Shown piece after piece: positions 1-64,000 of a DNA stretch of 64,000 nucleotides. Made by a program: the position numbers and the translations under genes. The notes under the pieces are model-generated. The model searched no databases and had not been told where the DNA came from. It saw only the letters and a list, made by a program, of their open reading frames with translations. Positions within the stretch are counted from its first letter, which is position 1. The number at the start of each line of letters is the position of its first letter. This stretch comes from Mycobacterium sp. (lineage in GTDB: Bacteria; Actinomycetota; Actinomycetes; Mycobacteriales; Mycobacteriaceae), in contig NZ_JAICZA010000001.1 in NCBI RefSeq assembly GCF_025933915.1, positions 18,807-82,806 on the forward strand. The letters are read 5' to 3'.

Positions 1-1
1 C

Positions 2-1495
2 CGAATTGCCGTGCTCGACGCCGTGGGCGGTACCGGCTTCAGTTATGCGGACCTCGACGCCCAGGCTAACCGCGCCGCCGGTGGACTAAGGGCGGCGGGC
101 ATCGCGGCGGGCGACCGGGTGCTGCTGCAGCTGCCGAACCGCTGCCAGTTCGCGGTGGCGCTGTTCGGCCTGCTGCGGGCCGGCGCGATTCCGGTGATGT
201 GCCTGCCGGGCCATCGGGCCGCCGAACTCGGGCATTTCGCCGCGGTCAGCCAGGCCACCGGGCTGCTGATCGCCGATACGGCAGCGGGTTTCGACTACCG
301 GACGATGGCGCACCGGCTCGTCGAGGAACACGGGGCGCTCGAGCACGTCATCGTCGACGGCGACCCGGGGCCGTTCACCTCATGGGCGCACCTGTGCGAG
401 CAGGCGCCCGCAGACCCGCCGCCGGCGCCCGGCGACCCGGGATCGCCTGCGCTGCTTCTGGTTTCCGGCGGCACCACCGGCACGCCCAAGCTCATCCCCC
501 GCACCCACGCCGATTACGTATTCAACGCAACCGCCAGCGCCGAACTCTGCCGGCTCACCTCCGACGACGTCTACCTGGCGGTGCTGTCGGCGGGCCACAA
601 TTTTCCACTCGCCTGCCCCGGCCTGCTCGGCGCGATGACGGTCGGCGCCACCACCGTGTTCGGCACCGATCCCAGCCCCGAGGCGGCCTTTGCCGCCATC
701 GCACGCCACGGCGTCACGGTCACCGCCCTGGTGCCGGCCCTGGCCAAACTGTGGGCGCAGGCCTGCGAATGGGAACCGGTGACCCCAAAGACCTTGCGGC
801 TCCTGCAAGTCGGCGGAGCCAAGCTGGAGCCCGAGGACGCCCGGTTGGTGCGCACCGCCTTGACGCCGGGCCTGCAGCAAGTGTTCGGGATGGCCGAGGG
901 GCTGCTGAACTACACCAGGCTCGATGATCCACCGCACCTCACCGAGCACACGCAGGGGCGGCCGTTGTCCGCCGCCGATGAACTGCGCGTGGTCGATACG
1001 ACCGGTGAGCCGGTGCCGCCCGGCGACGAGGGCGAATTGCTGGTCCGCGGACCGTACACGTTCAACGGCTACTTCCGCGCCGAGCGCGACAATGAGCGCT
1101 GCTTTGACCCCGACGGCTTCTTTCGCAGCGGTGACCTGGTCCGGATCGGGGACGACGGCTACGTCGTGGTCACCGGCCGCGTCAAAGACGTGATCTGCCG
1201 TGGCGGCGAAACCATTTCCGCGGCAGACCTCGAGGAGCAGATGCACAGCCACCCGGCGATCTTCTCGGCCGCCGCGGTAGCACTGCCCGACCCATATCTT
1301 GGTGAGAAGATCTGTGCGGCAGTTGTTTTCAAAGACAAGGGGCTGTCGCTTGCGGAATTGAACGTCTATCTCGACGAGCGCGGCGTGGCCGCGCACGCCC
1401 GGCCCGATGTCCTGGTGACGATGACATCGCTACCCACCACGCCGATCGGCAAGATCGACAAAAAGGCGATCGCCGGCCAGGTTTCGGCGCGATAG
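2..1495 (+). CDS. mbtA: Salicyl-AMP ligase (mycobactin biosynthesis), 5' end cut by window edge
   Basis: AMP-ligase core LLLVSGGTTGTPKLIPRTH, GEGELLVRGPYTFNGYF, PTTPIGKIDKKAI; very close to remembered MbtA sequence; frame is open to the window edge. Confidence 0.93.
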   Translation, partial: RIAVLDAVGGTGFSYADLDAQANRAAGGLRAAGIAAGDRVLLQLPNRCQFAVALFGLLRAGAIPVMCLPGHRAAELGHFAAVSQATGLLIADTAAGFDYRTMAHRLVEEHGALEHVIVDGDPGPFTSWAHLCEQAPADPPPAPGDPGSPALLLVSGGTTGTPKLIPRTHADYVFNATASAELCRLTSDDVYLAVLSAGHNFPLACPGLLGAMTVGATTVFGTDPSPEAAFAAIARHGVTVTALVPALAKLWAQACEWEPVTPKTLRLLQVGGAKLEPEDARLVRTALTPGLQQVFGMAEGLLNYTRLDDPPHLTEHTQGRPLSAADELRVVDTTGEPVPPGDEGELLVRGPYTFNGYFRAERDNERCFDPDGFFRSGDLVRIGDDGYVVVTGRVKDVICRGGETISAADLEEQMHSHPAIFSAAAVALPDPYLGEKICAAVVFKDKGLSLAELNVYLDERGVAAHARPDVLVTMTSLPTTPIGKIDKKAIAGQVSAR

Positions 1496-1523
1496 CCGCG
1501 ACCCGGTGCGCGGGCTGCCCGGA

Positions 1524-2582
1524 TCAGCCCATCGCCGCATGGAGCTCCGCCAGCAAGCCGGCGGTGGTTCCGAAGTCCATGCATTCATCGGTGACGGATT
1601 GGCCGTATGTCAGCTCGCCGCTCAGCGATTGGGCGCCGGCCACCAGGAAGCTTTCCAGCATCAGGCCGGCGATACCGCGCTCGCCCGCCGCGATGCGTGC
1701 GGCCACCTCGGCCGCGACCTCGGCCTGTCGCCCGTGGTCTTTGCCGGAGTTGGCGTGTGAGCAGTCGATCATGACTCGTTCGGAAAGCCCTGCCCTGCCT
1801 AACCACTCGATGGCCGTGACCACCGAGGCGGCATCGTAATTCGGGCCGGCGGTACCGCCCCGGAGGATCACGTGGCAGTCGGGATTGCCCATGGTCTCGA
1901 CGACGGCCGCGCGGCCCACGTTGTCGGTTCCGAAGAAATGGTGAGGCGCCGCTGAGGCTTTGACACCGTCGATGGCGACTTGGATGTTGCCGTCGGTCCC
2001 GTTCTTGAATCCGATCGGCATCGACAGCCCGGATGCCAACTGGCGGTGCACCTGTGATTCGGTGGTCCGGGCGCCGATGGCGCCCCAGGCAACCGCGTCG
2101 GCGATGTACTGCGGGCTGGTGGGCTCCAAGAATTCGCACCCCACGGGCAGGCCGACGTCGATGATGTCGAGCAGTAACGCGCGCGCGGTGCGGATGCCAC
2201 GTTCGACGTCGAAGCTGCCATCCATGGCGGGGTCGTTGATGAGACCCTTCCACCCGATGGTGGTGCGCGGCTTTTCGAAGTAGACCCGCATCACGACCTT
2301 CAGCCGTTCCGCGTACTCGGCGGCAAGCGCGGCGAGCCGGCGGCCGTAATCGAGTGCGGCGACGGGATCGTGTACCGAGCAGGGGCCGACCACGAGGAGC
2401 AGCCGGTCGTCGTGGCCGGCCAGGATTGCCGAAACCTCATCGCGGTCGCGCTGGACGGCCTGGGCGCGTCGAGGCGTCAGCGGCAGTTCGGTTCGAATCA
2501 CGGCGGGAGCCGAGAGCTCTCGGAACGAGACGATCCGATGATCGGACGTGTCGACAGTTGTGGGGAAGTCGGTGAGGGACAT
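1524..2582 (-). CDS. aroG: 3-deoxy-7-phosphoheptulonate synthase, type I (AroF/G/H class)
   Basis: VGPCSVHDPVAALDYGRRL, RVYFEKPRTTIGWKGLINDP, ARTTESQVHRQLASGLSMPIGFKNGTDG, DCSHANSGKDH. Confidence 0.95.
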   Translation of the reverse strand: MSLTDFPTTVDTSDHRIVSFRELSAPAVIRTELPLTPRRAQAVQRDRDEVSAILAGHDDRLLLVVGPCSVHDPVAALDYGRRLAALAAEYAERLKVVMRVYFEKPRTTIGWKGLINDPAMDGSFDVERGIRTARALLLDIIDVGLPVGCEFLEPTSPQYIADAVAWGAIGARTTESQVHRQLASGLSMPIGFKNGTDGNIQVAIDGVKASAAPHHFFGTDNVGRAAVVETMGNPDCHVILRGGTAGPNYDAASVVTAIEWLGRAGLSERVMIDCSHANSGKDHGRQAEVAAEVAARIAAGERGIAGLMLESFLVAGAQSLSGELTYGQSVTDECMDFGTTAGLLAELHAAMG

Positions 2583-2640
2583 GTGGGTGTGTCTTTCTGT
2601 GTTAGCTGCCAGGGCACGCCCGCTGGTTCCCGATGCCCTG

Positions 2641-2674
2641 AAAAGCGAAAAGCAGCGACCTTGCGGTCACTGCT
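2641..2674 (-). terminator. Terminator-like hairpin in aroG leader (putative attenuator)
   Basis: minus strand AGCAGTGACC-GCAA-GGTCGCTGCT followed by TTTTCGCTTTT; 10-bp stem with one G.U/mismatch position, GNRA-type loop. Confidence 0.8.
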
Positions 2675-2703
2675 GGGCTCCGGGTCTCAGTCGTGCGGGT
2701 GCG

Positions 2704-2790
2704 TCAACCAGACGCCCCATCGCCGGCTCCGCCCGGAGCCACGATAAAGCGCCAATACGCGCGCACGCCGATGTTCACGTCGGCGAACAT
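2704..2790 (-). CDS. Putative 28-aa aromatic leader peptide MFADVNIGVRAYWRFIVAPGGAGDGASG
   Basis: ORF directly upstream of the hairpin; TAT-TGG-CGC-TTT (Tyr-Trp-Arg-Phe) codon cluster upstream of a DAHP synthase gene; no clear Shine-Dalgarno. Confidence 0.65.
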   Translation of the reverse strand: MFADVNIGVRAYWRFIVAPGGAGDGASG

Positions 2791-2929
2791 ACCACGCGGG
2801 GCAGGGGTCCGAACTTCTGGATCAGTGACGGGCGGGACGCCCTGTCTTGTCAGCGCCTGCGCGTGGCCGGCACTCTTCCCCGGTCAGCGGCATAGGTCCG
2901 CGTGCGCGACGTCTCCTGGCGGCCGGTGT

Positions 2930-4588
2930 TCACTGGCTCGCTGGGGCGGCGTATTTCGGAAGCCAACGCACCCCGGCGATGCGCTCGGCGAGTTCCGCGC
3001 CGCTGCGCGTCGGGGCGACGCCGTCCGCAACCGCCTGCACGGCGACGGCGTGCGCAATGCGGACCGCGACATCGGGCACGTCTGACCACGCGGGCAGCAA
3101 CGGCTGGTCGGGGTCGGCGAGGGCGGGCGACGCCTCACCCAAGGTCTCCGCGGCGATCCGCATCATCTCGTCGGTGACCCGGGTCGCCTGGGCCGCGGTC
3201 ACGGCCAGTCCCATCGCGGGAAAGATATAGACGTTATTACATTGGGCGACAGGGTGTTCCACGCCGTTTCGGTGCAGCGGGGCGAACGGCGATCCGGTGG
3301 CGATCAGGGCGCGTCCGTCGGTCCACCGATCCAACTCGGCGGGGTGCGCCTCGGCGCGACTGGTCGGGTTGGAGAGCGGGAAGATGATCGGTCGGTCGGC
3401 CTTGCCGGCGAGTTCACGCACGACGGGTTCGGTGAAGGCGCCCGCGGCGGTGGACAGGCCCAGCAGCACGCCGACGTCGACATGGTGGATGACGTCGGCG
3501 AGCCGGGCCGGACCGGACAGACCCCAGCCCGCAACACGGCCGGCGGGCTGGGCGAATCCCCGCTGCGCGTCGGATAGGTCGGTGCGGTCCTCCGTGAGAA
3601 GCCCTTCCACGTCGAGAACCCAGATCCGCTCCGAGGCAGCCTGTTCGGATAACCCCTCGTTCACCATTTGGCGACGGATCATGTCGAGCACTCCGATGCC
3701 GGCCGAGCCGGCGCCGAGCATGACGACCTGCTGCTGGGACAACGGGCGGCCCGCAACCTTGGCGGCACCGTGCAGCGCGCCGACGGCGACGGCGGCGGTG
3801 CCCTGGATGTCGTCGTTGAAGGTAAGGAGTTTGTCGCGGTAGCGGGCGAGGATCGGCAACGCATGTGTGCTGGCGAAGTCCTCCCACTGCAGCAACACGG
3901 TGGGTAGGTGCTTGCGCACCGTGGCGACGAACTTGTCGATGAACGCGTAGTAATCGTCGTCGTCGATACGTCGGTGCCGCCAGCCCAGATAGCGAGGGTC
4001 ATCGAGCAGTTCGCTGTTGTCGGTTCCCACATCGAGCACGATCGGAAGAGTCCGAGCGGGGTCGATGCCACCGATCAGGGTGTAGAGGGACAGCTTTCCG
4101 ATCGGGATGCCCATGCCCCCGATGCCCTGATCGCCCAGGCCGAGGATCCGCTGCCCATCGGTCACCACGATCACGTCGACCTCGCGTTGGGACCGATTGT
4201 TCAGCACCTCGTCCAGGCAGTCCCGCTCGGCGTAGGACACGAACAGTCCCCGCGGCCGACGGTAGATCTCGCTGAAACGCTGGCAGGCTTCTCCCACGGT
4301 GGGCGTGTAGACGATCGGCAGAGTCTCGGCGATGTGGTCGAGTAACACGCGGTAGAACAAGGTTTCGTTGCGGTCCTGCAACGCCCGCAGATAGATGTGC
4401 TTGTCGAGATCGCTGCGGCGAGTGGAGAATTCGTGCCAGCAATGCTCGGCTTGCTGTTCGAGGGTCTTCACCGTGGTCGGCAGCAGACCGGTCAGACCCA
4501 ACCGCCGGCGTTCGTCCTCGGTGAAGGCGGTGCCTTTGGTGGTCAAGGCATCGAACAGCCTGGCCGGCCCCCGGAGTTCATCAGGCAT
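2930..4588 (-). CDS. mez: NAD-dependent malic enzyme
   Basis: YTPTVGEACQRFSEIYRRPRGLFVSY, VVTDGQRILGLGDQGIGGMGIPIGKLSLYTLIGGIDP, FNDDIQGTAAV, GAGSAGIG. Confidence 0.95.
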   Translation of the reverse strand: MPDELRGPARLFDALTTKGTAFTEDERRRLGLTGLLPTTVKTLEQQAEHCWHEFSTRRSDLDKHIYLRALQDRNETLFYRVLLDHIAETLPIVYTPTVGEACQRFSEIYRRPRGLFVSYAERDCLDEVLNNRSQREVDVIVVTDGQRILGLGDQGIGGMGIPIGKLSLYTLIGGIDPARTLPIVLDVGTDNSELLDDPRYLGWRHRRIDDDDYYAFIDKFVATVRKHLPTVLLQWEDFASTHALPILARYRDKLLTFNDDIQGTAAVAVGALHGAAKVAGRPLSQQQVVMLGAGSAGIGVLDMIRRQMVNEGLSEQAASERIWVLDVEGLLTEDRTDLSDAQRGFAQPAGRVAGWGLSGPARLADVIHHVDVGVLLGLSTAAGAFTEPVVRELAGKADRPIIFPLSNPTSRAEAHPAELDRWTDGRALIATGSPFAPLHRNGVEHPVAQCNNVYIFPAMGLAVTAAQATRVTDEMMRIAAETLGEASPALADPDQPLLPAWSDVPDVAVRIAHAVAVQAVADGVAPTRSGAELAERIAGVRWLPKYAAPASQ

Positions 4589-5388
4589 CGTCGACGTCCC
4601 TTCTGTACGAGGCCCGCGGTGTGGGGAACGATGTGATGTCCAGATCGTCGTCGGCCATCGCGGGCGCTGTGTCTGCGTAACCCGGTGTCAATGCGCTGTC
4701 AATGGCGAGCCCGATTCACGGTTGGTCGCAGTTTGCTGCCAGCGCCGGGGATCCGACCGAATTCGGTGCGCAGCTTCGTATTGTTAGGAGCGTGTGACGC
4801 AGTGCCGCCCCGCTTTTGGTGATGGTTTGGAAGTTTGCCCGAATCATCGGTGCAAGAAAGGTTCGGCTGACACTATTCCAATACGGGCGGAGATCACGAT
4901 ATGGTAACCGAGGCGCCGTTTCGGCAGGCCCGGCATGTCATGGCTGGCCTCGCCGAGACAGCGCCACTCTGTGGGTGGGAATCGACAGATTGGGTCATCG
5001 CGTCGAGATAAGTGCTTGTTCCAACTGTAGTTCTGTGTTGATCGCGCGCGATTTGACTGACTCCCCGTCGTCGACTACCTCACACAGGCACACGATGTGT
5101 TGTCAGAAGTTCCTGGGGATTGCTCAGCGCGAGAGGGGAATTCTATGATTCCGCCGCGCGCGCGCCGGCGAGTCATCTCCTTGCCCCCCGGGACAACATG
5201 CGGGCCGCCCATTCGAACCACGGTGAACTCAACCTCGCACGCGCATTCGCCGACACGTCCGGCGATAACACGCTCGCCAGGCCCGCGCGGCGGGACTCCG
5301 CGGGCACTCAACTCGGCCAGCAACTTATGCGCGGTGCCGTTAAGGTCATCCGGACTGGCGTCACGAGCTGACTGACGAAAGGTAGCGC

Positions 5389-6780
5389 ATGTTCTTGGGC
5401 ACGGTTGAGGACTGGACGGCCGAGGGCACCGTCGTATCCTGGTACCCCACCGCGACCACCTATCGGCGCGTAGCCGAAGCGCAATACCACCCGGCCCCGG
5501 TGAGTTATCAGCAGTCGCAGCATCTTCGGTATTACCAGCGCCAGGTCAGCCGTGGCCGCGACATCCCGCGGTTGTGCATCGGGGCCTGGGAAATCAGCGG
5601 CATCTGCGATATCGATGCGATGACGCACGCCGTGAATAGGCACCTGCGGCGACACGACACCTACCACGACCGGTTTGGCTTCGGCGACGACGACGAAATC
5701 CTTCGCTACGTCATTGCCGATCCGGAGGGCATCACGTTGGCGCCAACGGATCTCGGAAGGATGGCCCCGCCCCAGATTCGCAAACTCCTTCTCGACACGC
5801 CCGATCCGCTGCAATGGGACTGCTTCACCTTCGGAGTGATCCAGGCCGATGACCGGTTCACCGTCTACATCGCTGTTGACCACTTGCGCGCCGATGGTAT
5901 GTCGGCCGGGGTGATCTTCCTCGACATCCAGACGATGTATTTCGCCGCGCTGCAGCGCGAACAGAGCCCGTTGACACCCGCTGCCAGCCATCGCGAATAC
6001 AGCGCGAATCAGCATGCGTACACCAGGAGTCTGAGCGAAGAATCGCCCGAGATCCGTTCGTGGCGGGACTTTCTCGCAGCGAACAACGGCGTGCTGCCGA
6101 AATTTCCGCTGGAGCTGGGCGAGGCAGCCGCGGATACCCCGGGGGCCATCGACGTGTTCGACCTGATCGATGACGACCAGGGCCGACGGTTCGAAGCGGC
6201 TTGCCGCGCTGCGGGGGCACGTTTCAGCGGTGGTGTGTTCGCCTGTGCCGCCCTGGCCGAACATCGACTGACCGGCGCCCCAACATATTTCGGGCTTACA
6301 CCGTTCGACAACCGTCGCGACCCCGCCCACGCGACCGCGGTCGGATGGTTGGCCAGTTTCGTCCCGTTGGCGATTCCTACGGCCGGCGCGTCGTTCGACG
6401 AGGTGGTCAGTGCCGCCCAGGCATCGTTTGACGCGAACACCGCCCTCGGCGCCGTGCCGTACTACCACCTGCTCGAGTCGCCCGACCGTTGGTCGGGCCT
6501 CATCGAGGTTCCCGACCGTCCGGTCCCGATGCTGTCCTACATCGACATTCGCAAGCTGCCCTTCGGTGGCTATTTCGACGGTCTGCGCGCAGGTGTCTGG
6601 GGTGACAACCGGCTGTCGGAGACGGTGTGCATGTGGGTCAATCGCATGCACGACAAAACGCAGCTGGTGGTCGCCTACCCGGGCACCGACATCGCCCGCG
6701 GGTCCGTCCTGCGCTACGTCGAGACGATGCGCGCCGAGTTCACCCGGGTGTCCGACGCCGGGCCGCTCCTGGATGCCTGA
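5389..6780 (+). CDS. PapA-like polyketide/trehalose-lipid associated acyltransferase (condensation-domain fold)
   Basis: DHLRADGMSAG (HxxxDG) and overall resemblance to PapA1/PapA3 proteins. Confidence 0.75.
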   Translation: MFLGTVEDWTAEGTVVSWYPTATTYRRVAEAQYHPAPVSYQQSQHLRYYQRQVSRGRDIPRLCIGAWEISGICDIDAMTHAVNRHLRRHDTYHDRFGFGDDDEILRYVIADPEGITLAPTDLGRMAPPQIRKLLLDTPDPLQWDCFTFGVIQADDRFTVYIAVDHLRADGMSAGVIFLDIQTMYFAALQREQSPLTPAASHREYSANQHAYTRSLSEESPEIRSWRDFLAANNGVLPKFPLELGEAAADTPGAIDVFDLIDDDQGRRFEAACRAAGARFSGGVFACAALAEHRLTGAPTYFGLTPFDNRRDPAHATAVGWLASFVPLAIPTAGASFDEVVSAAQASFDANTALGAVPYYHLLESPDRWSGLIEVPDRPVPMLSYIDIRKLPFGGYFDGLRAGVWGDNRLSETVCMWVNRMHDKTQLVVAYPGTDIARGSVLRYVETMRAEFTRVSDAGPLLDA

Positions 6781-6810
6781 CGAAGTTCCCGCCCCGCCGG
6801 GGGGCCGGAG

Positions 6811-8457
6811 ATGAGTGCCCTGGTGGCACTCACCCTTCGCACGATGTCAGGCTCCCGGCGCGATGCCGACCTCCTGTTCGCGGCGTTGGCGCCGGTGGGC
6901 TGCTTCCTGGGATTCACCGTGGTGTTGGGCAGCCTGATCCACACCGGCCCGATGACCTACCCGCAATATGTCCTTCCGGTGGTGATCGTGCAGGCGATGC
7001 TGTTCGGGGCGATGACCACCGCCGACCGCGCCGCACGAGACCGACTGTCCGGCTTCGGGTCTCGGCTCCGGACTCTGCCGGTTCCTGCGGCGGTACCGCT
7101 GGCCTCGCGGATGCTCTATTGCTTGATACGCTCGGTCATCGCGCTGGTCGCCGCTCTCGCCGTCGGGTGGTCCTTTGGCTTCCGGATGGCCGGCGGCCCG
7201 GCCGACACGGGCCTGTTCGTGATCATCGTCGTGGCGTTCGCGATGGCGGTGTGCCTTGGCGCCGACGCGTTGGGCTCCCGGGTCGGCTCCGTCGAATCGT
7301 CGAGCCAATTGCTGCTCCTCCCGCAGCTGGTCCTGGTCCTGGTGTCCACGGGCATCGCTCCAGCGGAATCATTTCCGGCATGGCTCGGCCCGTTCGTCCG
7401 CCACCAGCCGGTCTCACGGGTCACCGACACGTTGCGTGGACTCGCCGCCGGTCACGCCACCGGTAGGGAGCTGGTGGCGGCATCGGCGTGGTGCCTTGGA
7501 CTGTTGGCACTTTTCGGCGCTCTGGCGGTGCGGATGCAGCGACGCGTGGGCGGCGGAAGCTTCCGCGCACCTGGGATCGTCCGCAGTCCGCCTCACGACG
7601 GCCGGCAAGCTCGCGACGCGCCTGCGGAACAGCCCCGAGGGGCGGTGACTGCCCATGCAACACAGGGGATTCCGTATGATCCGTCGCTGACGGCGTTCGT
7701 CAGCCAGAGCGCTTCGGAAGCGGGGCGGCTGCTGCGCCGCTGGCGGCGCGACCCGATCGTCGCCGTGCAAGCGCTGTTGTTCCCGACGTTTCTGCTCGTC
7801 GTCTACAAATTGCTGATCGGCAAAGCCGTTCTGGCCGTCACGGGCCACGACAGCCTATACGGGCTGGTCCCGATGTGTGCGGTGGTCGGCGCCGTGTTCG
7901 GAACCCTCGGCGCCGGTTTGGCGTTGCCGGCGGAGCGGGAGTCGGGTGTGCTGACGAGGTTGTGGGTGCAGCCGGTTCATCGAGCCAGCACCGTGGCGGG
8001 CCGACTGGTCGCCGAGGCCGCCCGGACCACCACGTCCGCCATCGTGCTCACCATCTTCGGGATCGCATTGGGCCTGCGATTCAGCTACGGCTGGATCGCG
8101 GTGCCTGCCTTCGTGCTGGTGCCCGTGGCGATTTCGGCGGGAATGGCGTCGTTGGTCATCGCGATCGCCGCCCGCGCGGACGGCAAGGCGATGGTGACCT
8201 GGCTGGGCGCGGGATGCGTCCTGCTGCTGTTCCTCAACACCGGCGTCGCACCCGCCGAGGTGTTCCCGGGCTGGCTGCAACCGGTGGTGCGTTTTTCGCC
8301 CATATCGCCGACGATCGAGGCGATGCGCGGCCTCGCGGAGGGCGGCCCGGTGCTGTCGCCGCTGTGGCAGGCGGGCGTGTGGGCCGGCGTTCTCGTCGCG
8401 GTGTTCGCACCGGCGGCGGTGCGCGGGTATCGCGCCGCGGCCGAGGCGGGATGCTAG
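6811..8457 (+). CDS. ABC-2 type permease, two membrane modules fused (DrrB-DrrC-like)
   Basis: two homologous 6-TM halves, each with an LP..V.R.......P.......L.G motif (APAESFPAWLGPFVRHQPVSRVTDTLRGLAAG and APAEVFPGWLQPVVRFSPISPTIEAMRGLAEG). Confidence 0.85.
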   Translation: MSALVALTLRTMSGSRRDADLLFAALAPVGCFLGFTVVLGSLIHTGPMTYPQYVLPVVIVQAMLFGAMTTADRAARDRLSGFGSRLRTLPVPAAVPLASRMLYCLIRSVIALVAALAVGWSFGFRMAGGPADTGLFVIIVVAFAMAVCLGADALGSRVGSVESSSQLLLLPQLVLVLVSTGIAPAESFPAWLGPFVRHQPVSRVTDTLRGLAAGHATGRELVAASAWCLGLLALFGALAVRMQRRVGGGSFRAPGIVRSPPHDGRQARDAPAEQPRGAVTAHATQGIPYDPSLTAFVSQSASEAGRLLRRWRRDPIVAVQALLFPTFLLVVYKLLIGKAVLAVTGHDSLYGLVPMCAVVGAVFGTLGAGLALPAERESGVLTRLWVQPVHRASTVAGRLVAEAARTTTSAIVLTIFGIALGLRFSYGWIAVPAFVLVPVAISAGMASLVIAIAARADGKAMVTWLGAGCVLLLFLNTGVAPAEVFPGWLQPVVRFSPISPTIEAMRGLAEGGPVLSPLWQAGVWAGVLVAVFAPAAVRGYRAAAEAGC

Positions 8458-9800
8458 TGACGAGGCTGGCGCTTCTGGACCACGCCGCCTTCCTGCGGCT
8501 GCGCGCCACCGGTCAAGGCAGCACGGTGCAATGCACGTGGGTCTACGACCGCGACGTGAACAGCGACGAATTGCGGGCCTTCAAAGACAATCTCGGGGCA
8601 GGTCTCCTCGGACGCAGGATCGAGCGCTCGCCGCTGCCGTTCGGGCGTCATCGCTGGGTGGTCGACAGCCGCTCGCCGGACATCACCTGCGAACCGCGGC
8701 AACCGCGGCGGGAGATCGGCGCGTGGATCGAGAGACGCGCGCGGGTGCGTGTCGACCCCGAGCACGGCCCGACGTTTCATCTCGGCGTGCTGCCCTTGGA
8801 CGACGGCGGGGCGGCGGTCACCTTGGTGGCGTCACACTGCGTTGTCGATGGACTTGCGATGGCAACGGCCCTAGCCGAGGCGGTCAAGGGAGAACGACGC
8901 AACCTTGGCTATCCGCAGGCGAATTCGCGTGGCCGGTGGCGCACGGTAGGTGAGGACTTGGCCGACGCCGGTCGCGCCCTGCCGGCGGCGATCCGGGCGT
9001 TGCTCGCGACTCTGGCGATAGTGCTCACGGTCTCGTCGGATCGACAGCCACAGCCGCGCGGGCGGCCCCGGGCACCCGACCCAATGGACGATGGCCAGAA
9101 CGCATCGGAGTCCGTGACGTTACAAACCGACGCTGCGGCATGGGACGCGCGTGCGCGCAGCCTCAACGGGAGCAGCAACGCGCTATTCGTGGCGTTCGCG
9201 GCTCGCCTCGCGCACCGGATAGGCAGGGTGCTCCCCGACGGAAACTCCGTGACGGTGGTGCTTCCGGTCAGCGACCGCACCGCCGACGACGACCGCGCCA
9301 ACGCGCTGACCTCGATCACACTCACCGTCGACGGCCACGCGGTGGTTGATCACTTGGGCGGCGTGCGTGCGGAGGTCAAAAGACTGCTGACGTCCCTGGA
9401 GGAACAACCCAACGAGATGCTCGCCGGACTGCCCCTCATCCCGTTCACGCCGCGATGGCTGGTCCGGCGCGCCGAAGGCATCGCCATGTCGTCCGGCCGA
9501 CTGCCGGTGGGTTGCTCCAACCTCGGTAGCCTCGACACCGCCGTCGGCCGCATCGATGGTGCGGATGCGACGGAGGTCTCGATGCGGCTGGCCGAGCAGG
9601 GCATCACCCAGTCGCGCATCGAGCGAGCTCACGGCCAATTGTTCTGCGGCACAGGAACGGTAAACGGCAGCCGCTTTCTCACCATCGTCTCCTACCAGAG
9701 CGGCGCCGGCAACGCCACCGCAGCCACCGGTGAGCTCGCGTGTCGGGCGCTGGCCGACTTGCAGCTGTCCGCGACCACCGTCCACGAGGGCCGGATCTGA
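8451..9800 (+). CDS. Condensation/WS-DGAT-like acyltransferase
   Basis: VASHCVVDGLAMATAL (HxxxDG); ATG 8451 overlaps the previous stop; ORF-track start at 7875 is too long. Confidence 0.7.
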   Translation: MLVTRLALLDHAAFLRLRATGQGSTVQCTWVYDRDVNSDELRAFKDNLGAGLLGRRIERSPLPFGRHRWVVDSRSPDITCEPRQPRREIGAWIERRARVRVDPEHGPTFHLGVLPLDDGGAAVTLVASHCVVDGLAMATALAEAVKGERRNLGYPQANSRGRWRTVGEDLADAGRALPAAIRALLATLAIVLTVSSDRQPQPRGRPRAPDPMDDGQNASESVTLQTDAAAWDARARSLNGSSNALFVAFAARLAHRIGRVLPDGNSVTVVLPVSDRTADDDRANALTSITLTVDGHAVVDHLGGVRAEVKRLLTSLEEQPNEMLAGLPLIPFTPRWLVRRAEGIAMSSGRLPVGCSNLGSLDTAVGRIDGADATEVSMRLAEQGITQSRIERAHGQLFCGTGTVNGSRFLTIVSYQSGAGNATAATGELACRALADLQLSATTVHEGRI

Positions 9801-11047
9801 TGGTGGATCTGGGCCTCGAGGCCAATCAACGCGCACGCCACCGCCACGTCGGAATCGCGGTCGCGATCGCGGCCTGGGCGACGGCCGTGCTGTGGTTCGC
9901 GATCAAGGTCGTTCCGCTCGACGTGTACTGGATGTCGTATTACACCGCCGACTACACCCACGGCTTCGTCCGCCGCGGGCTCGCCGGCGAGCTGGTTCGG
10001 TTGGCCCCGGGCCACTACTTCGCGGCCACGCTCGGTCTCCGGTGGCTGTCCACGGCGGTCTATTTGTGCGGTCTGGCAACGGTTGCCGGCGTGGTGGTCT
10101 TCACCGGCCGTCCGTCTGAACGCAGGCTGATGGTCGCGATGGTGATGCCGTTATTGCCGTTCGGTGTCCCGTTTGCGGCATTCTCGGCTCGGCCGGACCT
10201 GTTCGGCGGGGCGGCCCTGGCGGTGTTCAGCTCGGCGTTGGCGCTCACACGTTCCCGGGCCGTCGCGATCCGATGGTGCGCGGCCTTCGGCGCCGCGATC
10301 GCGGCGTTGACGCTGGTGCACGAGGCGATAGGGCTGCAGTTCGCATTGGGGGCGCTGCTGGCCATCATCGTCCTCGGGCGTGCGCTGGAAACCACCCGGC
10401 GCCGTGGCATGCTGCTGGCCGTGTCGCCGGGGGCCCTCGCCACGGCTGCCGTGGCGGCATACGGCCGCCACGACGTCGCCTCCCAATTGTGTGCGGCGGT
10501 GCCGCATCACCTGGTGCCCAACCCATTTGCCACGGTCACATCACCAGCGACGCTGATGCACTATGTGATCGAGGGACAACCCCGTCAAACCGATTATCAC
10601 GACTGGGTGTGCCGCAACGTGATGCCGAACTTCGACAACGGAATCGCGGACGCCATCCGAACCGTCGGCCACATCGGCATACTCGGCCTCACCGTGTCCT
10701 TGATCTTCGGGGCCGGTGCGGCCGTGGCGACGGTGTGGGGTCTCAGCGCGCTTTCGGGCGTACCGGTGCGCGCGTTCGTCGAGACGCTGCGCGGCGCAGT
10801 GGCCTGGGTCACCGCCGGGCTGCTGTTGGTCATTCCGGTCTTCCTGACCGGCTTCGACTGGACCCGGTGGCTGACGATCGTGACGTTCGATGTTGCCATC
10901 GTTTTCCTCCTATTCGCGGCGCGCCGGCAAGAGATCGAACAGGAACCCACACCAAAAACGTTGCGGTTGTTCATTATTCTGGTCATCGTGCTCGCGCTGA
11001 TCCCGGTAGGCGCCGTGCCGGGCTTCGGCGGACCGCGAATGCTCTGA
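9800..11047 (+). CDS. Polytopic membrane protein of unknown function
   Basis: multiple TM segments; TGATG overlap with the previous gene, so probably cotranscribed. Confidence 0.75.
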   Translation: MVDLGLEANQRARHRHVGIAVAIAAWATAVLWFAIKVVPLDVYWMSYYTADYTHGFVRRGLAGELVRLAPGHYFAATLGLRWLSTAVYLCGLATVAGVVVFTGRPSERRLMVAMVMPLLPFGVPFAAFSARPDLFGGAALAVFSSALALTRSRAVAIRWCAAFGAAIAALTLVHEAIGLQFALGALLAIIVLGRALETTRRRGMLLAVSPGALATAAVAAYGRHDVASQLCAAVPHHLVPNPFATVTSPATLMHYVIEGQPRQTDYHDWVCRNVMPNFDNGIADAIRTVGHIGILGLTVSLIFGAGAAVATVWGLSALSGVPVRAFVETLRGAVAWVTAGLLLVIPVFLTGFDWTRWLTIVTFDVAIVFLLFAARRQEIEQEPTPKTLRLFIILVIVLALIPVGAVPGFGGPRML

Positions 11048-11153
11048 CGGCGCCGCCGGTTTTCCAGGTGGCAGATCATCCCGCCATCACCCATTGCGAA
11101 CCTGGTTTTGCTGGACGTGACGGGTTGGCTGGTGGCGTATCGCGGCTGGTAGA

Positions 11154-11612
11154 GTGCGTGGCACTGTGAATTTCGGAGTGGGAACGCTTTCCCGGTGGTC
11201 ACGACGACAATCCGTGTTGGCCATCGTTGCTGCGCTGGCCCTTGTCGCAGCTGTACTCGGCTGCGGGGCTTTGCGAGCTGAAATGGCCGCCAACGCCTTG
11301 CAACCCGAGCTAGTGGTCTCATCGGCCAGCCCGCTTTCCAACCCGATGCACCCGGACCACGAGTCGGTTCCGGTACGCCGCCTCAGCGTCGGCTCCACTG
11401 TGAACGATGACAAGGCGTTCAAGAGCGCCGGGTTAAAGCGTGATCGTGGAAGCACTTTGGCTCTTTCCACGCCGCGACAGTCCGACTCGTCGGTCCCGCC
11501 CACGGTCGGGATCATTTGGTCGCAGCGACGAATCGACACACCGGCTCGCGCGCCGGCGTCCAGCCCTGTCGGGCACAATATTCTGATTCACTTCTGCGTC
11601 GCCCGTTGCTGA
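11154..11612 (+). CDS. Hypothetical exported protein, possibly LpqS-like (C-terminus ILIHFCVARC)
   Basis: N-terminal hydrophobic signal-like segment; C-terminal FCxxRC ending; weak support. Confidence 0.35.
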   Translation: MRGTVNFGVGTLSRWSRRQSVLAIVAALALVAAVLGCGALRAEMAANALQPELVVSSASPLSNPMHPDHESVPVRRLSVGSTVNDDKAFKSAGLKRDRGSTLALSTPRQSDSSVPPTVGIIWSQRRIDTPARAPASSPVGHNILIHFCVARC

Positions 11613-11958
11613 TCAGGCACATCATCTCGTCGGCGCAACACCATCGCGCGGCGGATTAGACGCTAGCCGCTATTAGCTTCGGGGCCCTCGGCATCTGCTG
11701 ATCGGCTGGTCTCGCTGATTCGGGATGCGTTTTGGCGATCGAACCCGGCTGTGCCGGGAAGCCGGTGTGCCAGTTTCCGCGCAATTGCGAGGTCAAGCCA
11801 GAGGCCGCCGGGTGTGCAGGTTCACCAGGCACCTCGCGTGATGCGTTGGGGACTTGGATGTTTCATCACGTACTTCCACTGCTGACCAGATGTCGCGGGC
11901 GACCCGCCACGACATCGGCAAGCTCCGCCACAAGAGTCAACAAAGGACAGGGATAAGC

Positions 11959-13350
11959 ATGGATTTTGGCGCGTTACCACCAGAGATCAACTCTGGTCGA
12001 ATGTATTTGGGGCCCGGCCCCGCGACTTTGCTGGCCGCCGCCGCGGGGTGGGAGGCGCTGGCCACCGAGCTGACTGATGCCGCCGGCAGCTACCAAACAG
12101 TGATCGCCGGCCTCACCGACGAATCCTGGTCGGGGCCGGCGTCGATGTCGATGGCGGCCGCGGTCATGCCCTATATCGCCTGGATGACGGCGGCCGCCGA
12201 GCAGTGTCAGCAGGCTGCGGCGCAGGCCACGGCCGCCGCGGCAGCCTTCGAAACAGCGTATGCAATGACGGTCCCACCTCCGCTGGTGGCGGCCAACCGC
12301 GCTCGACTTCTGGCGTTGATCCAGTCCAACATCTTTGGGCAGAACACGCCGGCGATCATGGCCACCGAGGCCGAGTACAGCGAAATGTGGGCACAAGACG
12401 CGACCGCGATGTACAGCTACGCCGCGAGTTCAGCGTCAGCCTCGGCGCTTTCGCCCGTGCCGTCGCCGCCGCCACAATCGGCCAATCCGACCGCCGCCGC
12501 CGGCCACATCGGGGCCGTCACCCACGCGGTAGCCCAGTCCGGCAGCACCGCACACGCGACGGCGACGCAGTGGGCCTCCTCAGTGCCGCAAACCCTGCAG
12601 GGGCTGTCGACGCCCGGCTCGCCCCCGAGCACCGGTCTGTCGCAGGCGGCGATGGGCACGGGGGCCTCGCTGGGATCTTCAGGGGCTACCGCCCCGCTCA
12701 GCGCGCTGTCGGGTGTGACCAACGCCTCCGGCAAGGGTGCGACAAAGAGCGCGAGCACCGGTGCGGGCGCCGCGACGGGACTGGCCTCGACGCTCGCCGC
12801 CGCACCCGGTCTGGACACAGGTACAGGCGCCCTGGCCGGTGAGGCGGCCGGGTTCGGAGCCGACGGCGCCGGCCTGGTCGCCGACACCGGTGGAATCGGC
12901 ATAGACCTTTACGGCCTGGATTTGGACTATCAGGGACTCGGTTTGGATTACCAGGGATTGGCGCTGGACTACGCGGGCGCCGGTTCCATTTTGGGCGCCG
13001 AGGGCGCGAGCGGTGTCCAAGGCATCAGCGGCCTCGGCGCCGCGGCGGGTTTAGAGAACCTCTCGCCGCTAGCAGGGCTGGGCCACGGTGCCGCGGCGGG
13101 CATCGGCCAAGCCAGCTCGCTCAGTACCCTGTCGGTGCCCCCGAGTTGGGCGGCCACCGTTTCGTCGGTCACACCGCTGCATGCTCTCCACTCCGCCGCC
13201 ATGCCGGGCGGATGGGCGGCAGCGCCGACCCCCGGCCCCACCGTGTCCAAGCTGCCGCTGGGCGGCATGGTCGGGCGCGAGTCCGAAGGCGCGGTTCAGC
13301 GCGTCGGCTTGCGCGTCTCGCTCATTCCGCATTCGCCGGTAGCCGGATGA
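11959..13350 (+). CDS. PPE family protein, SVP subfamily
   Basis: [35 protein letters not shown], ...[12 protein letters not shown]..., [10 protein letters not shown]. Confidence 0.95.
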
Positions 13351-13661
13351 CCCCGCCTGAGCCGCGTCGGTCCAGGCGCAGGCAGCTGGGTCGAAAGCCG
13401 CTGGCTTTCCTCGCGAAAACCGTGATATGCGCTGCCTTCATCGCGGTGGTCTGGGCTCCACCGCCGGCGCCGGCCGGCGCCGAGCCGAATCCGGGTGGCG
13501 GCGATCCTAATCCCTTCGGCGGCCTCAGCTGCAGCTGCGTACAGACCGCTCCCGGCAGCCCGGGCCAGAGGCAACAGATCAGCAAGGGAATACAGCGGGG
13601 GCTTTCCGTGGGGCGACGGGAACCGAACCTCGCCACGTCGCCCGCAAAGCCACCGCCCTGA
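13347..13661 (+). CDS. Small secreted hypothetical protein
   Basis: signal peptide followed by [23 protein letters not shown] overlap with the PPE stop codon. Confidence 0.6.
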
Positions 13662-13764
13662 CCTACTCGACAGGCGCCGCCGACCGTGTGCAGAGGTCGG
13701 TGTGAAGGCCGAAGCCAGCGAGACCGAACCTATCCCATCTGCAGACTTCGTAGAGGAGAACGTG

Positions 13765-14250
13765 ATGCCCGACCGGGTGTTATCCGCCGAACTGATGCGG
13801 CAACACCGCGAAATAGGCACTGCGATCGAATGTTTCATCGAGGCACTCGGTGGCGGCGAGCGGCAACCGGAGCTATTGAGGGCGACGATGGATGCGCTAC
13901 GTCGGCACATCTACCTGGAGGAGACCTTCCTGTTCCCGCCGATTCGGAAGGCCGGAATAATGATGCCTGTCTTCGTGATGATGCGTGAACACGGTGAGCT
14001 GTGGCGGACGATGGAAACGTTGACGCGGCTGCTTGCCGATGGAACAGGCGGCCCACGGCTCGAGGGCACGTGCGATCAGCTGCTGGACCAGCTTCACGAG
14101 CACAACTTCAAAGAGGAGCCGGTCGTATATCTGCACGCCGACTACGATTTGCCGGCACCGACCAGCGCGCAGCTGACCCGGTTCGTCGTCACTGGCCGCA
14201 TACCCGATGGATGGGTGTGTCAGCGGGCGGGAACGAAACACGCACGGTAA
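13765..14250 (+). CDS. Hemerythrin-domain (HHE) protein
   Basis: MRQHREIGTAIECF, LRRHIYLEETFLFPPI, MREHGELWRTM, LHEHNFKEEPVVYLHAD. Confidence 0.88.
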   Translation: MPDRVLSAELMRQHREIGTAIECFIEALGGGERQPELLRATMDALRRHIYLEETFLFPPIRKAGIMMPVFVMMREHGELWRTMETLTRLLADGTGGPRLEGTCDQLLDQLHEHNFKEEPVVYLHADYDLPAPTSAQLTRFVVTGRIPDGWVCQRAGTKHAR

Positions 14251-14699
14251 TCAGTCATTTGAGGCTGGTCTATCGATTCCTCACGGCCCCAACATGTCTC
14301 GCGGCCATACCCTGGCAGCCGAGCTCGATCCTGCACCCGGCGAGCACGTCGTCCCTCCGTCAGGCGAGTTCGTTCAAAAGTAGACCACGGTATTTGTTAA
14401 GTAACTGAATGCCATTCATGGCGCACAATGTCCATGGGGTAAGTACCGTCGGCCAGGAAGTGGTCTTTCATTCCACCCGTGAGGTCGTCGTCACGTTCAT
14501 CGCTGTGATATACGCAACCGGGCAGGACACCCACGCGCCGACGTCGCGGGCCGGATCGCGATGGATGAATCCCCTGATGGCCGAGCATGATTGGCCATCC
14601 AGCCCTCCGCAGGAGCCTCGCGCGAGGAGTAATAACGCCAGCTCCCAGCCGGGTCATCAAGCGCCCCACCCCCACGGCGTGATGGAGTTCATAGTGAAT

Positions 14700-14722
14700 T
14701 TCTACAATCGACATTGTGTAAT
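14700..14722. promoter_or_regulatory. Operator-like inverted repeat TACAA-TCGACA-TTGTGTAA (site A)
   Basis: ACAA-N6-TTGT shared with four other promoters in the window; 53 bp upstream of norZ ATG. Confidence 0.6.
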
Positions 14723-14773
14723 TACCCGGACACGTATCCCGCCTTCATCCAGCCCCGAGGAGCGCACCGGCAC

Positions 14774-17098
14774 ATGGCAATCCGATCAGCACCGTCACGA
14801 CCCGCAACGCCGGGCACCTCCACGTCGCTGGTCGGCAAGGGTTGGGCTCAGGGCGTGGCCCTGGTGATGGTCTTTGGGTTCTTGGTGATGGGCATCCTTG
14901 CGTACCGGACCTACACCGCCTCAATGCCGTTGCCGGCCACGGTGGTTAGCGAGTCGGGTCAGGTGCTGTTCACCGGTGCTCAGATCACCCGCGGTCAAGA
15001 GCTTTATCAGTCACGTGGCCTGATGCAGTACGGGTCTGTGCTCGGGCACGGCGCCTACCTCGGACCCGATTACACCGCGGAATATCTGCGCATGTCCACC
15101 GATGACGTGGCCGCACAGTGGCGGGCCCAGGGGGTGGCCGATTCAAAAGAACGGGTGGTGACCGAATTTCGCGCCAACCGCTACAGCGCCGAAACCAAGA
15201 CGTTGGTCTTCACCGATAAGCAAGCGGCCGCGTTCGACCACATCCGGCAGCATTACGCGGTTTACTTCGGCGAGAACTCCACCAAGTACGGACTATTGCC
15301 GCGCATGATCACCAGCAACGCCGATATCCATGACCTCACTGCGTTTTTCGCTTGGACGGCGTGGGCGTCGGCAGCCGAGCGGCCAGGGCACAACTACAGC
15401 TACACCAACAACTGGCCCGCCGAGCCACGGGTCGACAATGGGCCGACGGCATCGATCGTGGTGTGGTCGGTGTTGTCGCTGGTCACGTTGCTGGGCGGGA
15501 CCGGAATCATGTTCGCCGTTTATGGGCGGTGGAGCCAAAAAATCGGCTGGCAGAGCGCCGAGGCGTCCACATTGTCATTCCGCCAGCCCGGCGAGGTGGG
15601 ACTGACCGCATCGCAGCGCGCCGCGATCTGGATCTTCGCGACCGTATCGGTGCTGTTCCTGGCGCAAACCATGATGGGTGGTGCCGTCGAGCACTACCGT
15701 GCAGACCTCTCGGCGTTTTACGGGCTGGATCTGGCCAAGCTCTTGCCTTTTAACCTTGCCCGCACCTGGCATGTGCAGCTGTCGCTGTTTTGGACGGCGG
15801 CCGCGTTTCTCGCGGGGGGGATCTTCCTGGTGCCCTTCATCAGCCGCCGGGAACCACGACGGCAGAGTTGGCTGGTGTACGGCCTGCTCGGCGCACTTGT
15901 CCTGGTGGTCGGCGGCTCACTGATCTGTGAGGCGCTCTCGATCTACGGGGTGATCCCCGCGGGTGGCTTGTTCTCCCAGCAGTGGGAATTTCTCGACCTG
16001 CCGCGGTTGTGGCAGATCCTGTTGACCGTCGGCCTGTTCTTGTGGATCGCGATCATCTGGCGCGGCCTCCGCGGGAAGCTCAAAGGCACGTCGAAGATGA
16101 ACCTGCCGTGGCTGTTTTTCTTCACCGGTCTGGCGATCCCCGCCTTCTACGCCGTCGGCCTGCTGGCCGGTCACGACACCCACTTCTCGGTCGCAGACTT
16201 CTGGCGGTTCTGGGTGGTCCACCTATGGGTGGAAGACTTCCTCGAGCTGTTCACCACCGTGATGGTGGCCTACATCTTCGTCCTGCTCGGGGTGGTGCGC
16301 GAACGGATCGCGCTCGGTGTGATTTTCCTCGACATCATCTTGTACTCCGCGGGCGGTGTGATCGGCACGATGCACCACCTGTATTTCTCCGGAACCCCGG
16401 TGGAGCACATGGCACTGGGCGCGTTCTTCTCTGCCGCCGAAGTCATCCCGCTGACCTTCCTGACGGTCGAGGCGTGGGCCTTCCTTCAGCTGGGGTCTCG
16501 TCAACAAAGCCACGAAACACCGTTCCCGCACCGCTGGGCGGTCATGTTCCTGGTGGCAGTCGGGTTCTGGAACTTCTTGGGGGCAGGCATCTTTGGATTT
16601 CTGATCAACCTTCCCATCGTCTCCTACTACGAGATCGGCACCGCGCTGACGGCCAACCATGCCCACGGGGCGATGATGGGTGTTTACGGCATGCTCGCCG
16701 TCGGGCTGGCGATGTTCGCGTTCCGTTACGCGATCCCCACCGCCAAGTGGCCGGAGAAGTGGGCCCGGGTGTCCTTCTGGTGCATGAACATCGGGCTGGC
16801 GTGGATGGTGTTCGCCACCCTTCTGCCGCTCGGGGTTTTGCAGCTGTATCACTCGGTGAGCACGGGGTATTTCGAGGCGCGTTCGCTGGGCTACATCACC
16901 CGCCCCGGGAACTCGCTGATCGAATGGCTGCGACTGCCCGGCGATTTCGTCTTCATCCTCGGCGGCGTCTTGCCATTCGTCTGGATCGCGTGGACGGCGA
17001 TACGCAACGTCCGCCACGCACCGGTCAGCGACGAACTGCGCGAACACCCGCTCTACACCGAACTCGACCCCATGCCCGCGGCATCGCAGAAAGGCTGA
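14774..17098 (+). CDS. norZ: Quinol-dependent nitric oxide reductase (qNOR)
   Basis: GQELYQSRGLMQYGSVLGHGAYLGPDYTAEYL, LARTWHVQLSLFWTAAAFLAGGIF, HLWVEDFLELFTTVMVAYIF, TANHAHGAMMGVYGMLA. Confidence 0.95.
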   Translation: MAIRSAPSRPATPGTSTSLVGKGWAQGVALVMVFGFLVMGILAYRTYTASMPLPATVVSESGQVLFTGAQITRGQELYQSRGLMQYGSVLGHGAYLGPDYTAEYLRMSTDDVAAQWRAQGVADSKERVVTEFRANRYSAETKTLVFTDKQAAAFDHIRQHYAVYFGENSTKYGLLPRMITSNADIHDLTAFFAWTAWASAAERPGHNYSYTNNWPAEPRVDNGPTASIVVWSVLSLVTLLGGTGIMFAVYGRWSQKIGWQSAEASTLSFRQPGEVGLTASQRAAIWIFATVSVLFLAQTMMGGAVEHYRADLSAFYGLDLAKLLPFNLARTWHVQLSLFWTAAAFLAGGIFLVPFISRREPRRQSWLVYGLLGALVLVVGGSLICEALSIYGVIPAGGLFSQQWEFLDLPRLWQILLTVGLFLWIAIIWRGLRGKLKGTSKMNLPWLFFFTGLAIPAFYAVGLLAGHDTHFSVADFWRFWVVHLWVEDFLELFTTVMVAYIFVLLGVVRERIALGVIFLDIILYSAGGVIGTMHHLYFSGTPVEHMALGAFFSAAEVIPLTFLTVEAWAFLQLGSRQQSHETPFPHRWAVMFLVAVGFWNFLGAGIFGFLINLPIVSYYEIGTALTANHAHGAMMGVYGMLAVGLAMFAFRYAIPTAKWPEKWARVSFWCMNIGLAWMVFATLLPLGVLQLYHSVSTGYFEARSLGYITRPGNSLIEWLRLPGDFVFILGGVLPFVWIAWTAIRNVRHAPVSDELREHPLYTELDPMPAASQKG

Positions 17099-17100
17099 CG

Positions 17101-17727
17101 GTGACATCCCCGACCGCCGCGGCATGGCTGGTTGCCGGCTATGCACTGGCACTGGTGGCCACCGCCTGGGGCGTCGACGTGATGGCGCGGCGCGTATCGC
17201 AGCGCGCCGCGCAGTGGCGTAGCGGCCAATTCCGTTACCACGCCGACCATGACGCGTGGGTGTGTCCCCAGGACCAATGGCTCTGGCCGAGTTCTTTCGA
17301 TCCGAAGCACCGCGTGATGCGGTATCGGGCAAAGCCCAGCGTGTGCAACAGCTGCCCGGTCAAATCGACCTGTACGACCTCGGAGCACGGGCGCGAGATC
17401 AGCCGTGAGATCGACCCGTGGCCGCATTCTGAAGCCGGACGCTTTCACCGCGGTATCGCCTGCTGCGTGGCCGCTTTGGGGGTGGTGATGCCGCTGGTGA
17501 TGCTCGCCAGGCTGCACTCCCCCGCCGACCTGTTGGTATTGATCGGCGTCATCACCGTCGTGCTGGCGGCGTCGCTGCCGCTGGCCGGTCATTTGTGGCG
17601 TACCCCGTCCAACGCTCCCGAGCACCTGCCGCACCGCACGGGTATGGAAGACCAGGTGGCCCTAGCGGTCGATCGCTATTCGACCCGTTGGGGCGCAAGC
17701 CGACCGGGGAAGGACGCAGCATCGTGA
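17101..17727 (+). CDS. Membrane protein with an internal transposase-like zinc ribbon
   Basis: RYHADHDAWVCPQDQWLWPS....YRAKPSVCNSCPVKSTCTTSEHGREISRE resembles the Cys-rich segment of IS1182/IS5-type transposases; flanked by TM segments. Confidence 0.65.
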   Translation: MTSPTAAAWLVAGYALALVATAWGVDVMARRVSQRAAQWRSGQFRYHADHDAWVCPQDQWLWPSSFDPKHRVMRYRAKPSVCNSCPVKSTCTTSEHGREISREIDPWPHSEAGRFHRGIACCVAALGVVMPLVMLARLHSPADLLVLIGVITVVLAASLPLAGHLWRTPSNAPEHLPHRTGMEDQVALAVDRYSTRWGASRPGKDAAS

Positions 17728-18530
17728 GCGCGATGCTGGTTGTCGTCGGGGTGACGATAGCGGTGCTGCTGGTAGTGCTGGCACTAGCTTCGCTGGCCGT
17801 GGTGCGCGAGTACGAGCGTGGTGTGGTGTTCCGGATGGGGCGTGCCCGCCCGTTGTACCAGCCCGGGCTGCGGTGGTTGGTTCCGCTGGCAGACAAGATG
17901 ATCCGGGTTGATCAGCGGGTGGTGACGTTGACCATCCCGCCCCAAGAGGTGATCACACGTGACAACGTGCCCGCCCGGGTCAACGCCGTGGTGATGTTCC
18001 AGGTGGTCGAGCCCCTCAAAGCGATTCTCGCCGTGGAAAACTACGCGGTGGCCACCTCACAGATCGCACAGACCACATTGCGCTCGCTGCTGGGCCGCGC
18101 CGACCTGGATACCCTGCTGGCCCAACGCGAGGACCTCAACAGCGACCTTCGGACCATCATCGAGGAGCAGACCCGGCCCTGGGGCATCGAAGTCCGAGTC
18201 GTGGAAATCAAGGACGTCGAGATCCCCGAATCCATGCAGCGGGCGATGGCCCGCGAAGCCGAGGCCGAACGCGAACGTCGTGCCAAAGTCATCAACGCCC
18301 GCGGCGAATTACAGGCATCGGACGAGCTACGCCAGGCCGCCGAGACGCTGTCGAAGAATCCGGCATCGCTTCAACTACGCTACCTGCAAACACTTTTGGA
18401 GCTGGGCGCCGACCAAAACTCGACCGTGGTGTTCCCGCTGCCCGTCGACATACTCACACCGTTCCTGGAGCGCGCGCTCACGACCCGAACGTCACGGCGA
18501 ACTCGACCTGTGTCCGAGCCACCGTCGTGA
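17724..18530 (+). CDS. SPFH/band-7 protein (stomatin-like slipin)
   Basis: VREYERGVVFRMGRARPLYQPGLRWLVPLADKMIRVDQRVVTLTIPPQEVITRDNVPARVNAVV. Confidence 0.92.
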   Translation: MSAMLVVVGVTIAVLLVVLALASLAVVREYERGVVFRMGRARPLYQPGLRWLVPLADKMIRVDQRVVTLTIPPQEVITRDNVPARVNAVVMFQVVEPLKAILAVENYAVATSQIAQTTLRSLLGRADLDTLLAQREDLNSDLRTIIEEQTRPWGIEVRVVEIKDVEIPESMQRAMAREAEAERERRAKVINARGELQASDELRQAAETLSKNPASLQLRYLQTLLELGADQNSTVVFPLPVDILTPFLERALTTRTSRRTRPVSEPPS

Positions 18531-18584
18531 CCGGCGCCTTGACACACTTTTAACGGTCGGGCATCGTCCGGCGGTGAGGTGTTG

Positions 18585-19682
18585 TCACAACTCGACTCGG
18601 ATCGCCCGTTCCGGGCAGCTCGCCGCACCCTCGAGGGCCTTCTCCAACAGGCTGGCGTCGACGTGGGGCTTGATGACGACGCAGTAGCCCTCGGCATCGG
18701 GTTGGTATATCTCCGGCGCATGCGAGTAGCAGACGCCCCATCCCATACAGCGATTCCGGTTGACGACAACCCTTACCATCTCGCTTTCGTCCGCAACGGC
18801 CGCGGCGAAGCGGGCGCGCACGTCATCCTGGGTGGCGGGGGCGAGCTCCCGCTTGGTGATGAGGTTGACCGCGCGATCCACCGCTTGGGCGTTGGTGGCA
18901 GTCCGGAACAGCATTGGGCAATCGCCGATACCCACCCGGATACCGAGCCCACGATTCAGCGCGTGCTCCCAAAGCTCTTGACGCCGTTCGGCGGAGCTCA
19001 TCGCATACGGCACGACGACGATCTCGTGGTCGATCCACTTCGGGATGCGCGAGACAAGGAAGTCGAGGACCTCGGGGTCGGGATCGTTATAAGACACGCA
19101 ACGATCGGAAAAGTACAACTTGATGTTCAATGGTTGCCGCAAGATCCCGATGCGGGCGGCCAGAATCACCCAGCGCAAGTCGACGGCATTGAACACAGCG
19201 ATGCTTGGGACCAGGCCCAGCTCGGGGAACCGATCGAGTTCGGGTGGGTAAGACGGATGTGAGCCGTTCGAATCGTCCAAATCGACTGCCTTGAACTGGT
19301 TCTCGTCCTCCAGCCACAGCACGCGTTTGACGTGTTGAGCCGGGTCGAACGGTGCGAACAGCAGCCCGGTGCCGGCCGGCGGACGCTCGGCCAGCGCCCA
19401 GATGTGTTCGAGGCTATCGGCGTAGCCGGGATAGGCCAGCGGGTCGACCTCACGGGCCGCAGCCGCCAAGATGGTGCGAGAGACCTCGTCATCGGCCCAG
19501 GCTTGCCGGCCGTCGTCGTAGCGGGCACGGAATTGGACGGCGGTGGCTCCGTGCTGAATGCACTCCACCACGTCGCGGGCCGTCTCTTCGGCGCCGTAGG
19601 GCACATTCGGGTTTTCGTCCTTACTGACGTCCTCGTTGACCCCGACTTCGAGGTACACCTTGCCGTCGTCGCGAAAACTCAT
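18585..19682 (-). CDS. BKACE/DUF849-like beta-keto acid cleavage enzyme fused to a C-terminal ferredoxin domain
   Basis: N-terminal DUF849-like TIM barrel; C-terminal VVVNRNRCMGWGVCYSHAPEIYQ...ASCPERAI ([3Fe-4S]-type C-x5-C...CP). Confidence 0.75.
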   Translation of the reverse strand: MSFRDDGKVYLEVGVNEDVSKDENPNVPYGAEETARDVVECIQHGATAVQFRARYDDGRQAWADDEVSRTILAAAAREVDPLAYPGYADSLEHIWALAERPPAGTGLLFAPFDPAQHVKRVLWLEDENQFKAVDLDDSNGSHPSYPPELDRFPELGLVPSIAVFNAVDLRWVILAARIGILRQPLNIKLYFSDRCVSYNDPDPEVLDFLVSRIPKWIDHEIVVVPYAMSSAERRQELWEHALNRGLGIRVGIGDCPMLFRTATNAQAVDRAVNLITKRELAPATQDDVRARFAAAVADESEMVRVVVNRNRCMGWGVCYSHAPEIYQPDAEGYCVVIKPHVDASLLEKALEGAASCPERAIRVEL

Positions 19683-19763
19683 TGCGCCGCTGCCCTTTCT
19701 TCGCACATGTCCGCGGCCGGCCGTTGGCCGAACGCGGCTTGCGTGGTCCATGCCCGCACTATG

Positions 19764-19787
19764 TTTTTACAATCGATATTGTGAAAA
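19764..19787. promoter_or_regulatory. Operator-like inverted repeat TTTTTACAA-TCGATA-TTGTGAAAA (site B)
   Basis: same ACAATCGA(C/T)ATTGTG core as the norZ promoter site. Confidence 0.6.
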
Positions 19788-20048
19788 GTCTAGACGCCGT
19801 CGCGCGCGTTGACCAGAACAGGTGCAAAGGCGATCCCTGACGCGCACGTAATGGCTTGCGCCCGTGTGGCTGACCACTAGCGCGGCCGGACCGAAAACCT
19901 CGGTCGGCGACACCGGCCGCAGGTCGGGCTTGATTGGCGGCGCGTGGCGGATTCCCACTCCGCAGCCAAATCACGTCGTTGCTGGTGATCTGGGGGCAGG
20001 ATACAAAGACATCAACCTCTCGTTTCTGAGCATCGTTGGAGCCGACGC

Positions 20049-21572
20049 ATGATCACATTGGACCGCCTGATGAACGTCCTGGGCGGGTATGGCGTCCGAT
20101 TGCGTTGGTCGTCGGTGCCGCGGTCGACCGAGCTGCGCAGCGTGGTCGTCCACGAGCCGCCCACCGAACGCGCGGTGGTGGGCGATGTATTGCTGGCCAT
20201 CGGCGCCGGCTCGCTCGACGAAGCGGTGCGCTGGGCCGCGTCGGCGCGCGCGGTCGTGGTGGTGCTGCGCGGCGATGAGACGCCGGTGACGTTTGACAGC
20301 AACACCGACGTCGGCGCGGTGATGGTCATCGATGAGACCGTGTCGTGGAGCGCGGTGGCAGCGGTGGTCTACGGCCTGGTGCTGGAGGGCCGCGAGACTG
20401 AATCCGGGCGCGGCCCAACCGATCTGTTCGCGCTCGCCGATAGTTTGGCGGACGGGATCGGCAGCGCAGTCATCATCCACGATCGGCTGCTGCGGGTGCT
20501 GGCGTACTCGAGACTGCAGGAGCACGCAGACGCGGCGCGGGTCGAGACGATCCTTGGACGGCAGACACCGGAACCGCTACGCGCGTTGTTTGATGCGCGG
20601 GGAGTACTCGCACACCTGGCGGTCTCCGATGAGCCACTGTTTGTCGCCGAGGCCCCCGAACAGGGCCTGAGCGGGCGGATGGTGGTCGCGGTGCGATCCG
20701 GCGCGGAACTGATCGGGTCGGTGTGGGTGGCCTGCCCGGCGCCACTGAACGAGGCGGCGCGCAGCGCCTTGGCCGATGGCGCGCACACGGTGGCCCTGCA
20801 TCTGCTGCGGTCGCGCGCCAGCGCGGACCTGGAGCGCCAGGTCGAATCCGAACTGGTGATCCGATTGCTGGAGGGCGCCCCCGACGCGTCCACGGTGGCG
20901 AGCAGGCTGGGCCTGGCGCACAACGGTTTGCGCGTGATCGCGGTGCAGGCGTTCGTCGGAGACGACCGCGATGCCGCGTTGTTGTTGGCATTCGAACGCG
21001 CCACCACGGGATTCGGCTGGTCACGGCCGGGGCGCAGCGCATTGGCGGGCAACATCGTGTATACCGTGCTTCCGGGCGAGGACGCGCTGACGGCGCGGCG
21101 CTGGGTGGCCGCTTTGCGGGCGGCCCTGCCCGAACGGGTGACGGTGATCGCCGGAGTCAGTGGTGTGGCCGAGGTGGCAGATCTCGCCGCCGCACGCCAG
21201 GAGGCCGACGAATGCCTGGCGCTGCACGAGATGTCACCCACCGCCGCGCCTCCGGCCTACGACGAGTCGTGGGACGACATCCTGCTGCAGCGGCTGCGTG
21301 CCGCGGCGCGGTCGGGGCGCGCGCCGACCCGCGGGCCGGTGGCCGAACTGCGCCGCCACGACCACGCCAACGGCACCGACTACGTGCCCACGCTACGGGC
21401 ATGGCTGGAGGCCCAGGGCGACCCGGCCGAGGCCGGCGAACGTCTGGGAGTGCACGAAAACACCGTGCGTTACCGGCTGCGCAAAATGGCCGAGATCACC
21501 AACCTGTCATTGGACGACGCCGCAAAGCGACTGGCCATGATGATCGAGCTCGCGGCCACCGACACCGATTGA
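20049..21572 (+). CDS. PucR-family transcriptional regulator
   Basis: C-terminal HTH LRAWLEAQGDPAEAGERLGVHENTVRYRLRKMAEITNLSLDDAAKRLAM. Confidence 0.9.
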   Translation: MITLDRLMNVLGGYGVRLRWSSVPRSTELRSVVVHEPPTERAVVGDVLLAIGAGSLDEAVRWAASARAVVVVLRGDETPVTFDSNTDVGAVMVIDETVSWSAVAAVVYGLVLEGRETESGRGPTDLFALADSLADGIGSAVIIHDRLLRVLAYSRLQEHADAARVETILGRQTPEPLRALFDARGVLAHLAVSDEPLFVAEAPEQGLSGRMVVAVRSGAELIGSVWVACPAPLNEAARSALADGAHTVALHLLRSRASADLERQVESELVIRLLEGAPDASTVASRLGLAHNGLRVIAVQAFVGDDRDAALLLAFERATTGFGWSRPGRSALAGNIVYTVLPGEDALTARRWVAALRAALPERVTVIAGVSGVAEVADLAAARQEADECLALHEMSPTAAPPAYDESWDDILLQRLRAAARSGRAPTRGPVAELRRHDHANGTDYVPTLRAWLEAQGDPAEAGERLGVHENTVRYRLRKMAEITNLSLDDAAKRLAMMIELAATDTD

Positions 21573-21688
21573 CCGACGACGCTGTCGAAATCCGACAACG
21601 CGACGCGGCACCATTGTCTTGCCTCGGCAAACCTTGCGGCGACCATCGGCGACATCATGAGGTTGTCCATCTATGGCCAGGTTCGAGT

Positions 21689-21710
21689 GGCGGCCGGGCT
21701 TCCGGCCGCC
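21689..21710. terminator. Hairpin GGCGGCCGG-GCTT-CCGGCCGCC
   Basis: perfect 9-bp inverted repeat, 4-nt loop, no T tract. Confidence 0.4.
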
Positions 21711-21757
21711 ATGTGCGACTGCAAACCCCGTGTCGACCCGTCGATAGGAAACATCCG

Positions 21758-22390
21758 ATGAGCACCAGACGTCCCGATCATCTGCAGCCCGCCGACGATC
21801 CGGACGATGACGCCACCATGGAAAACATGGAAAGCTTCACCGTGCCACTGCCGCGGAGAGTGTCCCCGCGGCTTTTCGGCCGCAACCCGCTGATCCGCGC
21901 CAGCGACCGGGTGGAGGCGCTGGTTTTGGTGTTGGCCATCGCGATCTCGCTGGTCGCGGTGCCTATCGGTGCCGCCGTGGGCACCGCCGTCCACGAATCC
22001 CGAACTCGGGTTCACGCCGAGCAAGCGCAGGTTCGCCGGCAGGTGACCGCGACGTCCATCGGGGACAGCAACCGCAGGGATGTCGAGGGCCCAACGGTGA
22101 CGGTGCCTGCCCGGTGGCTCGTCGACGGGACCGAACACACCGGCGACGTCGCCGCGCCGCCGAACGTGAAGACCGGTGACGAGATCGAGATCTGGGTCGA
22201 CGCCTTGGGTTCCCCGGTGCGCCCTCCGGTATGGACCGCCGCCGAGGAAGGGGTGGCGTTCGCCGTGGCGACGTGGTCCACCATGAGTTTGTTGGCAGCA
22301 GGCCTATTCGGCGTCGCCCGTGTCGCCCTTGACCGATCCCGCTATGCCAGGTGGCAACGGGACTTCGACAGCCTTGTGGGGCATCGGTGA
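21758..22390 (+). CDS. Rv1733c-like conserved transmembrane protein
   Basis: FGRNPLIRASDRVEALVLVLAIAISLVAVPIGAAVGTAVHESRTRVHAEQAQ...VPARWLVDGTEHTGDV closely parallels Rv1733c. Confidence 0.85.
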   Translation: MSTRRPDHLQPADDPDDDATMENMESFTVPLPRRVSPRLFGRNPLIRASDRVEALVLVLAIAISLVAVPIGAAVGTAVHESRTRVHAEQAQVRRQVTATSIGDSNRRDVEGPTVTVPARWLVDGTEHTGDVAAPPNVKTGDEIEIWVDALGSPVRPPVWTAAEEGVAFAVATWSTMSLLAAGLFGVARVALDRSRYARWQRDFDSLVGHR

Positions 22391-22422
22391 CATCACCGCA
22401 GCCGCAGTCAAATTGCCGACCG

Positions 22423-22457
22423 ATCCCCGCAGTCGACGCCTGCGGGGATTTGTCTTT
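22423..22457 (+). terminator. Rho-independent-type terminator
   Basis: ATCCCCGCAG-TCGACGC-CTGCGGGGAT followed by TTGTCTTT. Confidence 0.8.
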
Positions 22458-22636
22458 CCCGGCGCGGATGCTCTCCCCCGTCCCGAGCTGACGTCCGGTC
22501 AGACAACCGCGGCAACGGCGTTGTCGGTTCGGCACAACGCCCTACGCCCCGGTTGTCGGTTTCCGGCAAACACCGCGGCACCCGCGCACACCACCATGGA
22601 GATCACCAATCAGAGGTTCAGCTGCGGAGGTGCGCG

Positions 22637-23914
22637 ATGGATGGCGACGAACGTCTTGACGGCGGCCCCAGGTCGGTGATCGTCGTCGGCGCCGGCATCG
22701 TGGGACTGTCCACGGCCTGGTTCCTCCAGGAGCGGGGAGTCGACGTCACGGTGGTCGATCGCACGGGCGTTGCCGCGGGCGCGTCATGGGGCAACGCGGG
22801 ATGGATCGCTCCGGGATTGACCCTTCCGCACCACTACTCCGGGGTGCTGCGCGATGAACCGCAGGCCCTTCGCGATCCGGTCACGCCGACGCACCTACCC
22901 TCGACCGTAGGCGCGCACCTGGGCGCCTTTTTCATGCAACTGTCACCCTCTCATCGGCGTTCGTCGTCGCAGCGGACCCTGCGGGCCAGCGTGGCGCTCA
23001 ACGAGGACTGCATCGAAGCCTTCGATGTGCTCATCGCCAACGGGGTCGATGCCCCGGTAACCGACGCGCCGATCACCGCGCTGTTTCGCGGCACCAGGGA
23101 AGCGGAACGCATGCTGGAAATGCTGCGCCAGCTCGAAAATGCAGGCCAGCCAATGTATGTCACCGCGCTATCCGGCGAGGCGTTGCGCGAGCAGGTGCCC
23201 CTGGCCTCGCCGGCAGTCACCGCCGCACTGAACATCAACGGCCAGCGCTTCGTCGATCCCCGGCGTTTCGTAGAAGCCCTGGGCCGCTCGGTGATGGCCC
23301 GCGGGGCCGCGATGCACAGACTTGAAATCGACGACGTTCACAGCTCCGGCGGCGGCGCCGCGGTGCAGCCGCGCCGCGGCGACCCCCTGACCGCCGACGC
23401 CGCGGTCATCGCCACCGGTGACCGGTTGTCACGGCTCGCCGGCCGCTGGCTGCGGGTCCCCGTCCAGGCCCAGAGCGGCTACTCGTTCACCGTGCCGGTT
23501 GACCGCCCGATACTGGCGCCCATCTACCTGCCGGACGTTCGGGTGGCGTGCACGCCCTACAAGGGCGCGCTGCGTGTTTCAGGCACCCTGGAAGTCCGCC
23601 ACCGCCACCAACCGCACCCACGCGAACGGATGGAGTCCATCGCCGCCGCAGCCAGTTCCCTGCTGGACGGGGTGGATTGGACCGCACGCAACAATCTGTG
23701 GGCCGGTGCGTGCACGGTCACGCCCGACGGCCGCGCCCTGATCGGTGAGCTGGCACGGGGCGTCTACGTGGCCGGCGGGCACGGCATGTGGGGCTTGGCA
23801 CACGGCCCGGTAACCGGTCGGCTGTTGGCCGAACAGATCACTACCGGCAAGCAGCCGCAGGCTCTGGCCGAGTTCGATCCGCAGCACAGAACCCTGCGCA
23901 ACGCCGCCCGATAA
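22637..23914 (+). CDS. FAD-dependent D-amino acid dehydrogenase (DadA-like)
   Basis: VIVVGAGIVGLSTAWFLQERGVDVTVVDR, GASWGNAGWIAPGLTLP, GHGMWGLAHGPVTGRLLAE. Confidence 0.85.
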   Translation: MDGDERLDGGPRSVIVVGAGIVGLSTAWFLQERGVDVTVVDRTGVAAGASWGNAGWIAPGLTLPHHYSGVLRDEPQALRDPVTPTHLPSTVGAHLGAFFMQLSPSHRRSSSQRTLRASVALNEDCIEAFDVLIANGVDAPVTDAPITALFRGTREAERMLEMLRQLENAGQPMYVTALSGEALREQVPLASPAVTAALNINGQRFVDPRRFVEALGRSVMARGAAMHRLEIDDVHSSGGGAAVQPRRGDPLTADAAVIATGDRLSRLAGRWLRVPVQAQSGYSFTVPVDRPILAPIYLPDVRVACTPYKGALRVSGTLEVRHRHQPHPRERMESIAAAASSLLDGVDWTARNNLWAGACTVTPDGRALIGELARGVYVAGGHGMWGLAHGPVTGRLLAEQITTGKQPQALAEFDPQHRTLRNAAR

Positions 23915-24046
23915 CTCCGAAACCAGACCGCGGCGGGGGCTGGCCCCTCACGGGCTCCCGTCGTCGAAAACGGTCACCCAGTAATAGCCCTGTGAAACCG
24001 CACTTCTCGCGTGTACTCGAACGCTGTCAAACGAAAGGGAACAGAT

Positions 24047-24514
24047 ATGACTAGCACACAACCTGCGTGGATTTCGCCGCAAGGCTACGAGCGGCTGCAG
24101 CGGGAACTGGCCACGCTGCGGGAGTTGTGTGACACCAACGGTGTTGGCAGCGCCACTGACGAAAACTCGGTCGCCGTCCAGCGCGCTTGGCAGGTCCGCA
24201 TTCGACGGATCCATGAGTTGTTGGTGGATGCCGTCGTCGGCGAGGACCCGCCCGATGACGGGATCGCCGAACCGGGCATGGTTTTGACCATCCGCTACGA
24301 CGACACCGGCGAAGTCGAAACATTCCTGTTCGGCGTGCGCGGTGCCGAATACGGTGGCATGGAGGTCTATTCGATGCGATCGCCGCTGGGTGCCGCCATC
24401 GCCGGTGCACATCCCGGCGAGCAGCGCACCTACACCCTGCCCAGCGGTATTGCGCTCACCGTCACACTCGTGAAGGCCGTACCCTACGGTGTGCATCTGG
24501 CCAGCCTCAGCTGA
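24047..24514 (+). CDS. GreA/GreB-family elongation-factor-like protein
   Basis: WISPQGYERLQRELATLRE...SPLGAAIAGAHPGEQRTYTLPSG. Confidence 0.8.
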   Translation: MTSTQPAWISPQGYERLQRELATLRELCDTNGVGSATDENSVAVQRAWQVRIRRIHELLVDAVVGEDPPDDGIAEPGMVLTIRYDDTGEVETFLFGVRGAEYGGMEVYSMRSPLGAAIAGAHPGEQRTYTLPSGIALTVTLVKAVPYGVHLASLS

Positions 24515-24524
24515 TGGTGATCTC

Positions 24525-24617
24525 ATGATGTTCGACCTGATCGACCCGTTGGCGACGATGCTTCTTTTGATCGCCGCGATTTTCCTGCTGATGGCCGTCG
24601 CGTACGGGCGAATGTGA
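24525..24617 (+). CDS. Single-TM microprotein, 30 aa (MMFDLIDPLATMLLLIAAIFLLMAVAYGRM)
   Basis: short ORF just after the GreA-like gene; hydrophobic core of one TM helix. Confidence 0.5.
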   Translation: MMFDLIDPLATMLLLIAAIFLLMAVAYGRM

Positions 24618-24647
24618 TCTCCGCTGCCACCCGCGCGTGTGAGGCCG

Positions 24648-25340
24648 TCACAACCGCACGCCGAGAATAGGATTCGAGGTTGTCGCCGAGGCACCTTGTA
24701 GCTTCAGGTGGGCCAGGCATAGATCGGGTTGAACGAACGCCTCCAGCCGGTCGACGGCGACGGGCACGGCTTCGTTGTCGAGAACTCCCTGCATCAGGCC
24801 CAGATGAATCGGGCACACGATCTTGGGATGGCTCTCGGCTAGTTCCAGGAATGGGCAATGCCGCAAGCCGATTTGCTGCTCTCCCCCGGATTTGCGACGC
24901 TCGGGTGCAAACCCGAACTCATCGAGCACGCCCTCGAGGTGGTCGATCGAGTCCTTCGCGGTGGTCTTCTTGCGCGGTGGCGCAGTCCTTCTGAACTGTC
25001 GTCCCCACGCACGACCCGCGGCCTGTGCCTCGGCGCTCGGATCACGACCGGAGGCAATCGTCGCCGCCAGGATCTCGGCGAGCAGCCGGTAATGACGCGG
25101 TCCGCTCCGGTCCATCCGCGGGACCGCGCGAAACATCAGCGGTGGCCGCCCCGGTCGTTTGCGGCCCGGCCCGACCTGCTCGACCCGGCCGTCGTTGACC
25201 AACGTGTCCAGGTGGAAGCGGACCGTATTAGGGTGCACATCAAGCGCTTTGGCGATCGCGGCAATGCTCATCGGGGCGGACCCCGCCTGCAACACCCGCA
25301 GCACATCACGACGGCGGCCGGACGACTCCTCGCGTGACAT
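24648..25340 (-). CDS. SufR-like winged-helix regulator with C-terminal Cys motif (regulator 1)
   Basis: ALDVHPNTVRFHLDTLVNDGRVEQV HTH; LRHCPFLELAESHPKIVCPIHLGLMQG...PDLCLAHL; start moved from 25619 to ATG 25340. Confidence 0.82.
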   Translation of the reverse strand: MSREESSGRRRDVLRVLQAGSAPMSIAAIAKALDVHPNTVRFHLDTLVNDGRVEQVGPGRKRPGRPPLMFRAVPRMDRSGPRHYRLLAEILAATIASGRDPSAEAQAAGRAWGRQFRRTAPPRKKTTAKDSIDHLEGVLDEFGFAPERRKSGGEQQIGLRHCPFLELAESHPKIVCPIHLGLMQGVLDNEAVPVAVDRLEAFVQPDLCLAHLKLQGASATTSNPILGVRL

Positions 25341-25350
25341 GGCGATCGCG

Positions 25351-25704
25351 CTACGCGTGCTGAGGGTCCTGCTTGGGCAGGTTGGCCACCAACGGTGTGT
25401 CGACGCCGAGGGGACCGAGCTTGGCGGCCCCACCCGGTGACCCCAGGGGCTCATCACGGCCCGGCAGGGTTTCGGAAAAGAACGCCGCGTTGTCCGCTTG
25501 GTAGGGCTGCAACTCGTCGGGCAGGTCATCCTCGTAGTAGATCGCCTCGACGGGGCAAACGGGCTCGCATGCGCCGCAATCCACGCACTCGTCGGGATGA
25601 ATGTAGAGCGCCCTGCCACCCTCGTAGATGCAGTCGACGGGACACTCCTCGACGCAGGCCCGGTCCATCACATCAACGCATGGCTTTCCGATCACATATG
25701 CCAT
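25351..25704 (-). CDS. fdxA: 7Fe ferredoxin
   Basis: MAYVIGKPCVDVMDRACVEECPVDCIYEGGRALYIHPDECVDCGACEPVCPVEAIYYEDDLP. Confidence 0.93.
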   Translation of the reverse strand: MAYVIGKPCVDVMDRACVEECPVDCIYEGGRALYIHPDECVDCGACEPVCPVEAIYYEDDLPDELQPYQADNAAFFSETLPGRDEPLGSPGGAAKLGPLGVDTPLVANLPKQDPQHA

Positions 25705-25713
25705 GCCGTAGAG

Positions 25714-25737
25714 TTTACACAAGCCAGGTTGTATAAA
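25714..25737. promoter_or_regulatory. Operator-like inverted repeat TTTACACAA-GCCAGG-TTGTATAAA (site C)
   Basis: lies between divergent fdxA/regulator 1 and the cytochrome b561-SUOX gene. Confidence 0.7.
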
Positions 25738-25756
25738 CCAGATGGAGCGGCCAACC

Positions 25757-27625
25757 ATGACCGACGAAATGACTTCTGCTCGGCGCTCGCAGGGTGCTGA
25801 CAAAGCCGGCAGGAGGCTGGAGCCGTCGGGGAGCATCCCCGCGGCCACCGGGCGCAACGGTCGCAGGCTCGCCCGCCACGACGACGCCGGTCACGAGAAC
25901 CCGGGCGTGGGCTACCGCACGGAGTTGCTGGCGCCCGGGGACGTCGTCGACCCGGAGACCTGGGCCGGCGGGCTGGAAGACAAGCGGGCGATCGCGCCAC
26001 GGCTACGCATCGGTCGCGACCGATGGCTAAATCTCTTGTGGCTCATTCCTATTGGATTTGTCGTTCTGCTCGCGGCGGTGGCAGTGGGCAAGGGCCTGTA
26101 CAACATGCCGGCGGTGCAGACATTCATCCAGCGGCATCCGGGCACCCAAGTGCCTTCCGGGACCGGCCCGGGAATCCCCGCCTGGGTGGGCTGGACGCAC
26201 TTCTTCAACCTGTTCATGATGACGTTCATCATCCGGTCCGGAATTCAGATCCTGTGCGACCATCCACGGCTTTACTTCAACCGCAACTCCACCCCGGGCA
26301 AGGACGAGTGGCTGCGGGTGGCAAAGCCGGTACCCGCTGACCCCCTGTGGACGGCCAAGGACGATTCGGTCGCGCTGCCAGACCAGCTGGGGTTACCGGG
26401 AATTCGTCACTCGATCGGACTGGCACGATGGTGGCACCTTGGCATCGACGTCTTGTGGCTACTCAACGGCGCGGTCTTCTACGTGCTGCTATTCGCCACC
26501 GGCCAATGGCGACGTATCGTCCCGACCAGCTGGGACGTGTTCCCCAACGCGGCATCGGTTGCGATCCAATACCTTTCGCTGAGCTGGCCGCACGACAACA
26601 CCTGGGTGGCCTATAACGCGTTACAACTGTTGGCGTACTTCACCACCGTGTTCATCGCCGCACCACTGGCCGTCATCACCGGCCTTGGGATGTCGCCGGC
26701 CCTGTCGATGCGTTTCACCGTGATCAGCAAGCGGTTGAGCATCCAGACCGCCCGCTCGCTGCATTTCCTGGTGCTGATGTATTTCGTGTTGTTCATCGTC
26801 GTCCACGTCACGTTCGTCTTCACCACCGAGGCGTTGCGCAACCTCAACCACATGTTCGCCGCCCGCGACGACGACGGCTGGATCGGGTGCGCGGTCTTCG
26901 CCGTCGCCATGACGGTCGTCGCCGTCGGCTGGGTGGCCGCCACGCCGTTCACCTATCGCCACCCCCGCGTGGTGCAGCGGGTCGGCTACGCGCTCGTCGG
27001 GCCGCTGCAGCGGCTGTTCGAGCGCACCAACCCCAGGCCCGGCGCGTTCACCGACGAGGACATCTCGCCGTACCTGTGGCACAACGGCACCTACCCGGAA
27101 ACCGTTGAATACAAGGAGTTGGAGAAAAACGACTTCGTGGATTGGCGGCTGCGCGTCTACGGCCTCGTTGAGCATCCGGTCGAGTTGTCGCTGGCCGCCG
27201 TGCATGACCTGCCGTACCACGAACAGATCACCCAACACTTCTGCATCCAGGGCTGGTCGGGTGTCGCCAAGTGGGGTGGCGTGTCGATGCAGACGATCAT
27301 GGACATCGTCAAACCCCTGCCCGAGGCCAAATGGGTGGTGTTCTACTCGCTGGGACCCGGCGCCGATGGCGGTGTCTACTACGTCGCACACCCGATCGAC
27401 CAGATGAGCCACCACCTCACCATGCTGGCCTACGACATGAACGGCGAGGCCCTGACCTACGGCCACGGGGCGCCGCTGCGGTTGCGCAACGAACTACAAC
27501 ACGGCTTCCGCCATGTCAAGTGGCTCAAGGGCATTGAGTTCGTCGAACACTACTCCGAGCTGGGCGGCGGGTACGGCGGATACAACGAAGATCACGAGTA
27601 CTTCGGGCGTCACCAAACCATTTGA
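25757..27625 (+). CDS. Cytochrome b561-type membrane domain fused to sulfite-oxidase-family molybdopterin domain
   Basis: TM region with His pairs (HFFNLFMMTFIIRSGIQIL, ARWWHLGIDVLWL, SLHFLVLMYFVLFIVVHVTF) then QHFCIQGWSGVAKWGGVSMQTIMDIVKPLPEAKWVVFYS. Confidence 0.85.
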   Translation: MTDEMTSARRSQGADKAGRRLEPSGSIPAATGRNGRRLARHDDAGHENPGVGYRTELLAPGDVVDPETWAGGLEDKRAIAPRLRIGRDRWLNLLWLIPIGFVVLLAAVAVGKGLYNMPAVQTFIQRHPGTQVPSGTGPGIPAWVGWTHFFNLFMMTFIIRSGIQILCDHPRLYFNRNSTPGKDEWLRVAKPVPADPLWTAKDDSVALPDQLGLPGIRHSIGLARWWHLGIDVLWLLNGAVFYVLLFATGQWRRIVPTSWDVFPNAASVAIQYLSLSWPHDNTWVAYNALQLLAYFTTVFIAAPLAVITGLGMSPALSMRFTVISKRLSIQTARSLHFLVLMYFVLFIVVHVTFVFTTEALRNLNHMFAARDDDGWIGCAVFAVAMTVVAVGWVAATPFTYRHPRVVQRVGYALVGPLQRLFERTNPRPGAFTDEDISPYLWHNGTYPETVEYKELEKNDFVDWRLRVYGLVEHPVELSLAAVHDLPYHEQITQHFCIQGWSGVAKWGGVSMQTIMDIVKPLPEAKWVVFYSLGPGADGGVYYVAHPIDQMSHHLTMLAYDMNGEALTYGHGAPLRLRNELQHGFRHVKWLKGIEFVEHYSELGGGYGGYNEDHEYFGRHQTI

Positions 27626-27684
27626 TCGGTATTTGACGAGAGGACGCCCGGCAGGCTTCCCTATCGCACGCCCATGTCGTAGTG

Positions 27685-27708
27685 TTTATACAATCGCACT
27701 TGTACAAA
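27685..27708. promoter_or_regulatory. Operator-like inverted repeat TTTATACAA-TCGCAC-TTGTACAAA (site D)
   Basis: 23 bp upstream of the cupin ATG; matches sites A, B, C, E. Confidence 0.7.
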
Positions 27709-27730
27709 TTCCGGAAGGGGGTGGAACCCC

Positions 27731-28123
27731 ATGGCCGACAACCAACTCGGCGTGCGGCGGCTGCCCACACCCGACAACCGACCGACCGCCTGGGCCGCCC
27801 CCGCCAAGCTGCCGGTAGCGGGATTGTCGGATAGCGCCCGGGTGGCCAGGAAGTCCGGCGTCCGGGAAAAACGCGACCTGGACTGGAATGTCATCACGTT
27901 GCCGCCCGACGGCGAAGTCGACACCGCCACCGGAGCCGACGTCGACGTCTTGATCCATGTGTTGTTCGGGAGCGGTCGGATCACCACCGAAGAGGGCACG
28001 ATCAAGCTGGCCCCCGGCGTGTTGTTATGGCTGCCAAGCAGGTCGCGGCCGCAACTCACCGCGGGCCCGGCCGGACTTCGCTACCTGACCGTAAACCAAA
28101 AGTGGGGGATGCTGCCCCCGTAG
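27731..28123 (+). CDS. Small cupin-like protein
   Basis: [51 protein letters not shown]. Confidence 0.65.
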
Positions 28124-28134
28124 TAGAGGACGCG

Positions 28135-29859
28135 ATGACAACTGAAGTCGTACCGCGAAAATTCTTGGCTCACCGACCCTTTCCCGCGCGGCAGGGGCCG
28201 ACCGGCAACCTGGTCTACAGACTGATCACCACGACCGATCACAAAGTGATCGGCATCATGTACTGCGTCGCCTGCTTCGTCTTTTTCTTTATCGGCGGCC
28301 TGTTGGCGCTGTTGATGCGGGCTGAATTGTCGGCGCCGGGTCTGCAATTCCTGTCGAATGAGCAGTACAACCAGTTGTTCACCATGCACGGCACGATCAT
28401 GCTGCTGTTCTACGCCACGCCGGTCGTGTTCGGGTTCGCCAATCTGGTTCTGCCGCTGCAGATCGGCGCGCCCGACGTGGCGTTCCCGCGGCTCAACGCC
28501 CTGTCCTTTTGGCTGTTCGTGTTCGGTGCGCTGATCGCGCTGGCGGGGTTCATCACCCCGGGCGGGGCCGCCGACTTCGGCTGGACCGCCTACACGCCGC
28601 TGTCGGACGCCGTGCACAGTCCGGGCGCGGGCGCCGATTTGTGGATCGTGGGCTTGGCGGTCGGTGGTTTGGGCACCATCTTGGGCGCGGTCAACATGAT
28701 CACCACGGTGGTGTGCCTGCGCGCGCCGGGGATGACGATGTTTCGGCTGCCGATCTTCACCTGGAACATCCTGGTGACCTCGATCATGGTGCTGATCATC
28801 TTTCCGCTCCTGACCGCGGCGCTGTTGGGGCTGGCTGCCGACCGACACCTGGGTGCTCACATCTACGACGCGGCGAACGGAGGGGTAATGCTGTGGCAGC
28901 ACCTCTTCTGGTTCTTCGGCCACCCCGAGGTCTACGTCATCGCACTGCCCTTCTTCGGCATCATCAGCGAGGTGGTGCCGGTATTCGCACGCAAACCGAT
29001 CTTTGGTTACAGCACGCTGATCTACGCGACGATGAGTATCGCCGGACTATCGACGGCGGTGTGGGCGCATCACATGTTCGCCACCGGAGCGGTGCTGCTG
29101 CCGTTCTTCTCGTTCATGAGCTATCTCATCGCGGTGCCTACCGGGATCAAGTTCGTCAATTGGATCGGCACCATCTGGAAGGGGCAACTGACATTCGAAA
29201 CTCCGATGTTGTTCGCCGTGGGCTTCATGGTGACATTTCTGCTGGGCGGGTTGTCCGGGGTGATGCTGGCCAGCCCTCCGATCGACTTCCACGTCACCGA
29301 CTCCTATTTCGTGGTTGCGCATTTCCACTACGTGCTGTTCGGCACCATCGTGTTCTCCACCTTCGCCGGCATCTACTTCTGGTTCCCGAAGATGATCGGC
29401 CGGCTGCTCGACGAGCGGTTGGGCAAGCTGCACTTCTGGTTGACCCTGATCGGCTTTCACACCACATTTTTGGTGCAGCACTGGCTGGGCAACATGGGCA
29501 TGCCCCGCCGCTACGCGGACTACTTGCCCACCGACGGTTTCACCGGGTTGAATGTCATCTCCACCATCGGGGCGTTGATCCTGGGCGCGTCGATGCTGCC
29601 GTTCGTCTGGAATGTGTTCAGGAGCTGGCGCTACGGAGAACCGGTCACCGTGGATGACCCTTGGGGACATGGCAATTCGCTGGAGTGGGCCACCAGTTGC
29701 CCGCCGCCGCGGCACAACTTCACGGAGTTGCCCCGCATCCGCTCCGAACGACCCGCCTTCGAGCTGCACTACCCGCACATGACCGAACGGATGCGCAGCG
29801 AGCGGCACGTCGGGCGCATAACCCACATCGACGCCGGTGTCGAGCGCGAAAGGGTCTGA
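28135..29859 (+). CDS. ctaD: Heme-copper oxidase subunit I (ctaD paralog)
   Basis: [80 protein letters not shown]. Confidence 0.95.
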
Positions 29860-29876
29860 CGAGAGGTAGGGATTCG

Positions 29877-29921
29877 ATGACCTACGACGGGATCATCCGC
29901 GTCAAGCTCTTCCGCAGGTAG
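29877..29921 (+). CDS. Possible 14-aa peptide MTYDGIIRVKLFRR
   Basis: GAGAGGTAGGG Shine-Dalgarno-like sequence 6-8 nt before the ATG, immediately after ctaD. Confidence 0.4.
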   Translation: MTYDGIIRVKLFRR

Positions 29922-29937
29922 TACGCTCCGTCAGCCT

Positions 29938-30375
29938 TCAGCGCGCGACCAGGTTGTCGAGTTCCGGTGTGTCCGAGCCCGTCAGCCGTCGGTGCATGGC
30001 CCACGCGATCCGGGCGCCCTGAATCTTCGCGCGCTCGGCGATGGGTCCCCGGAACATCTGATCGACGGTGTCGTTCCACGTGGTCAGCCAGCGGACAAAG
30101 TGTCGGCCGTTCAAGGGGATTCGTTGATGGACGTGCCGGTGGGCCTGCAAGGCGCTGCCCCGGTAGAGGCCGGCCCGGAACAGCGCGGTCTCCCAGAAGT
30201 CGGCCATCACCGGGATGTGCGACTCCAGGCCCTTGGTCCGCAGCTCCGCGAAAGGTTCGGCGAGGACGTCGTCGGCCATCACCCGGCCGTAAAACCGGCG
30301 CAGGAGCGCCTCGACGTCCGCGCGGGCGGCGAGATCCGCGAGCCCTTGGTCAACCGGGGCACACAACTCAGTCAT
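29938..30375 (-). CDS. Group III truncated hemoglobin
   Basis: DVEALLRRFYGRVMADDVLAEPFAE...VMADFWETALFRAGLYRGSALQAHRHVHQRIPLNGRHFVRWLTTWNDTVDQMF. Confidence 0.88.
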   Translation of the reverse strand: MTELCAPVDQGLADLAARADVEALLRRFYGRVMADDVLAEPFAELRTKGLESHIPVMADFWETALFRAGLYRGSALQAHRHVHQRIPLNGRHFVRWLTTWNDTVDQMFRGPIAERAKIQGARIAWAMHRRLTGSDTPELDNLVAR

Positions 30376-31100
30376 GCGCGCACCCTGGCAAGACACAACT
30401 CGGGTTCGACGAACGGCTCCAGCTCGGCCTGCATCCCCGGCGCGGAACCAACCGACTTCTCCGGCCCCGCCAGGCCCCGCAGCAGCCCCCGGTGCAAGGC
30501 GCACGCCACCTCCGGGTGATCACGGGCCAGGTCGCGGACCGGGCAGCTGTGCAGGCGAATGGTCCACCGGTTGCCGCGGGTCGATTTTGCGGCCGGCACC
30601 AGCTCGGGGCCGAATCCCATCCGGTCGAACACCGCCGTGATCATCGCCGATCTCTGTTCAGCGGCCTTCCTCGGTGCAGCACCGCCCGGAACGGGTTGCC
30701 CCGCAACATCTTCGTGTGAGTCCGCATTGGTGATCCGCTCAGCCCATCGCCGACCCGCGGCTTCGGCACGGCGGCGCCGCTTGTCGGCGGTCTCGCCGAG
30801 TTCCAGTGCCAATATCTCGGCGAGGATTCGATAGTCCATCCGGTCGCGCACCGCGCGATAGCCGGTACGGGGACGACCCACACCGGTTCGTGTGATCCGG
30901 GTGCGCTCGACGAGCCCCTCGCCGCACAACGCGTCAAGGTGGAAGCGCACCGTCGTCGTGTGCAGCCCAAGGCGAGCGGCGAGTTCGTCCGCGTCGACCG
31001 GTTCGTCGCGTTCACGCACCAGTTCCAGAACTCGTTGGCGCTGCCGGTTGTGGCCCGCGCGGTGCGGTCGTCCGGCCTCGTCCTCGTCTTGCTCGCCCAC
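30372..31100 (-). CDS. SufR-like winged-helix regulator with C-terminal Cys motif (regulator 2)
   Basis: ELAARLGLHTTTVRFHLDALCGEGLVERT; LHSCPVRDLARDHPEVACALHRGLLRG...EPELCLARV; 4-bp overlap with globin gene. Confidence 0.82.
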   Translation of the reverse strand: MGEQDEDEAGRPHRAGHNRQRQRVLELVRERDEPVDADELAARLGLHTTTVRFHLDALCGEGLVERTRITRTGVGRPRTGYRAVRDRMDYRILAEILALELGETADKRRRRAEAAGRRWAERITNADSHEDVAGQPVPGGAAPRKAAEQRSAMITAVFDRMGFGPELVPAAKSTRGNRWTIRLHSCPVRDLARDHPEVACALHRGLLRGLAGPEKSVGSAPGMQAELEPFVEPELCLARVRA

Positions 31101-31132
31101 CCGATCCGTCCTCTCGTCCGGTTGCCTTTCAG

Positions 31133-31164
31133 CTATTTAGAGGATATTATTCATTAATAATAGC
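31133..31164. promoter_or_regulatory. Shared promoter element CTATTTAGAGGATATTATTCATTAATAATAGC (site F)
   Basis: 29 of 32 positions essentially conserved with 45377-45408; contains TATTATT-N4-AATAATA inverted repeat. Confidence 0.75.
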
Positions 31165-31230
31165 ACTGCACGCCCGAATCGTCTCCGGTAACGAATGACG
31201 TTGGGGCAGCAGGGAAGCGGGAGGTGCGCC

Positions 31231-32223
31231 GTGTTGGACACCATCGTGGAAGCCAAGCCGGAAAACAAGGTCATCGAGAATGCGGTCCGGTTGGCCTGCC
31301 GCGCCCCGTCGCTGTACAACACCCAGCCGTGGCTGTGGGTGGCCGACGGCGCCGGGCTGGACCTGTTTCTCGACGCGAGCCGTGTCATGCACACGGATCG
31401 ATCGATGCGGGAGGCCCACATCAGCTGTGGCGGAGCGCTCGAGCATCTCCGGGTTGCGATGGCGGCCGCGGGCTGGATCGCCGATGTCGAGCGATTTCCC
31501 GAGTCGGGCAATCCTGCGCACCTGGCGAGGGTGAAATTCGTCCCCGCAGACGGCGTGGCCGACCACCAGCGTCGCCGCGCCGACGCGATCCTCAAACGTC
31601 GAACCGATCGGCTCCCGTTCCTGGCGCCGATCGATTGGGAATCGGTTGAGACCGTGCTGCGCGGCACAATCGGCACCGACGCGGTGCGATTGGACGTATT
31701 GCCGGAAACGATGCGTCCGCGCCTTGCCGAAGCCGCCGAATTCACCGAGTCGCTGCGCCTGTACGACTCCTCGTATCATCTCGAACTCGATTGGTGGACA
31801 GCACCGTTCGAAATGTCGGAGGGCATCCCCTATAGCTCCTTGATTTCGGCGACCGAGTCGGGTCGGGTGGGAGTCAATCGCCACTTTCCCTTCACCCACA
31901 ATCCAGACAGGCGCACCGGCGTCACGCGGGATTTCTCGAAGATCTTGATGCTGTCCACCGAAGATGACAGTCACGCCAACGCGTTTGCGTGCGGCGAGGT
32001 GCTGTCGAGTGTCTTGCTGGAATGCACGATGGCAGGCTTGGCCACCTGCCCGGTGTCGCAACTGACGGAACTGTCGGTCAGCCGTGAACTGCTCGCGGCA
32101 CTCACGGATCACACCGACCTACCCCAGGTCCTCATCCGGGTGGGTGTCGCACCCGCACTCGGCGCAGCACCACCGCCCACGCCCCGGCGTGCGCTGGCCG
32201 ATGTGTTGCGACCGGCGAGTTGA
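31231..32223 (+). CDS. Acg-family FMN nitroreductase-like protein
   Basis: ENAVRLACRAPSLYNTQPWLW, SCGGALEHLRVAMAAAGW, GLATCPVSQLTEL; resembles Rv2032/Rv3131. Confidence 0.88.
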   Translation: MLDTIVEAKPENKVIENAVRLACRAPSLYNTQPWLWVADGAGLDLFLDASRVMHTDRSMREAHISCGGALEHLRVAMAAAGWIADVERFPESGNPAHLARVKFVPADGVADHQRRRADAILKRRTDRLPFLAPIDWESVETVLRGTIGTDAVRLDVLPETMRPRLAEAAEFTESLRLYDSSYHLELDWWTAPFEMSEGIPYSSLISATESGRVGVNRHFPFTHNPDRRTGVTRDFSKILMLSTEDDSHANAFACGEVLSSVLLECTMAGLATCPVSQLTELSVSRELLAALTDHTDLPQVLIRVGVAPALGAAPPPTPRRALADVLRPAS

Positions 32224-32311
32224 GCCTCGGCCGTTGCAGCGGCCCCTGCCCTTCATCCGCCGCTTTGACTACGGTGGTGAGAGTAAGCCAACAACCGGTT
32301 AGGTGAATGCG

Positions 32312-35110
<2,799 letters not shown>

Positions 35111-35154
35111 CCCAAACCGCGCGCCGGACAACATAATACGAGAAGGAGCTGCTC

Positions 35155-35481
35155 ATGGCAGACGGCATGTACCCGCAGGCCACCCAGGAGATCTACAACC
35201 GTCGCAAGGAACTCGCGCCGCACACCCACGAGGCGTTCGAGGCGTTTTCCCGCGCGGTGTTCGCCGAGGGCGCGCTGCCGGAGAAGACCAAGCAGCTCAT
35301 TGCCGTCGCGGTGGCACACACCACCCAGTGCCCCTACTGCATTCAGGGCCACACCAAGCTCGCCCACCGCAAAGGCGCCACCGACGAGGAGATCATGGAG
35401 GCCATCTGGGTGGCCGCCGAAATGCGCGCCGGCGGCGCCTACGCCCACTCCACCCTGGCCCTCGAGGCACTCGCCAAATAG
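35155..35481 (+). CDS. AhpD/carboxymuconolactone decarboxylase-family protein
   Basis: LPEKTKQLIAVAVAHTTQCPYCIQGHTKLAHRKGATDEEIMEAIWVAAEMRAGGAYAHS. Confidence 0.9.
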   Translation: MADGMYPQATQEIYNRRKELAPHTHEAFEAFSRAVFAEGALPEKTKQLIAVAVAHTTQCPYCIQGHTKLAHRKGATDEEIMEAIWVAAEMRAGGAYAHSTLALEALAK

Positions 35482-35485
35482 CCCT

Positions 35486-36607
35486 ATGCCTGACCGCCCC
35501 GCAGTCGTCGCCACGATCGAGACGATTCCACTGCGTATCCCGCTCAAGGTGGACAGCACGCCCGGGGCCTCCCTGTGGGGCGACCCGCTGACCGCGGCAG
35601 ACTCGCTGCTCGTCAAGGTGACGACCCGCGACGGAGTGGAGGGTTGGGGGGAAGCCTTCGGTTTTCGCGCCGTCGATTCGGCCAAACTTGCTGTCGACCA
35701 ACTGATCACCCCGCTGTGCATCGGCCAGGACGCCACCCGGATCGGTCCGCTGATGCTGGAGGTCCAAAAGAAGCTGCACGTTTTCGGGCGCGGCGGTGCG
35801 TTGACCTACGGGCTCTCGGCGGTGGACATCGCCTTGTGGGACATCGCCGGCAAGCTCGCCGACGCTCCCGTCTATCAGCTCCTCGGCGGCGGAGTGGCCA
35901 GCATGCCCTGCTACGCGAGCCTGGCCTGCTATTCCGATCCAACGCTGGTCCGCGTCGCGGTGCGCAACGCAATCGACGCCGGCTTTCACGTGATCAAGCT
36001 GCACGAGGCGGGCATGCCGGCAATGCGCGCGGCCCGCGAGGAAGCCGGCCCCGACGTCGAGCTCATCGTGGACGCCGGCTGTCCCTGGACCTTGACCGAA
36101 GCCGGCGCCGTCGCTGAAGAACTCGGGGCGCTTCGGCTCAAATTTCTCGAGGAGCCCCTGTGGCCGCCGGAGAATTTCGACGGTCTGGCCGAACTGCGAC
36201 GAACCACCGGAATTCCGGTCTCGTCCGGCGAAAACGCTTCCACCCTACTGGAATTCGAGCGAATGCTCGCCGCGGGGGCGGTGGACTTCGTTCAGCCGAG
36301 CCCGGCCAAGATGGGGGGCATCAGCGAGTTGTGCAAGGTTTTTCCTCTTGCGGCCGTCCACAACATCCCGGTGATGACACATTCCTTCTACGACGGTCCC
36401 GGGTTGCTCGCGGCGCTTCATGCGACGGCCGCGCTGGGCAGCGCCGACTCCATGATCGAATGGCGCCGGTTCGACCTGGAGGCGTCCGTCTACGGCGATG
36501 CCCTCACTCCGAAGGCAGGCCGGATCTGCGTCCCGCAGGGGCCGGGCCTGGGTATCGACCCCGATCCCGACGTTGTCCGCGCTTACCGCCGGCAACCGAC
36601 ACCATGA
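35486..36607 (+). CDS. Mandelate racemase/muconate lactonizing enzyme (enolase superfamily)
   Basis: GLSAVDIALWDIAGKLADAPVYQLLGG, VIKLHEAG, LIVDAGCPWTLTEA, FLEEPLWPPENF. Confidence 0.9.
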   Translation: MPDRPAVVATIETIPLRIPLKVDSTPGASLWGDPLTAADSLLVKVTTRDGVEGWGEAFGFRAVDSAKLAVDQLITPLCIGQDATRIGPLMLEVQKKLHVFGRGGALTYGLSAVDIALWDIAGKLADAPVYQLLGGGVASMPCYASLACYSDPTLVRVAVRNAIDAGFHVIKLHEAGMPAMRAAREEAGPDVELIVDAGCPWTLTEAGAVAEELGALRLKFLEEPLWPPENFDGLAELRRTTGIPVSSGENASTLLEFERMLAAGAVDFVQPSPAKMGGISELCKVFPLAAVHNIPVMTHSFYDGPGLLAALHATAALGSADSMIEWRRFDLEASVYGDALTPKAGRICVPQGPGLGIDPDPDVVRAYRRQPTP

Positions 36608-36662
36608 CGATGGTCGATCACGAGGGATCGCTCTGGCCAACGGGCGCGATGACGGTCTAGAG

Positions 36663-36687
36663 TTTACACAACTAGCACTTGTATAAA
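36663..36687. promoter_or_regulatory. Operator-like inverted repeat TTTACACAA-CTAGCAC-TTGTATAAA (site E)
   Basis: 33 bp upstream of OsmC ATG; spacer is 7 instead of 6. Confidence 0.65.
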
Positions 36688-36719
36688 TGCCACGCAGCCA
36701 GAGAGAGGGATCGACCAAT

Positions 36720-37175
36720 ATGAGCATCGCGGAACGGGCAACGCAGACCACATGGGAAGGCCCGCTGGCGTCGGGCGAAGGCACGTTGTCGCAGGGCAGC
36801 AGCGGAGCACTGGACGGCCTGCCGCTGACCTGGGCCTCCCGCACCGAGCAACCTGGCGGCAAAACCAGTCCGGAAGAACTGGCCGCGGCGGCGCACTCGT
36901 CGTGCTTCTCAATGGCGCTGGCCCTGAAATTGGGCGAGAACCAGACCCCGCCACAGCGACTCGAGGTCACCGCCACCGTGACCCTGGATGCGGTCGATGG
37001 AGTTCCGACGATCACCACGTCGCGATTGAAGGTGAGCGCCAGCGTTGCCGGGCTGGATGCCGAATCCTTTGCCGCCGTGGTCGATCAGGCCGCCGCCCTG
37101 TGCCCGGTATCGCGATTGTTCGCCGGCGCGACGATCAGCGTCGACGCCGAGCTCAATGAAACGGAACCTGCCTGA
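36720..37175 (+). CDS. OsmC-family protein
   Basis: TSPEELAAAAHSSCFSMALALKLGE, CPVSRLFAGATISVDAEL. Confidence 0.92.
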   Translation: MSIAERATQTTWEGPLASGEGTLSQGSSGALDGLPLTWASRTEQPGGKTSPEELAAAAHSSCFSMALALKLGENQTPPQRLEVTATVTLDAVDGVPTITTSRLKVSASVAGLDAESFAAVVDQAAALCPVSRLFAGATISVDAELNETEPA

Positions 37176-37191
37176 CGTAGAGGAGGCACAA

Positions 37192-37665
37192 ATGGCCAGC
37201 CTGTCGCTATCTTCCGAGCTGACGCGAGAACACCACGAAATCGATGATGCGATAGAGACTTTCATCGAAAAGCTGGACTGTGGCAGCCTGCAGCGCGAAC
37301 TATTGACCGACACGCTGGAGGCGCTGCGCCGGCACATCTACCTTGAGGAGGTCTTTCTGTTCCCGCCGCTTCGGGAGGGCGGGATCGTGATGCCGATCTT
37401 CGTGATGATGCGCGAGCACGGTGAACTGTGGCACACCATGGGCGCGCTGGCGGATCTACTCGCCGACGGGACCGACAGCCAGCGGCTGAGGGATACGTGC
37501 ACGCAGCTGCTCGCTCAACTTCACCAGCACAACTCCAAAGAGGAGCCGGTCATCTATCCGAGCGCCGACACAGGCCTACCGCCGCAAACGAGCGCGGAAC
37601 TGAGCCGGTTCATCGAGACTGGGCGTATGCCCGACGGATGGGTGTGCCAGCAGGCGAACGCGTGA
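37192..37665 (+). CDS. Hemerythrin-domain protein (paralog of 13765-14250)
   Basis: TREHHEIDDAIETF, LRRHIYLEEVFLFPPL, MREHGELWHTM, LHQHNSKEEPVIYPSAD. Confidence 0.9.
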   Translation: MASLSLSSELTREHHEIDDAIETFIEKLDCGSLQRELLTDTLEALRRHIYLEEVFLFPPLREGGIVMPIFVMMREHGELWHTMGALADLLADGTDSQRLRDTCTQLLAQLHQHNSKEEPVIYPSADTGLPPQTSAELSRFIETGRMPDGWVCQQANA

Positions 37666-37723
37666 GGCTTTCGCTCTGCTGGCGTACAGGACGACCTGCT
37701 GAACTACCGAAGGAGGATTCTCG

Positions 37724-37915
37724 ATGCGCGTGGTAGTGGACCGTGATCGCTGTGAGGGCAATGCGTTCTGTGTGAACATCGCGCCCGAGGTGTTCGAGCT
37801 CGATGACGACGAGTACTCCGTGGTCCTCACCGACCCCGTCCCCGCCGACCAGGAAGCGCTTGCCGAGCAGGCCATCGCCGCGTGCCCGCGCGCGGCGATA
37901 TCCCGCGTCGATTAA
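37724..37915 (+). CDS. [3Fe-4S]-type ferredoxin, 63 aa
   Basis: MRVVVDRDRCEGNAFCVNIAPEVFELDDDEY...AACPRAAI. Confidence 0.93.
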   Translation: MRVVVDRDRCEGNAFCVNIAPEVFELDDDEYSVVLTDPVPADQEALAEQAIAACPRAAISRVD

Positions 37916-37956
37916 AAGACCAAACGCGCGGCGCGACTCGTCAAGCCTCGGGTTGA

Positions 37957-38000
37957 GAATTCGAATGGAGCCGCGGGCTAGCGCGGCTCCATTCGAATTC
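37957..38000. terminator. Perfect 19-bp inverted repeat with 6-nt loop between convergent genes
   Basis: GAATTCGAATGGAGCCGCG-GGCTAG-CGCGGCTCCATTCGAATTC. Confidence 0.85.
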
Positions 38001-38047
38001 CCCTGGTGACAAACCTATTTCGGGCTGGCCCGTAAGCACAGCGGTGC

Positions 38048-38815
38048 TCACCGCCTGATCAGTCGCAGCCGCCACGCATCGGGGCCGCGCTGCTCGTATT
38101 CGACCTCGAGCCGACCCGAGGCGCGGTCGTTGAGTTGGTGCAGCAGCGGGACCGGGTCGTGGGGAGCCACCAGCACCAGGGCTCCACCGGGCGGAACGGC
38201 ATCGAACGCACCGAACACGGTGGCGTGCCGGATCGAGTGGGGCACCTCGCGCACGTCGAGCACGGGATCGTCGACATCGGTCTCGCCGCAACCGCAGTTG
38301 TGTGAATGCTCGTCGCCGTCGGCGGAGGGGGCATAGCCGAGGAGTTCGTTTATGCCCTCGGCCACCTCCATCAGGGAGATGTCCGGGTCGGCGGCGACGA
38401 TCGGCAGGATCCGCTCGTTCTCGTCAACCAAATGCGCGTCGAACAGCACCCGCAGGGCGTGGGCGGAACCGGCCGCGCGCACCGGCGGTTCCGTACGGAT
38501 GCCGTCGACGAGGGAGCCGATGATGCGGTGCGCCGCGATCATCGATTCGATCAGGGGCCGCGCACGTTGGGTGTGGGTGGCGGCCGAGTACAGCCGGTCC
38601 TCTTTGGCGGCGGCGATGGGCAGCAGCTGACCGGCCAGGAATGCCAGGGCCGTGGATCGTGCCGACTCGAAGTCCGCACCGCGCTCGAGCGCCGACACCA
38701 TCGCATCGGTCAGCACCGCGAGCTGCCCCGCGAGCTGAGCGTTGTGGTTGGTGATGGCTTCGACCGCCGCGGCGTCGGCAGCTGTGGACGCCACGATCAC
38801 ATCGTTGGCTGGCAT
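38048..38815 (-). CDS. Hemerythrin-like domain plus DUF2249 protein
   Basis: N-terminal HHE-like helices (NHNAQLAGQLAVL...HRIIGSLVDGI); C-terminal VLDVREVPHSIRHATVFGAFDAVPPGGALVLVAPHDPVPLLHQL. Confidence 0.8.
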   Translation of the reverse strand: MPANDVIVASTAADAAAVEAITNHNAQLAGQLAVLTDAMVSALERGADFESARSTALAFLAGQLLPIAAAKEDRLYSAATHTQRARPLIESMIAAHRIIGSLVDGIRTEPPVRAAGSAHALRVLFDAHLVDENERILPIVAADPDISLMEVAEGINELLGYAPSADGDEHSHNCGCGETDVDDPVLDVREVPHSIRHATVFGAFDAVPPGGALVLVAPHDPVPLLHQLNDRASGRLEVEYEQRGPDAWRLRLIRR

Positions 38816-38891
38816 GTTTTGGTTCCTTTCCGCTGAGCCCGGTCGCTCCGCTGAGCGAATGTGACTCATTGCCCTATGTGCATCGTCCAAT

Positions 38892-38909
38892 AATTTACTA
38901 CAGTAAATT
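38892..38909. promoter_or_regulatory. Perfect palindrome AATTTACT-AC-AGTAAATT (site H)
   Basis: 8-bp arms; ends 2 nt before the GTG start of regulator 3, in a divergent promoter. Confidence 0.7.
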
Positions 38910-38911
38910 CC

Positions 38912-39622
38912 GTGAAAAAAGAGCCTATCGTCCTGGGCCCCCGACCCACGCCGGTGCTGGAGGCGCCGGTGGCGCTGTCCGGGCAGCGGCTACGGGTGCT
39001 CGAGTACGTGCGCGCCCACTCCCCCGTCCGGGTCGCGGAGGCAGCCGCGGCGCTTGACCTGCACGCCAACACCGTTCGCGAACATCTCGACGCGGTCGTC
39101 GAACTCGGGCTCGTCGAACGCTCCACCGCCAGGACTTCCGGGCGCGGGCGTCCGGCCACGTTGTATCGGGCGTCGGCCGCCGACCCCGCGGTGGCGATAC
39201 GTGACTACGCGGGCTTGGCGACCGCGCTGGCCGGACAGCTGGCTCGCACCAGCGCCCACCCGGAGCGCGACGCGCGCGCCGCCGGCGTCGAGTGGGGCCG
39301 CGAACTCATCGACGAGTACAGCCAGACCGGCGGCGATGCGCGGCAGTCCGTGCTCGAGGCGCTGGCACGCCTCGGCTTCGCGCCGGATGACGACCCAGAC
39401 GCGCTGGGTGCGCACCGAGGCGTCGCGCTGCGCCGCTGTCCTCTGCTGAACGCGGCCCGTCGCTACCCGACGATCGTCTGTCAGGTCCACCTCGGCATCG
39501 TCGAGGGAATGCTGGAGCGACTCGGCGCCACCGACACACCGGGGCTTGCTCTCATTCCGTTCGCCGAACCCGGCGCCTGCCGGCTATTCTTACCCGACCC
39601 CGTTGTGCGGCATGATGACTGA
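38912..39622 (+). CDS. SufR-like winged-helix regulator with C-terminal Cys motif (regulator 3)
   Basis: AAALDLHANTVREHLDAVVELGLVERS; LRRCPLLNAARRYPTIVCQVHLGIVEG...EPGACRLFL. Confidence 0.82.
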   Translation: MKKEPIVLGPRPTPVLEAPVALSGQRLRVLEYVRAHSPVRVAEAAAALDLHANTVREHLDAVVELGLVERSTARTSGRGRPATLYRASAADPAVAIRDYAGLATALAGQLARTSAHPERDARAAGVEWGRELIDEYSQTGGDARQSVLEALARLGFAPDDDPDALGAHRGVALRRCPLLNAARRYPTIVCQVHLGIVEGMLERLGATDTPGLALIPFAEPGACRLFLPDPVVRHDD

Positions 39623-40703
39623 CCGAGCCCTCCCGCCCCGCGCGCTGCTGCTGGTGCCCGGCGGGTTCGCGCTGTTGGCAGGGCTTGACGCGGCGCTGAT
39701 GCTGCTCGGCCTCCCCGCACCGGTCGAAACCACCCGGCTGACCGAGGTGCACGGCATCCTGCTGGTGCTCGGGTTCGTCGGCACGGTGATTGCGCTGGAG
39801 CGCGCCGTGGCCGCGCAGCACTGGTGGGCCTACCTGAGCCCGCTGTTCCTCGGCGCCGGCGCGGTGTTGCTGGTCACCCGGGCACCCCGAAACCTCGGGG
39901 GCGTCCTGTTGCTCGCCGGATCCGCGATGTTGGTCGCGGTGTACGTGCCGCTGTGGCGACGGGCCGCCGACGTGTCGGTTCTGGTCCAGGTCGGCGGTGC
40001 CGTTTTGGCGACCGGAGCGGCACTGCTGTGGCTGGGCGGCGTGCCGATCCCCGATCTGTTGCCCTGGCTGTCGGGATTTTTGATCCTCACGATCGTCGGG
40101 GAGCGCCTCGAACTCGCCCGTGTCGCCATGCTCGGCACCCGGGCCGACGCGCTGCTCACGGCGATCGTCGTGGCGATGGTCGCGGCCACCGTCGCCGCGC
40201 TGTTGTGGCCGATGTTCGGCTATCCGCTGCTCGGGGCGACGCTGTTGGCGACGGTGGCGTGGCTGGGTCGGTTCGATGTCGCCCGCCGCACCGTGCGCGC
40301 GACGGGGCTGCCCCGCTACATGGCGGTGTGCCTGCTCGCCGGCTACGGATGGCTGCTGGTACCGGCGTCGACGTGGCTGCTGATCGGCCAAACACCCGCC
40401 GGCGCAAGCTATGACGCGGTGGTGCACGCGGTGATGCTGGGCTTTGTGCTGTCGATGATCATGGCGCACGCACCCGTGATCCTGCCGGCCGTGCTGCGCC
40501 GCCCACTGCCCTACACCCCCCTGATGTACGGCCCGGCCGTGGTGTTGCATGTGTCGCTGCTGCTGCGACTGGCGGTCGGCGACGCACGCGGCGTCCACTG
40601 GGCGCTGCAGGCGGGCGGCGTGCTGAACATCGTCGCCGTCCTCGCATTCGTTGCCGTCGCCCTCAATTCGGCCCTGCGCGCGGCCCGTCGGGTGCCGGCA
40701 TGA
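39612..40703 (+). CDS. NnrS-like polytopic membrane protein
   Basis: TRLTEVHGILLVLGFVGTVIALERAVA, HAVMLGFVLSMIMAHAPVILPAVLRR; overlaps regulator 3 stop. Confidence 0.65.
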   Translation: MMTDRALPPRALLLVPGGFALLAGLDAALMLLGLPAPVETTRLTEVHGILLVLGFVGTVIALERAVAAQHWWAYLSPLFLGAGAVLLVTRAPRNLGGVLLLAGSAMLVAVYVPLWRRAADVSVLVQVGGAVLATGAALLWLGGVPIPDLLPWLSGFLILTIVGERLELARVAMLGTRADALLTAIVVAMVAATVAALLWPMFGYPLLGATLLATVAWLGRFDVARRTVRATGLPRYMAVCLLAGYGWLLVPASTWLLIGQTPAGASYDAVVHAVMLGFVLSMIMAHAPVILPAVLRRPLPYTPLMYGPAVVLHVSLLLRLAVGDARGVHWALQAGGVLNIVAVLAFVAVALNSALRAARRVPA

Positions 40704-43294
40704 ATCGTTCCGGATGGCACCTGCGTGCCGGTGCGGTCGTGTTCGCCTGGCTCGCCGCGCTCGTCGTGGTGGCGGCCGCGCATCGGTTCATTCCGCTGTC
40801 CGGCTGGCTGTTGGTCCATCTGCTGGCCCTGGGCGCCGCCGGCAACGCGATCCTGATCTGGAGCCGCCATTTCGCCGATGCGCTGCTGCGCCGGCCGCCG
40901 GATCCGGCGCGGACGGCGGAAGTGTTGCGTATCACGGCCTTTAACGCCGGTGCCGTCACGGTGGTCGCAGGCATGCTGGGACGGTGGTGGCCGGTGGTGC
41001 TGGCGGGCGGTGTAGTGGTCGCCGTCGCCGCCCTGGCGCACGGCGCGACACTGCTGCAGCAGATGCGCACCGCGCTACCCGCCCGCTTCGGCGTCACCGT
41101 GCGCTACTACGTCGCCGCGACGGTGTGTCTGGCCCTCGGCGCGGGCCTTGGTGTGGCGATGGCGAATTCGGCGCTCCCCGGCCGCATCCACGAGCGATTC
41201 GTCATCGCGCATGCGGCGGTGAATTTGTTCGGCTGGGTGGGGCTCACGGTGCTGGGCACGCTGGTCACGCTGTGGCCGACGATGCTGCGCACCCGGATGG
41301 CCACCGGGGTCGAGGTGGCCGCTCGCCACGGCCTGCCGGCCTTGCTGACCGCACTGGCCGTGACCGCCGGCGGTGCGGTGGTGGGATCACCGCCGATCAC
41401 CGGACTGGGCGCCCTCGGGTATCTCGGTGCCGCCGGGATCGTGCTGCGGCCGCACCTCGACGAGATCCGCCGCAAGCGGCCCAACGACTTTGCCACTCTC
41501 TCGGTATTGGCCGGCGTGGCCTGGCTGATCGGGTCGCTGGCCTTCGCCGCCGTCGCACTGGCGATCGCGCCGAGCTGGCCGGCGGCGGTCGCGGCGGCCG
41601 GCGAACTCACCGCGCCGGTGCTGGCCGGCTTCCTGGTGCAGGTGCTGCTCGGCTCGCTGACCTACCTGGCGCCGGTCGTGATGGGCGGGCGCGCATCGAC
41701 GCTGGCCGCCGGCGCAGAGCTCGAGCGGGGGGCCCCGTGGCGGCTCACCGTCGCCAACGCCGGGCTGCTGCTCTGCGTTCTTCCGGCTCCGAGCCTGGTG
41801 CGGGTCGCGGCATCGATTCTGGTGCTGGTCTCCTACGCGGCCTTCCTGCCGCTGCTGGTTCGGGCGGCGTGGCGGGCCCACCGGGACCGCGACAAGCCCA
41901 CGACCCCGGGCCAGCCGGAGGGCGCGCCCCCGCGCCGGCGCCTCGGCGTCGCCGCCGCCGGACTCGGGGTCGTCGTGCTGGCGACCGCGGCCGGCGTGGC
42001 GGCCGACCCGGCGTCGTCGCTCGGTATCGGCACCGCACCCCGGGTGGCCGTGGCCGCCACCGGTCACACCACCACAGCGTCGCTCCGAATCGAGGGGATG
42101 CGCTTCGTGCCGGACACGGTCGAGGTTCCCGCCGGTGACCGGCTGCAGATCACTCTGGCCAATACCGGCACCGACCAACACGATCTGGTGCTGTCCAACG
42201 GCACTCGCACCGGACGGATCGCACCGGGCGAGTCGACCGTCCTGGATGCCGGGGTGATCGGCTCCAACCTCGACGGCTGGTGCGCCGTGGCCGGACACCG
42301 ACAGATGGGCATGGTCTTTTCGGTCCGGGTGACCGGTGCGCCAATGCCCACAACGCCTTCGGTGCATCCCGGTCACCACGGGCCGGCCCCCGGCGCGACG
42401 ATCCCTCCCGGCGACCTCGCCCGCAGCCTCGGGGCCGACCGCGGGCCGGGCTTCACCCCGCGTGACGCGACGCTGCCCCCGGCAACGGCCGAGCATCGCC
42501 TGACGTTGCCGGTGACCGAGATCCAACGGGAGGTGTCACCCGGGATCACCCAGCGGCTCTGGACATTCGGTGGCACCGCCCCCGGACCCACGTTGCGCGG
42601 CAAGATCGGTGACGTCTTCGAAATCACCCTCGTCAACGACGGCAGCACCGGGCATTCGATCGACTTCCACGCCGGGGCGCTCGCCCCCGACCGACCGATG
42701 CGCACCATCCAACCCGGCCAGCGCCTGGTGTATCGGTTCACCGCCACGCGGGCGGGAATCTGGCTGTATCACTGCTCGACGATGCCGATGTCACTGCACA
42801 TCGCCAACGGCATGTTCGGGGCGGTGATCATCGACCCGCCGGACCTGCCGCGGGTGGATCGCGAATACCTGATCGAGCAATCGGAGATGTACCTCGGCCC
42901 GCCCGGAGGCGAGGCCGACGCCGACAAGGTCGCCAAGGACACGCCCGACCTGGTGGTGTTCAACGGCTACGCCCGCCAATACGACCACGCGCCGCTGACT
43001 GCTCGGGTAGGCGAGCGCGTTCGCATCTGGGTGCTCGCCGCGGGACCGAACCGGGGCACGTCGTTCCACGTCGTCGGGGGGCAGTTCGACACCGTGTGGT
43101 CCGAGGGCGACTACCGGCTGGGCGGTAAGGGAGGCCCGGGCGCGGGCGGTGCCCAGACACTCGGATTGTTCGCGGCTCAAGGCGGATTCGTCGAATTGAC
43201 CTTCGGCGAACCGGGTCGGTACCCGTTCGTGTCACACGCGATGGTCGACGCCGAACGTGGCGCCCACGGCATCATCGAGGTGGCCGGACCGTAG
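40700..43294 (+). CDS. nirK: Membrane-domain + cupredoxin + copper nitrite reductase fusion
   Basis: C-terminal HSIDFHAG, WLYHCSTMPMSLHIANGMFGAVIIDP, TSFHVVGGQFDTVW, FVSHAMVDAERGAHG match NirK/AniA copper and catalytic residues; about 11 TM segments N-terminal. Confidence 0.9.
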   Translation: MNRSGWHLRAGAVVFAWLAALVVVAAAHRFIPLSGWLLVHLLALGAAGNAILIWSRHFADALLRRPPDPARTAEVLRITAFNAGAVTVVAGMLGRWWPVVLAGGVVVAVAALAHGATLLQQMRTALPARFGVTVRYYVAATVCLALGAGLGVAMANSALPGRIHERFVIAHAAVNLFGWVGLTVLGTLVTLWPTMLRTRMATGVEVAARHGLPALLTALAVTAGGAVVGSPPITGLGALGYLGAAGIVLRPHLDEIRRKRPNDFATLSVLAGVAWLIGSLAFAAVALAIAPSWPAAVAAAGELTAPVLAGFLVQVLLGSLTYLAPVVMGGRASTLAAGAELERGAPWRLTVANAGLLLCVLPAPSLVRVAASILVLVSYAAFLPLLVRAAWRAHRDRDKPTTPGQPEGAPPRRRLGVAAAGLGVVVLATAAGVAADPASSLGIGTAPRVAVAATGHTTTASLRIEGMRFVPDTVEVPAGDRLQITLANTGTDQHDLVLSNGTRTGRIAPGESTVLDAGVIGSNLDGWCAVAGHRQMGMVFSVRVTGAPMPTTPSVHPGHHGPAPGATIPPGDLARSLGADRGPGFTPRDATLPPATAEHRLTLPVTEIQREVSPGITQRLWTFGGTAPGPTLRGKIGDVFEITLVNDGSTGHSIDFHAGALAPDRPMRTIQPGQRLVYRFTATRAGIWLYHCSTMPMSLHIANGMFGAVIIDPPDLPRVDREYLIEQSEMYLGPPGGEADADKVAKDTPDLVVFNGYARQYDHAPLTARVGERVRIWVLAAGPNRGTSFHVVGGQFDTVWSEGDYRLGGKGGPGAGGAQTLGLFAAQGGFVELTFGEPGRYPFVSHAMVDAERGAHGIIEVAGP

Positions 43295-43321
43295 TCCCAG
43301 CCCGGACCAACTCCGGCTTGG

Positions 43322-43654
43322 CTAAACGCTTTTGGAAACGGTCAACAAGACGACGCAGTCTTCGACGGCCTGCAGGCCATGGCGGGTCGGCGGAATCACC
43401 AGGTGGTCACCCGGGGCGCCGTCCCAACTGGTCTCGGGCGACGTCAGCCGGACACGCCCGTGCAAGACCTGCAACGTGGCCTCACCGGGGCTGTCATGGT
43501 CGGCGAGCGCCGATCCGGCCGTCAGCGCGACCATGGTTTGCCGGAGTGAGTGTTGATGACCGCCGTACACCGTATGTGCGCTACGGCCGCTGGCGGCCCG
43601 GTGCGCGGCCGCCAACTGCTCGCGCGCCAGAGCTGTGAGCGAGATCTTGTCCAT
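43322..43654 (-). CDS. Small cupin protein
   Basis: QTMVALTAGSALADHDSPGEATLQVLHGRVRLTS...GDHLVIPPTRHGLQAVEDCVVLLT. Confidence 0.85.
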   Translation of the reverse strand: MDKISLTALAREQLAAAHRAASGRSAHTVYGGHQHSLRQTMVALTAGSALADHDSPGEATLQVLHGRVRLTSPETSWDGAPGDHLVIPPTRHGLQAVEDCVVLLTVSKSV

Positions 43655-43716
43655 TGGGCAGGCTCCTTTTCTCGTCACACAGCATAGGCGCACGGTGCGG
43701 GTGCGCACCGATGTGG

Positions 43717-45144
43717 TTAGACGTTGGCGACCAGTGATAGCCCCCGACGGCCATGTATTCGTTTGCGTTGCTTGCTGATCGATACGAGGCGCGCCACCGC
43801 CAGCTCGATTCCACGGGCCAACGCGTCGATGTCGGCCACGGCTTCGTAGTCGGCGAGAACGCCGAAGAACAGGTCGTCGGCATAGCTCAGCATTGCCACC
43901 CCGGTTCGCAATTGCATCGCGATCGGCGGGACGGGGAACACGCTGAGCACTCGTTGGCCCATGAGTCGTAGTGGCTGACGCGGGCCGGGAACGTTGGTGG
44001 CGAGGGTGGTCACGCCGCGCTGCGGTAGCTGGGTCAACAACCGGACCGCCCATGCGGTCAGGGGAAAGGGAATGCGGTTGGCCATCGACACGAATGCGTG
44101 ACCCGCCTGGCGCTGGCCGTGGGACTTCGTGCGGTCCAAGCGGGCGTGGACGGTCCGCAGCCGCTCAATCGGGTGCTCCTCGTCGACCGGTAGGTACGGC
44201 AGCATCACCGACACGCGGTTATCCGTCTTGTTCAACGCGTCGACAGACCGCATCGACACCGGCACCAGCGCGCGAAGCGCATCCGGCAGCGGCGTTTCGC
44301 CCCGCTGAACCAGGGTGTTGCGGTAGCTCTCCGTGATTGCGGCCAGCGCAACGTCATTGATGGTGACGTCGAAGGTTTGGCACACCTGCGCGATGTCGGC
44401 GAGGGGCACCCGCGCGACGCCGTAGCGGCGCAACGTGGTTATCGGCCCGTTCAGAGATGTCGTTGTGGGGCGCAGCAAACCGGCGGCGATTTCCGCGGCA
44501 CCCAGGGCCGTGCGGGCGGCGGCGGACGTGATGGCCGCCGACGTATTCCACAATCCGCCCAGGATGTGCACCGGATTCAAACTCTGTATGCCCCGTGAGA
44601 TCCGTTGCGCTTCAGGTTCTTCGGTGGCACGGATATGGCTGGCGAAGCTCTCGAAGGTGCCGCTGGCATCGGGGTCGCAGAGGCCGGCGAGCATGTGGGT
44701 GGCGGCAATTCCGTCGGCCATGCAGTGGTGGATCTTGGTGAGCATCGCCCACCGGTTGTCACTGAGGCCTTCGATGATCCAGATTTCCCACAGCGGACGA
44801 TCCCGGTCCAGGCGCCGGGAAATCACGTCGGCGGCCAGCTGGAGCAGCTCTCGGTCGCCTCCGGGCTGCGGTAGCGCGATGTGCCGAAGGTGACGACCGA
44901 GATCAAACCCTGGATCGTCCACCCACTCGGGTGCTCCGAGGTCGAACCGGCGCGTTCGCAGGCGTTGCCCGAATCGGGGGCAGTGGCTGATCCGCTGAGC
45001 AAAAGTCGCCATCAGCGCGTCGCGGTCCGGGATCGGTCCCTCGATGACCGCCAGACCGCCGATCGCCAAACTCACGTGCCGGTCGGCGTCTTCCGCCTTC
45101 AGGAAGCCGGCGTCCAAGGTTGTCAGTTGATCCACGATCGTCAC
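43717..45144 (-). CDS. Wax ester synthase/diacylglycerol acyltransferase (Tgs1-like)
   Basis: LTKIHHCMADGIAATHMLAGL (HHxxxDG), NVPGPRQPLRLMGQRV. Confidence 0.93.
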   Translation of the reverse strand: MTIVDQLTTLDAGFLKAEDADRHVSLAIGGLAVIEGPIPDRDALMATFAQRISHCPRFGQRLRTRRFDLGAPEWVDDPGFDLGRHLRHIALPQPGGDRELLQLAADVISRRLDRDRPLWEIWIIEGLSDNRWAMLTKIHHCMADGIAATHMLAGLCDPDASGTFESFASHIRATEEPEAQRISRGIQSLNPVHILGGLWNTSAAITSAAARTALGAAEIAAGLLRPTTTSLNGPITTLRRYGVARVPLADIAQVCQTFDVTINDVALAAITESYRNTLVQRGETPLPDALRALVPVSMRSVDALNKTDNRVSVMLPYLPVDEEHPIERLRTVHARLDRTKSHGQRQAGHAFVSMANRIPFPLTAWAVRLLTQLPQRGVTTLATNVPGPRQPLRLMGQRVLSVFPVPPIAMQLRTGVAMLSYADDLFFGVLADYEAVADIDALARGIELAVARLVSISKQRKRIHGRRGLSLVANV

Positions 45145-45205
45145 CTCCCAACTTTATATGCAACTAGTGGTAACACCATTTTCCGTCGCGCACGGCCCTG
45201 GCGGC

Positions 45206-45223
45206 AGGGCCAAAAGTCCCCGA
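45206..45223. promoter_or_regulatory. DosR-box-like sequence TCGGGGACTTTTGGCCCT (reverse complement)
   Basis: matches the GGGACTTnnGGCCCT style of DosR sites; 62 bp upstream of the tgs-like gene. Confidence 0.65.
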
Positions 45224-45376
45224 GTCGAGCCGGTCGTGCACCCGAATGGGCAGTGGCAACGGCATGCTCCGGCGACGCGCGGGCGACCGATTGACGTTGG
45301 GCGCCGCGCCCTTTGACCGCGCGGAAGCCATGGTGGCCATCCGCCCCCAAGCACCCTCTCGCCAGTTGCCCGTCGC

Positions 45377-45408
45377 CTATTTAGAGGATATTATTCAGTT
45401 ATAATAGC
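45377..45408. promoter_or_regulatory. Shared promoter element CTATTTAGAGGATATTATTCAGTTATAATAGC (site G)
   Basis: near-identical to 31133-31164; also upstream of an Acg-family nitroreductase. Confidence 0.75.
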
Positions 45409-45444
45409 TTTGACGCAAGCGCGACAGGAGGCGGTCGTGTGGAT

Positions 45445-46452
45445 ATGGCGAAAAGGCAACCCGTTGCTGTAAATGGCCGGCATTTCCCGGACGACGAGGT
45501 CGTCGATGCGGTTCTCACGCTGGCGACCCGAGCCCCTTCCATCGACAACACCCAGCCGTGGCGGTGGCGGGTGGATCGCACGAGTCTGCACCTCTACGGC
45601 GATACAGGCATGCGGTTGCCCAACACCGACCCGGGCGGCCGGGACCTGATCTTGAGTTGCGGTGCAGCGCTTCACCATTGCGTCGTCGCTCTGGCGGCGA
45701 TGGGTTGGCGCGCCGACGTGCATCGCCTACCTGATCCGGCCGACCCCAGCCACCTCGCCGCCATCGAGGTGTCCCCATACAGCCCCGACCGCACCGACAT
45801 CCTCTGGGCCGAGGCGATCCCGCAGCGCCGATCCGATCGGCGGACGTACAGCGCTCGCCCGGTGACGGCGAGTGAAATCGCCTCGATGGCTGCCGTGGCC
45901 GCTCGGATGGGAGTGACGCTGCGCGTGGTTGATGCCCGGGAAAGGCTGCATGAGATCGTCAAGCGAGCCGCACAGGCGCATGCGACCAACCGCGACTACC
46001 TTGTCGAGCTCGCCAGGTGGAGCGGTCGATACGGTTCGCGGGCCGGCGTGCCGGCCCGCAACATCCCCAAACACGATTGTGGCGCACCGATACCCGGTCG
46101 CATCTTCGCCGGGCCAGGCCTGGCGCAGCCGCCGGGTACCTCACCCGCCGACGACAATGCCGTCATCCTGGTGCTCGGCAGCGAAGCCGACGACCGTCTG
46201 GCTCAGCTGCGAGTCGGCGAGGCGACCAGCGCACTGCTGCTGACGGCGACGGCGATGGGACTGGCGACCTGCCCGATCACCGAACCCCTGGAAATCCCCG
46301 AAACGCGCGACGCCCTCCGCGACGAGGTGTGGGGCGCGCAAGGGTATCCCCAGATGCTGCTACGGGTGGGCTGGGCCGCGGACAGCGCGGCGCCCTTGCC
46401 GCCCACGCCGCGGCGGGATCTCTCCGACGTCGTGCAACGGTCAAGCCCGTAG
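45445..46452 (+). CDS. Acg-family nitroreductase-like protein (Rv3131-like)
   Basis: LATRAPSIDNTQPWRWRV, SCGAALHHCVVALAAMGW, GLATCPITEPLE; divergent from the tgs-like gene. Confidence 0.88.
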   Translation: MAKRQPVAVNGRHFPDDEVVDAVLTLATRAPSIDNTQPWRWRVDRTSLHLYGDTGMRLPNTDPGGRDLILSCGAALHHCVVALAAMGWRADVHRLPDPADPSHLAAIEVSPYSPDRTDILWAEAIPQRRSDRRTYSARPVTASEIASMAAVAARMGVTLRVVDARERLHEIVKRAAQAHATNRDYLVELARWSGRYGSRAGVPARNIPKHDCGAPIPGRIFAGPGLAQPPGTSPADDNAVILVLGSEADDRLAQLRVGEATSALLLTATAMGLATCPITEPLEIPETRDALRDEVWGAQGYPQMLLRVGWAADSAAPLPPTPRRDLSDVVQRSSP

Positions 46453-46477
46453 CCGACGTTCGGTGTGCGCGGTGACG

Positions 46478-47674
46478 TCAGGAACGGGACACCAACGTCG
46501 GCATCGCAGCCCAGCCCCGCACCGCGGCGGTCTCCGACGGTACCGCGTTGGACCAGTCGACCTCCCAGGACGGGAAGCGCTTGAGGATCTCCTCCAGCGC
46601 GATCCGGCCCTCCAGGCGGGCCAGCGCGTTGCCCATGCAGAAATGCGTGCCCGCGCCAAAGGTCATGTGCGAGCGCTGTTCCCGGTGGATGTCAAAGACG
46701 TCACCGTCCGGTGCGAACCTGCGATGATCGCGGTTGGCCGCGCCGACGAGCATGAGCATCGCCGAACCCTCCGGCACGGTCTGGCCGTAGTACTCCACAT
46801 CGCGGGTGACGTAGCGGGCCATCTGCAGCGCCGGCGGCTCCCAGCGCAGGATCTCCTCGATCGCCTGGGGTATCAGTCCCGGGTTCTCCACCAGATCACG
46901 GCGCTGATCCGGGTAGTCGGCCAGCGTCTTACCGGCCCAGCCGATCAGGCGGGTGGTGGTTTCGGAGCCGGCGGTGGCGATGACGGTCAGGTACAGCAAC
47001 AGCTCGTCGCGGCGCAACTTGCGTACGGTGCCGGTCTCGTCCTCGAACTCCGCGTTGAGGAGGTCGGTCATGATGTCGTCGGACGGGTGTTCGGCGCGCC
47101 AGTCGACGAACTCCGCGAATACCTCACCGGTGGCCAGCGCGTCGACCGTCTTCCCTTGCAGGGTCTCCTCGCCGTGGTCGGTGATCTGCCGCTGCCGGTC
47201 TTCGGGGAGACCGAGCAGCATGCCGATGACGCGCATCGGCATCTGCTCGCCGAGGTCGTTGACGAAGTCGAACCGATCCGACCCGATCAGCGGATCCAGG
47301 CACCGCGCGGTGAACTCGCGGATCTGCGGCTCGAGGGCAAGCACTTTGCGCGGTGTGAACACCCGCGACAGCAGGTTGCGGTGAATGTTGTGGATCGGTG
47401 GATCCTCGAAAATCAGTGTGCCGGGCGGTATTTCCATGCCGGACTTGATGATCTCGAGCAGCGCTCCGCGCCCGGAGATGAACGTCTCGTGGTCGATGAC
47501 ACCCTTGTTGACGTCGTCGTAGCGGCTCAGCGCGTAGAAGTCGTGCTGCTCGTTGTAGTACAGCGGGGCTTCTTCGCGAATCCTGGCGAACACCGGATAG
47601 GGGTTCATGTTGAGGTCGACGCTGTACGGGTCGTAGTACAGATCAGATGCGGCGGGGGCGGTCGGAACGGTCAT
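46478..47674 (-). CDS. Cytochrome P450
   Basis: AGSETTTRLIGW I-helix, EEILRWEPP, FGAGTHFCMGNALARLEGRIALEEIL heme loop. Confidence 0.97.
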   Translation of the reverse strand: MTVPTAPAASDLYYDPYSVDLNMNPYPVFARIREEAPLYYNEQHDFYALSRYDDVNKGVIDHETFISGRGALLEIIKSGMEIPPGTLIFEDPPIHNIHRNLLSRVFTPRKVLALEPQIREFTARCLDPLIGSDRFDFVNDLGEQMPMRVIGMLLGLPEDRQRQITDHGEETLQGKTVDALATGEVFAEFVDWRAEHPSDDIMTDLLNAEFEDETGTVRKLRRDELLLYLTVIATAGSETTTRLIGWAGKTLADYPDQRRDLVENPGLIPQAIEEILRWEPPALQMARYVTRDVEYYGQTVPEGSAMLMLVGAANRDHRRFAPDGDVFDIHREQRSHMTFGAGTHFCMGNALARLEGRIALEEILKRFPSWEVDWSNAVPSETAAVRGWAAMPTLVSRS

Positions 47675-47748
47675 CAGAACTCCATCGGGGCTGCGGGGCT
47701 GTTCAACTGGACGGGAAGCACGAAAGCGTCCTTGGGGGCGCGAGGCAT

Positions 47749-48105
47749 CTAGGTCTCATTGGGCGGGTAGAAGTATTCGCGCCAGGCTTTGATCTTTTCG
47801 CCGTGCACCTGATACGCGCCCATGACCGGCCAGCTCATCTGCTTTCCCTCGATGAGCCAATGATCGCGGCGCTCCATCAGCACCACATCGCCGTCGACGG
47901 CGAGATGCAGGATTTCGAGGTCGACGCACGTCCCGCGGGCGAAGAAGGCCTTCATCATCTCGTGGATCGCGTCGCGACCTGATAGCCGTGGCCAGGAAGG
48001 GCCGATGTCGAATGTGGCGTCCTTGGCGAAGTGGCTCATGACTTCATCGACATCGTTGCGGCTCCATGCGGCGATCTCCGCACGCACGACTTCCTCAGCG
48101 GTCAT
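47749..48105 (-). CDS. SnoaL-like/limonene-1,2-epoxide hydrolase-like protein
   Basis: EEVVRAEIAAWSRNDVDEVMSHFAKDATFDIGP...MGAYQVHGEKIKAWREYF. Confidence 0.85.
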   Translation of the reverse strand: MTAEEVVRAEIAAWSRNDVDEVMSHFAKDATFDIGPSWPRLSGRDAIHEMMKAFFARGTCVDLEILHLAVDGDVVLMERRDHWLIEGKQMSWPVMGAYQVHGEKIKAWREYFYPPNET

Positions 48106-48470
48106 CACTTTCCCGTCGGCCCGTTGCGACAACGCAGTTACACTAGCACACAGAAATGTAACGCCAGCTTGCTTGCTCACCCGGCGCGAGTGATAGGTGA
48201 CGCCACGGCGCGCATCGATCTCGACGGTCGGCCGCGGTGTCGCCCCGGAGACGGATAATGCTCCCTCCCAAGAGCTTTCGACGGCGGGCAATGAATCGAG
48301 TGTCTAACTGGGAGTTTGTCGAGCGAAAGCGCGACAGGAGCTGCTCAACTCGGGTCACTATTTGACATCCGTATGGACGAGCGGCCGGCGCCGTTAGACA
48401 CGAGGTCTGCGCGTTAGGGTGCTCTGGTCGGCCTCAGTCGAACAAGCCGATAGGAGAGTTGGGCACATTC

Positions 48471-49502
48471 ATGACCACAGCGGCAGAAGTCTCGACAACC
48501 GAATCGCGGGTCGGCCACTACTACCAGATGGACGACACCTACCGGGTCGGCCGCGAGAAGGTACGCGAGTTCGCGCGTGCGGTGCAGGACTATCAGCCCG
48601 CGCACTGGGATGTCGCAGCAGCCGCGGAGCTCGGATACTCGGGCCTGGTGGCGCCGCTGACCTTCACATCGGCCCCGGCGATGGCGGCCAATCGGCACCT
48701 GTTCGAATCGGTGGTCATCGGTTATGACATGTACCTGCAGACCGAAGAGGTCTTCGAGCAGCACCGACCGATCGTGGCCGGCGACGAGCTGCAGACTGAT
48801 GTCGAACTGTCGTCGGTGCGCCGGATCGCCGGCAGAGACCTGATCACCGTGACCAACACCTTCACCGACACTGCAGGCGAGCGGGTGCACACCCTGCACA
48901 CCACGGTCGTCGGCATCACCGCCGAGGATGTCGATCCGGCCATCAGGGCGGCCGTGCAAAAGGTGGTGATGCACGACGTGAACCTCCTCGGAACCGACGA
49001 ACCCGATGTGGCATACCAGAAGACCGTGCGCCCCGTGGGCGAGGTCCGGATCGCCCAAGGAGGTACGACCCGCACCCCGGGAACGCAGTCCTTCGATGAC
49101 GTGAACGTCGGCGACGAGCTACCGGTGCGGCACGTCCGACTGTCCCGCGGCGACCTGGTGAACTACGCCGGCGTGGCCGGCGACGCCAACCCGTTGCACT
49201 GGGACGAGAACATCGCCAAGCTGGCGCGACAGCCCGATGTGATCGCCCACGGGATGCTGACCATGGGTTTGGGTGCCGCATACGCCTCAGCATGGACGGG
49301 CGACCCCGGCGCGATCACCCGCTACGCTGTGCGGCTGTCCCAGCCCGTCATCGTGTCTGCTGCCGAGGGCGCAGACATCGAGTTCAGCGGCCGGATCAAG
49401 GCGCTGGACCCGGCGACCCGCACCGGCGTCGTGATTGTCGGCGCGAAGTCCAACGGCCGAAAGATCTTTGGGCTGGCGACGTTGACCGTCCGCTTCTGCT
49501 GA
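48471..49502 (+). CDS. Fused double hot-dog (MaoC-like) hydratase
   Basis: N-terminal HadA-like half; C-terminal YAGVAGDANPLHWDENIAKLARQPDVIAHGMLTMGL. Confidence 0.88.
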   Translation: MTTAAEVSTTESRVGHYYQMDDTYRVGREKVREFARAVQDYQPAHWDVAAAAELGYSGLVAPLTFTSAPAMAANRHLFESVVIGYDMYLQTEEVFEQHRPIVAGDELQTDVELSSVRRIAGRDLITVTNTFTDTAGERVHTLHTTVVGITAEDVDPAIRAAVQKVVMHDVNLLGTDEPDVAYQKTVRPVGEVRIAQGGTTRTPGTQSFDDVNVGDELPVRHVRLSRGDLVNYAGVAGDANPLHWDENIAKLARQPDVIAHGMLTMGLGAAYASAWTGDPGAITRYAVRLSQPVIVSAAEGADIEFSGRIKALDPATRTGVVIVGAKSNGRKIFGLATLTVRFC

Positions 49503-49602
49503 CTCGGTGCCCCTGGTGACGGCGGCAGTCGACGAGCCGAGCGGCTTCGGTCCGCACTGTTGCCGTCGAACTCCTCATCACGAGCTGAACGACCCACTGC
49601 GG

Positions 49603-49901
49603 ATGCCGATTGCCCGTTCGAGTATCAGCGCAAGTGAAGCCCGGCAGCGCCTCTTTCCCGCTGCTCGAACAGGTCACACCGACCATGAGCCCGTGCGCAT
49701 TACCTCGAGGGCCGGAGACGCGGTGCTCATGTCGGCCGCCGACTACGGCTCGTGGCAAGAACGGTCTACCTACTGCGTTCACCTGAAAATGCGCGGCGAC
49801 TCATGGGTGCCGTCGCGCGGGACAAGGCCAGCCGCCCCCGCCCGACCACTTAGACCAACTCGATCGACGAACTTCAGGAGATGGCCGGCCGGCAGGAGTG
49901 A
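49603..49901 (+). pseudogene. yefM: Decayed YefM-like antitoxin
   Basis: EPVRITSRAGDAVLMSAADYGSWQE, then the family sequence continues in other frames ([43 protein letters not shown]). Confidence 0.85.
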
Positions 49902-50154
49902 GGAGTATCAGCTTCGATGCTGACGTCTGGGCGGACTTCCTGTTTTGGTTACCCTCCGACCGCAAGATGGCCCGTCGGATCACCCGACTCATCGGTAAAT
50001 CCAACGCGACCCATTCGGAGGGATCGGAAAACCAGAACCACTCACAGGGGAACTGTCCGGGTATTGGTCCCGGCGGATCGACGACGAACATCGGCTCGTG
50101 TACCGAGCACACGACAGCGAAGTCAAGATCCTGAAAGCCCGGTACCAATACTGA
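49898..50154 (+). pseudogene. yoeB: Frameshifted YoeB-like toxin
   Basis: [33 protein letters not shown], frameshift near 49996, then [51 protein letters not shown]. Confidence 0.92.
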
Positions 50155-50464
50155 TAAGCGCCGCCACCCGCCGGCCGTGGTTGGCCCAGATTCGTTGAGA
50201 ACGAACACCAATCCTGCAGGCGCTCTTCAAAGCCCGGATACCCGACTCGGGCGGATTGTTCACGGAAAGGCCCAGAGTCGCAGGATCGGCAGCCTCTCTG
50301 AAAAGAGAACAATTGTTTTCGGCGAGGCATAATCGTAGTTGTCAGGTCAAATAGCAGCAGCCCGCGACTTCCACGGCCCCCGCCGATGCGAGCGTGGCGC
50401 AATCATGTTGCGGCCGTCCATCGGTAAAGATCCGCAGGTACAACGAGATCCGGGTTGCGCACTG

Positions 50465-51157
50465 TCACTCCCTTGTCGCACTCCAAGGCCGGTCCCAACT
50501 ATCGATCGCCGCCACCTCATTAAGCGGTTTGCGGCGCACCGGGTGGTGCCCGCCCTTGGGCCAGCCCACCGTAAGCAGCGTCGCGGTGAGCCAGTCGTCC
50601 GGAATTCCGACCATGGACCGCAACTGATCCTCGCAAGAACCCTGCCACAGGGTGATCGCCGCCCCAAGGCCTTGCGCCCGGGCAGCCAACAGGAAGTTCT
50701 GGACGGCGGGAAAGATCGACCCCCCCTGCTGTAGTTCGGTGGTTCCTCGCTGCGGCTGGACGCAGAACAGCACCAGCACAGGGGCCGCGCCACCAACGCT
50801 CATGTGCTCAGCCATCGTTCGCAAAACACGTGATTTGGGGTCGTCAGCCTCGTTTCCGGGCATCGAAAGCCGATAGAACTCAGTCATGACGTCCCATGTC
50901 TTGTGGGCCGCGGCTGTGACCACATCGCGCACGCTACTCGATCTCAGAACGACGAACTTCCACGGCTGCTGATTGCCTCCGGACGGAGCCCAACTCGCCG
51001 CGCGCAGACACGCATCGATGGCCTCGTCCGAGACCGGTTCGTCGCGATAGCGTCGCACCGTCGACGCTGTGCGCATGACCTCCCACAGGTCCGTCGACGT
51101 CAGCGGGACCGCTGGCTCGCTCACGACTTTGCCATCGCGGGCAACACGCCTTGCCAT
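50465..51157 (-). CDS. Nitroreductase-family protein
   Basis: MRTASTVRRYRDEPVSDEAIDACLRAASWAPSGGNQQPWKFVVL; long N-terminal ORF extension rejected. Confidence 0.88.
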   Translation of the reverse strand: MARRVARDGKVVSEPAVPLTSTDLWEVMRTASTVRRYRDEPVSDEAIDACLRAASWAPSGGNQQPWKFVVLRSSSVRDVVTAAAHKTWDVMTEFYRLSMPGNEADDPKSRVLRTMAEHMSVGGAAPVLVLFCVQPQRGTTELQQGGSIFPAVQNFLLAARAQGLGAAITLWQGSCEDQLRSMVGIPDDWLTATLLTVGWPKGGHHPVRRKPLNEVAAIDSWDRPWSATRE

Positions 51158-52239
51158 GTTCCGCCGCGCACTGGACCGGTCACCAGAGGCAGATCGAGGG
51201 TGGAGAGCAAACCAGGTGGCGCGGCCATTACGGCGGGGATGGCATTGAGTTCGCGCATGACAGTCGCGTAGGTCAGGCCGCGCATGTTGTTCCCGCGCCC
51301 ATGCATCTCGATGTCGACGGTATAGGTGGGCAGGCCGTCGACGATGACCCGGTAGCCACCGTGTGGTGATGGATGCCGCGGCCAATCCGGTGCGGAACCG
51401 GTGCCCATGCGAGTGACGTGTTCGAGCACAACACGCTCCTCGCCGCCCACCATGCCGGCGAGCTTGAAGCGCATACCTCCCATGGTCCCCGGCTCGATCC
51501 AGCCCGACGCAACCTCGTATCGCTCTGTGGCCAACCATTTTTCGATGGATACCTCGACGCGGTCGAGCGGGAGTCCGACGCCGTCGGCGACCAGGTGGAC
51601 GGTGGGTGCCCACAACGCGGCAAGACGCTCGGGATCGAATAGCGGCGCCGGATGTTCCGGGGTGTGGCCGAATCCCATGAAGTCGAACATGATGTCGGGT
51701 TGATTGATGGGGCCGTAGTCGAGGATCTCGAGCATGGTGATGCCCTCGACTCGACTGCTGAAGCCTGTCATCGTCAGCGCGATCACATCGTTCGCCCAGC
51801 CGGGGTCGACGCCACTGTTGAAGAAGCTGGTGCCACCCTCCGCGCACGCCGCCTCCAGCAGTTCCACGGTTTCCTTGTCGGCTGCGGGCGGATAGCACAT
51901 GGGAACCAGTGAGGTGGAGACGACGTGCTTACCCGCGCGCAGGCAGCGCGCGATGTCCTGCGCCGCCTCGTAGTAGCGATAGTCGCCCGATGCGAAGTAG
52001 GCCACCACGTCGGCGTCCACCGACAGTGCGGCACCGATGTTCCGCGTGGCGATGACGCCGGTCTCGGGCATTCCGCACAGGTCGCCGGCGTCCTTGCCGT
52101 CCTTGGCTTCCGCATGTACCACCACGCCGGCTAGCTCTAGGCCTGGGTGCGCGATGAGGGCACGCAATGCACCGATGCCGACCTGACCCGGACCCCACAG
52201 AATTACTCGCGGCTTCCGTTGACCGTCCACCATCTGCAC
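51121..52239 (-). CDS. DapB-like/2,4-diaminopentanoate dehydrogenase-like NAD(P) protein
   Basis: VILWGPGQVGIGALRALIAHPGLELAGVVVH Rossmann start. Confidence 0.75.
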   Translation of the reverse strand: MQMVDGQRKPRVILWGPGQVGIGALRALIAHPGLELAGVVVHAEAKDGKDAGDLCGMPETGVIATRNIGAALSVDADVVAYFASGDYRYYEAAQDIARCLRAGKHVVSTSLVPMCYPPAADKETVELLEAACAEGGTSFFNSGVDPGWANDVIALTMTGFSSRVEGITMLEILDYGPINQPDIMFDFMGFGHTPEHPAPLFDPERLAALWAPTVHLVADGVGLPLDRVEVSIEKWLATERYEVASGWIEPGTMGGMRFKLAGMVGGEERVVLEHVTRMGTGSAPDWPRHPSPHGGYRVIVDGLPTYTVDIEMHGRGNNMRGLTYATVMRELNAIPAVMAAPPGLLSTLDLPLVTGPVRGGTWQGVLPAMAKS

Positions 52240-52267
52240 CCCTTCCGGTCACGACCCGCCCGATCCG

Positions 52268-52285
52268 TGAGAACATAACTTCTCA
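52268..52285. promoter_or_regulatory. Palindrome TGAGAA-CATAAC-TTCTCA in a divergent promoter
   Basis: perfect 6-bp arms, N6 spacer. Confidence 0.45.
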
Positions 52286-52333
52286 TATATTGATAACACC
52301 ATTACCGGATACGGATGACAGAAGGGGCGAACG

Positions 52334-53242
52334 GTGAACGATTACGAATTCTTGAAGCGGGAGACCTTCGACGACGGCATGATCGTTCGGATTTCGCTGA
52401 ACCGCCCTGACCAGCGCAACGCCCAGAATCGGGGCATGCTGGTCGAACTCGACGAGGCGTTCGCCCGCGCCGAGGCCGATGACACCGTCCGCGTCGTCAT
52501 CCTCGCCGGCGAGGGCCCGATGTTCTCGTCGGGCCACGATATCGGCTCCAAGCAGGCGCGCGCCGAGTTCAGCCCGGGGCCGGGCCAGCACCCCACCGTC
52601 ACTATCAACGGCGGTACCCGCGACGGCGCCGAGCGGACCATGCTCCAGGAGTGGCACTACTTCTTTCAGAACAACCTGCGATGGCGCAACCTGCGCAAGA
52701 TCACTATCGCCCAGGTGCATGGCGACGTGTTCTCGGCAGGGCTCATGTTGATCTGGGCGTGTGATCTGATCGTGGGAAGCGACGAGGTGCGCTTCGCCGA
52801 TGTGGTGGGAACGCGGCTGGGAATGTGCGGCATGGAATACTTCGGCCATCCCTGGGAATTCGGACCGCGACGCACGAAGGAGCTCATGCTCACCGGTGAC
52901 GCGATCGGTATCGAAGAGGCCTACCGGCTCGGCATGGTCAGCAAGATCTTCAAGCGCGACGAACTCGCCGAGCGCACGCTCGAGATGGCGCGGCGCATCA
53001 CGAAGGTGCCCACGATGGCGGCCCTGCTCATCAAGGAGTCGGTAAACCAATCGGTCGACAATATGGGCTTCTACAACTCGCTGCAATCGTGTTTCGCGTT
53101 GCACCAATTGAATCACTCCCACTGGGCGCAGATCCGCCAGGACAAGCTCCCCACTGCGGGCGAGGAGCAAGGGGTACCGAACTGGCGGAACGCTCGCCCG
53201 GTTGTCCTGGCTGTCAAAGATCAGGTCCGGTCCGACGTCTAA
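52334..53242 (+). CDS. Enoyl-CoA hydratase/isomerase
   Basis: ISLNRPDQRNAQNRGMLVELDEAF, VVILAGEGPMFSSGHDI, DLIVGSDEVRFADVV. Confidence 0.93.
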   Translation: MNDYEFLKRETFDDGMIVRISLNRPDQRNAQNRGMLVELDEAFARAEADDTVRVVILAGEGPMFSSGHDIGSKQARAEFSPGPGQHPTVTINGGTRDGAERTMLQEWHYFFQNNLRWRNLRKITIAQVHGDVFSAGLMLIWACDLIVGSDEVRFADVVGTRLGMCGMEYFGHPWEFGPRRTKELMLTGDAIGIEEAYRLGMVSKIFKRDELAERTLEMARRITKVPTMAALLIKESVNQSVDNMGFYNSLQSCFALHQLNHSHWAQIRQDKLPTAGEEQGVPNWRNARPVVLAVKDQVRSDV

Positions 53243-53252
53243 CGTTGCGCCG

Positions 53253-53702
53253 ATGACCACCAACTCACCCGCGCCGACACGCCCAATGGACGTCACCATT
53301 CCGGGGCATCTTTTCGCCAAGCTGCCGTTCTTCGACGTCGTCGATACCGATGACTCAGTCGTCGTTGACCTGCACAACCGACCGGACCTGATGAACCTTC
53401 GCGGGGCGTTGCAGGGTGGACTCGTAGCCACGCTCATCGATGTCGCCGCGGGGCGCCTTGCGGTCAAATATGCCGGCGACGGCGGAGGCGCGGGAACCGC
53501 GGACATGTCCATCCATTTTCTGGCGCCGATCGTCGATGGCCCCGCGCGTGCGACCGCCACGTTGGTGCGCGCAGGAAAACACATGGTAGTTGTCGGCGTC
53601 GACGTCTCCGACGTCGGCCGAAACCGGCTCGCGGCACGAGCGACGCTGAGCTTTGCGATCTTGGCGTCTCGCAATCCTGGTCAGCCCTCGCCGTCCCCGT
53701 AG
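53253..53702 (+). CDS. PaaI-like hot-dog thioesterase
   Basis: MNLRGALQGGLVATLIDVAAGRLA, DMSIHFLAPIVDGPARATATLVRAGKHMVVV. Confidence 0.88.
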   Translation: MTTNSPAPTRPMDVTIPGHLFAKLPFFDVVDTDDSVVVDLHNRPDLMNLRGALQGGLVATLIDVAAGRLAVKYAGDGGGAGTADMSIHFLAPIVDGPARATATLVRAGKHMVVVGVDVSDVGRNRLAARATLSFAILASRNPGQPSPSP

Positions 53703-54718
53703 CGCGCATCGGCCACGCGGTCCAACGCGACGGCGGGCTCGCCGAAAACCATTGCCCAGCCCCGCACTCGGCGGTAGTAGAGCTGAATGTCGCCCTCCAT
53801 GCCGAACCCGTATCCGCCGTGGATGTGCAAGCTGCGTCGCGTGGCGTCGCGCGCCGTCTCGTAGGCGAATGCGAAAGCCATCGCAGCCAGTTCGCGAACG
53901 CGATCGGGCTCATCGGTAAATGCGCACGCCGCCTCAAGCCCGAGCAGCCGCGCGCCGTCGGCGGCGGTAGCGCTGTCGGCCAGCGGGTGCGACACCGCTT
54001 GGAAGGTGCCGATCGCGGTTCCGAAGGCGTGACGTTGCTTGGCGTAGTCGACGCCGATTTCCACGGCCTTCCTGGCCGCACCCGCCAACGCGGCAGCGGT
54101 CAGCGTGAGCCATAAATCGAGAGCGCCATCGAACCGATCGCGCGCCCGTTTTCCGTCGGCGAGCACGATGTACTCATTTTCAATCATGATGTCCGCCAGC
54201 GGCATTGATGCAAGGTTTCCCACCGCCTTGCGGTTCTTCCCGATCGGCACCAGCAGCAGGCGTCCCTCAGCCAGGGCAATCACATGGTCTGCCACGGCCC
54301 CGCCGGGCACCAACCCCAGCTGCCTACCGCGTCCGACGCGCGGCGCGAAGGTGACCAGTTGGTCACCCGCGAGGGCCGCGCTTAGCAGCCCTGCGCACGC
54401 CTCGCCGGACTGGGCCAGCAATCGCGCGGCAACCTGTGCTTCGATGACCGGCGCCGACGCAACTGCGCGGCCGAACTGTTCGGCAATCAGCGCGAGTTCC
54501 AGTTCGGAGGCGCCCCATCCGCCGGCCGCCTCACCGACCGCCATCTGCACTGTCCCGGTCTCCTGCAGCGCTTTCCACAGCTTGAGATCGAAGCCCGACG
54601 GCTCAGCCGCCCGGACTCGCTCGGAGGTCGACTCGCGGGCAAACAGCGCGGCGAACGAATCCACCAACTGCCGCTGTTCGCCCGTTACGCTCAGATCCAC
54701 AACAATCGTCCCCATCAC
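53681..54718 (-). CDS. Acyl-CoA dehydrogenase (FadE)
   Basis: YAKQRHAFGTAIGTFQAVSHPLAD, RRSLHIHGGYGFGMEGDIQLYYRRVRGWA. Confidence 0.93.
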   Translation of the reverse strand: MMGTIVVDLSVTGEQRQLVDSFAALFARESTSERVRAAEPSGFDLKLWKALQETGTVQMAVGEAAGGWGASELELALIAEQFGRAVASAPVIEAQVAARLLAQSGEACAGLLSAALAGDQLVTFAPRVGRGRQLGLVPGGAVADHVIALAEGRLLLVPIGKNRKAVGNLASMPLADIMIENEYIVLADGKRARDRFDGALDLWLTLTAAALAGAARKAVEIGVDYAKQRHAFGTAIGTFQAVSHPLADSATAADGARLLGLEAACAFTDEPDRVRELAAMAFAFAYETARDATRRSLHIHGGYGFGMEGDIQLYYRRVRGWAMVFGEPAVALDRVADARYGDGEG

Positions 54719-54782
54719 ATGCGGATATGGTTACTCTCAAAAGCGAGATTAGCATTACCGACCCCGCCGCCCGGGGCCGTGT

Positions 54783-55979
54783 GTGACGACAGATTGGCGT
54801 GCATACATGCATTTTCAGCTCGATGCAGATACTGCGACCTACCGCGACGGGATCCGCGCCCACCTTCAGGACGTGTTGACTCCCGAATTCGAGGAACGCA
54901 TCTCCCGTAGCGGCGTCGCACACGACGACGAGTTCGCCAAAAGCCTAGTTGACAAGGGCTATTTCGCCCCGGCCTGGCCCGTCGAGTTCGGCGGACAAAA
55001 CCGTAACGCGTGGCAGGACCAGGTCGTCAAAGAGGAACTGATGCGTTTTGACGCGCCGGTGTACCTCTCCGAGACGACCAGGATGGTGGCGTCGATCATC
55101 CGCGACGTCGGCACCCCGGCGTTGAAGGATCGCATTCTGGCCGGTGCGATCAGCGGTGACATCACCATCGCTCTCGGCTTCACCGAACCGGAATGTGGAT
55201 CGGATGTAGCGGCGGCTGCCACCAAGGCCGTGCGCGACGGCTCGGGGAAAGACGCGCCATGGGTGATCAACGGCTCCAAGATGTTCACCACCAACGGTCA
55301 CATCGCCGATTTTGTGTTCCTGCTTGCGCGAACGAGCCCGGATAAGCCGAAACACAAGGGGCTGACGATGTTTTTGGTGCCGTGTGACTCCGATGGGTTT
55401 GAGGCACAGGCCGTGTGGACCCTTTCCGGAGAACGCACCAACATCACCTTCTACAGCGATGTCCGCATCGGTGACGAGTGGCGCATTGGCGAGGTCGATG
55501 GGGGCTGGCAAGTGCTCGGGCTTTCCCTGCAGGACGAGCACGCCTCGGGTTGGGGTCCGCATCTGATTCGGCTGTTGGAGCATGCCGAGCATTGGGCCAC
55601 CACCAGTCTGTCCGACGATGGCTCACGACCGATCGCGAATAGCGACGTGCGGCGTCGGCTCGCCCGCGTCGCGATGGAGACGGAGGTGTCGATGCTGTTG
55701 CAGCGGCGGTGCGTGTGGATGCTGGAACAGGGCGACACACCGGTGGCCGAGGGCCCGATGTCCAAGGTGTTCAGTACCGAGGCGCTCGAACGTGCCAGCC
55801 AGGACGTGGTCGAACTCGTCGGTGCCGACGGCTTACGCAGTTACCTCGAGCCGACCGCTCCCGAACGCGGGCGGTTTGACCACTCACTGCGATTTTCGTT
55901 GGGCACCACGATCTATGCGGGCACCAGCGAGGTCCAGCGCACCATCATCGCGCAGCGTGGGCTCGGCCTACCCCGTTAG
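54783..55979 (+). CDS. Acyl-CoA dehydrogenase (FadE)
   Basis: ALGFTEPECGSDVAAAATKAVRD, INGSKMFTTNGHIADFVFLLART, GTTIYAGTSEVQRTIIAQRGLGLPR. Confidence 0.95.
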   Translation: MTTDWRAYMHFQLDADTATYRDGIRAHLQDVLTPEFEERISRSGVAHDDEFAKSLVDKGYFAPAWPVEFGGQNRNAWQDQVVKEELMRFDAPVYLSETTRMVASIIRDVGTPALKDRILAGAISGDITIALGFTEPECGSDVAAAATKAVRDGSGKDAPWVINGSKMFTTNGHIADFVFLLARTSPDKPKHKGLTMFLVPCDSDGFEAQAVWTLSGERTNITFYSDVRIGDEWRIGEVDGGWQVLGLSLQDEHASGWGPHLIRLLEHAEHWATTSLSDDGSRPIANSDVRRRLARVAMETEVSMLLQRRCVWMLEQGDTPVAEGPMSKVFSTEALERASQDVVELVGADGLRSYLEPTAPERGRFDHSLRFSLGTTIYAGTSEVQRTIIAQRGLGLPR

Positions 55980-56765
55980 TTTCTTTGGCCGTCCGGCCCG
56001 GCTGGCGGACGTCGCACGCGGTGCTGCCTTGCGAGCGGGCCTGGCCTTGACATCGGCGGTAGGCGGTGTGACGGCTTGTTTGCACCACGCCCACAACTGG
56101 TCCTCGGTCAGCTTCGAACTCTTGCCGCCCAGATGGAAAACGCCGATTTGGGCGAGTGCGGTGAGCGTGGTGTTCAGCAACGTGGTCAGCTGCGTGGGGG
56201 TCAGGTCGGTGCGTACCAGTCCGGCCCGCGCACACGACGTGATGATCTTCGTCAGCAGTTTCAGATGAGGTTCCCACACCTTTGCGAAGTCGTCCGGCCG
56301 CTCGATCTCCAGGCTCAAGTTGTAGATCGTCATGACCCGGCCGCCCACGGCTTCCGACGACTCAGCGCGGGACAGCACGCCGCGGCAGAAGGCCTCGAGT
56401 TGCTCCATCGGACCGTCGGCCGCAGCGACCTCCTGGCGGATGTTCTCGGTGAACTGACTTGTGACGTTTTCGTAGAGCGCCAACATGAGTTCTTCTTTGC
56501 CTGCGAAGTGTTGGTAGAACGCCCGGAGGCTCAGATTCGACCTGTCAATGAGCGTCTGAATCGTGAAGTCGGCCTTACCCGACTCCTCTACCAGTTCGAG
56601 CGCGGTAGCCAAAAACCGCGAACTACGCGCGAGGGCACGCGCTCTGGCGGTGCTCAGCCGCCGCTCGATCGTGCGTTGCTGCCACACGCCGGGCAGTTCG
56701 ACGTCCGTATCGACCAATTCCAAGCCGGGTTCGAACTCGGGACCGGCGCGCTTCTTCGTAGGCAT
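55968..56765 (-). CDS. TetR-family regulator
   Basis: FLATALELVEESGKADFTIQTLIDRSNLSLRAFYQHFAGKEELMLALYE. Confidence 0.93.
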   Translation of the reverse strand: MPTKKRAGPEFEPGLELVDTDVELPGVWQQRTIERRLSTARARALARSSRFLATALELVEESGKADFTIQTLIDRSNLSLRAFYQHFAGKEELMLALYENVTSQFTENIRQEVAAADGPMEQLEAFCRGVLSRAESSEAVGGRVMTIYNLSLEIERPDDFAKVWEPHLKLLTKIITSCARAGLVRTDLTPTQLTTLLNTTLTALAQIGVFHLGGKSSKLTEDQLWAWCKQAVTPPTADVKARPARKAAPRATSASRAGRPKKLTG

Positions 56766-57043
56766 AATGCAGCAAGAATACGCGTTCGGCGCGGAAAATG
56801 TGCGATCTACCTACACGCGTATGTTGATTCTCACTGCCGTTAACTGGCCATTGCCAGCCTTGGCCCCCGCTCTCAACGGCCTGCCAGTGGGCCGCTATGG
56901 CAACAGTCTCGGGGCGGTGACGGTGTGGAGGTGCCCGGGAGTGCCGTGTCGACGTCATGCGGTACCGTGGAAACGGTCATTCTCATTTCCGAATCAGCGC
57001 GCCGCCAATTGAAGCCGCAGACCGTTGTCAAAGGAGTGCAGCC

Positions 57044-58231
57044 TTGAGCGCAGATATCCTAATCGTCTCGCCGGACGACCATCTGGTGGAACCGGCCGAC
57101 TTGTGGACCAGCCGGCTGCCCGAGCGCTATCGCGACATCGGCCCGCGGATCGTTCGCACCCGGGGCCGCATGGATCCGACCGTCACCTCCGATGTCGCGT
57201 TCATCGAGGACGACGAGGGCCGCGACGCCGACATCTGGCATTACGAGGATGCGGTCATCCCGATTCCGCTCATCAGCGCGGCGGCCGGGTACGAACTCGA
57301 CGAACTCACCACCGACCCGATCACCTATGACGAGATGCGCCCCGGCTGCTTCCGTCCTGCGGATCGGCTCGCGGACATGGACATTGCCGGCATCGAGGCC
57401 TCCGCCTGCTTCCCGAATACGCTCGTCCGCTTTTGCGGTCAACGCTTCCTCTACGGCAAGGACAAGGAACTCGCCAAGCTCTGCGTCGAGGCCTACAACG
57501 ACTTCCAGATCGACGAGTGGGCCGCCAATTCGAACGGTCGGCTGATCCCGCTTGGCATCATCCCGCTCTGGGACGTCGAGCTCGCTGCGAAAGAGGTCGA
57601 AAGGGTCGCCGCCAAGGGAATGCACGCCGTGTGTTTCTCCGAGCTGCCCTCCCGTCTCGACCTGCCGTCCATTCATAGCGATTATTGGGACCCGTTCTTC
57701 GCCGCGTGCGAGCGAAACCGGGTGGGGATCATGCTGCACATCGGGTCGAGTTCTTCGCTCACCAAGTCCTCCCCCGACTCTCCGCACGTCGTGACGAGCG
57801 CGTTGATGGCGGTCAACTGCACCATCGCCATGGTCGACTGGTTGTTCTCCGGCAAGCTCATGCAGTTCCCCGACCTCAAGCTTGCGTTCGCCGAGGCGCA
57901 AGCGGGCTGGATCCCCTACTACCTGCAGCGTGTCGACGAGGTCTGGGAGGACCGACGCGCATGGGGCGGCATTCACCCGCTGCTGACCGAACCACCGAGC
58001 AGCCAGGTACCCGGTCGAGTGTGGTTCTCCACCTTCGGTGATCCGGTCGCGTTCCGCATCCTGGATCTGGTCGGGCCGGACCAGCTCATGTTCGAGACCG
58101 ATTACCCACACAACGACACCAACTGGCCGCGGAGTCTCGAGGTCGCCAACAAGGCGACCGAGGGTCTGGACGAGGAGACCAAGCGAAAGGTGCTGTCCAC
58201 CAACGCGAAGAACTTCTTCGGGATGGCGTAG
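57044..58231 (+). CDS. Amidohydrolase-2 family metal-dependent hydrolase
   Basis: VSPDDHLVEPADLWTSRLPERY...MFETDYPHNDTNWPRSLEV; TTG start preceded by AAGGAG. Confidence 0.92.
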   Translation: MSADILIVSPDDHLVEPADLWTSRLPERYRDIGPRIVRTRGRMDPTVTSDVAFIEDDEGRDADIWHYEDAVIPIPLISAAAGYELDELTTDPITYDEMRPGCFRPADRLADMDIAGIEASACFPNTLVRFCGQRFLYGKDKELAKLCVEAYNDFQIDEWAANSNGRLIPLGIIPLWDVELAAKEVERVAAKGMHAVCFSELPSRLDLPSIHSDYWDPFFAACERNRVGIMLHIGSSSSLTKSSPDSPHVVTSALMAVNCTIAMVDWLFSGKLMQFPDLKLAFAEAQAGWIPYYLQRVDEVWEDRRAWGGIHPLLTEPPSSQVPGRVWFSTFGDPVAFRILDLVGPDQLMFETDYPHNDTNWPRSLEVANKATEGLDEETKRKVLSTNAKNFFGMA

Positions 58232-58256
58232 CGCGCTGGCCCAGGCGCTACAGTGC

Positions 58257-59081
58257 CTACAGGCCTTTCCAGTCCGGCTTGCGCTTCTCGAGGAAGGCGC
58301 GCGGCCCCTCGATGGCATCCTTCGTCAGCGCCACCTTCATCCGGTAATTCTCGGCGAGCAGCTCCGCCTCGTAGATGGGCATCGTCAGCCCCTTGCGCAC
58401 GGCCATCCGTGAACCCCGCACCGCCAGCGGCGCATTCGAGTTCACTACGTCGGCGATCCCCCAGGCGCGTGCCATGAGCGCATCGTGCGTGACCACCTCG
58501 GTGAAGACACCCAAATCATAAGCGCGCTGTGCGTCAAGCTTTTCGTGTTTACCCATCAAGATCAGCCGCATCGCCACAGGCAACGGGAGAATGCGGGCGA
58601 GCCTGACCCCTTCACGCCCGGACGTCACGCCAATGCTGACGTGCGGGTCCATCAACGTCGCGCGCTCGGACGCTATGGTGATGTCCGCCGTGGTCACGAG
58701 GTCCATTCCCGCACCACAGGCGATGCCGTTCACCGCGCAGATAATCGGCTTGGTCATCTGAAGCCACGGCGGCGTCGCCTCCTGCGGCGCGTCCCACTGC
58801 CGCATCGAGCTGAGGATGGGCTCGCCCTGGTTATCGATCCCCGCCGCGTTCTCCATGTCGTGATCGGCAGCCTTGTTGACATCCGCTCCGACGCACAGGG
58901 CACGGCCGGCACCCGTGATGATCACTGTCCAGATATCCTGTGAGCGTTCGATTTCCGCATACGCCACGGCCAATTCGGCGATCATCTCGTCGTTGATCGC
59001 GTTGAGCACCTCGGGACGGTTGAGGGTCACACAGGCGGTATGACCCCTGACCTCGACGTCGATCGTGTGGTATTGAGTCAC
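58257..59081 (-). CDS. Enoyl-CoA hydratase/isomerase
   Basis: VTLNRPEVLNAINDEMIAELA, ITGAGRALCVGADVNKAAD, NGIACGAGMDLVTTADITIASE. Confidence 0.94.
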   Translation of the reverse strand: MTQYHTIDVEVRGHTACVTLNRPEVLNAINDEMIAELAVAYAEIERSQDIWTVIITGAGRALCVGADVNKAADHDMENAAGIDNQGEPILSSMRQWDAPQEATPPWLQMTKPIICAVNGIACGAGMDLVTTADITIASERATLMDPHVSIGVTSGREGVRLARILPLPVAMRLILMGKHEKLDAQRAYDLGVFTEVVTHDALMARAWGIADVVNSNAPLAVRGSRMAVRKGLTMPIYEAELLAENYRMKVALTKDAIEGPRAFLEKRKPDWKGL

Positions 59082-59125
59082 CTATCGTGGGCCCTTCTCT
59101 TAAACTCGTTGTGGAGTAGTCGTTT

Positions 59126-60205
59126 TCACTGGGCGGCCGCGGTGACGCCGGCACTCGGGTGAATACCGAGGACGTCGTGGAATCTTTCGCAGTAGCGAGG
59201 CCAGACCTCCGGGTTCAGCAAACGCGGCGGCATGCAGCCTTCGAAGATCGCGCGCCACTGGGTGGCGGTCGCGACCGCGATGTCCCGCGCGGCCTCCACG
59301 GTGATGCCGGCGGTGTGCGGCGTTGCAACGACGTTGTCGAGCCCAAGCAGCGGATTGTCCTGCCGGGGCGGCTCCTGGTGGAACACATCGAGGCCCGCCC
59401 CGGCGATACCGCCGCTGACCAGCGCGTCGAGCAGCGCTTCCTCGTCATGGACGGGCCCGCGCGCGGTGGTGATGAAGAAGGCGGTCGGTTTCATCGCGGC
59501 GAACTGTGTTCTGCCGATGAGCCCGCGCGTCTCGCTGGTCAGAGGGCAGGTCACCTGCACGAAGTCTGAACGCTCAACGAGCTCGCCCAGCGTCACCAGC
59601 TGCACCCCGCGGGACCGTGCGGCCGCCTCGTCGAGATACGGATCGAAGACCAGCACCTCCATGCCGAACGGCGCGCACAACTCGACGAGCCTGCCCCCGA
59701 TGGCACCAAGCCCGACGACGCCGAGGGTCTTGCCAAGCAGCTGACTTCCACGCAAGGCAAGCCGATCGCCGAGGGGACCGCCGCGCAATGCCCGGTCGGA
59801 GACGGTGATCTTCTTGGCGAGGTCGAGCATGAATCCGAGGGCGTGCTCGGCCACCGCCTCGGCTCCCGGCCCGGAGTTGTTGCACACCACCACCCCCGCG
59901 CGGGTGCACGCATCGACATCGATGACGTCGTATCCGGCTCCAGCCGAACAGACGGCGAGCAGGGACGGGCAGCGCGCGATCAATGCCTCCCCGGCCAGCC
60001 ACTGCGCGCCGTCGGCGACGGAGGCAACATCGGTTCGCGTTGCGACCTGATACCCATGCGCGGACTCCAGTGCTGCCCAACCTGATTCGGCGGGTGCGGT
60101 CAGATCGAGTTTGACGATGTCGATGCCGGAAGGTTCCAGGACCTCCCCCGCGGCGGGGTCGGTCCACCGCTCGACGACCAACCGTGGTCGTGGCGCGTCG
60201 GTCAT
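59126..60205 (-). CDS. D-isomer-specific 2-hydroxyacid dehydrogenase
   Basis: GKTLGVVGLGAIGGRLVELCAPFGMEVLVFDPY, TARGPVHDEEALLDALVSGGIAGAGLDVFHQEPP. Confidence 0.95.
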   Translation of the reverse strand: MTDAPRPRLVVERWTDPAAGEVLEPSGIDIVKLDLTAPAESGWAALESAHGYQVATRTDVASVADGAQWLAGEALIARCPSLLAVCSAGAGYDVIDVDACTRAGVVVCNNSGPGAEAVAEHALGFMLDLAKKITVSDRALRGGPLGDRLALRGSQLLGKTLGVVGLGAIGGRLVELCAPFGMEVLVFDPYLDEAAARSRGVQLVTLGELVERSDFVQVTCPLTSETRGLIGRTQFAAMKPTAFFITTARGPVHDEEALLDALVSGGIAGAGLDVFHQEPPRQDNPLLGLDNVVATPHTAGITVEAARDIAVATATQWRAIFEGCMPPRLLNPEVWPRYCERFHDVLGIHPSAGVTAAAQ

Positions 60206-60233
60206 CTCCCTGGTGCGCCTTTCGCACCCGTGG

Positions 60234-61349
60234 TCACGGCCGCGCCTTGGGTTTGGCCTGCGCCGCCTTGAACATGTCGGCCAGCGCGGTGTCGACGTTG
60301 CGGTAGTCGTTGCGCGCGATCGCGCCGTCGCGGCCGGGCACCACGTCGTATCCGAGCCGCAGATCCTTGTTTTCCATGTGGAAGTACTCGCGACCGATCG
60401 GCAGCCGACGATCTTCCCGCGGGACCTCCATCCACGCGCGGAGGAAGCAGCGGGCCTTCTTGGGATCGTTGCTGCTGACGAAGTCCGACCGGGAGTGGCA
60501 CATCGCGAAGTTGTTGGCCACGGCCGCTTCCCCGGATTCCAAACGGAATTCGACCTGCTGCTCGACGAGTATGTTGCGGAGCAGCTCGACGGCCTCTTGT
60601 TGCTTCGGGGTGAATTCGCGGCCCAGGGTCTTCATCGCCGGCAAGATGCTGCTATAGGTGAAGTTGATGCAGATTCGCCCGTTGATCTGGGAAAAGACCG
60701 GCACGTCGTAGGGGGTGATATCGGGCTGGTCATCGGGCTGTTCGCTGCGTCGGTGGTGCGGAAAGCCTTGATAGAGCACGTCGAGTAGGTCGGGCCGTTC
60801 GGCCACGATTCGGTTGTGCGCGGCAGGGCCGCTGGCGAACTGGCTTTCGCCGCCATGCGCCGCCGGGTAGACGCACAGCAGCGACAGGATGTCGGCGGCG
60901 TCATTGTGCATCGCCAGTTCAGCGCGAGACTTCGTGCCGCGGGCGGGTTGCACCCCGCCGGGCAGGATCTCTTCCTGGACGCGCACCATGCGGTGCCCAA
61001 AGGAGTTGTTCGACACCAGATAGCCGAGATGCGTGCAGAACGCCCAGTAGATGCGTTCGAGGTCTTCGATCGAATGCTGCTCGACCGGAAAGCCGCGCAC
61101 GCACGCGAGTCCCTTCCCGAACATCAGATCCCGATAGAGCCGTGCCAGGTCGTCGTCGAGGTCTGGGTGGCGAGCGTCCTCGGGCGTGATGTCGTCCCGG
61201 TCCTTGTTCGCGGTCTTGGTCAGGATCGATTCCAGCGCAGCCACATTGCGGGCGGACAGATCGAAGGCGAAGTCTTCCTTACTCGCGAAGTCCCCGCCCG
61301 TCCACGCCATTGGGTCGGTGACACGTTCGGTGTAGATGGCTGTCGGCAT
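60234..61349 (-). CDS. TauD/TfdA-like Fe(II)/2-oxoglutarate dioxygenase
   Basis: GLACVRGFPVEQ, ELAMHNDAADILSLLCVYPAAHGGESQFAS. Confidence 0.75.
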   Translation of the reverse strand: MPTAIYTERVTDPMAWTGGDFASKEDFAFDLSARNVAALESILTKTANKDRDDITPEDARHPDLDDDLARLYRDLMFGKGLACVRGFPVEQHSIEDLERIYWAFCTHLGYLVSNNSFGHRMVRVQEEILPGGVQPARGTKSRAELAMHNDAADILSLLCVYPAAHGGESQFASGPAAHNRIVAERPDLLDVLYQGFPHHRRSEQPDDQPDITPYDVPVFSQINGRICINFTYSSILPAMKTLGREFTPKQQEAVELLRNILVEQQVEFRLESGEAAVANNFAMCHSRSDFVSSNDPKKARCFLRAWMEVPREDRRLPIGREYFHMENKDLRLGYDVVPGRDGAIARNDYRNVDTALADMFKAAQAKPKARP

Positions 61350-61391
61350 CCGGTCCTCCTGTTGGGTTGGCGTCGCTTCGGCTACTCGGTG

Positions 61392-62192
61392 TCATTCGTC
61401 ACGCTGGTCATCGCGGCGGCTCTGCAGTCCGCGAAGCACTTGCGCGCGCGTTGTGGCCGCCTCGGTCATCATCCCGATGTCAGTGCCGGCCGAGATGAAT
61501 CGCAATCCCAGTCCCACGAATCGATTCAGCAGGTCAACTGACTTTATTCCGGCGATACCGAGCGCCACACCGTGACTACGACAAGCCGCCGCGACCGATT
61601 CTACTGCACCGTGGAAATGGCTATTCTCATACTGTCCGTGGATGCCCATTTCGGCGGTCAGATCGCTCGGTCCGATGAGGATCATGTCGATGCCGTCTAC
61701 CGAGGCGATGGAGTCGGATGCCTCGACCGCCTCCGGGGTCTCGATCATCACGGCCACCACCGTGCGGCGTTCGAGCAGCTCCGCCAATTGCGCCGCCTCT
61801 CGGGGCGCGTATCCACTGACCGCATTGGGACCCGAAATGGACCGGTTGCCGATCGGCGGAAAACGCGCGGCTTGGACCACTCGTTCCGCCTCTTCCTTCG
61901 AATTAATATGCGGCACAATGATTCCTACTGCGCCACCATCCAGCACCCTCGCGATGACACTGGGATCGTGCGACGGCACCCGCACCAGGCCGGAAATCCC
62001 CGCGCCGAGTGCGCTCGTGCATAGCATCTGCGCAGTATCCAGAGACGTCGAGGTGTGCTCGAGATCGACGTACACGGCGTCGTACCCGCATGCGGCCGCG
62101 ACCGCGGGAATGTCAGGAGTGCGTGAGTTGAGCAGCGCCAGGCACAGCACCAGAGCCTCGCCCCGCAACGCGTCCCGCAGCGCCGTCGTCAT
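61392..62192 (-). CDS. HpcH/HpaI aldolase
   Basis: YDAVYVDLEHTSTSLDTAQMLC, MIETPEAVEASDSIASVDGIDMILIGPSDLTAEMGIHGQ. Confidence 0.94.
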   Translation of the reverse strand: MTTALRDALRGEALVLCLALLNSRTPDIPAVAAACGYDAVYVDLEHTSTSLDTAQMLCTSALGAGISGLVRVPSHDPSVIARVLDGGAVGIIVPHINSKEEAERVVQAARFPPIGNRSISGPNAVSGYAPREAAQLAELLERRTVVAVMIETPEAVEASDSIASVDGIDMILIGPSDLTAEMGIHGQYENSHFHGAVESVAAACRSHGVALGIAGIKSVDLLNRFVGLGLRFISAGTDIGMMTEAATTRAQVLRGLQSRRDDQRDE

Positions 62193-62280
62193 AGGCTCAC
62201 GGTAGCGGACCGAGAATCACGTTTCCATAATATCGTCAATGGCCATTATCAGCCGCGACCTCGATGTGATAACCATAGCT

Positions 62281-63426
62281 ATGCCATCGAACCGCGTCGC
62301 CATCGTGGGCGCAGCCCTGTCCGACTGCGGCCGGGTACCCGACAAGACCGCCATGGCGCTGATGGCCCAGTCGTCGCGGCGGGCGGTCGCAGATGCCGGG
62401 CTCGCGAAGGAGGACATCGACGGTTTCGGCGGGCACGGAACGCTGCTTCCCCCCGTGGAAGTCAGCGAGTACCTCGGTCTGCGACCTACCTGGGTGGATG
62501 CGACCAACGTCGGCGGATCCTCGTGGGAAGTGATGGCCGGGCACGCCGCCGCCGCAATCGCGGCCGGCGAAATCGAGGTCGCTCTGTTGACCTACGCATC
62601 GACCGCGCGCTCCGACGTCAAGCGACGGGTGCGCGCGTCGGCTGCCGCGATGGGCACCGGTGGCGCGCTGCAGTACGAGGCGCCCTACGGCGCGACCCTC
62701 ATTGCCAAGTACGCCATGGCAGCTAGGCGCCACATGATCGAGTTCGGCACAACCGTCGACCAATTGGCAGAAGTCGCCGTCGCGGCCCACGAGTGGGCGG
62801 TTATGAACGACAACGCGTTTGAGCGTGACCGCATCACCGTGGCCGACGTCGCGGCCGCGCCGATGTTGGCCGAACCGTTCACCTCCAAGCATGTGTGCCT
62901 GCGCACCGACGGCGGCGGCGCCGTCGTGCTTGCCAGCGAGCGCGTGGCCAGAGATTGCGCGAAGGAGCCGGTGTGGATTCTCGGTGCGGCCGATGCGACG
63001 TCGCACGTAAGCATGAGCCAATGGCCCGATTTCACGACATCGGCGGCGGCCCGCTCGGGCCCGCCGGCGTTCGCGCGCGCGGGCGTCAGCCCGGCCGACA
63101 TCGATGTGTGCCAGCTCTACGACTCCTTTACCTCCACCGTCCTGCTGACCGTGGAGGACCTCGGTTTCTGCGCCAAGGGCGAAGGGGGGCCCTTCATCGA
63201 GTCCGGAGCGCTTCGCCCGGGCGGGGCGCTCCCGACCAACACCGATGGGGGCGGCCTGGCCTCGTGTCACCCCGGTATGCGCGGAATGTTCCTCATGGTG
63301 GAGGCGGTGAGGCAGCTGCGGGGGGAATGCGGACAGCGCCAGGTCAGCGACGCCGGGTTGGCATGCGTCCACGCGATGGGTGGTTTCTTCACCCATAGCG
63401 CCACAATGATTCTCGGGAGGCAGTGA
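62281..63426 (+). CDS. Thiolase-fold lipid-transfer protein/retro-aldolase (Ltp2-like)
   Basis: NVGGSSWEVMAGHAAAAIAAGEIEVALLTYAST, DVCQLYDSFTSTVLLTVEDLGFCAKGEGG; alternative start ATG 62239. Confidence 0.88.
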   Translation: MPSNRVAIVGAALSDCGRVPDKTAMALMAQSSRRAVADAGLAKEDIDGFGGHGTLLPPVEVSEYLGLRPTWVDATNVGGSSWEVMAGHAAAAIAAGEIEVALLTYASTARSDVKRRVRASAAAMGTGGALQYEAPYGATLIAKYAMAARRHMIEFGTTVDQLAEVAVAAHEWAVMNDNAFERDRITVADVAAAPMLAEPFTSKHVCLRTDGGGAVVLASERVARDCAKEPVWILGAADATSHVSMSQWPDFTTSAAARSGPPAFARAGVSPADIDVCQLYDSFTSTVLLTVEDLGFCAKGEGGPFIESGALRPGGALPTNTDGGGLASCHPGMRGMFLMVEAVRQLRGECGQRQVSDAGLACVHAMGGFFTHSATMILGRQ

Positions 63427-63830
63427 TGACGGCTCCTGATCGGCCCACGATCGACGCAGACGGCCAAGCGTGGTGGTCGGCCGCGCAGGGCCGCCGGCTG
63501 ATGGTGAACGCCTGCCGGTCCTGCGGACAGACCTCGTTGTACGCCCGGCCGTTCTGTCCGCACTGTTGGGGTGAGGACGTCGTTCTGACACCGTCCGCCG
63601 GGCGCGCGCGGCTCTACACGTGGAGTGTCATCCACCAGAATGCCGCCCCTTTTGACGTACGCACGCCCTACGTGCTGGCGATGGTGGACCTCGAGGAGGG
63701 GCCGCGGCTGATGACGGTCGTGGAGAATTGCCGCGTCGAAGATCTGTGTGCTGACATGGAATTGGTGATCGCCTTTCGTGACGACGAGGACGGATTCGTC
63801 GTGCCGGTTTTCCATCCCGCCAACGGCTAG
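63423..63830 (+). CDS. DUF35 OB-fold/zinc-ribbon protein
   Basis: ACRSCGQTSLYARPFCPHCWGEDVVLTPSAGRARLYTWSVIHQ; ATGA-type overlap with the thiolase gene. Confidence 0.92.
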   Translation: MMTAPDRPTIDADGQAWWSAAQGRRLMVNACRSCGQTSLYARPFCPHCWGEDVVLTPSAGRARLYTWSVIHQNAAPFDVRTPYVLAMVDLEEGPRLMTVVENCRVEDLCADMELVIAFRDDEDGFVVPVFHPANG

Positions 63831-63847
63831 GCCCCGCGGCAGACCTC

Positions 63848-64000
63848 TCACCCGGTGGTGGCGAGACGGTCGGCGAGCATCCGCTGGCGCCCAACGGACA
63901 GCGCATCGAGTTTGGTGCGGTCGACCTTGCCGTTGGCGTTGACGGGAAGCGGCTCGTCCCAGAACACAAGCTCTTCGGGCAGCTTGTATTTCGGCAGTCC
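63848..64000 (-). CDS. C-terminus of an acyl-CoA synthetase/AMP-ligase, cut by window edge
   Basis: minus strand GLPKYKLPEELVFWDEPLPVNANGKVDRTKLDALSVGRQRMLADRLATTG. Confidence 0.8.
   Translation of the reverse strand, partial: GLPKYKLPEELVFWDEPLPVNANGKVDRTKLDALSVGRQRMLADRLATTG

Follow-up and report, generated by a model that had tools for sequence, protein, structure and literature searches.

In the enterobacterial trp and phe attenuators (trpL and pheL), a leader ORF supplies the regulatory codons, a protector hairpin holds these codons, an intrinsic terminator follows, and an alternative helix forms depending on where the ribosome stalls. A closer relative of the element considered here is aroR, reportedly described by Neshat et al. 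in 2014 as the attenuator of Corynebacterium glutamicum aroF. It consists of an F-Y-F leader upstream of aroF (PMC4046766, PMC11802643, PMC7356990), through which the gene is derepressed under phenylalanine limitation, with tyrosine having no effect (PMC11802643). Elsewhere in the Actinobacteria, trp attenuators and the leader peptides of ilvB and cys genes were surveyed by Seliverstov et al. (2005; PMC1262725). For phenylalanine/tyrosine operons they reported no conserved RNA structures, and aroF, aroG, and DAHP are not mentioned in their paper.

Here, we analyzed a 64,000-nt stretch of DNA from a Mycobacterium sp. (the window), in which the type I DAHP synthase gene, aroG, lies on the minus strand. 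A preliminary description, made from the sequence alone, had proposed that aroG is controlled by a ribosome-mediated attenuator. All of the elements that it named were found on the minus strand within 2583-2791 (Table 1): an ORF (2704-2790) containing TAT-TGG-CGC-TTT, a hairpin AGCAGTGACC-GCAA-GGTCGCTGCT followed by TTTTCGCTTTT, and the three pairing segments GGCTCCGGG, GGAGCC and CCCGGAGCC. The interpretation is also supported, with the corrections given below, as leader ORF and hairpin are conserved and helix B and terminator T covary. We therefore consider it likely that the element acts on the type I DAHP synthase gene as a ribosome-mediated attenuator; its anatomy, its conservation, and the covariation of B, T, and E were observed directly. 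The arrangement is more than a chance occurrence: when folded, as had been suggested, the leader proved 3 s.d. more stable than shuffled sequences, and type I aroG, which is found in 57 of 149 congeneric genomes, is preceded by the leader in 57/57 cases.

Table 1. Features of the aroG leader region in the window
Feature	Coordinates	Strand	Evidence
-10 box TATGTT (TANNNT), 7 nt before GTG	2786..2791	-	read from sequence; spacing in 154 leaders
Leader ORF, leaderless GTG start, (V/M)NIGVRAYWRFIVAPGGAGDGASG*	2704..2778	-	GTG in 60/60 mycobacterial leaders
Sensor codons TAT TGG CGC TTT (Tyr-Trp-Arg-Phe)	2746..2757	-	fixed positions in 60 mycobacterial leaders
5′ arm of lower stem of extended hairpin A*, holding Arg and Phe codons	2742..2751	-	fold centroid; codons:C3 z 3.8; covariation
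B5/A5, 5′ arm of helix B and of local hairpin A (GGCTCCGGG)	2732..2740	-	covariation and arm-swap tests
A3 (GGAGCC), 3′ arm of local hairpin A	2725..2730	-	85% of cells paired; covariation weak
C3, 3′ arm of lower stem of A*	2713..2722	-	fold centroid, segment scan, covariation
B3, 3′ arm of helix B, alternative partner of D5 in helix E (CCCGGAGCC)	2676..2684	-	covariation and swap tests
T, terminator hairpin, base 1 nt from B3 (AGCAGTGACC-GCAA-GGTCGCTGCT)	2651..2674	-	98% of cells paired; 7 of 8 pairs covary
U-rich tract TTTTCGCTTTT, first T shared with hairpin end	2641..2651	-	sequence; T enrichment over 116 leaders
D5 (GGGCATCGGG), pairs with B3 (helix E) or D3 (hairpin D)	2629..2638	-	E 0/3000, D 0/3000; E z 5.1, D z 2.3
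D3 (TGCCCTG), 3′ arm of hairpin D	2610..2616	-	arm-swap test over all leaders
AGAAAGA, weak Shine-Dalgarno of aroG, not detectably sequestered in class 1	2592..2598	-	masking, local fold
aroG, type I DAHP synthase, regulated gene	1524..2582	-	TIGR00034, 501 bits

The plus-strand gene convergent with aroG (window 11-1495) encodes an mbtA-like salicyl/dihydroxybenzoyl-AMP ligase, and siderophore synthesis draws on chorismate. The same genome also encodes a type II DAHP synthase (PF01474; G000:C126:25389-26669, locus L240), and this second gene has no aroG-type leader in front of it.

The start of the leader ORF had to be revised. The ATG at 2790, from which the ORF had originally been read, falls within the TATGTT that forms a TANNNT -10 box and is probably outside the transcript, while the GTG at 2778-2776 stands 7 nt past this box and is likely to be the true, leaderless start. 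Among 154 annotated leaders, the gap between TANNNT and the start is 6-8 nt in 153 and 7 nt in 123 (the background rate of a box so placed is 0.4%); as starts were picked with a loose TANNNT requirement, it is the tight spacing alone that constitutes independent evidence. In close relatives, the sequence diverges upstream of the -10 box and the leader itself is conserved. The transcript is thus probably leaderless and would not need a ribosome-binding site. The preliminary description was correct that no clear site is visible, but the leaderless GTG would account for this, and it no longer counts as a weakness. Nor was any TANNNT box found on the minus strand between the hairpin and the aroG ATG.

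As in trp-type attenuators, the ORF is short and carries codons for end products of the pathway. Their positions relative to B5 are nearly invariant in 60 mycobacterial leaders: Tyr at +17 (58 leaders), Trp at +14 (58), Arg at +11 (59), and Phe at +8 (59). Congeneric aroG leaders encode YWRF with single substitutions only (HWRF, YRRF, MWRF); those of other genera carry aromatic runs, and the final aromatic codon lies +8/+9 before B5 in most groups. TAT and TTT are indeed uncommon, as had been expected, amounting to 24% of the Tyr and 17% of the Phe codons in the 38 ORFs of the window. Despite this minority status, mycobacterial leaders have TAT in 55/59 and TTT in 60/62 cases.

The secondary structure was evaluated in an alignment of 53 leaders of the class to which the window belongs (class 1). 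Helices B and T together showed 107 two-sided changed cells versus 28 in shuffled alignments (0/500), and 90.6% of cells were paired versus 79.6% in shuffles (0/500); the covariation counts for B are underestimates, since the multiple alignment misplaced the Micromonospora-like B by 3 columns. The segment following the aromatic codons had been proposed to pair either with GGAGCC (hairpin A) or with B3 (helix B), and both pairings exceed shuffles, hairpin A less strongly than B or T. This segment is, in addition, the top of a longer hairpin, A*, which contains the codons and thereby provides the protector hairpin of a trp-type attenuator; the lower stem of A* covaries (0/500 shuffles), yet only 63% of its cells are paired.

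Two further analyses addressed the helices. Swap tests, in which a leader's own pairing energy is compared with that of arms exchanged between families, are independent of any single alignment and gave 0/3000 for B, E, and D, 10/3000 for D3:SD, and 43/3000 for helix C. When every pair of segments in class 1 was scanned, T ranked first (z 10.2), followed by B (6.7), E (5.1), and codons:C3 (3.8). Helix E was unexpected, in that B3 has a second deeply conserved partner near 2629-2638; as this partner lies downstream of T, helix E could form only once T has been passed. Helix C, which would join the beginning of the ORF to the stop region, was a weak candidate (290/3000 in class 1, against 43/3000 for all leaders) and was mostly replaced by A*.

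An intrinsic terminator between leader ORF and gene, as in trp-type attenuators, is present as a predicted element, and T covaries; across 116 leaders, the two positions directly past the hairpin have T fractions of 0.87 and 0.71, respectively. What the element lacks is an antiterminator that shares bases with the terminator. The outer end of B lies 0 or +1 nt from the base of T in 83 of the 116 leaders, and B and T overlap in just 17, by 1-4 nt. It had been noted as a weak point that the alternative pairing abuts the terminator, and this feature is genuine, as the abutment recurs in nearly every lineage. The exhaustive scan of class 1 revealed no segment pair that would compete with an arm of T; the candidates B5:T5, C3:T5, and C3:T3 scored z of 1.1, -1.7, and -0.1, respectively.

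Based on this anatomy, we propose the following mechanism. Transcription would begin at the GTG, and a ribosome would load at once. When Tyr- or Trp-tRNA, and perhaps Phe-tRNA, is short, the ribosome would be parked on TAT-TGG-CGC-TTT, thereby blocking A* and freeing B5, so that B5 could pair with B3 and helix B would come to lie directly against the base of T. Because the base of T would have to close inside the exit channel of RNA polymerase, this rigid abutting helix would hinder T, and the polymerase would continue into aroG. When aminoacyl-tRNAs are plentiful, the ribosome would cross B5 to the stop codon and hairpin A would re-form; B would not be made in time, and T would end transcription. 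That starvation raises, rather than lowers, expression is presumed by analogy with C. glutamicum aroR. Because B and T do not overlap and no competitor of the T arms was found, the proposed switching from B to T has to be argued on steric grounds.

Folding of the window leader with a 12-nt ribosome footprint is consistent with the induced state. The probability of B was 0.00 without a ribosome (E, 0.88), and rose to 0.95 and 0.99 with the A-site stalled at Tyr and Trp, respectively; with Phe in the A site, the strict 12-nt footprint weakened B to 0.06. When the group values are averaged, B withstands stalls at +14 or farther upstream, and its loss falls between +8 and +5. A helix beginning at the +8/+9 codon distance would be just allowed by the ribosomal helicase site. 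A stall at Phe is compatible with the proposed switch only if the helix may reach this site, in which case Phe may be counted among the sensed amino acids. The uninduced state is attributed to kinetics and sterics, because equilibrium folding retains B when the ribosome occupies the stop codon (0.81 over groups, in a model that does not include a ribosome filling the B loop). Even without a ribosome, equilibrium folding favored B in several groups (0.75 over groups).

The leader in the window therefore resembles trpL and pheL in its regulatory codons, protector hairpin, terminator, and stall-dependent alternative helix. Unlike them, it has a leaderless start, three different aromatic amino acids within one codon run, and an alternative helix that abuts, rather than overlaps, the terminator and has an extra conserved partner downstream of it. 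With the systems surveyed in PMC1262725 it shares the use of leader peptides and attenuators in Actinobacteria.

The likeness to aroR is closer. Locus L247, which contains the aroR upstream primer sequence of PMC7356990, has the layout TAAGGT, ATG, RFYF, and B adjoining T, and is one of 21 among 24 Corynebacterium aroG loci with an aromatic leader ORF. Judged by sequence, the C. glutamicum aroR attenuator belongs to the same family as the element in the window: both have a type I DAHP synthase downstream, an aromatic leader peptide, and a B-like helix abutting a T-like terminator, and in L247 the TANNNT box lies 8 nt before the start, which leaves no room for a Shine-Dalgarno (SD) sequence. 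They differ in that the window has a GTG start and a GC-rich leader, and in their codons, which are R-F-Y-F in aroR (Phe +14, Tyr +11) and Y-W-R-F in the window (Trp +14, Tyr +17, Phe +8). Of two Corynebacterium leaders inspected for helix E, which is conserved in the window's class, one does not show it clearly. Under the strict footprint, the Corynebacterium positions would fit the reported response to Phe only. This kind of attenuator is accordingly already known from C. glutamicum aroR, and the element in the window is a widespread new variant.

Both leader ORF and hairpin are conserved before orthologous aroG genes across mycobacteria, a comparison on which the original proposal had been staked. 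Beyond the genus sample, ~100 further actinobacterial leaders carry the element, and the same plan is found in Williamsia, Gordonia, Tsukamurella, Dietzia, Streptomyces, Glycomyces, Catellatospora, Paractinoplanes, Kribbella, Isoptericola, and others (part of the group labels for leaders were assigned in this analysis). A covariance model of B and T identified a single place in the window's own genome (E 5.6e-18), with no further copies there (second match, E 6.6). In a 150-genome sample of the order, 17/17 significant matches were directly upstream of type I aroG, and the listed congeners without aroG gave no matches. The element is absent from Rfam: Rfam 15 yielded no leader match in window 1-8000 at E<=1, and none at gathering score in 11 loci of diverse lineages. 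No recognizable leader was found before the close type I aroG orthologues of one actinobacterial family (L211-L224, L226, L227), or before the type I genes of a 44%-identity group (L195-L197).

A second class of leaders (class 2; Nocardia, Rhodococcus, and Pseudonocardiaceae type, with YFWF) keeps B and E, and T is absent. In 34 such leaders, local folds around the aroG SD have a mean z of -1.57 and mostly form an SD-enclosing hairpin; in class 1 groups the corresponding z lies between -1.6 and 1.1, with an average near zero. Class 2 thus resembles the erm-type translational attenuators, where stall-controlled helices end in a hairpin around the SD of the gene under control, although erm-type systems respond to antibiotic arrest whereas class 2 would sense codons and tRNAs; the window leader lacks an SD hairpin. 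In a protein tree, class 2 is monophyletic (100/99) and lies closest to class 1 members (Paractinoplanes, Kribbella). This suggests a single loss of T and the gain of an SD hairpin in class 2, the direction of change being read from the midpoint root of a tree that omits Corynebacterium. The output of class 2 is probably translational, and one sensor apparently serves two outputs across the classes. A broader reading, which we find plausible but hold tentatively, is that of a phylum-wide aromatic switch with one core (leaderless codons, B, and E), whose output, either an abutted terminator (class 1) or an SD-sequestering hairpin (class 2), was exchanged once. If true, an intrinsic terminator would here be controlled in a novel manner, through antitermination by a helix that abuts it.

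The structure of class 2 also bears on a different account of class 1, in which helices B, E, D, and S gate the aroG SD and T is a side feature: with B formed, D would form and leave the SD free, and with E formed, D3 would pair with the SD. The conservation of E and D, the D3:SD swap test over all leaders, and the SD-enclosing hairpins of T-less class 2 all speak for it. We nevertheless consider it unlikely for the window, as SD pairing was unsupported by the unbiased scan of the window's class (z -1.4 and 0.6), masking D5 made the SD less accessible in just 4 of the 19 groups, class 1 is generally without an SD-enclosing hairpin, and the SD in the window is weak and predicted to be about half open in every state. 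The S helix and D3:SD were consequently rejected for this class on the basis of masking, the unbiased scan, and the local fold.

Conservation of the peptide YWRF..APGGA in most class 1 leaders would be expected if, as in TnaC, a nascent peptide (YWRFIxAPGGA) sensed free aromatic amino acids and arrested its own ribosome. We regard this as very improbable, given that leaders with YRRF, HWRF, MWRF, YQRF, WYAYF, RFYF, and YFWF occur, and that L048 has a natural nonsense leader in which TAG immediately follows YWRFI and the RNA further downstream, including that for APGGA, is nonetheless conserved. As the RNA past its stop codon stays conserved, comparison of the sequences indicates that RNA, not peptide, is under selection there, and APGGA would reflect hairpin A and helix B; in L048, the terminating ribosome would cover B5. 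Least credible of all is that T is the terminator of the upstream gene, or the leader constitutive, with a coincidental aromatic ORF: a malic enzyme gene on the same strand does end ~140 nt before the -10 box, but leader and hairpins accompany aroG irrespective of the preceding sequence (tRNA-like in L010; unrelated as far as the -10 box in L002), the aromatic codons hold fixed positions in nearly all leaders, and the covariance model matches only before aroG, so that codon conservation and aroG specificity refute it.

Attenuation at the entry to aromatic synthesis, documented in C. glutamicum, is now seen before type I aroG of many actinobacteria, including a mycobacterium whose second, type II enzyme gene is without the element. 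The attenuator reading allows two kinds of output, transcriptional and translational, to be compared in nature on a single sensor; it also yields a rule for where the codons lie with respect to the switching helix, and a system in which to ask if a helix that merely touches a terminator can disarm it. Outside the Actinobacteria, type I aroG of the betaproteobacteria Bordetella, Acidovorax, and one other (L117, L123, and L132) is preceded by aromatic-rich leader ORFs (FYFYFYGF, FYFWFYF, and FAFYFWF), followed by a terminator-like hairpin, and these are possibly an independent aromatic attenuator.
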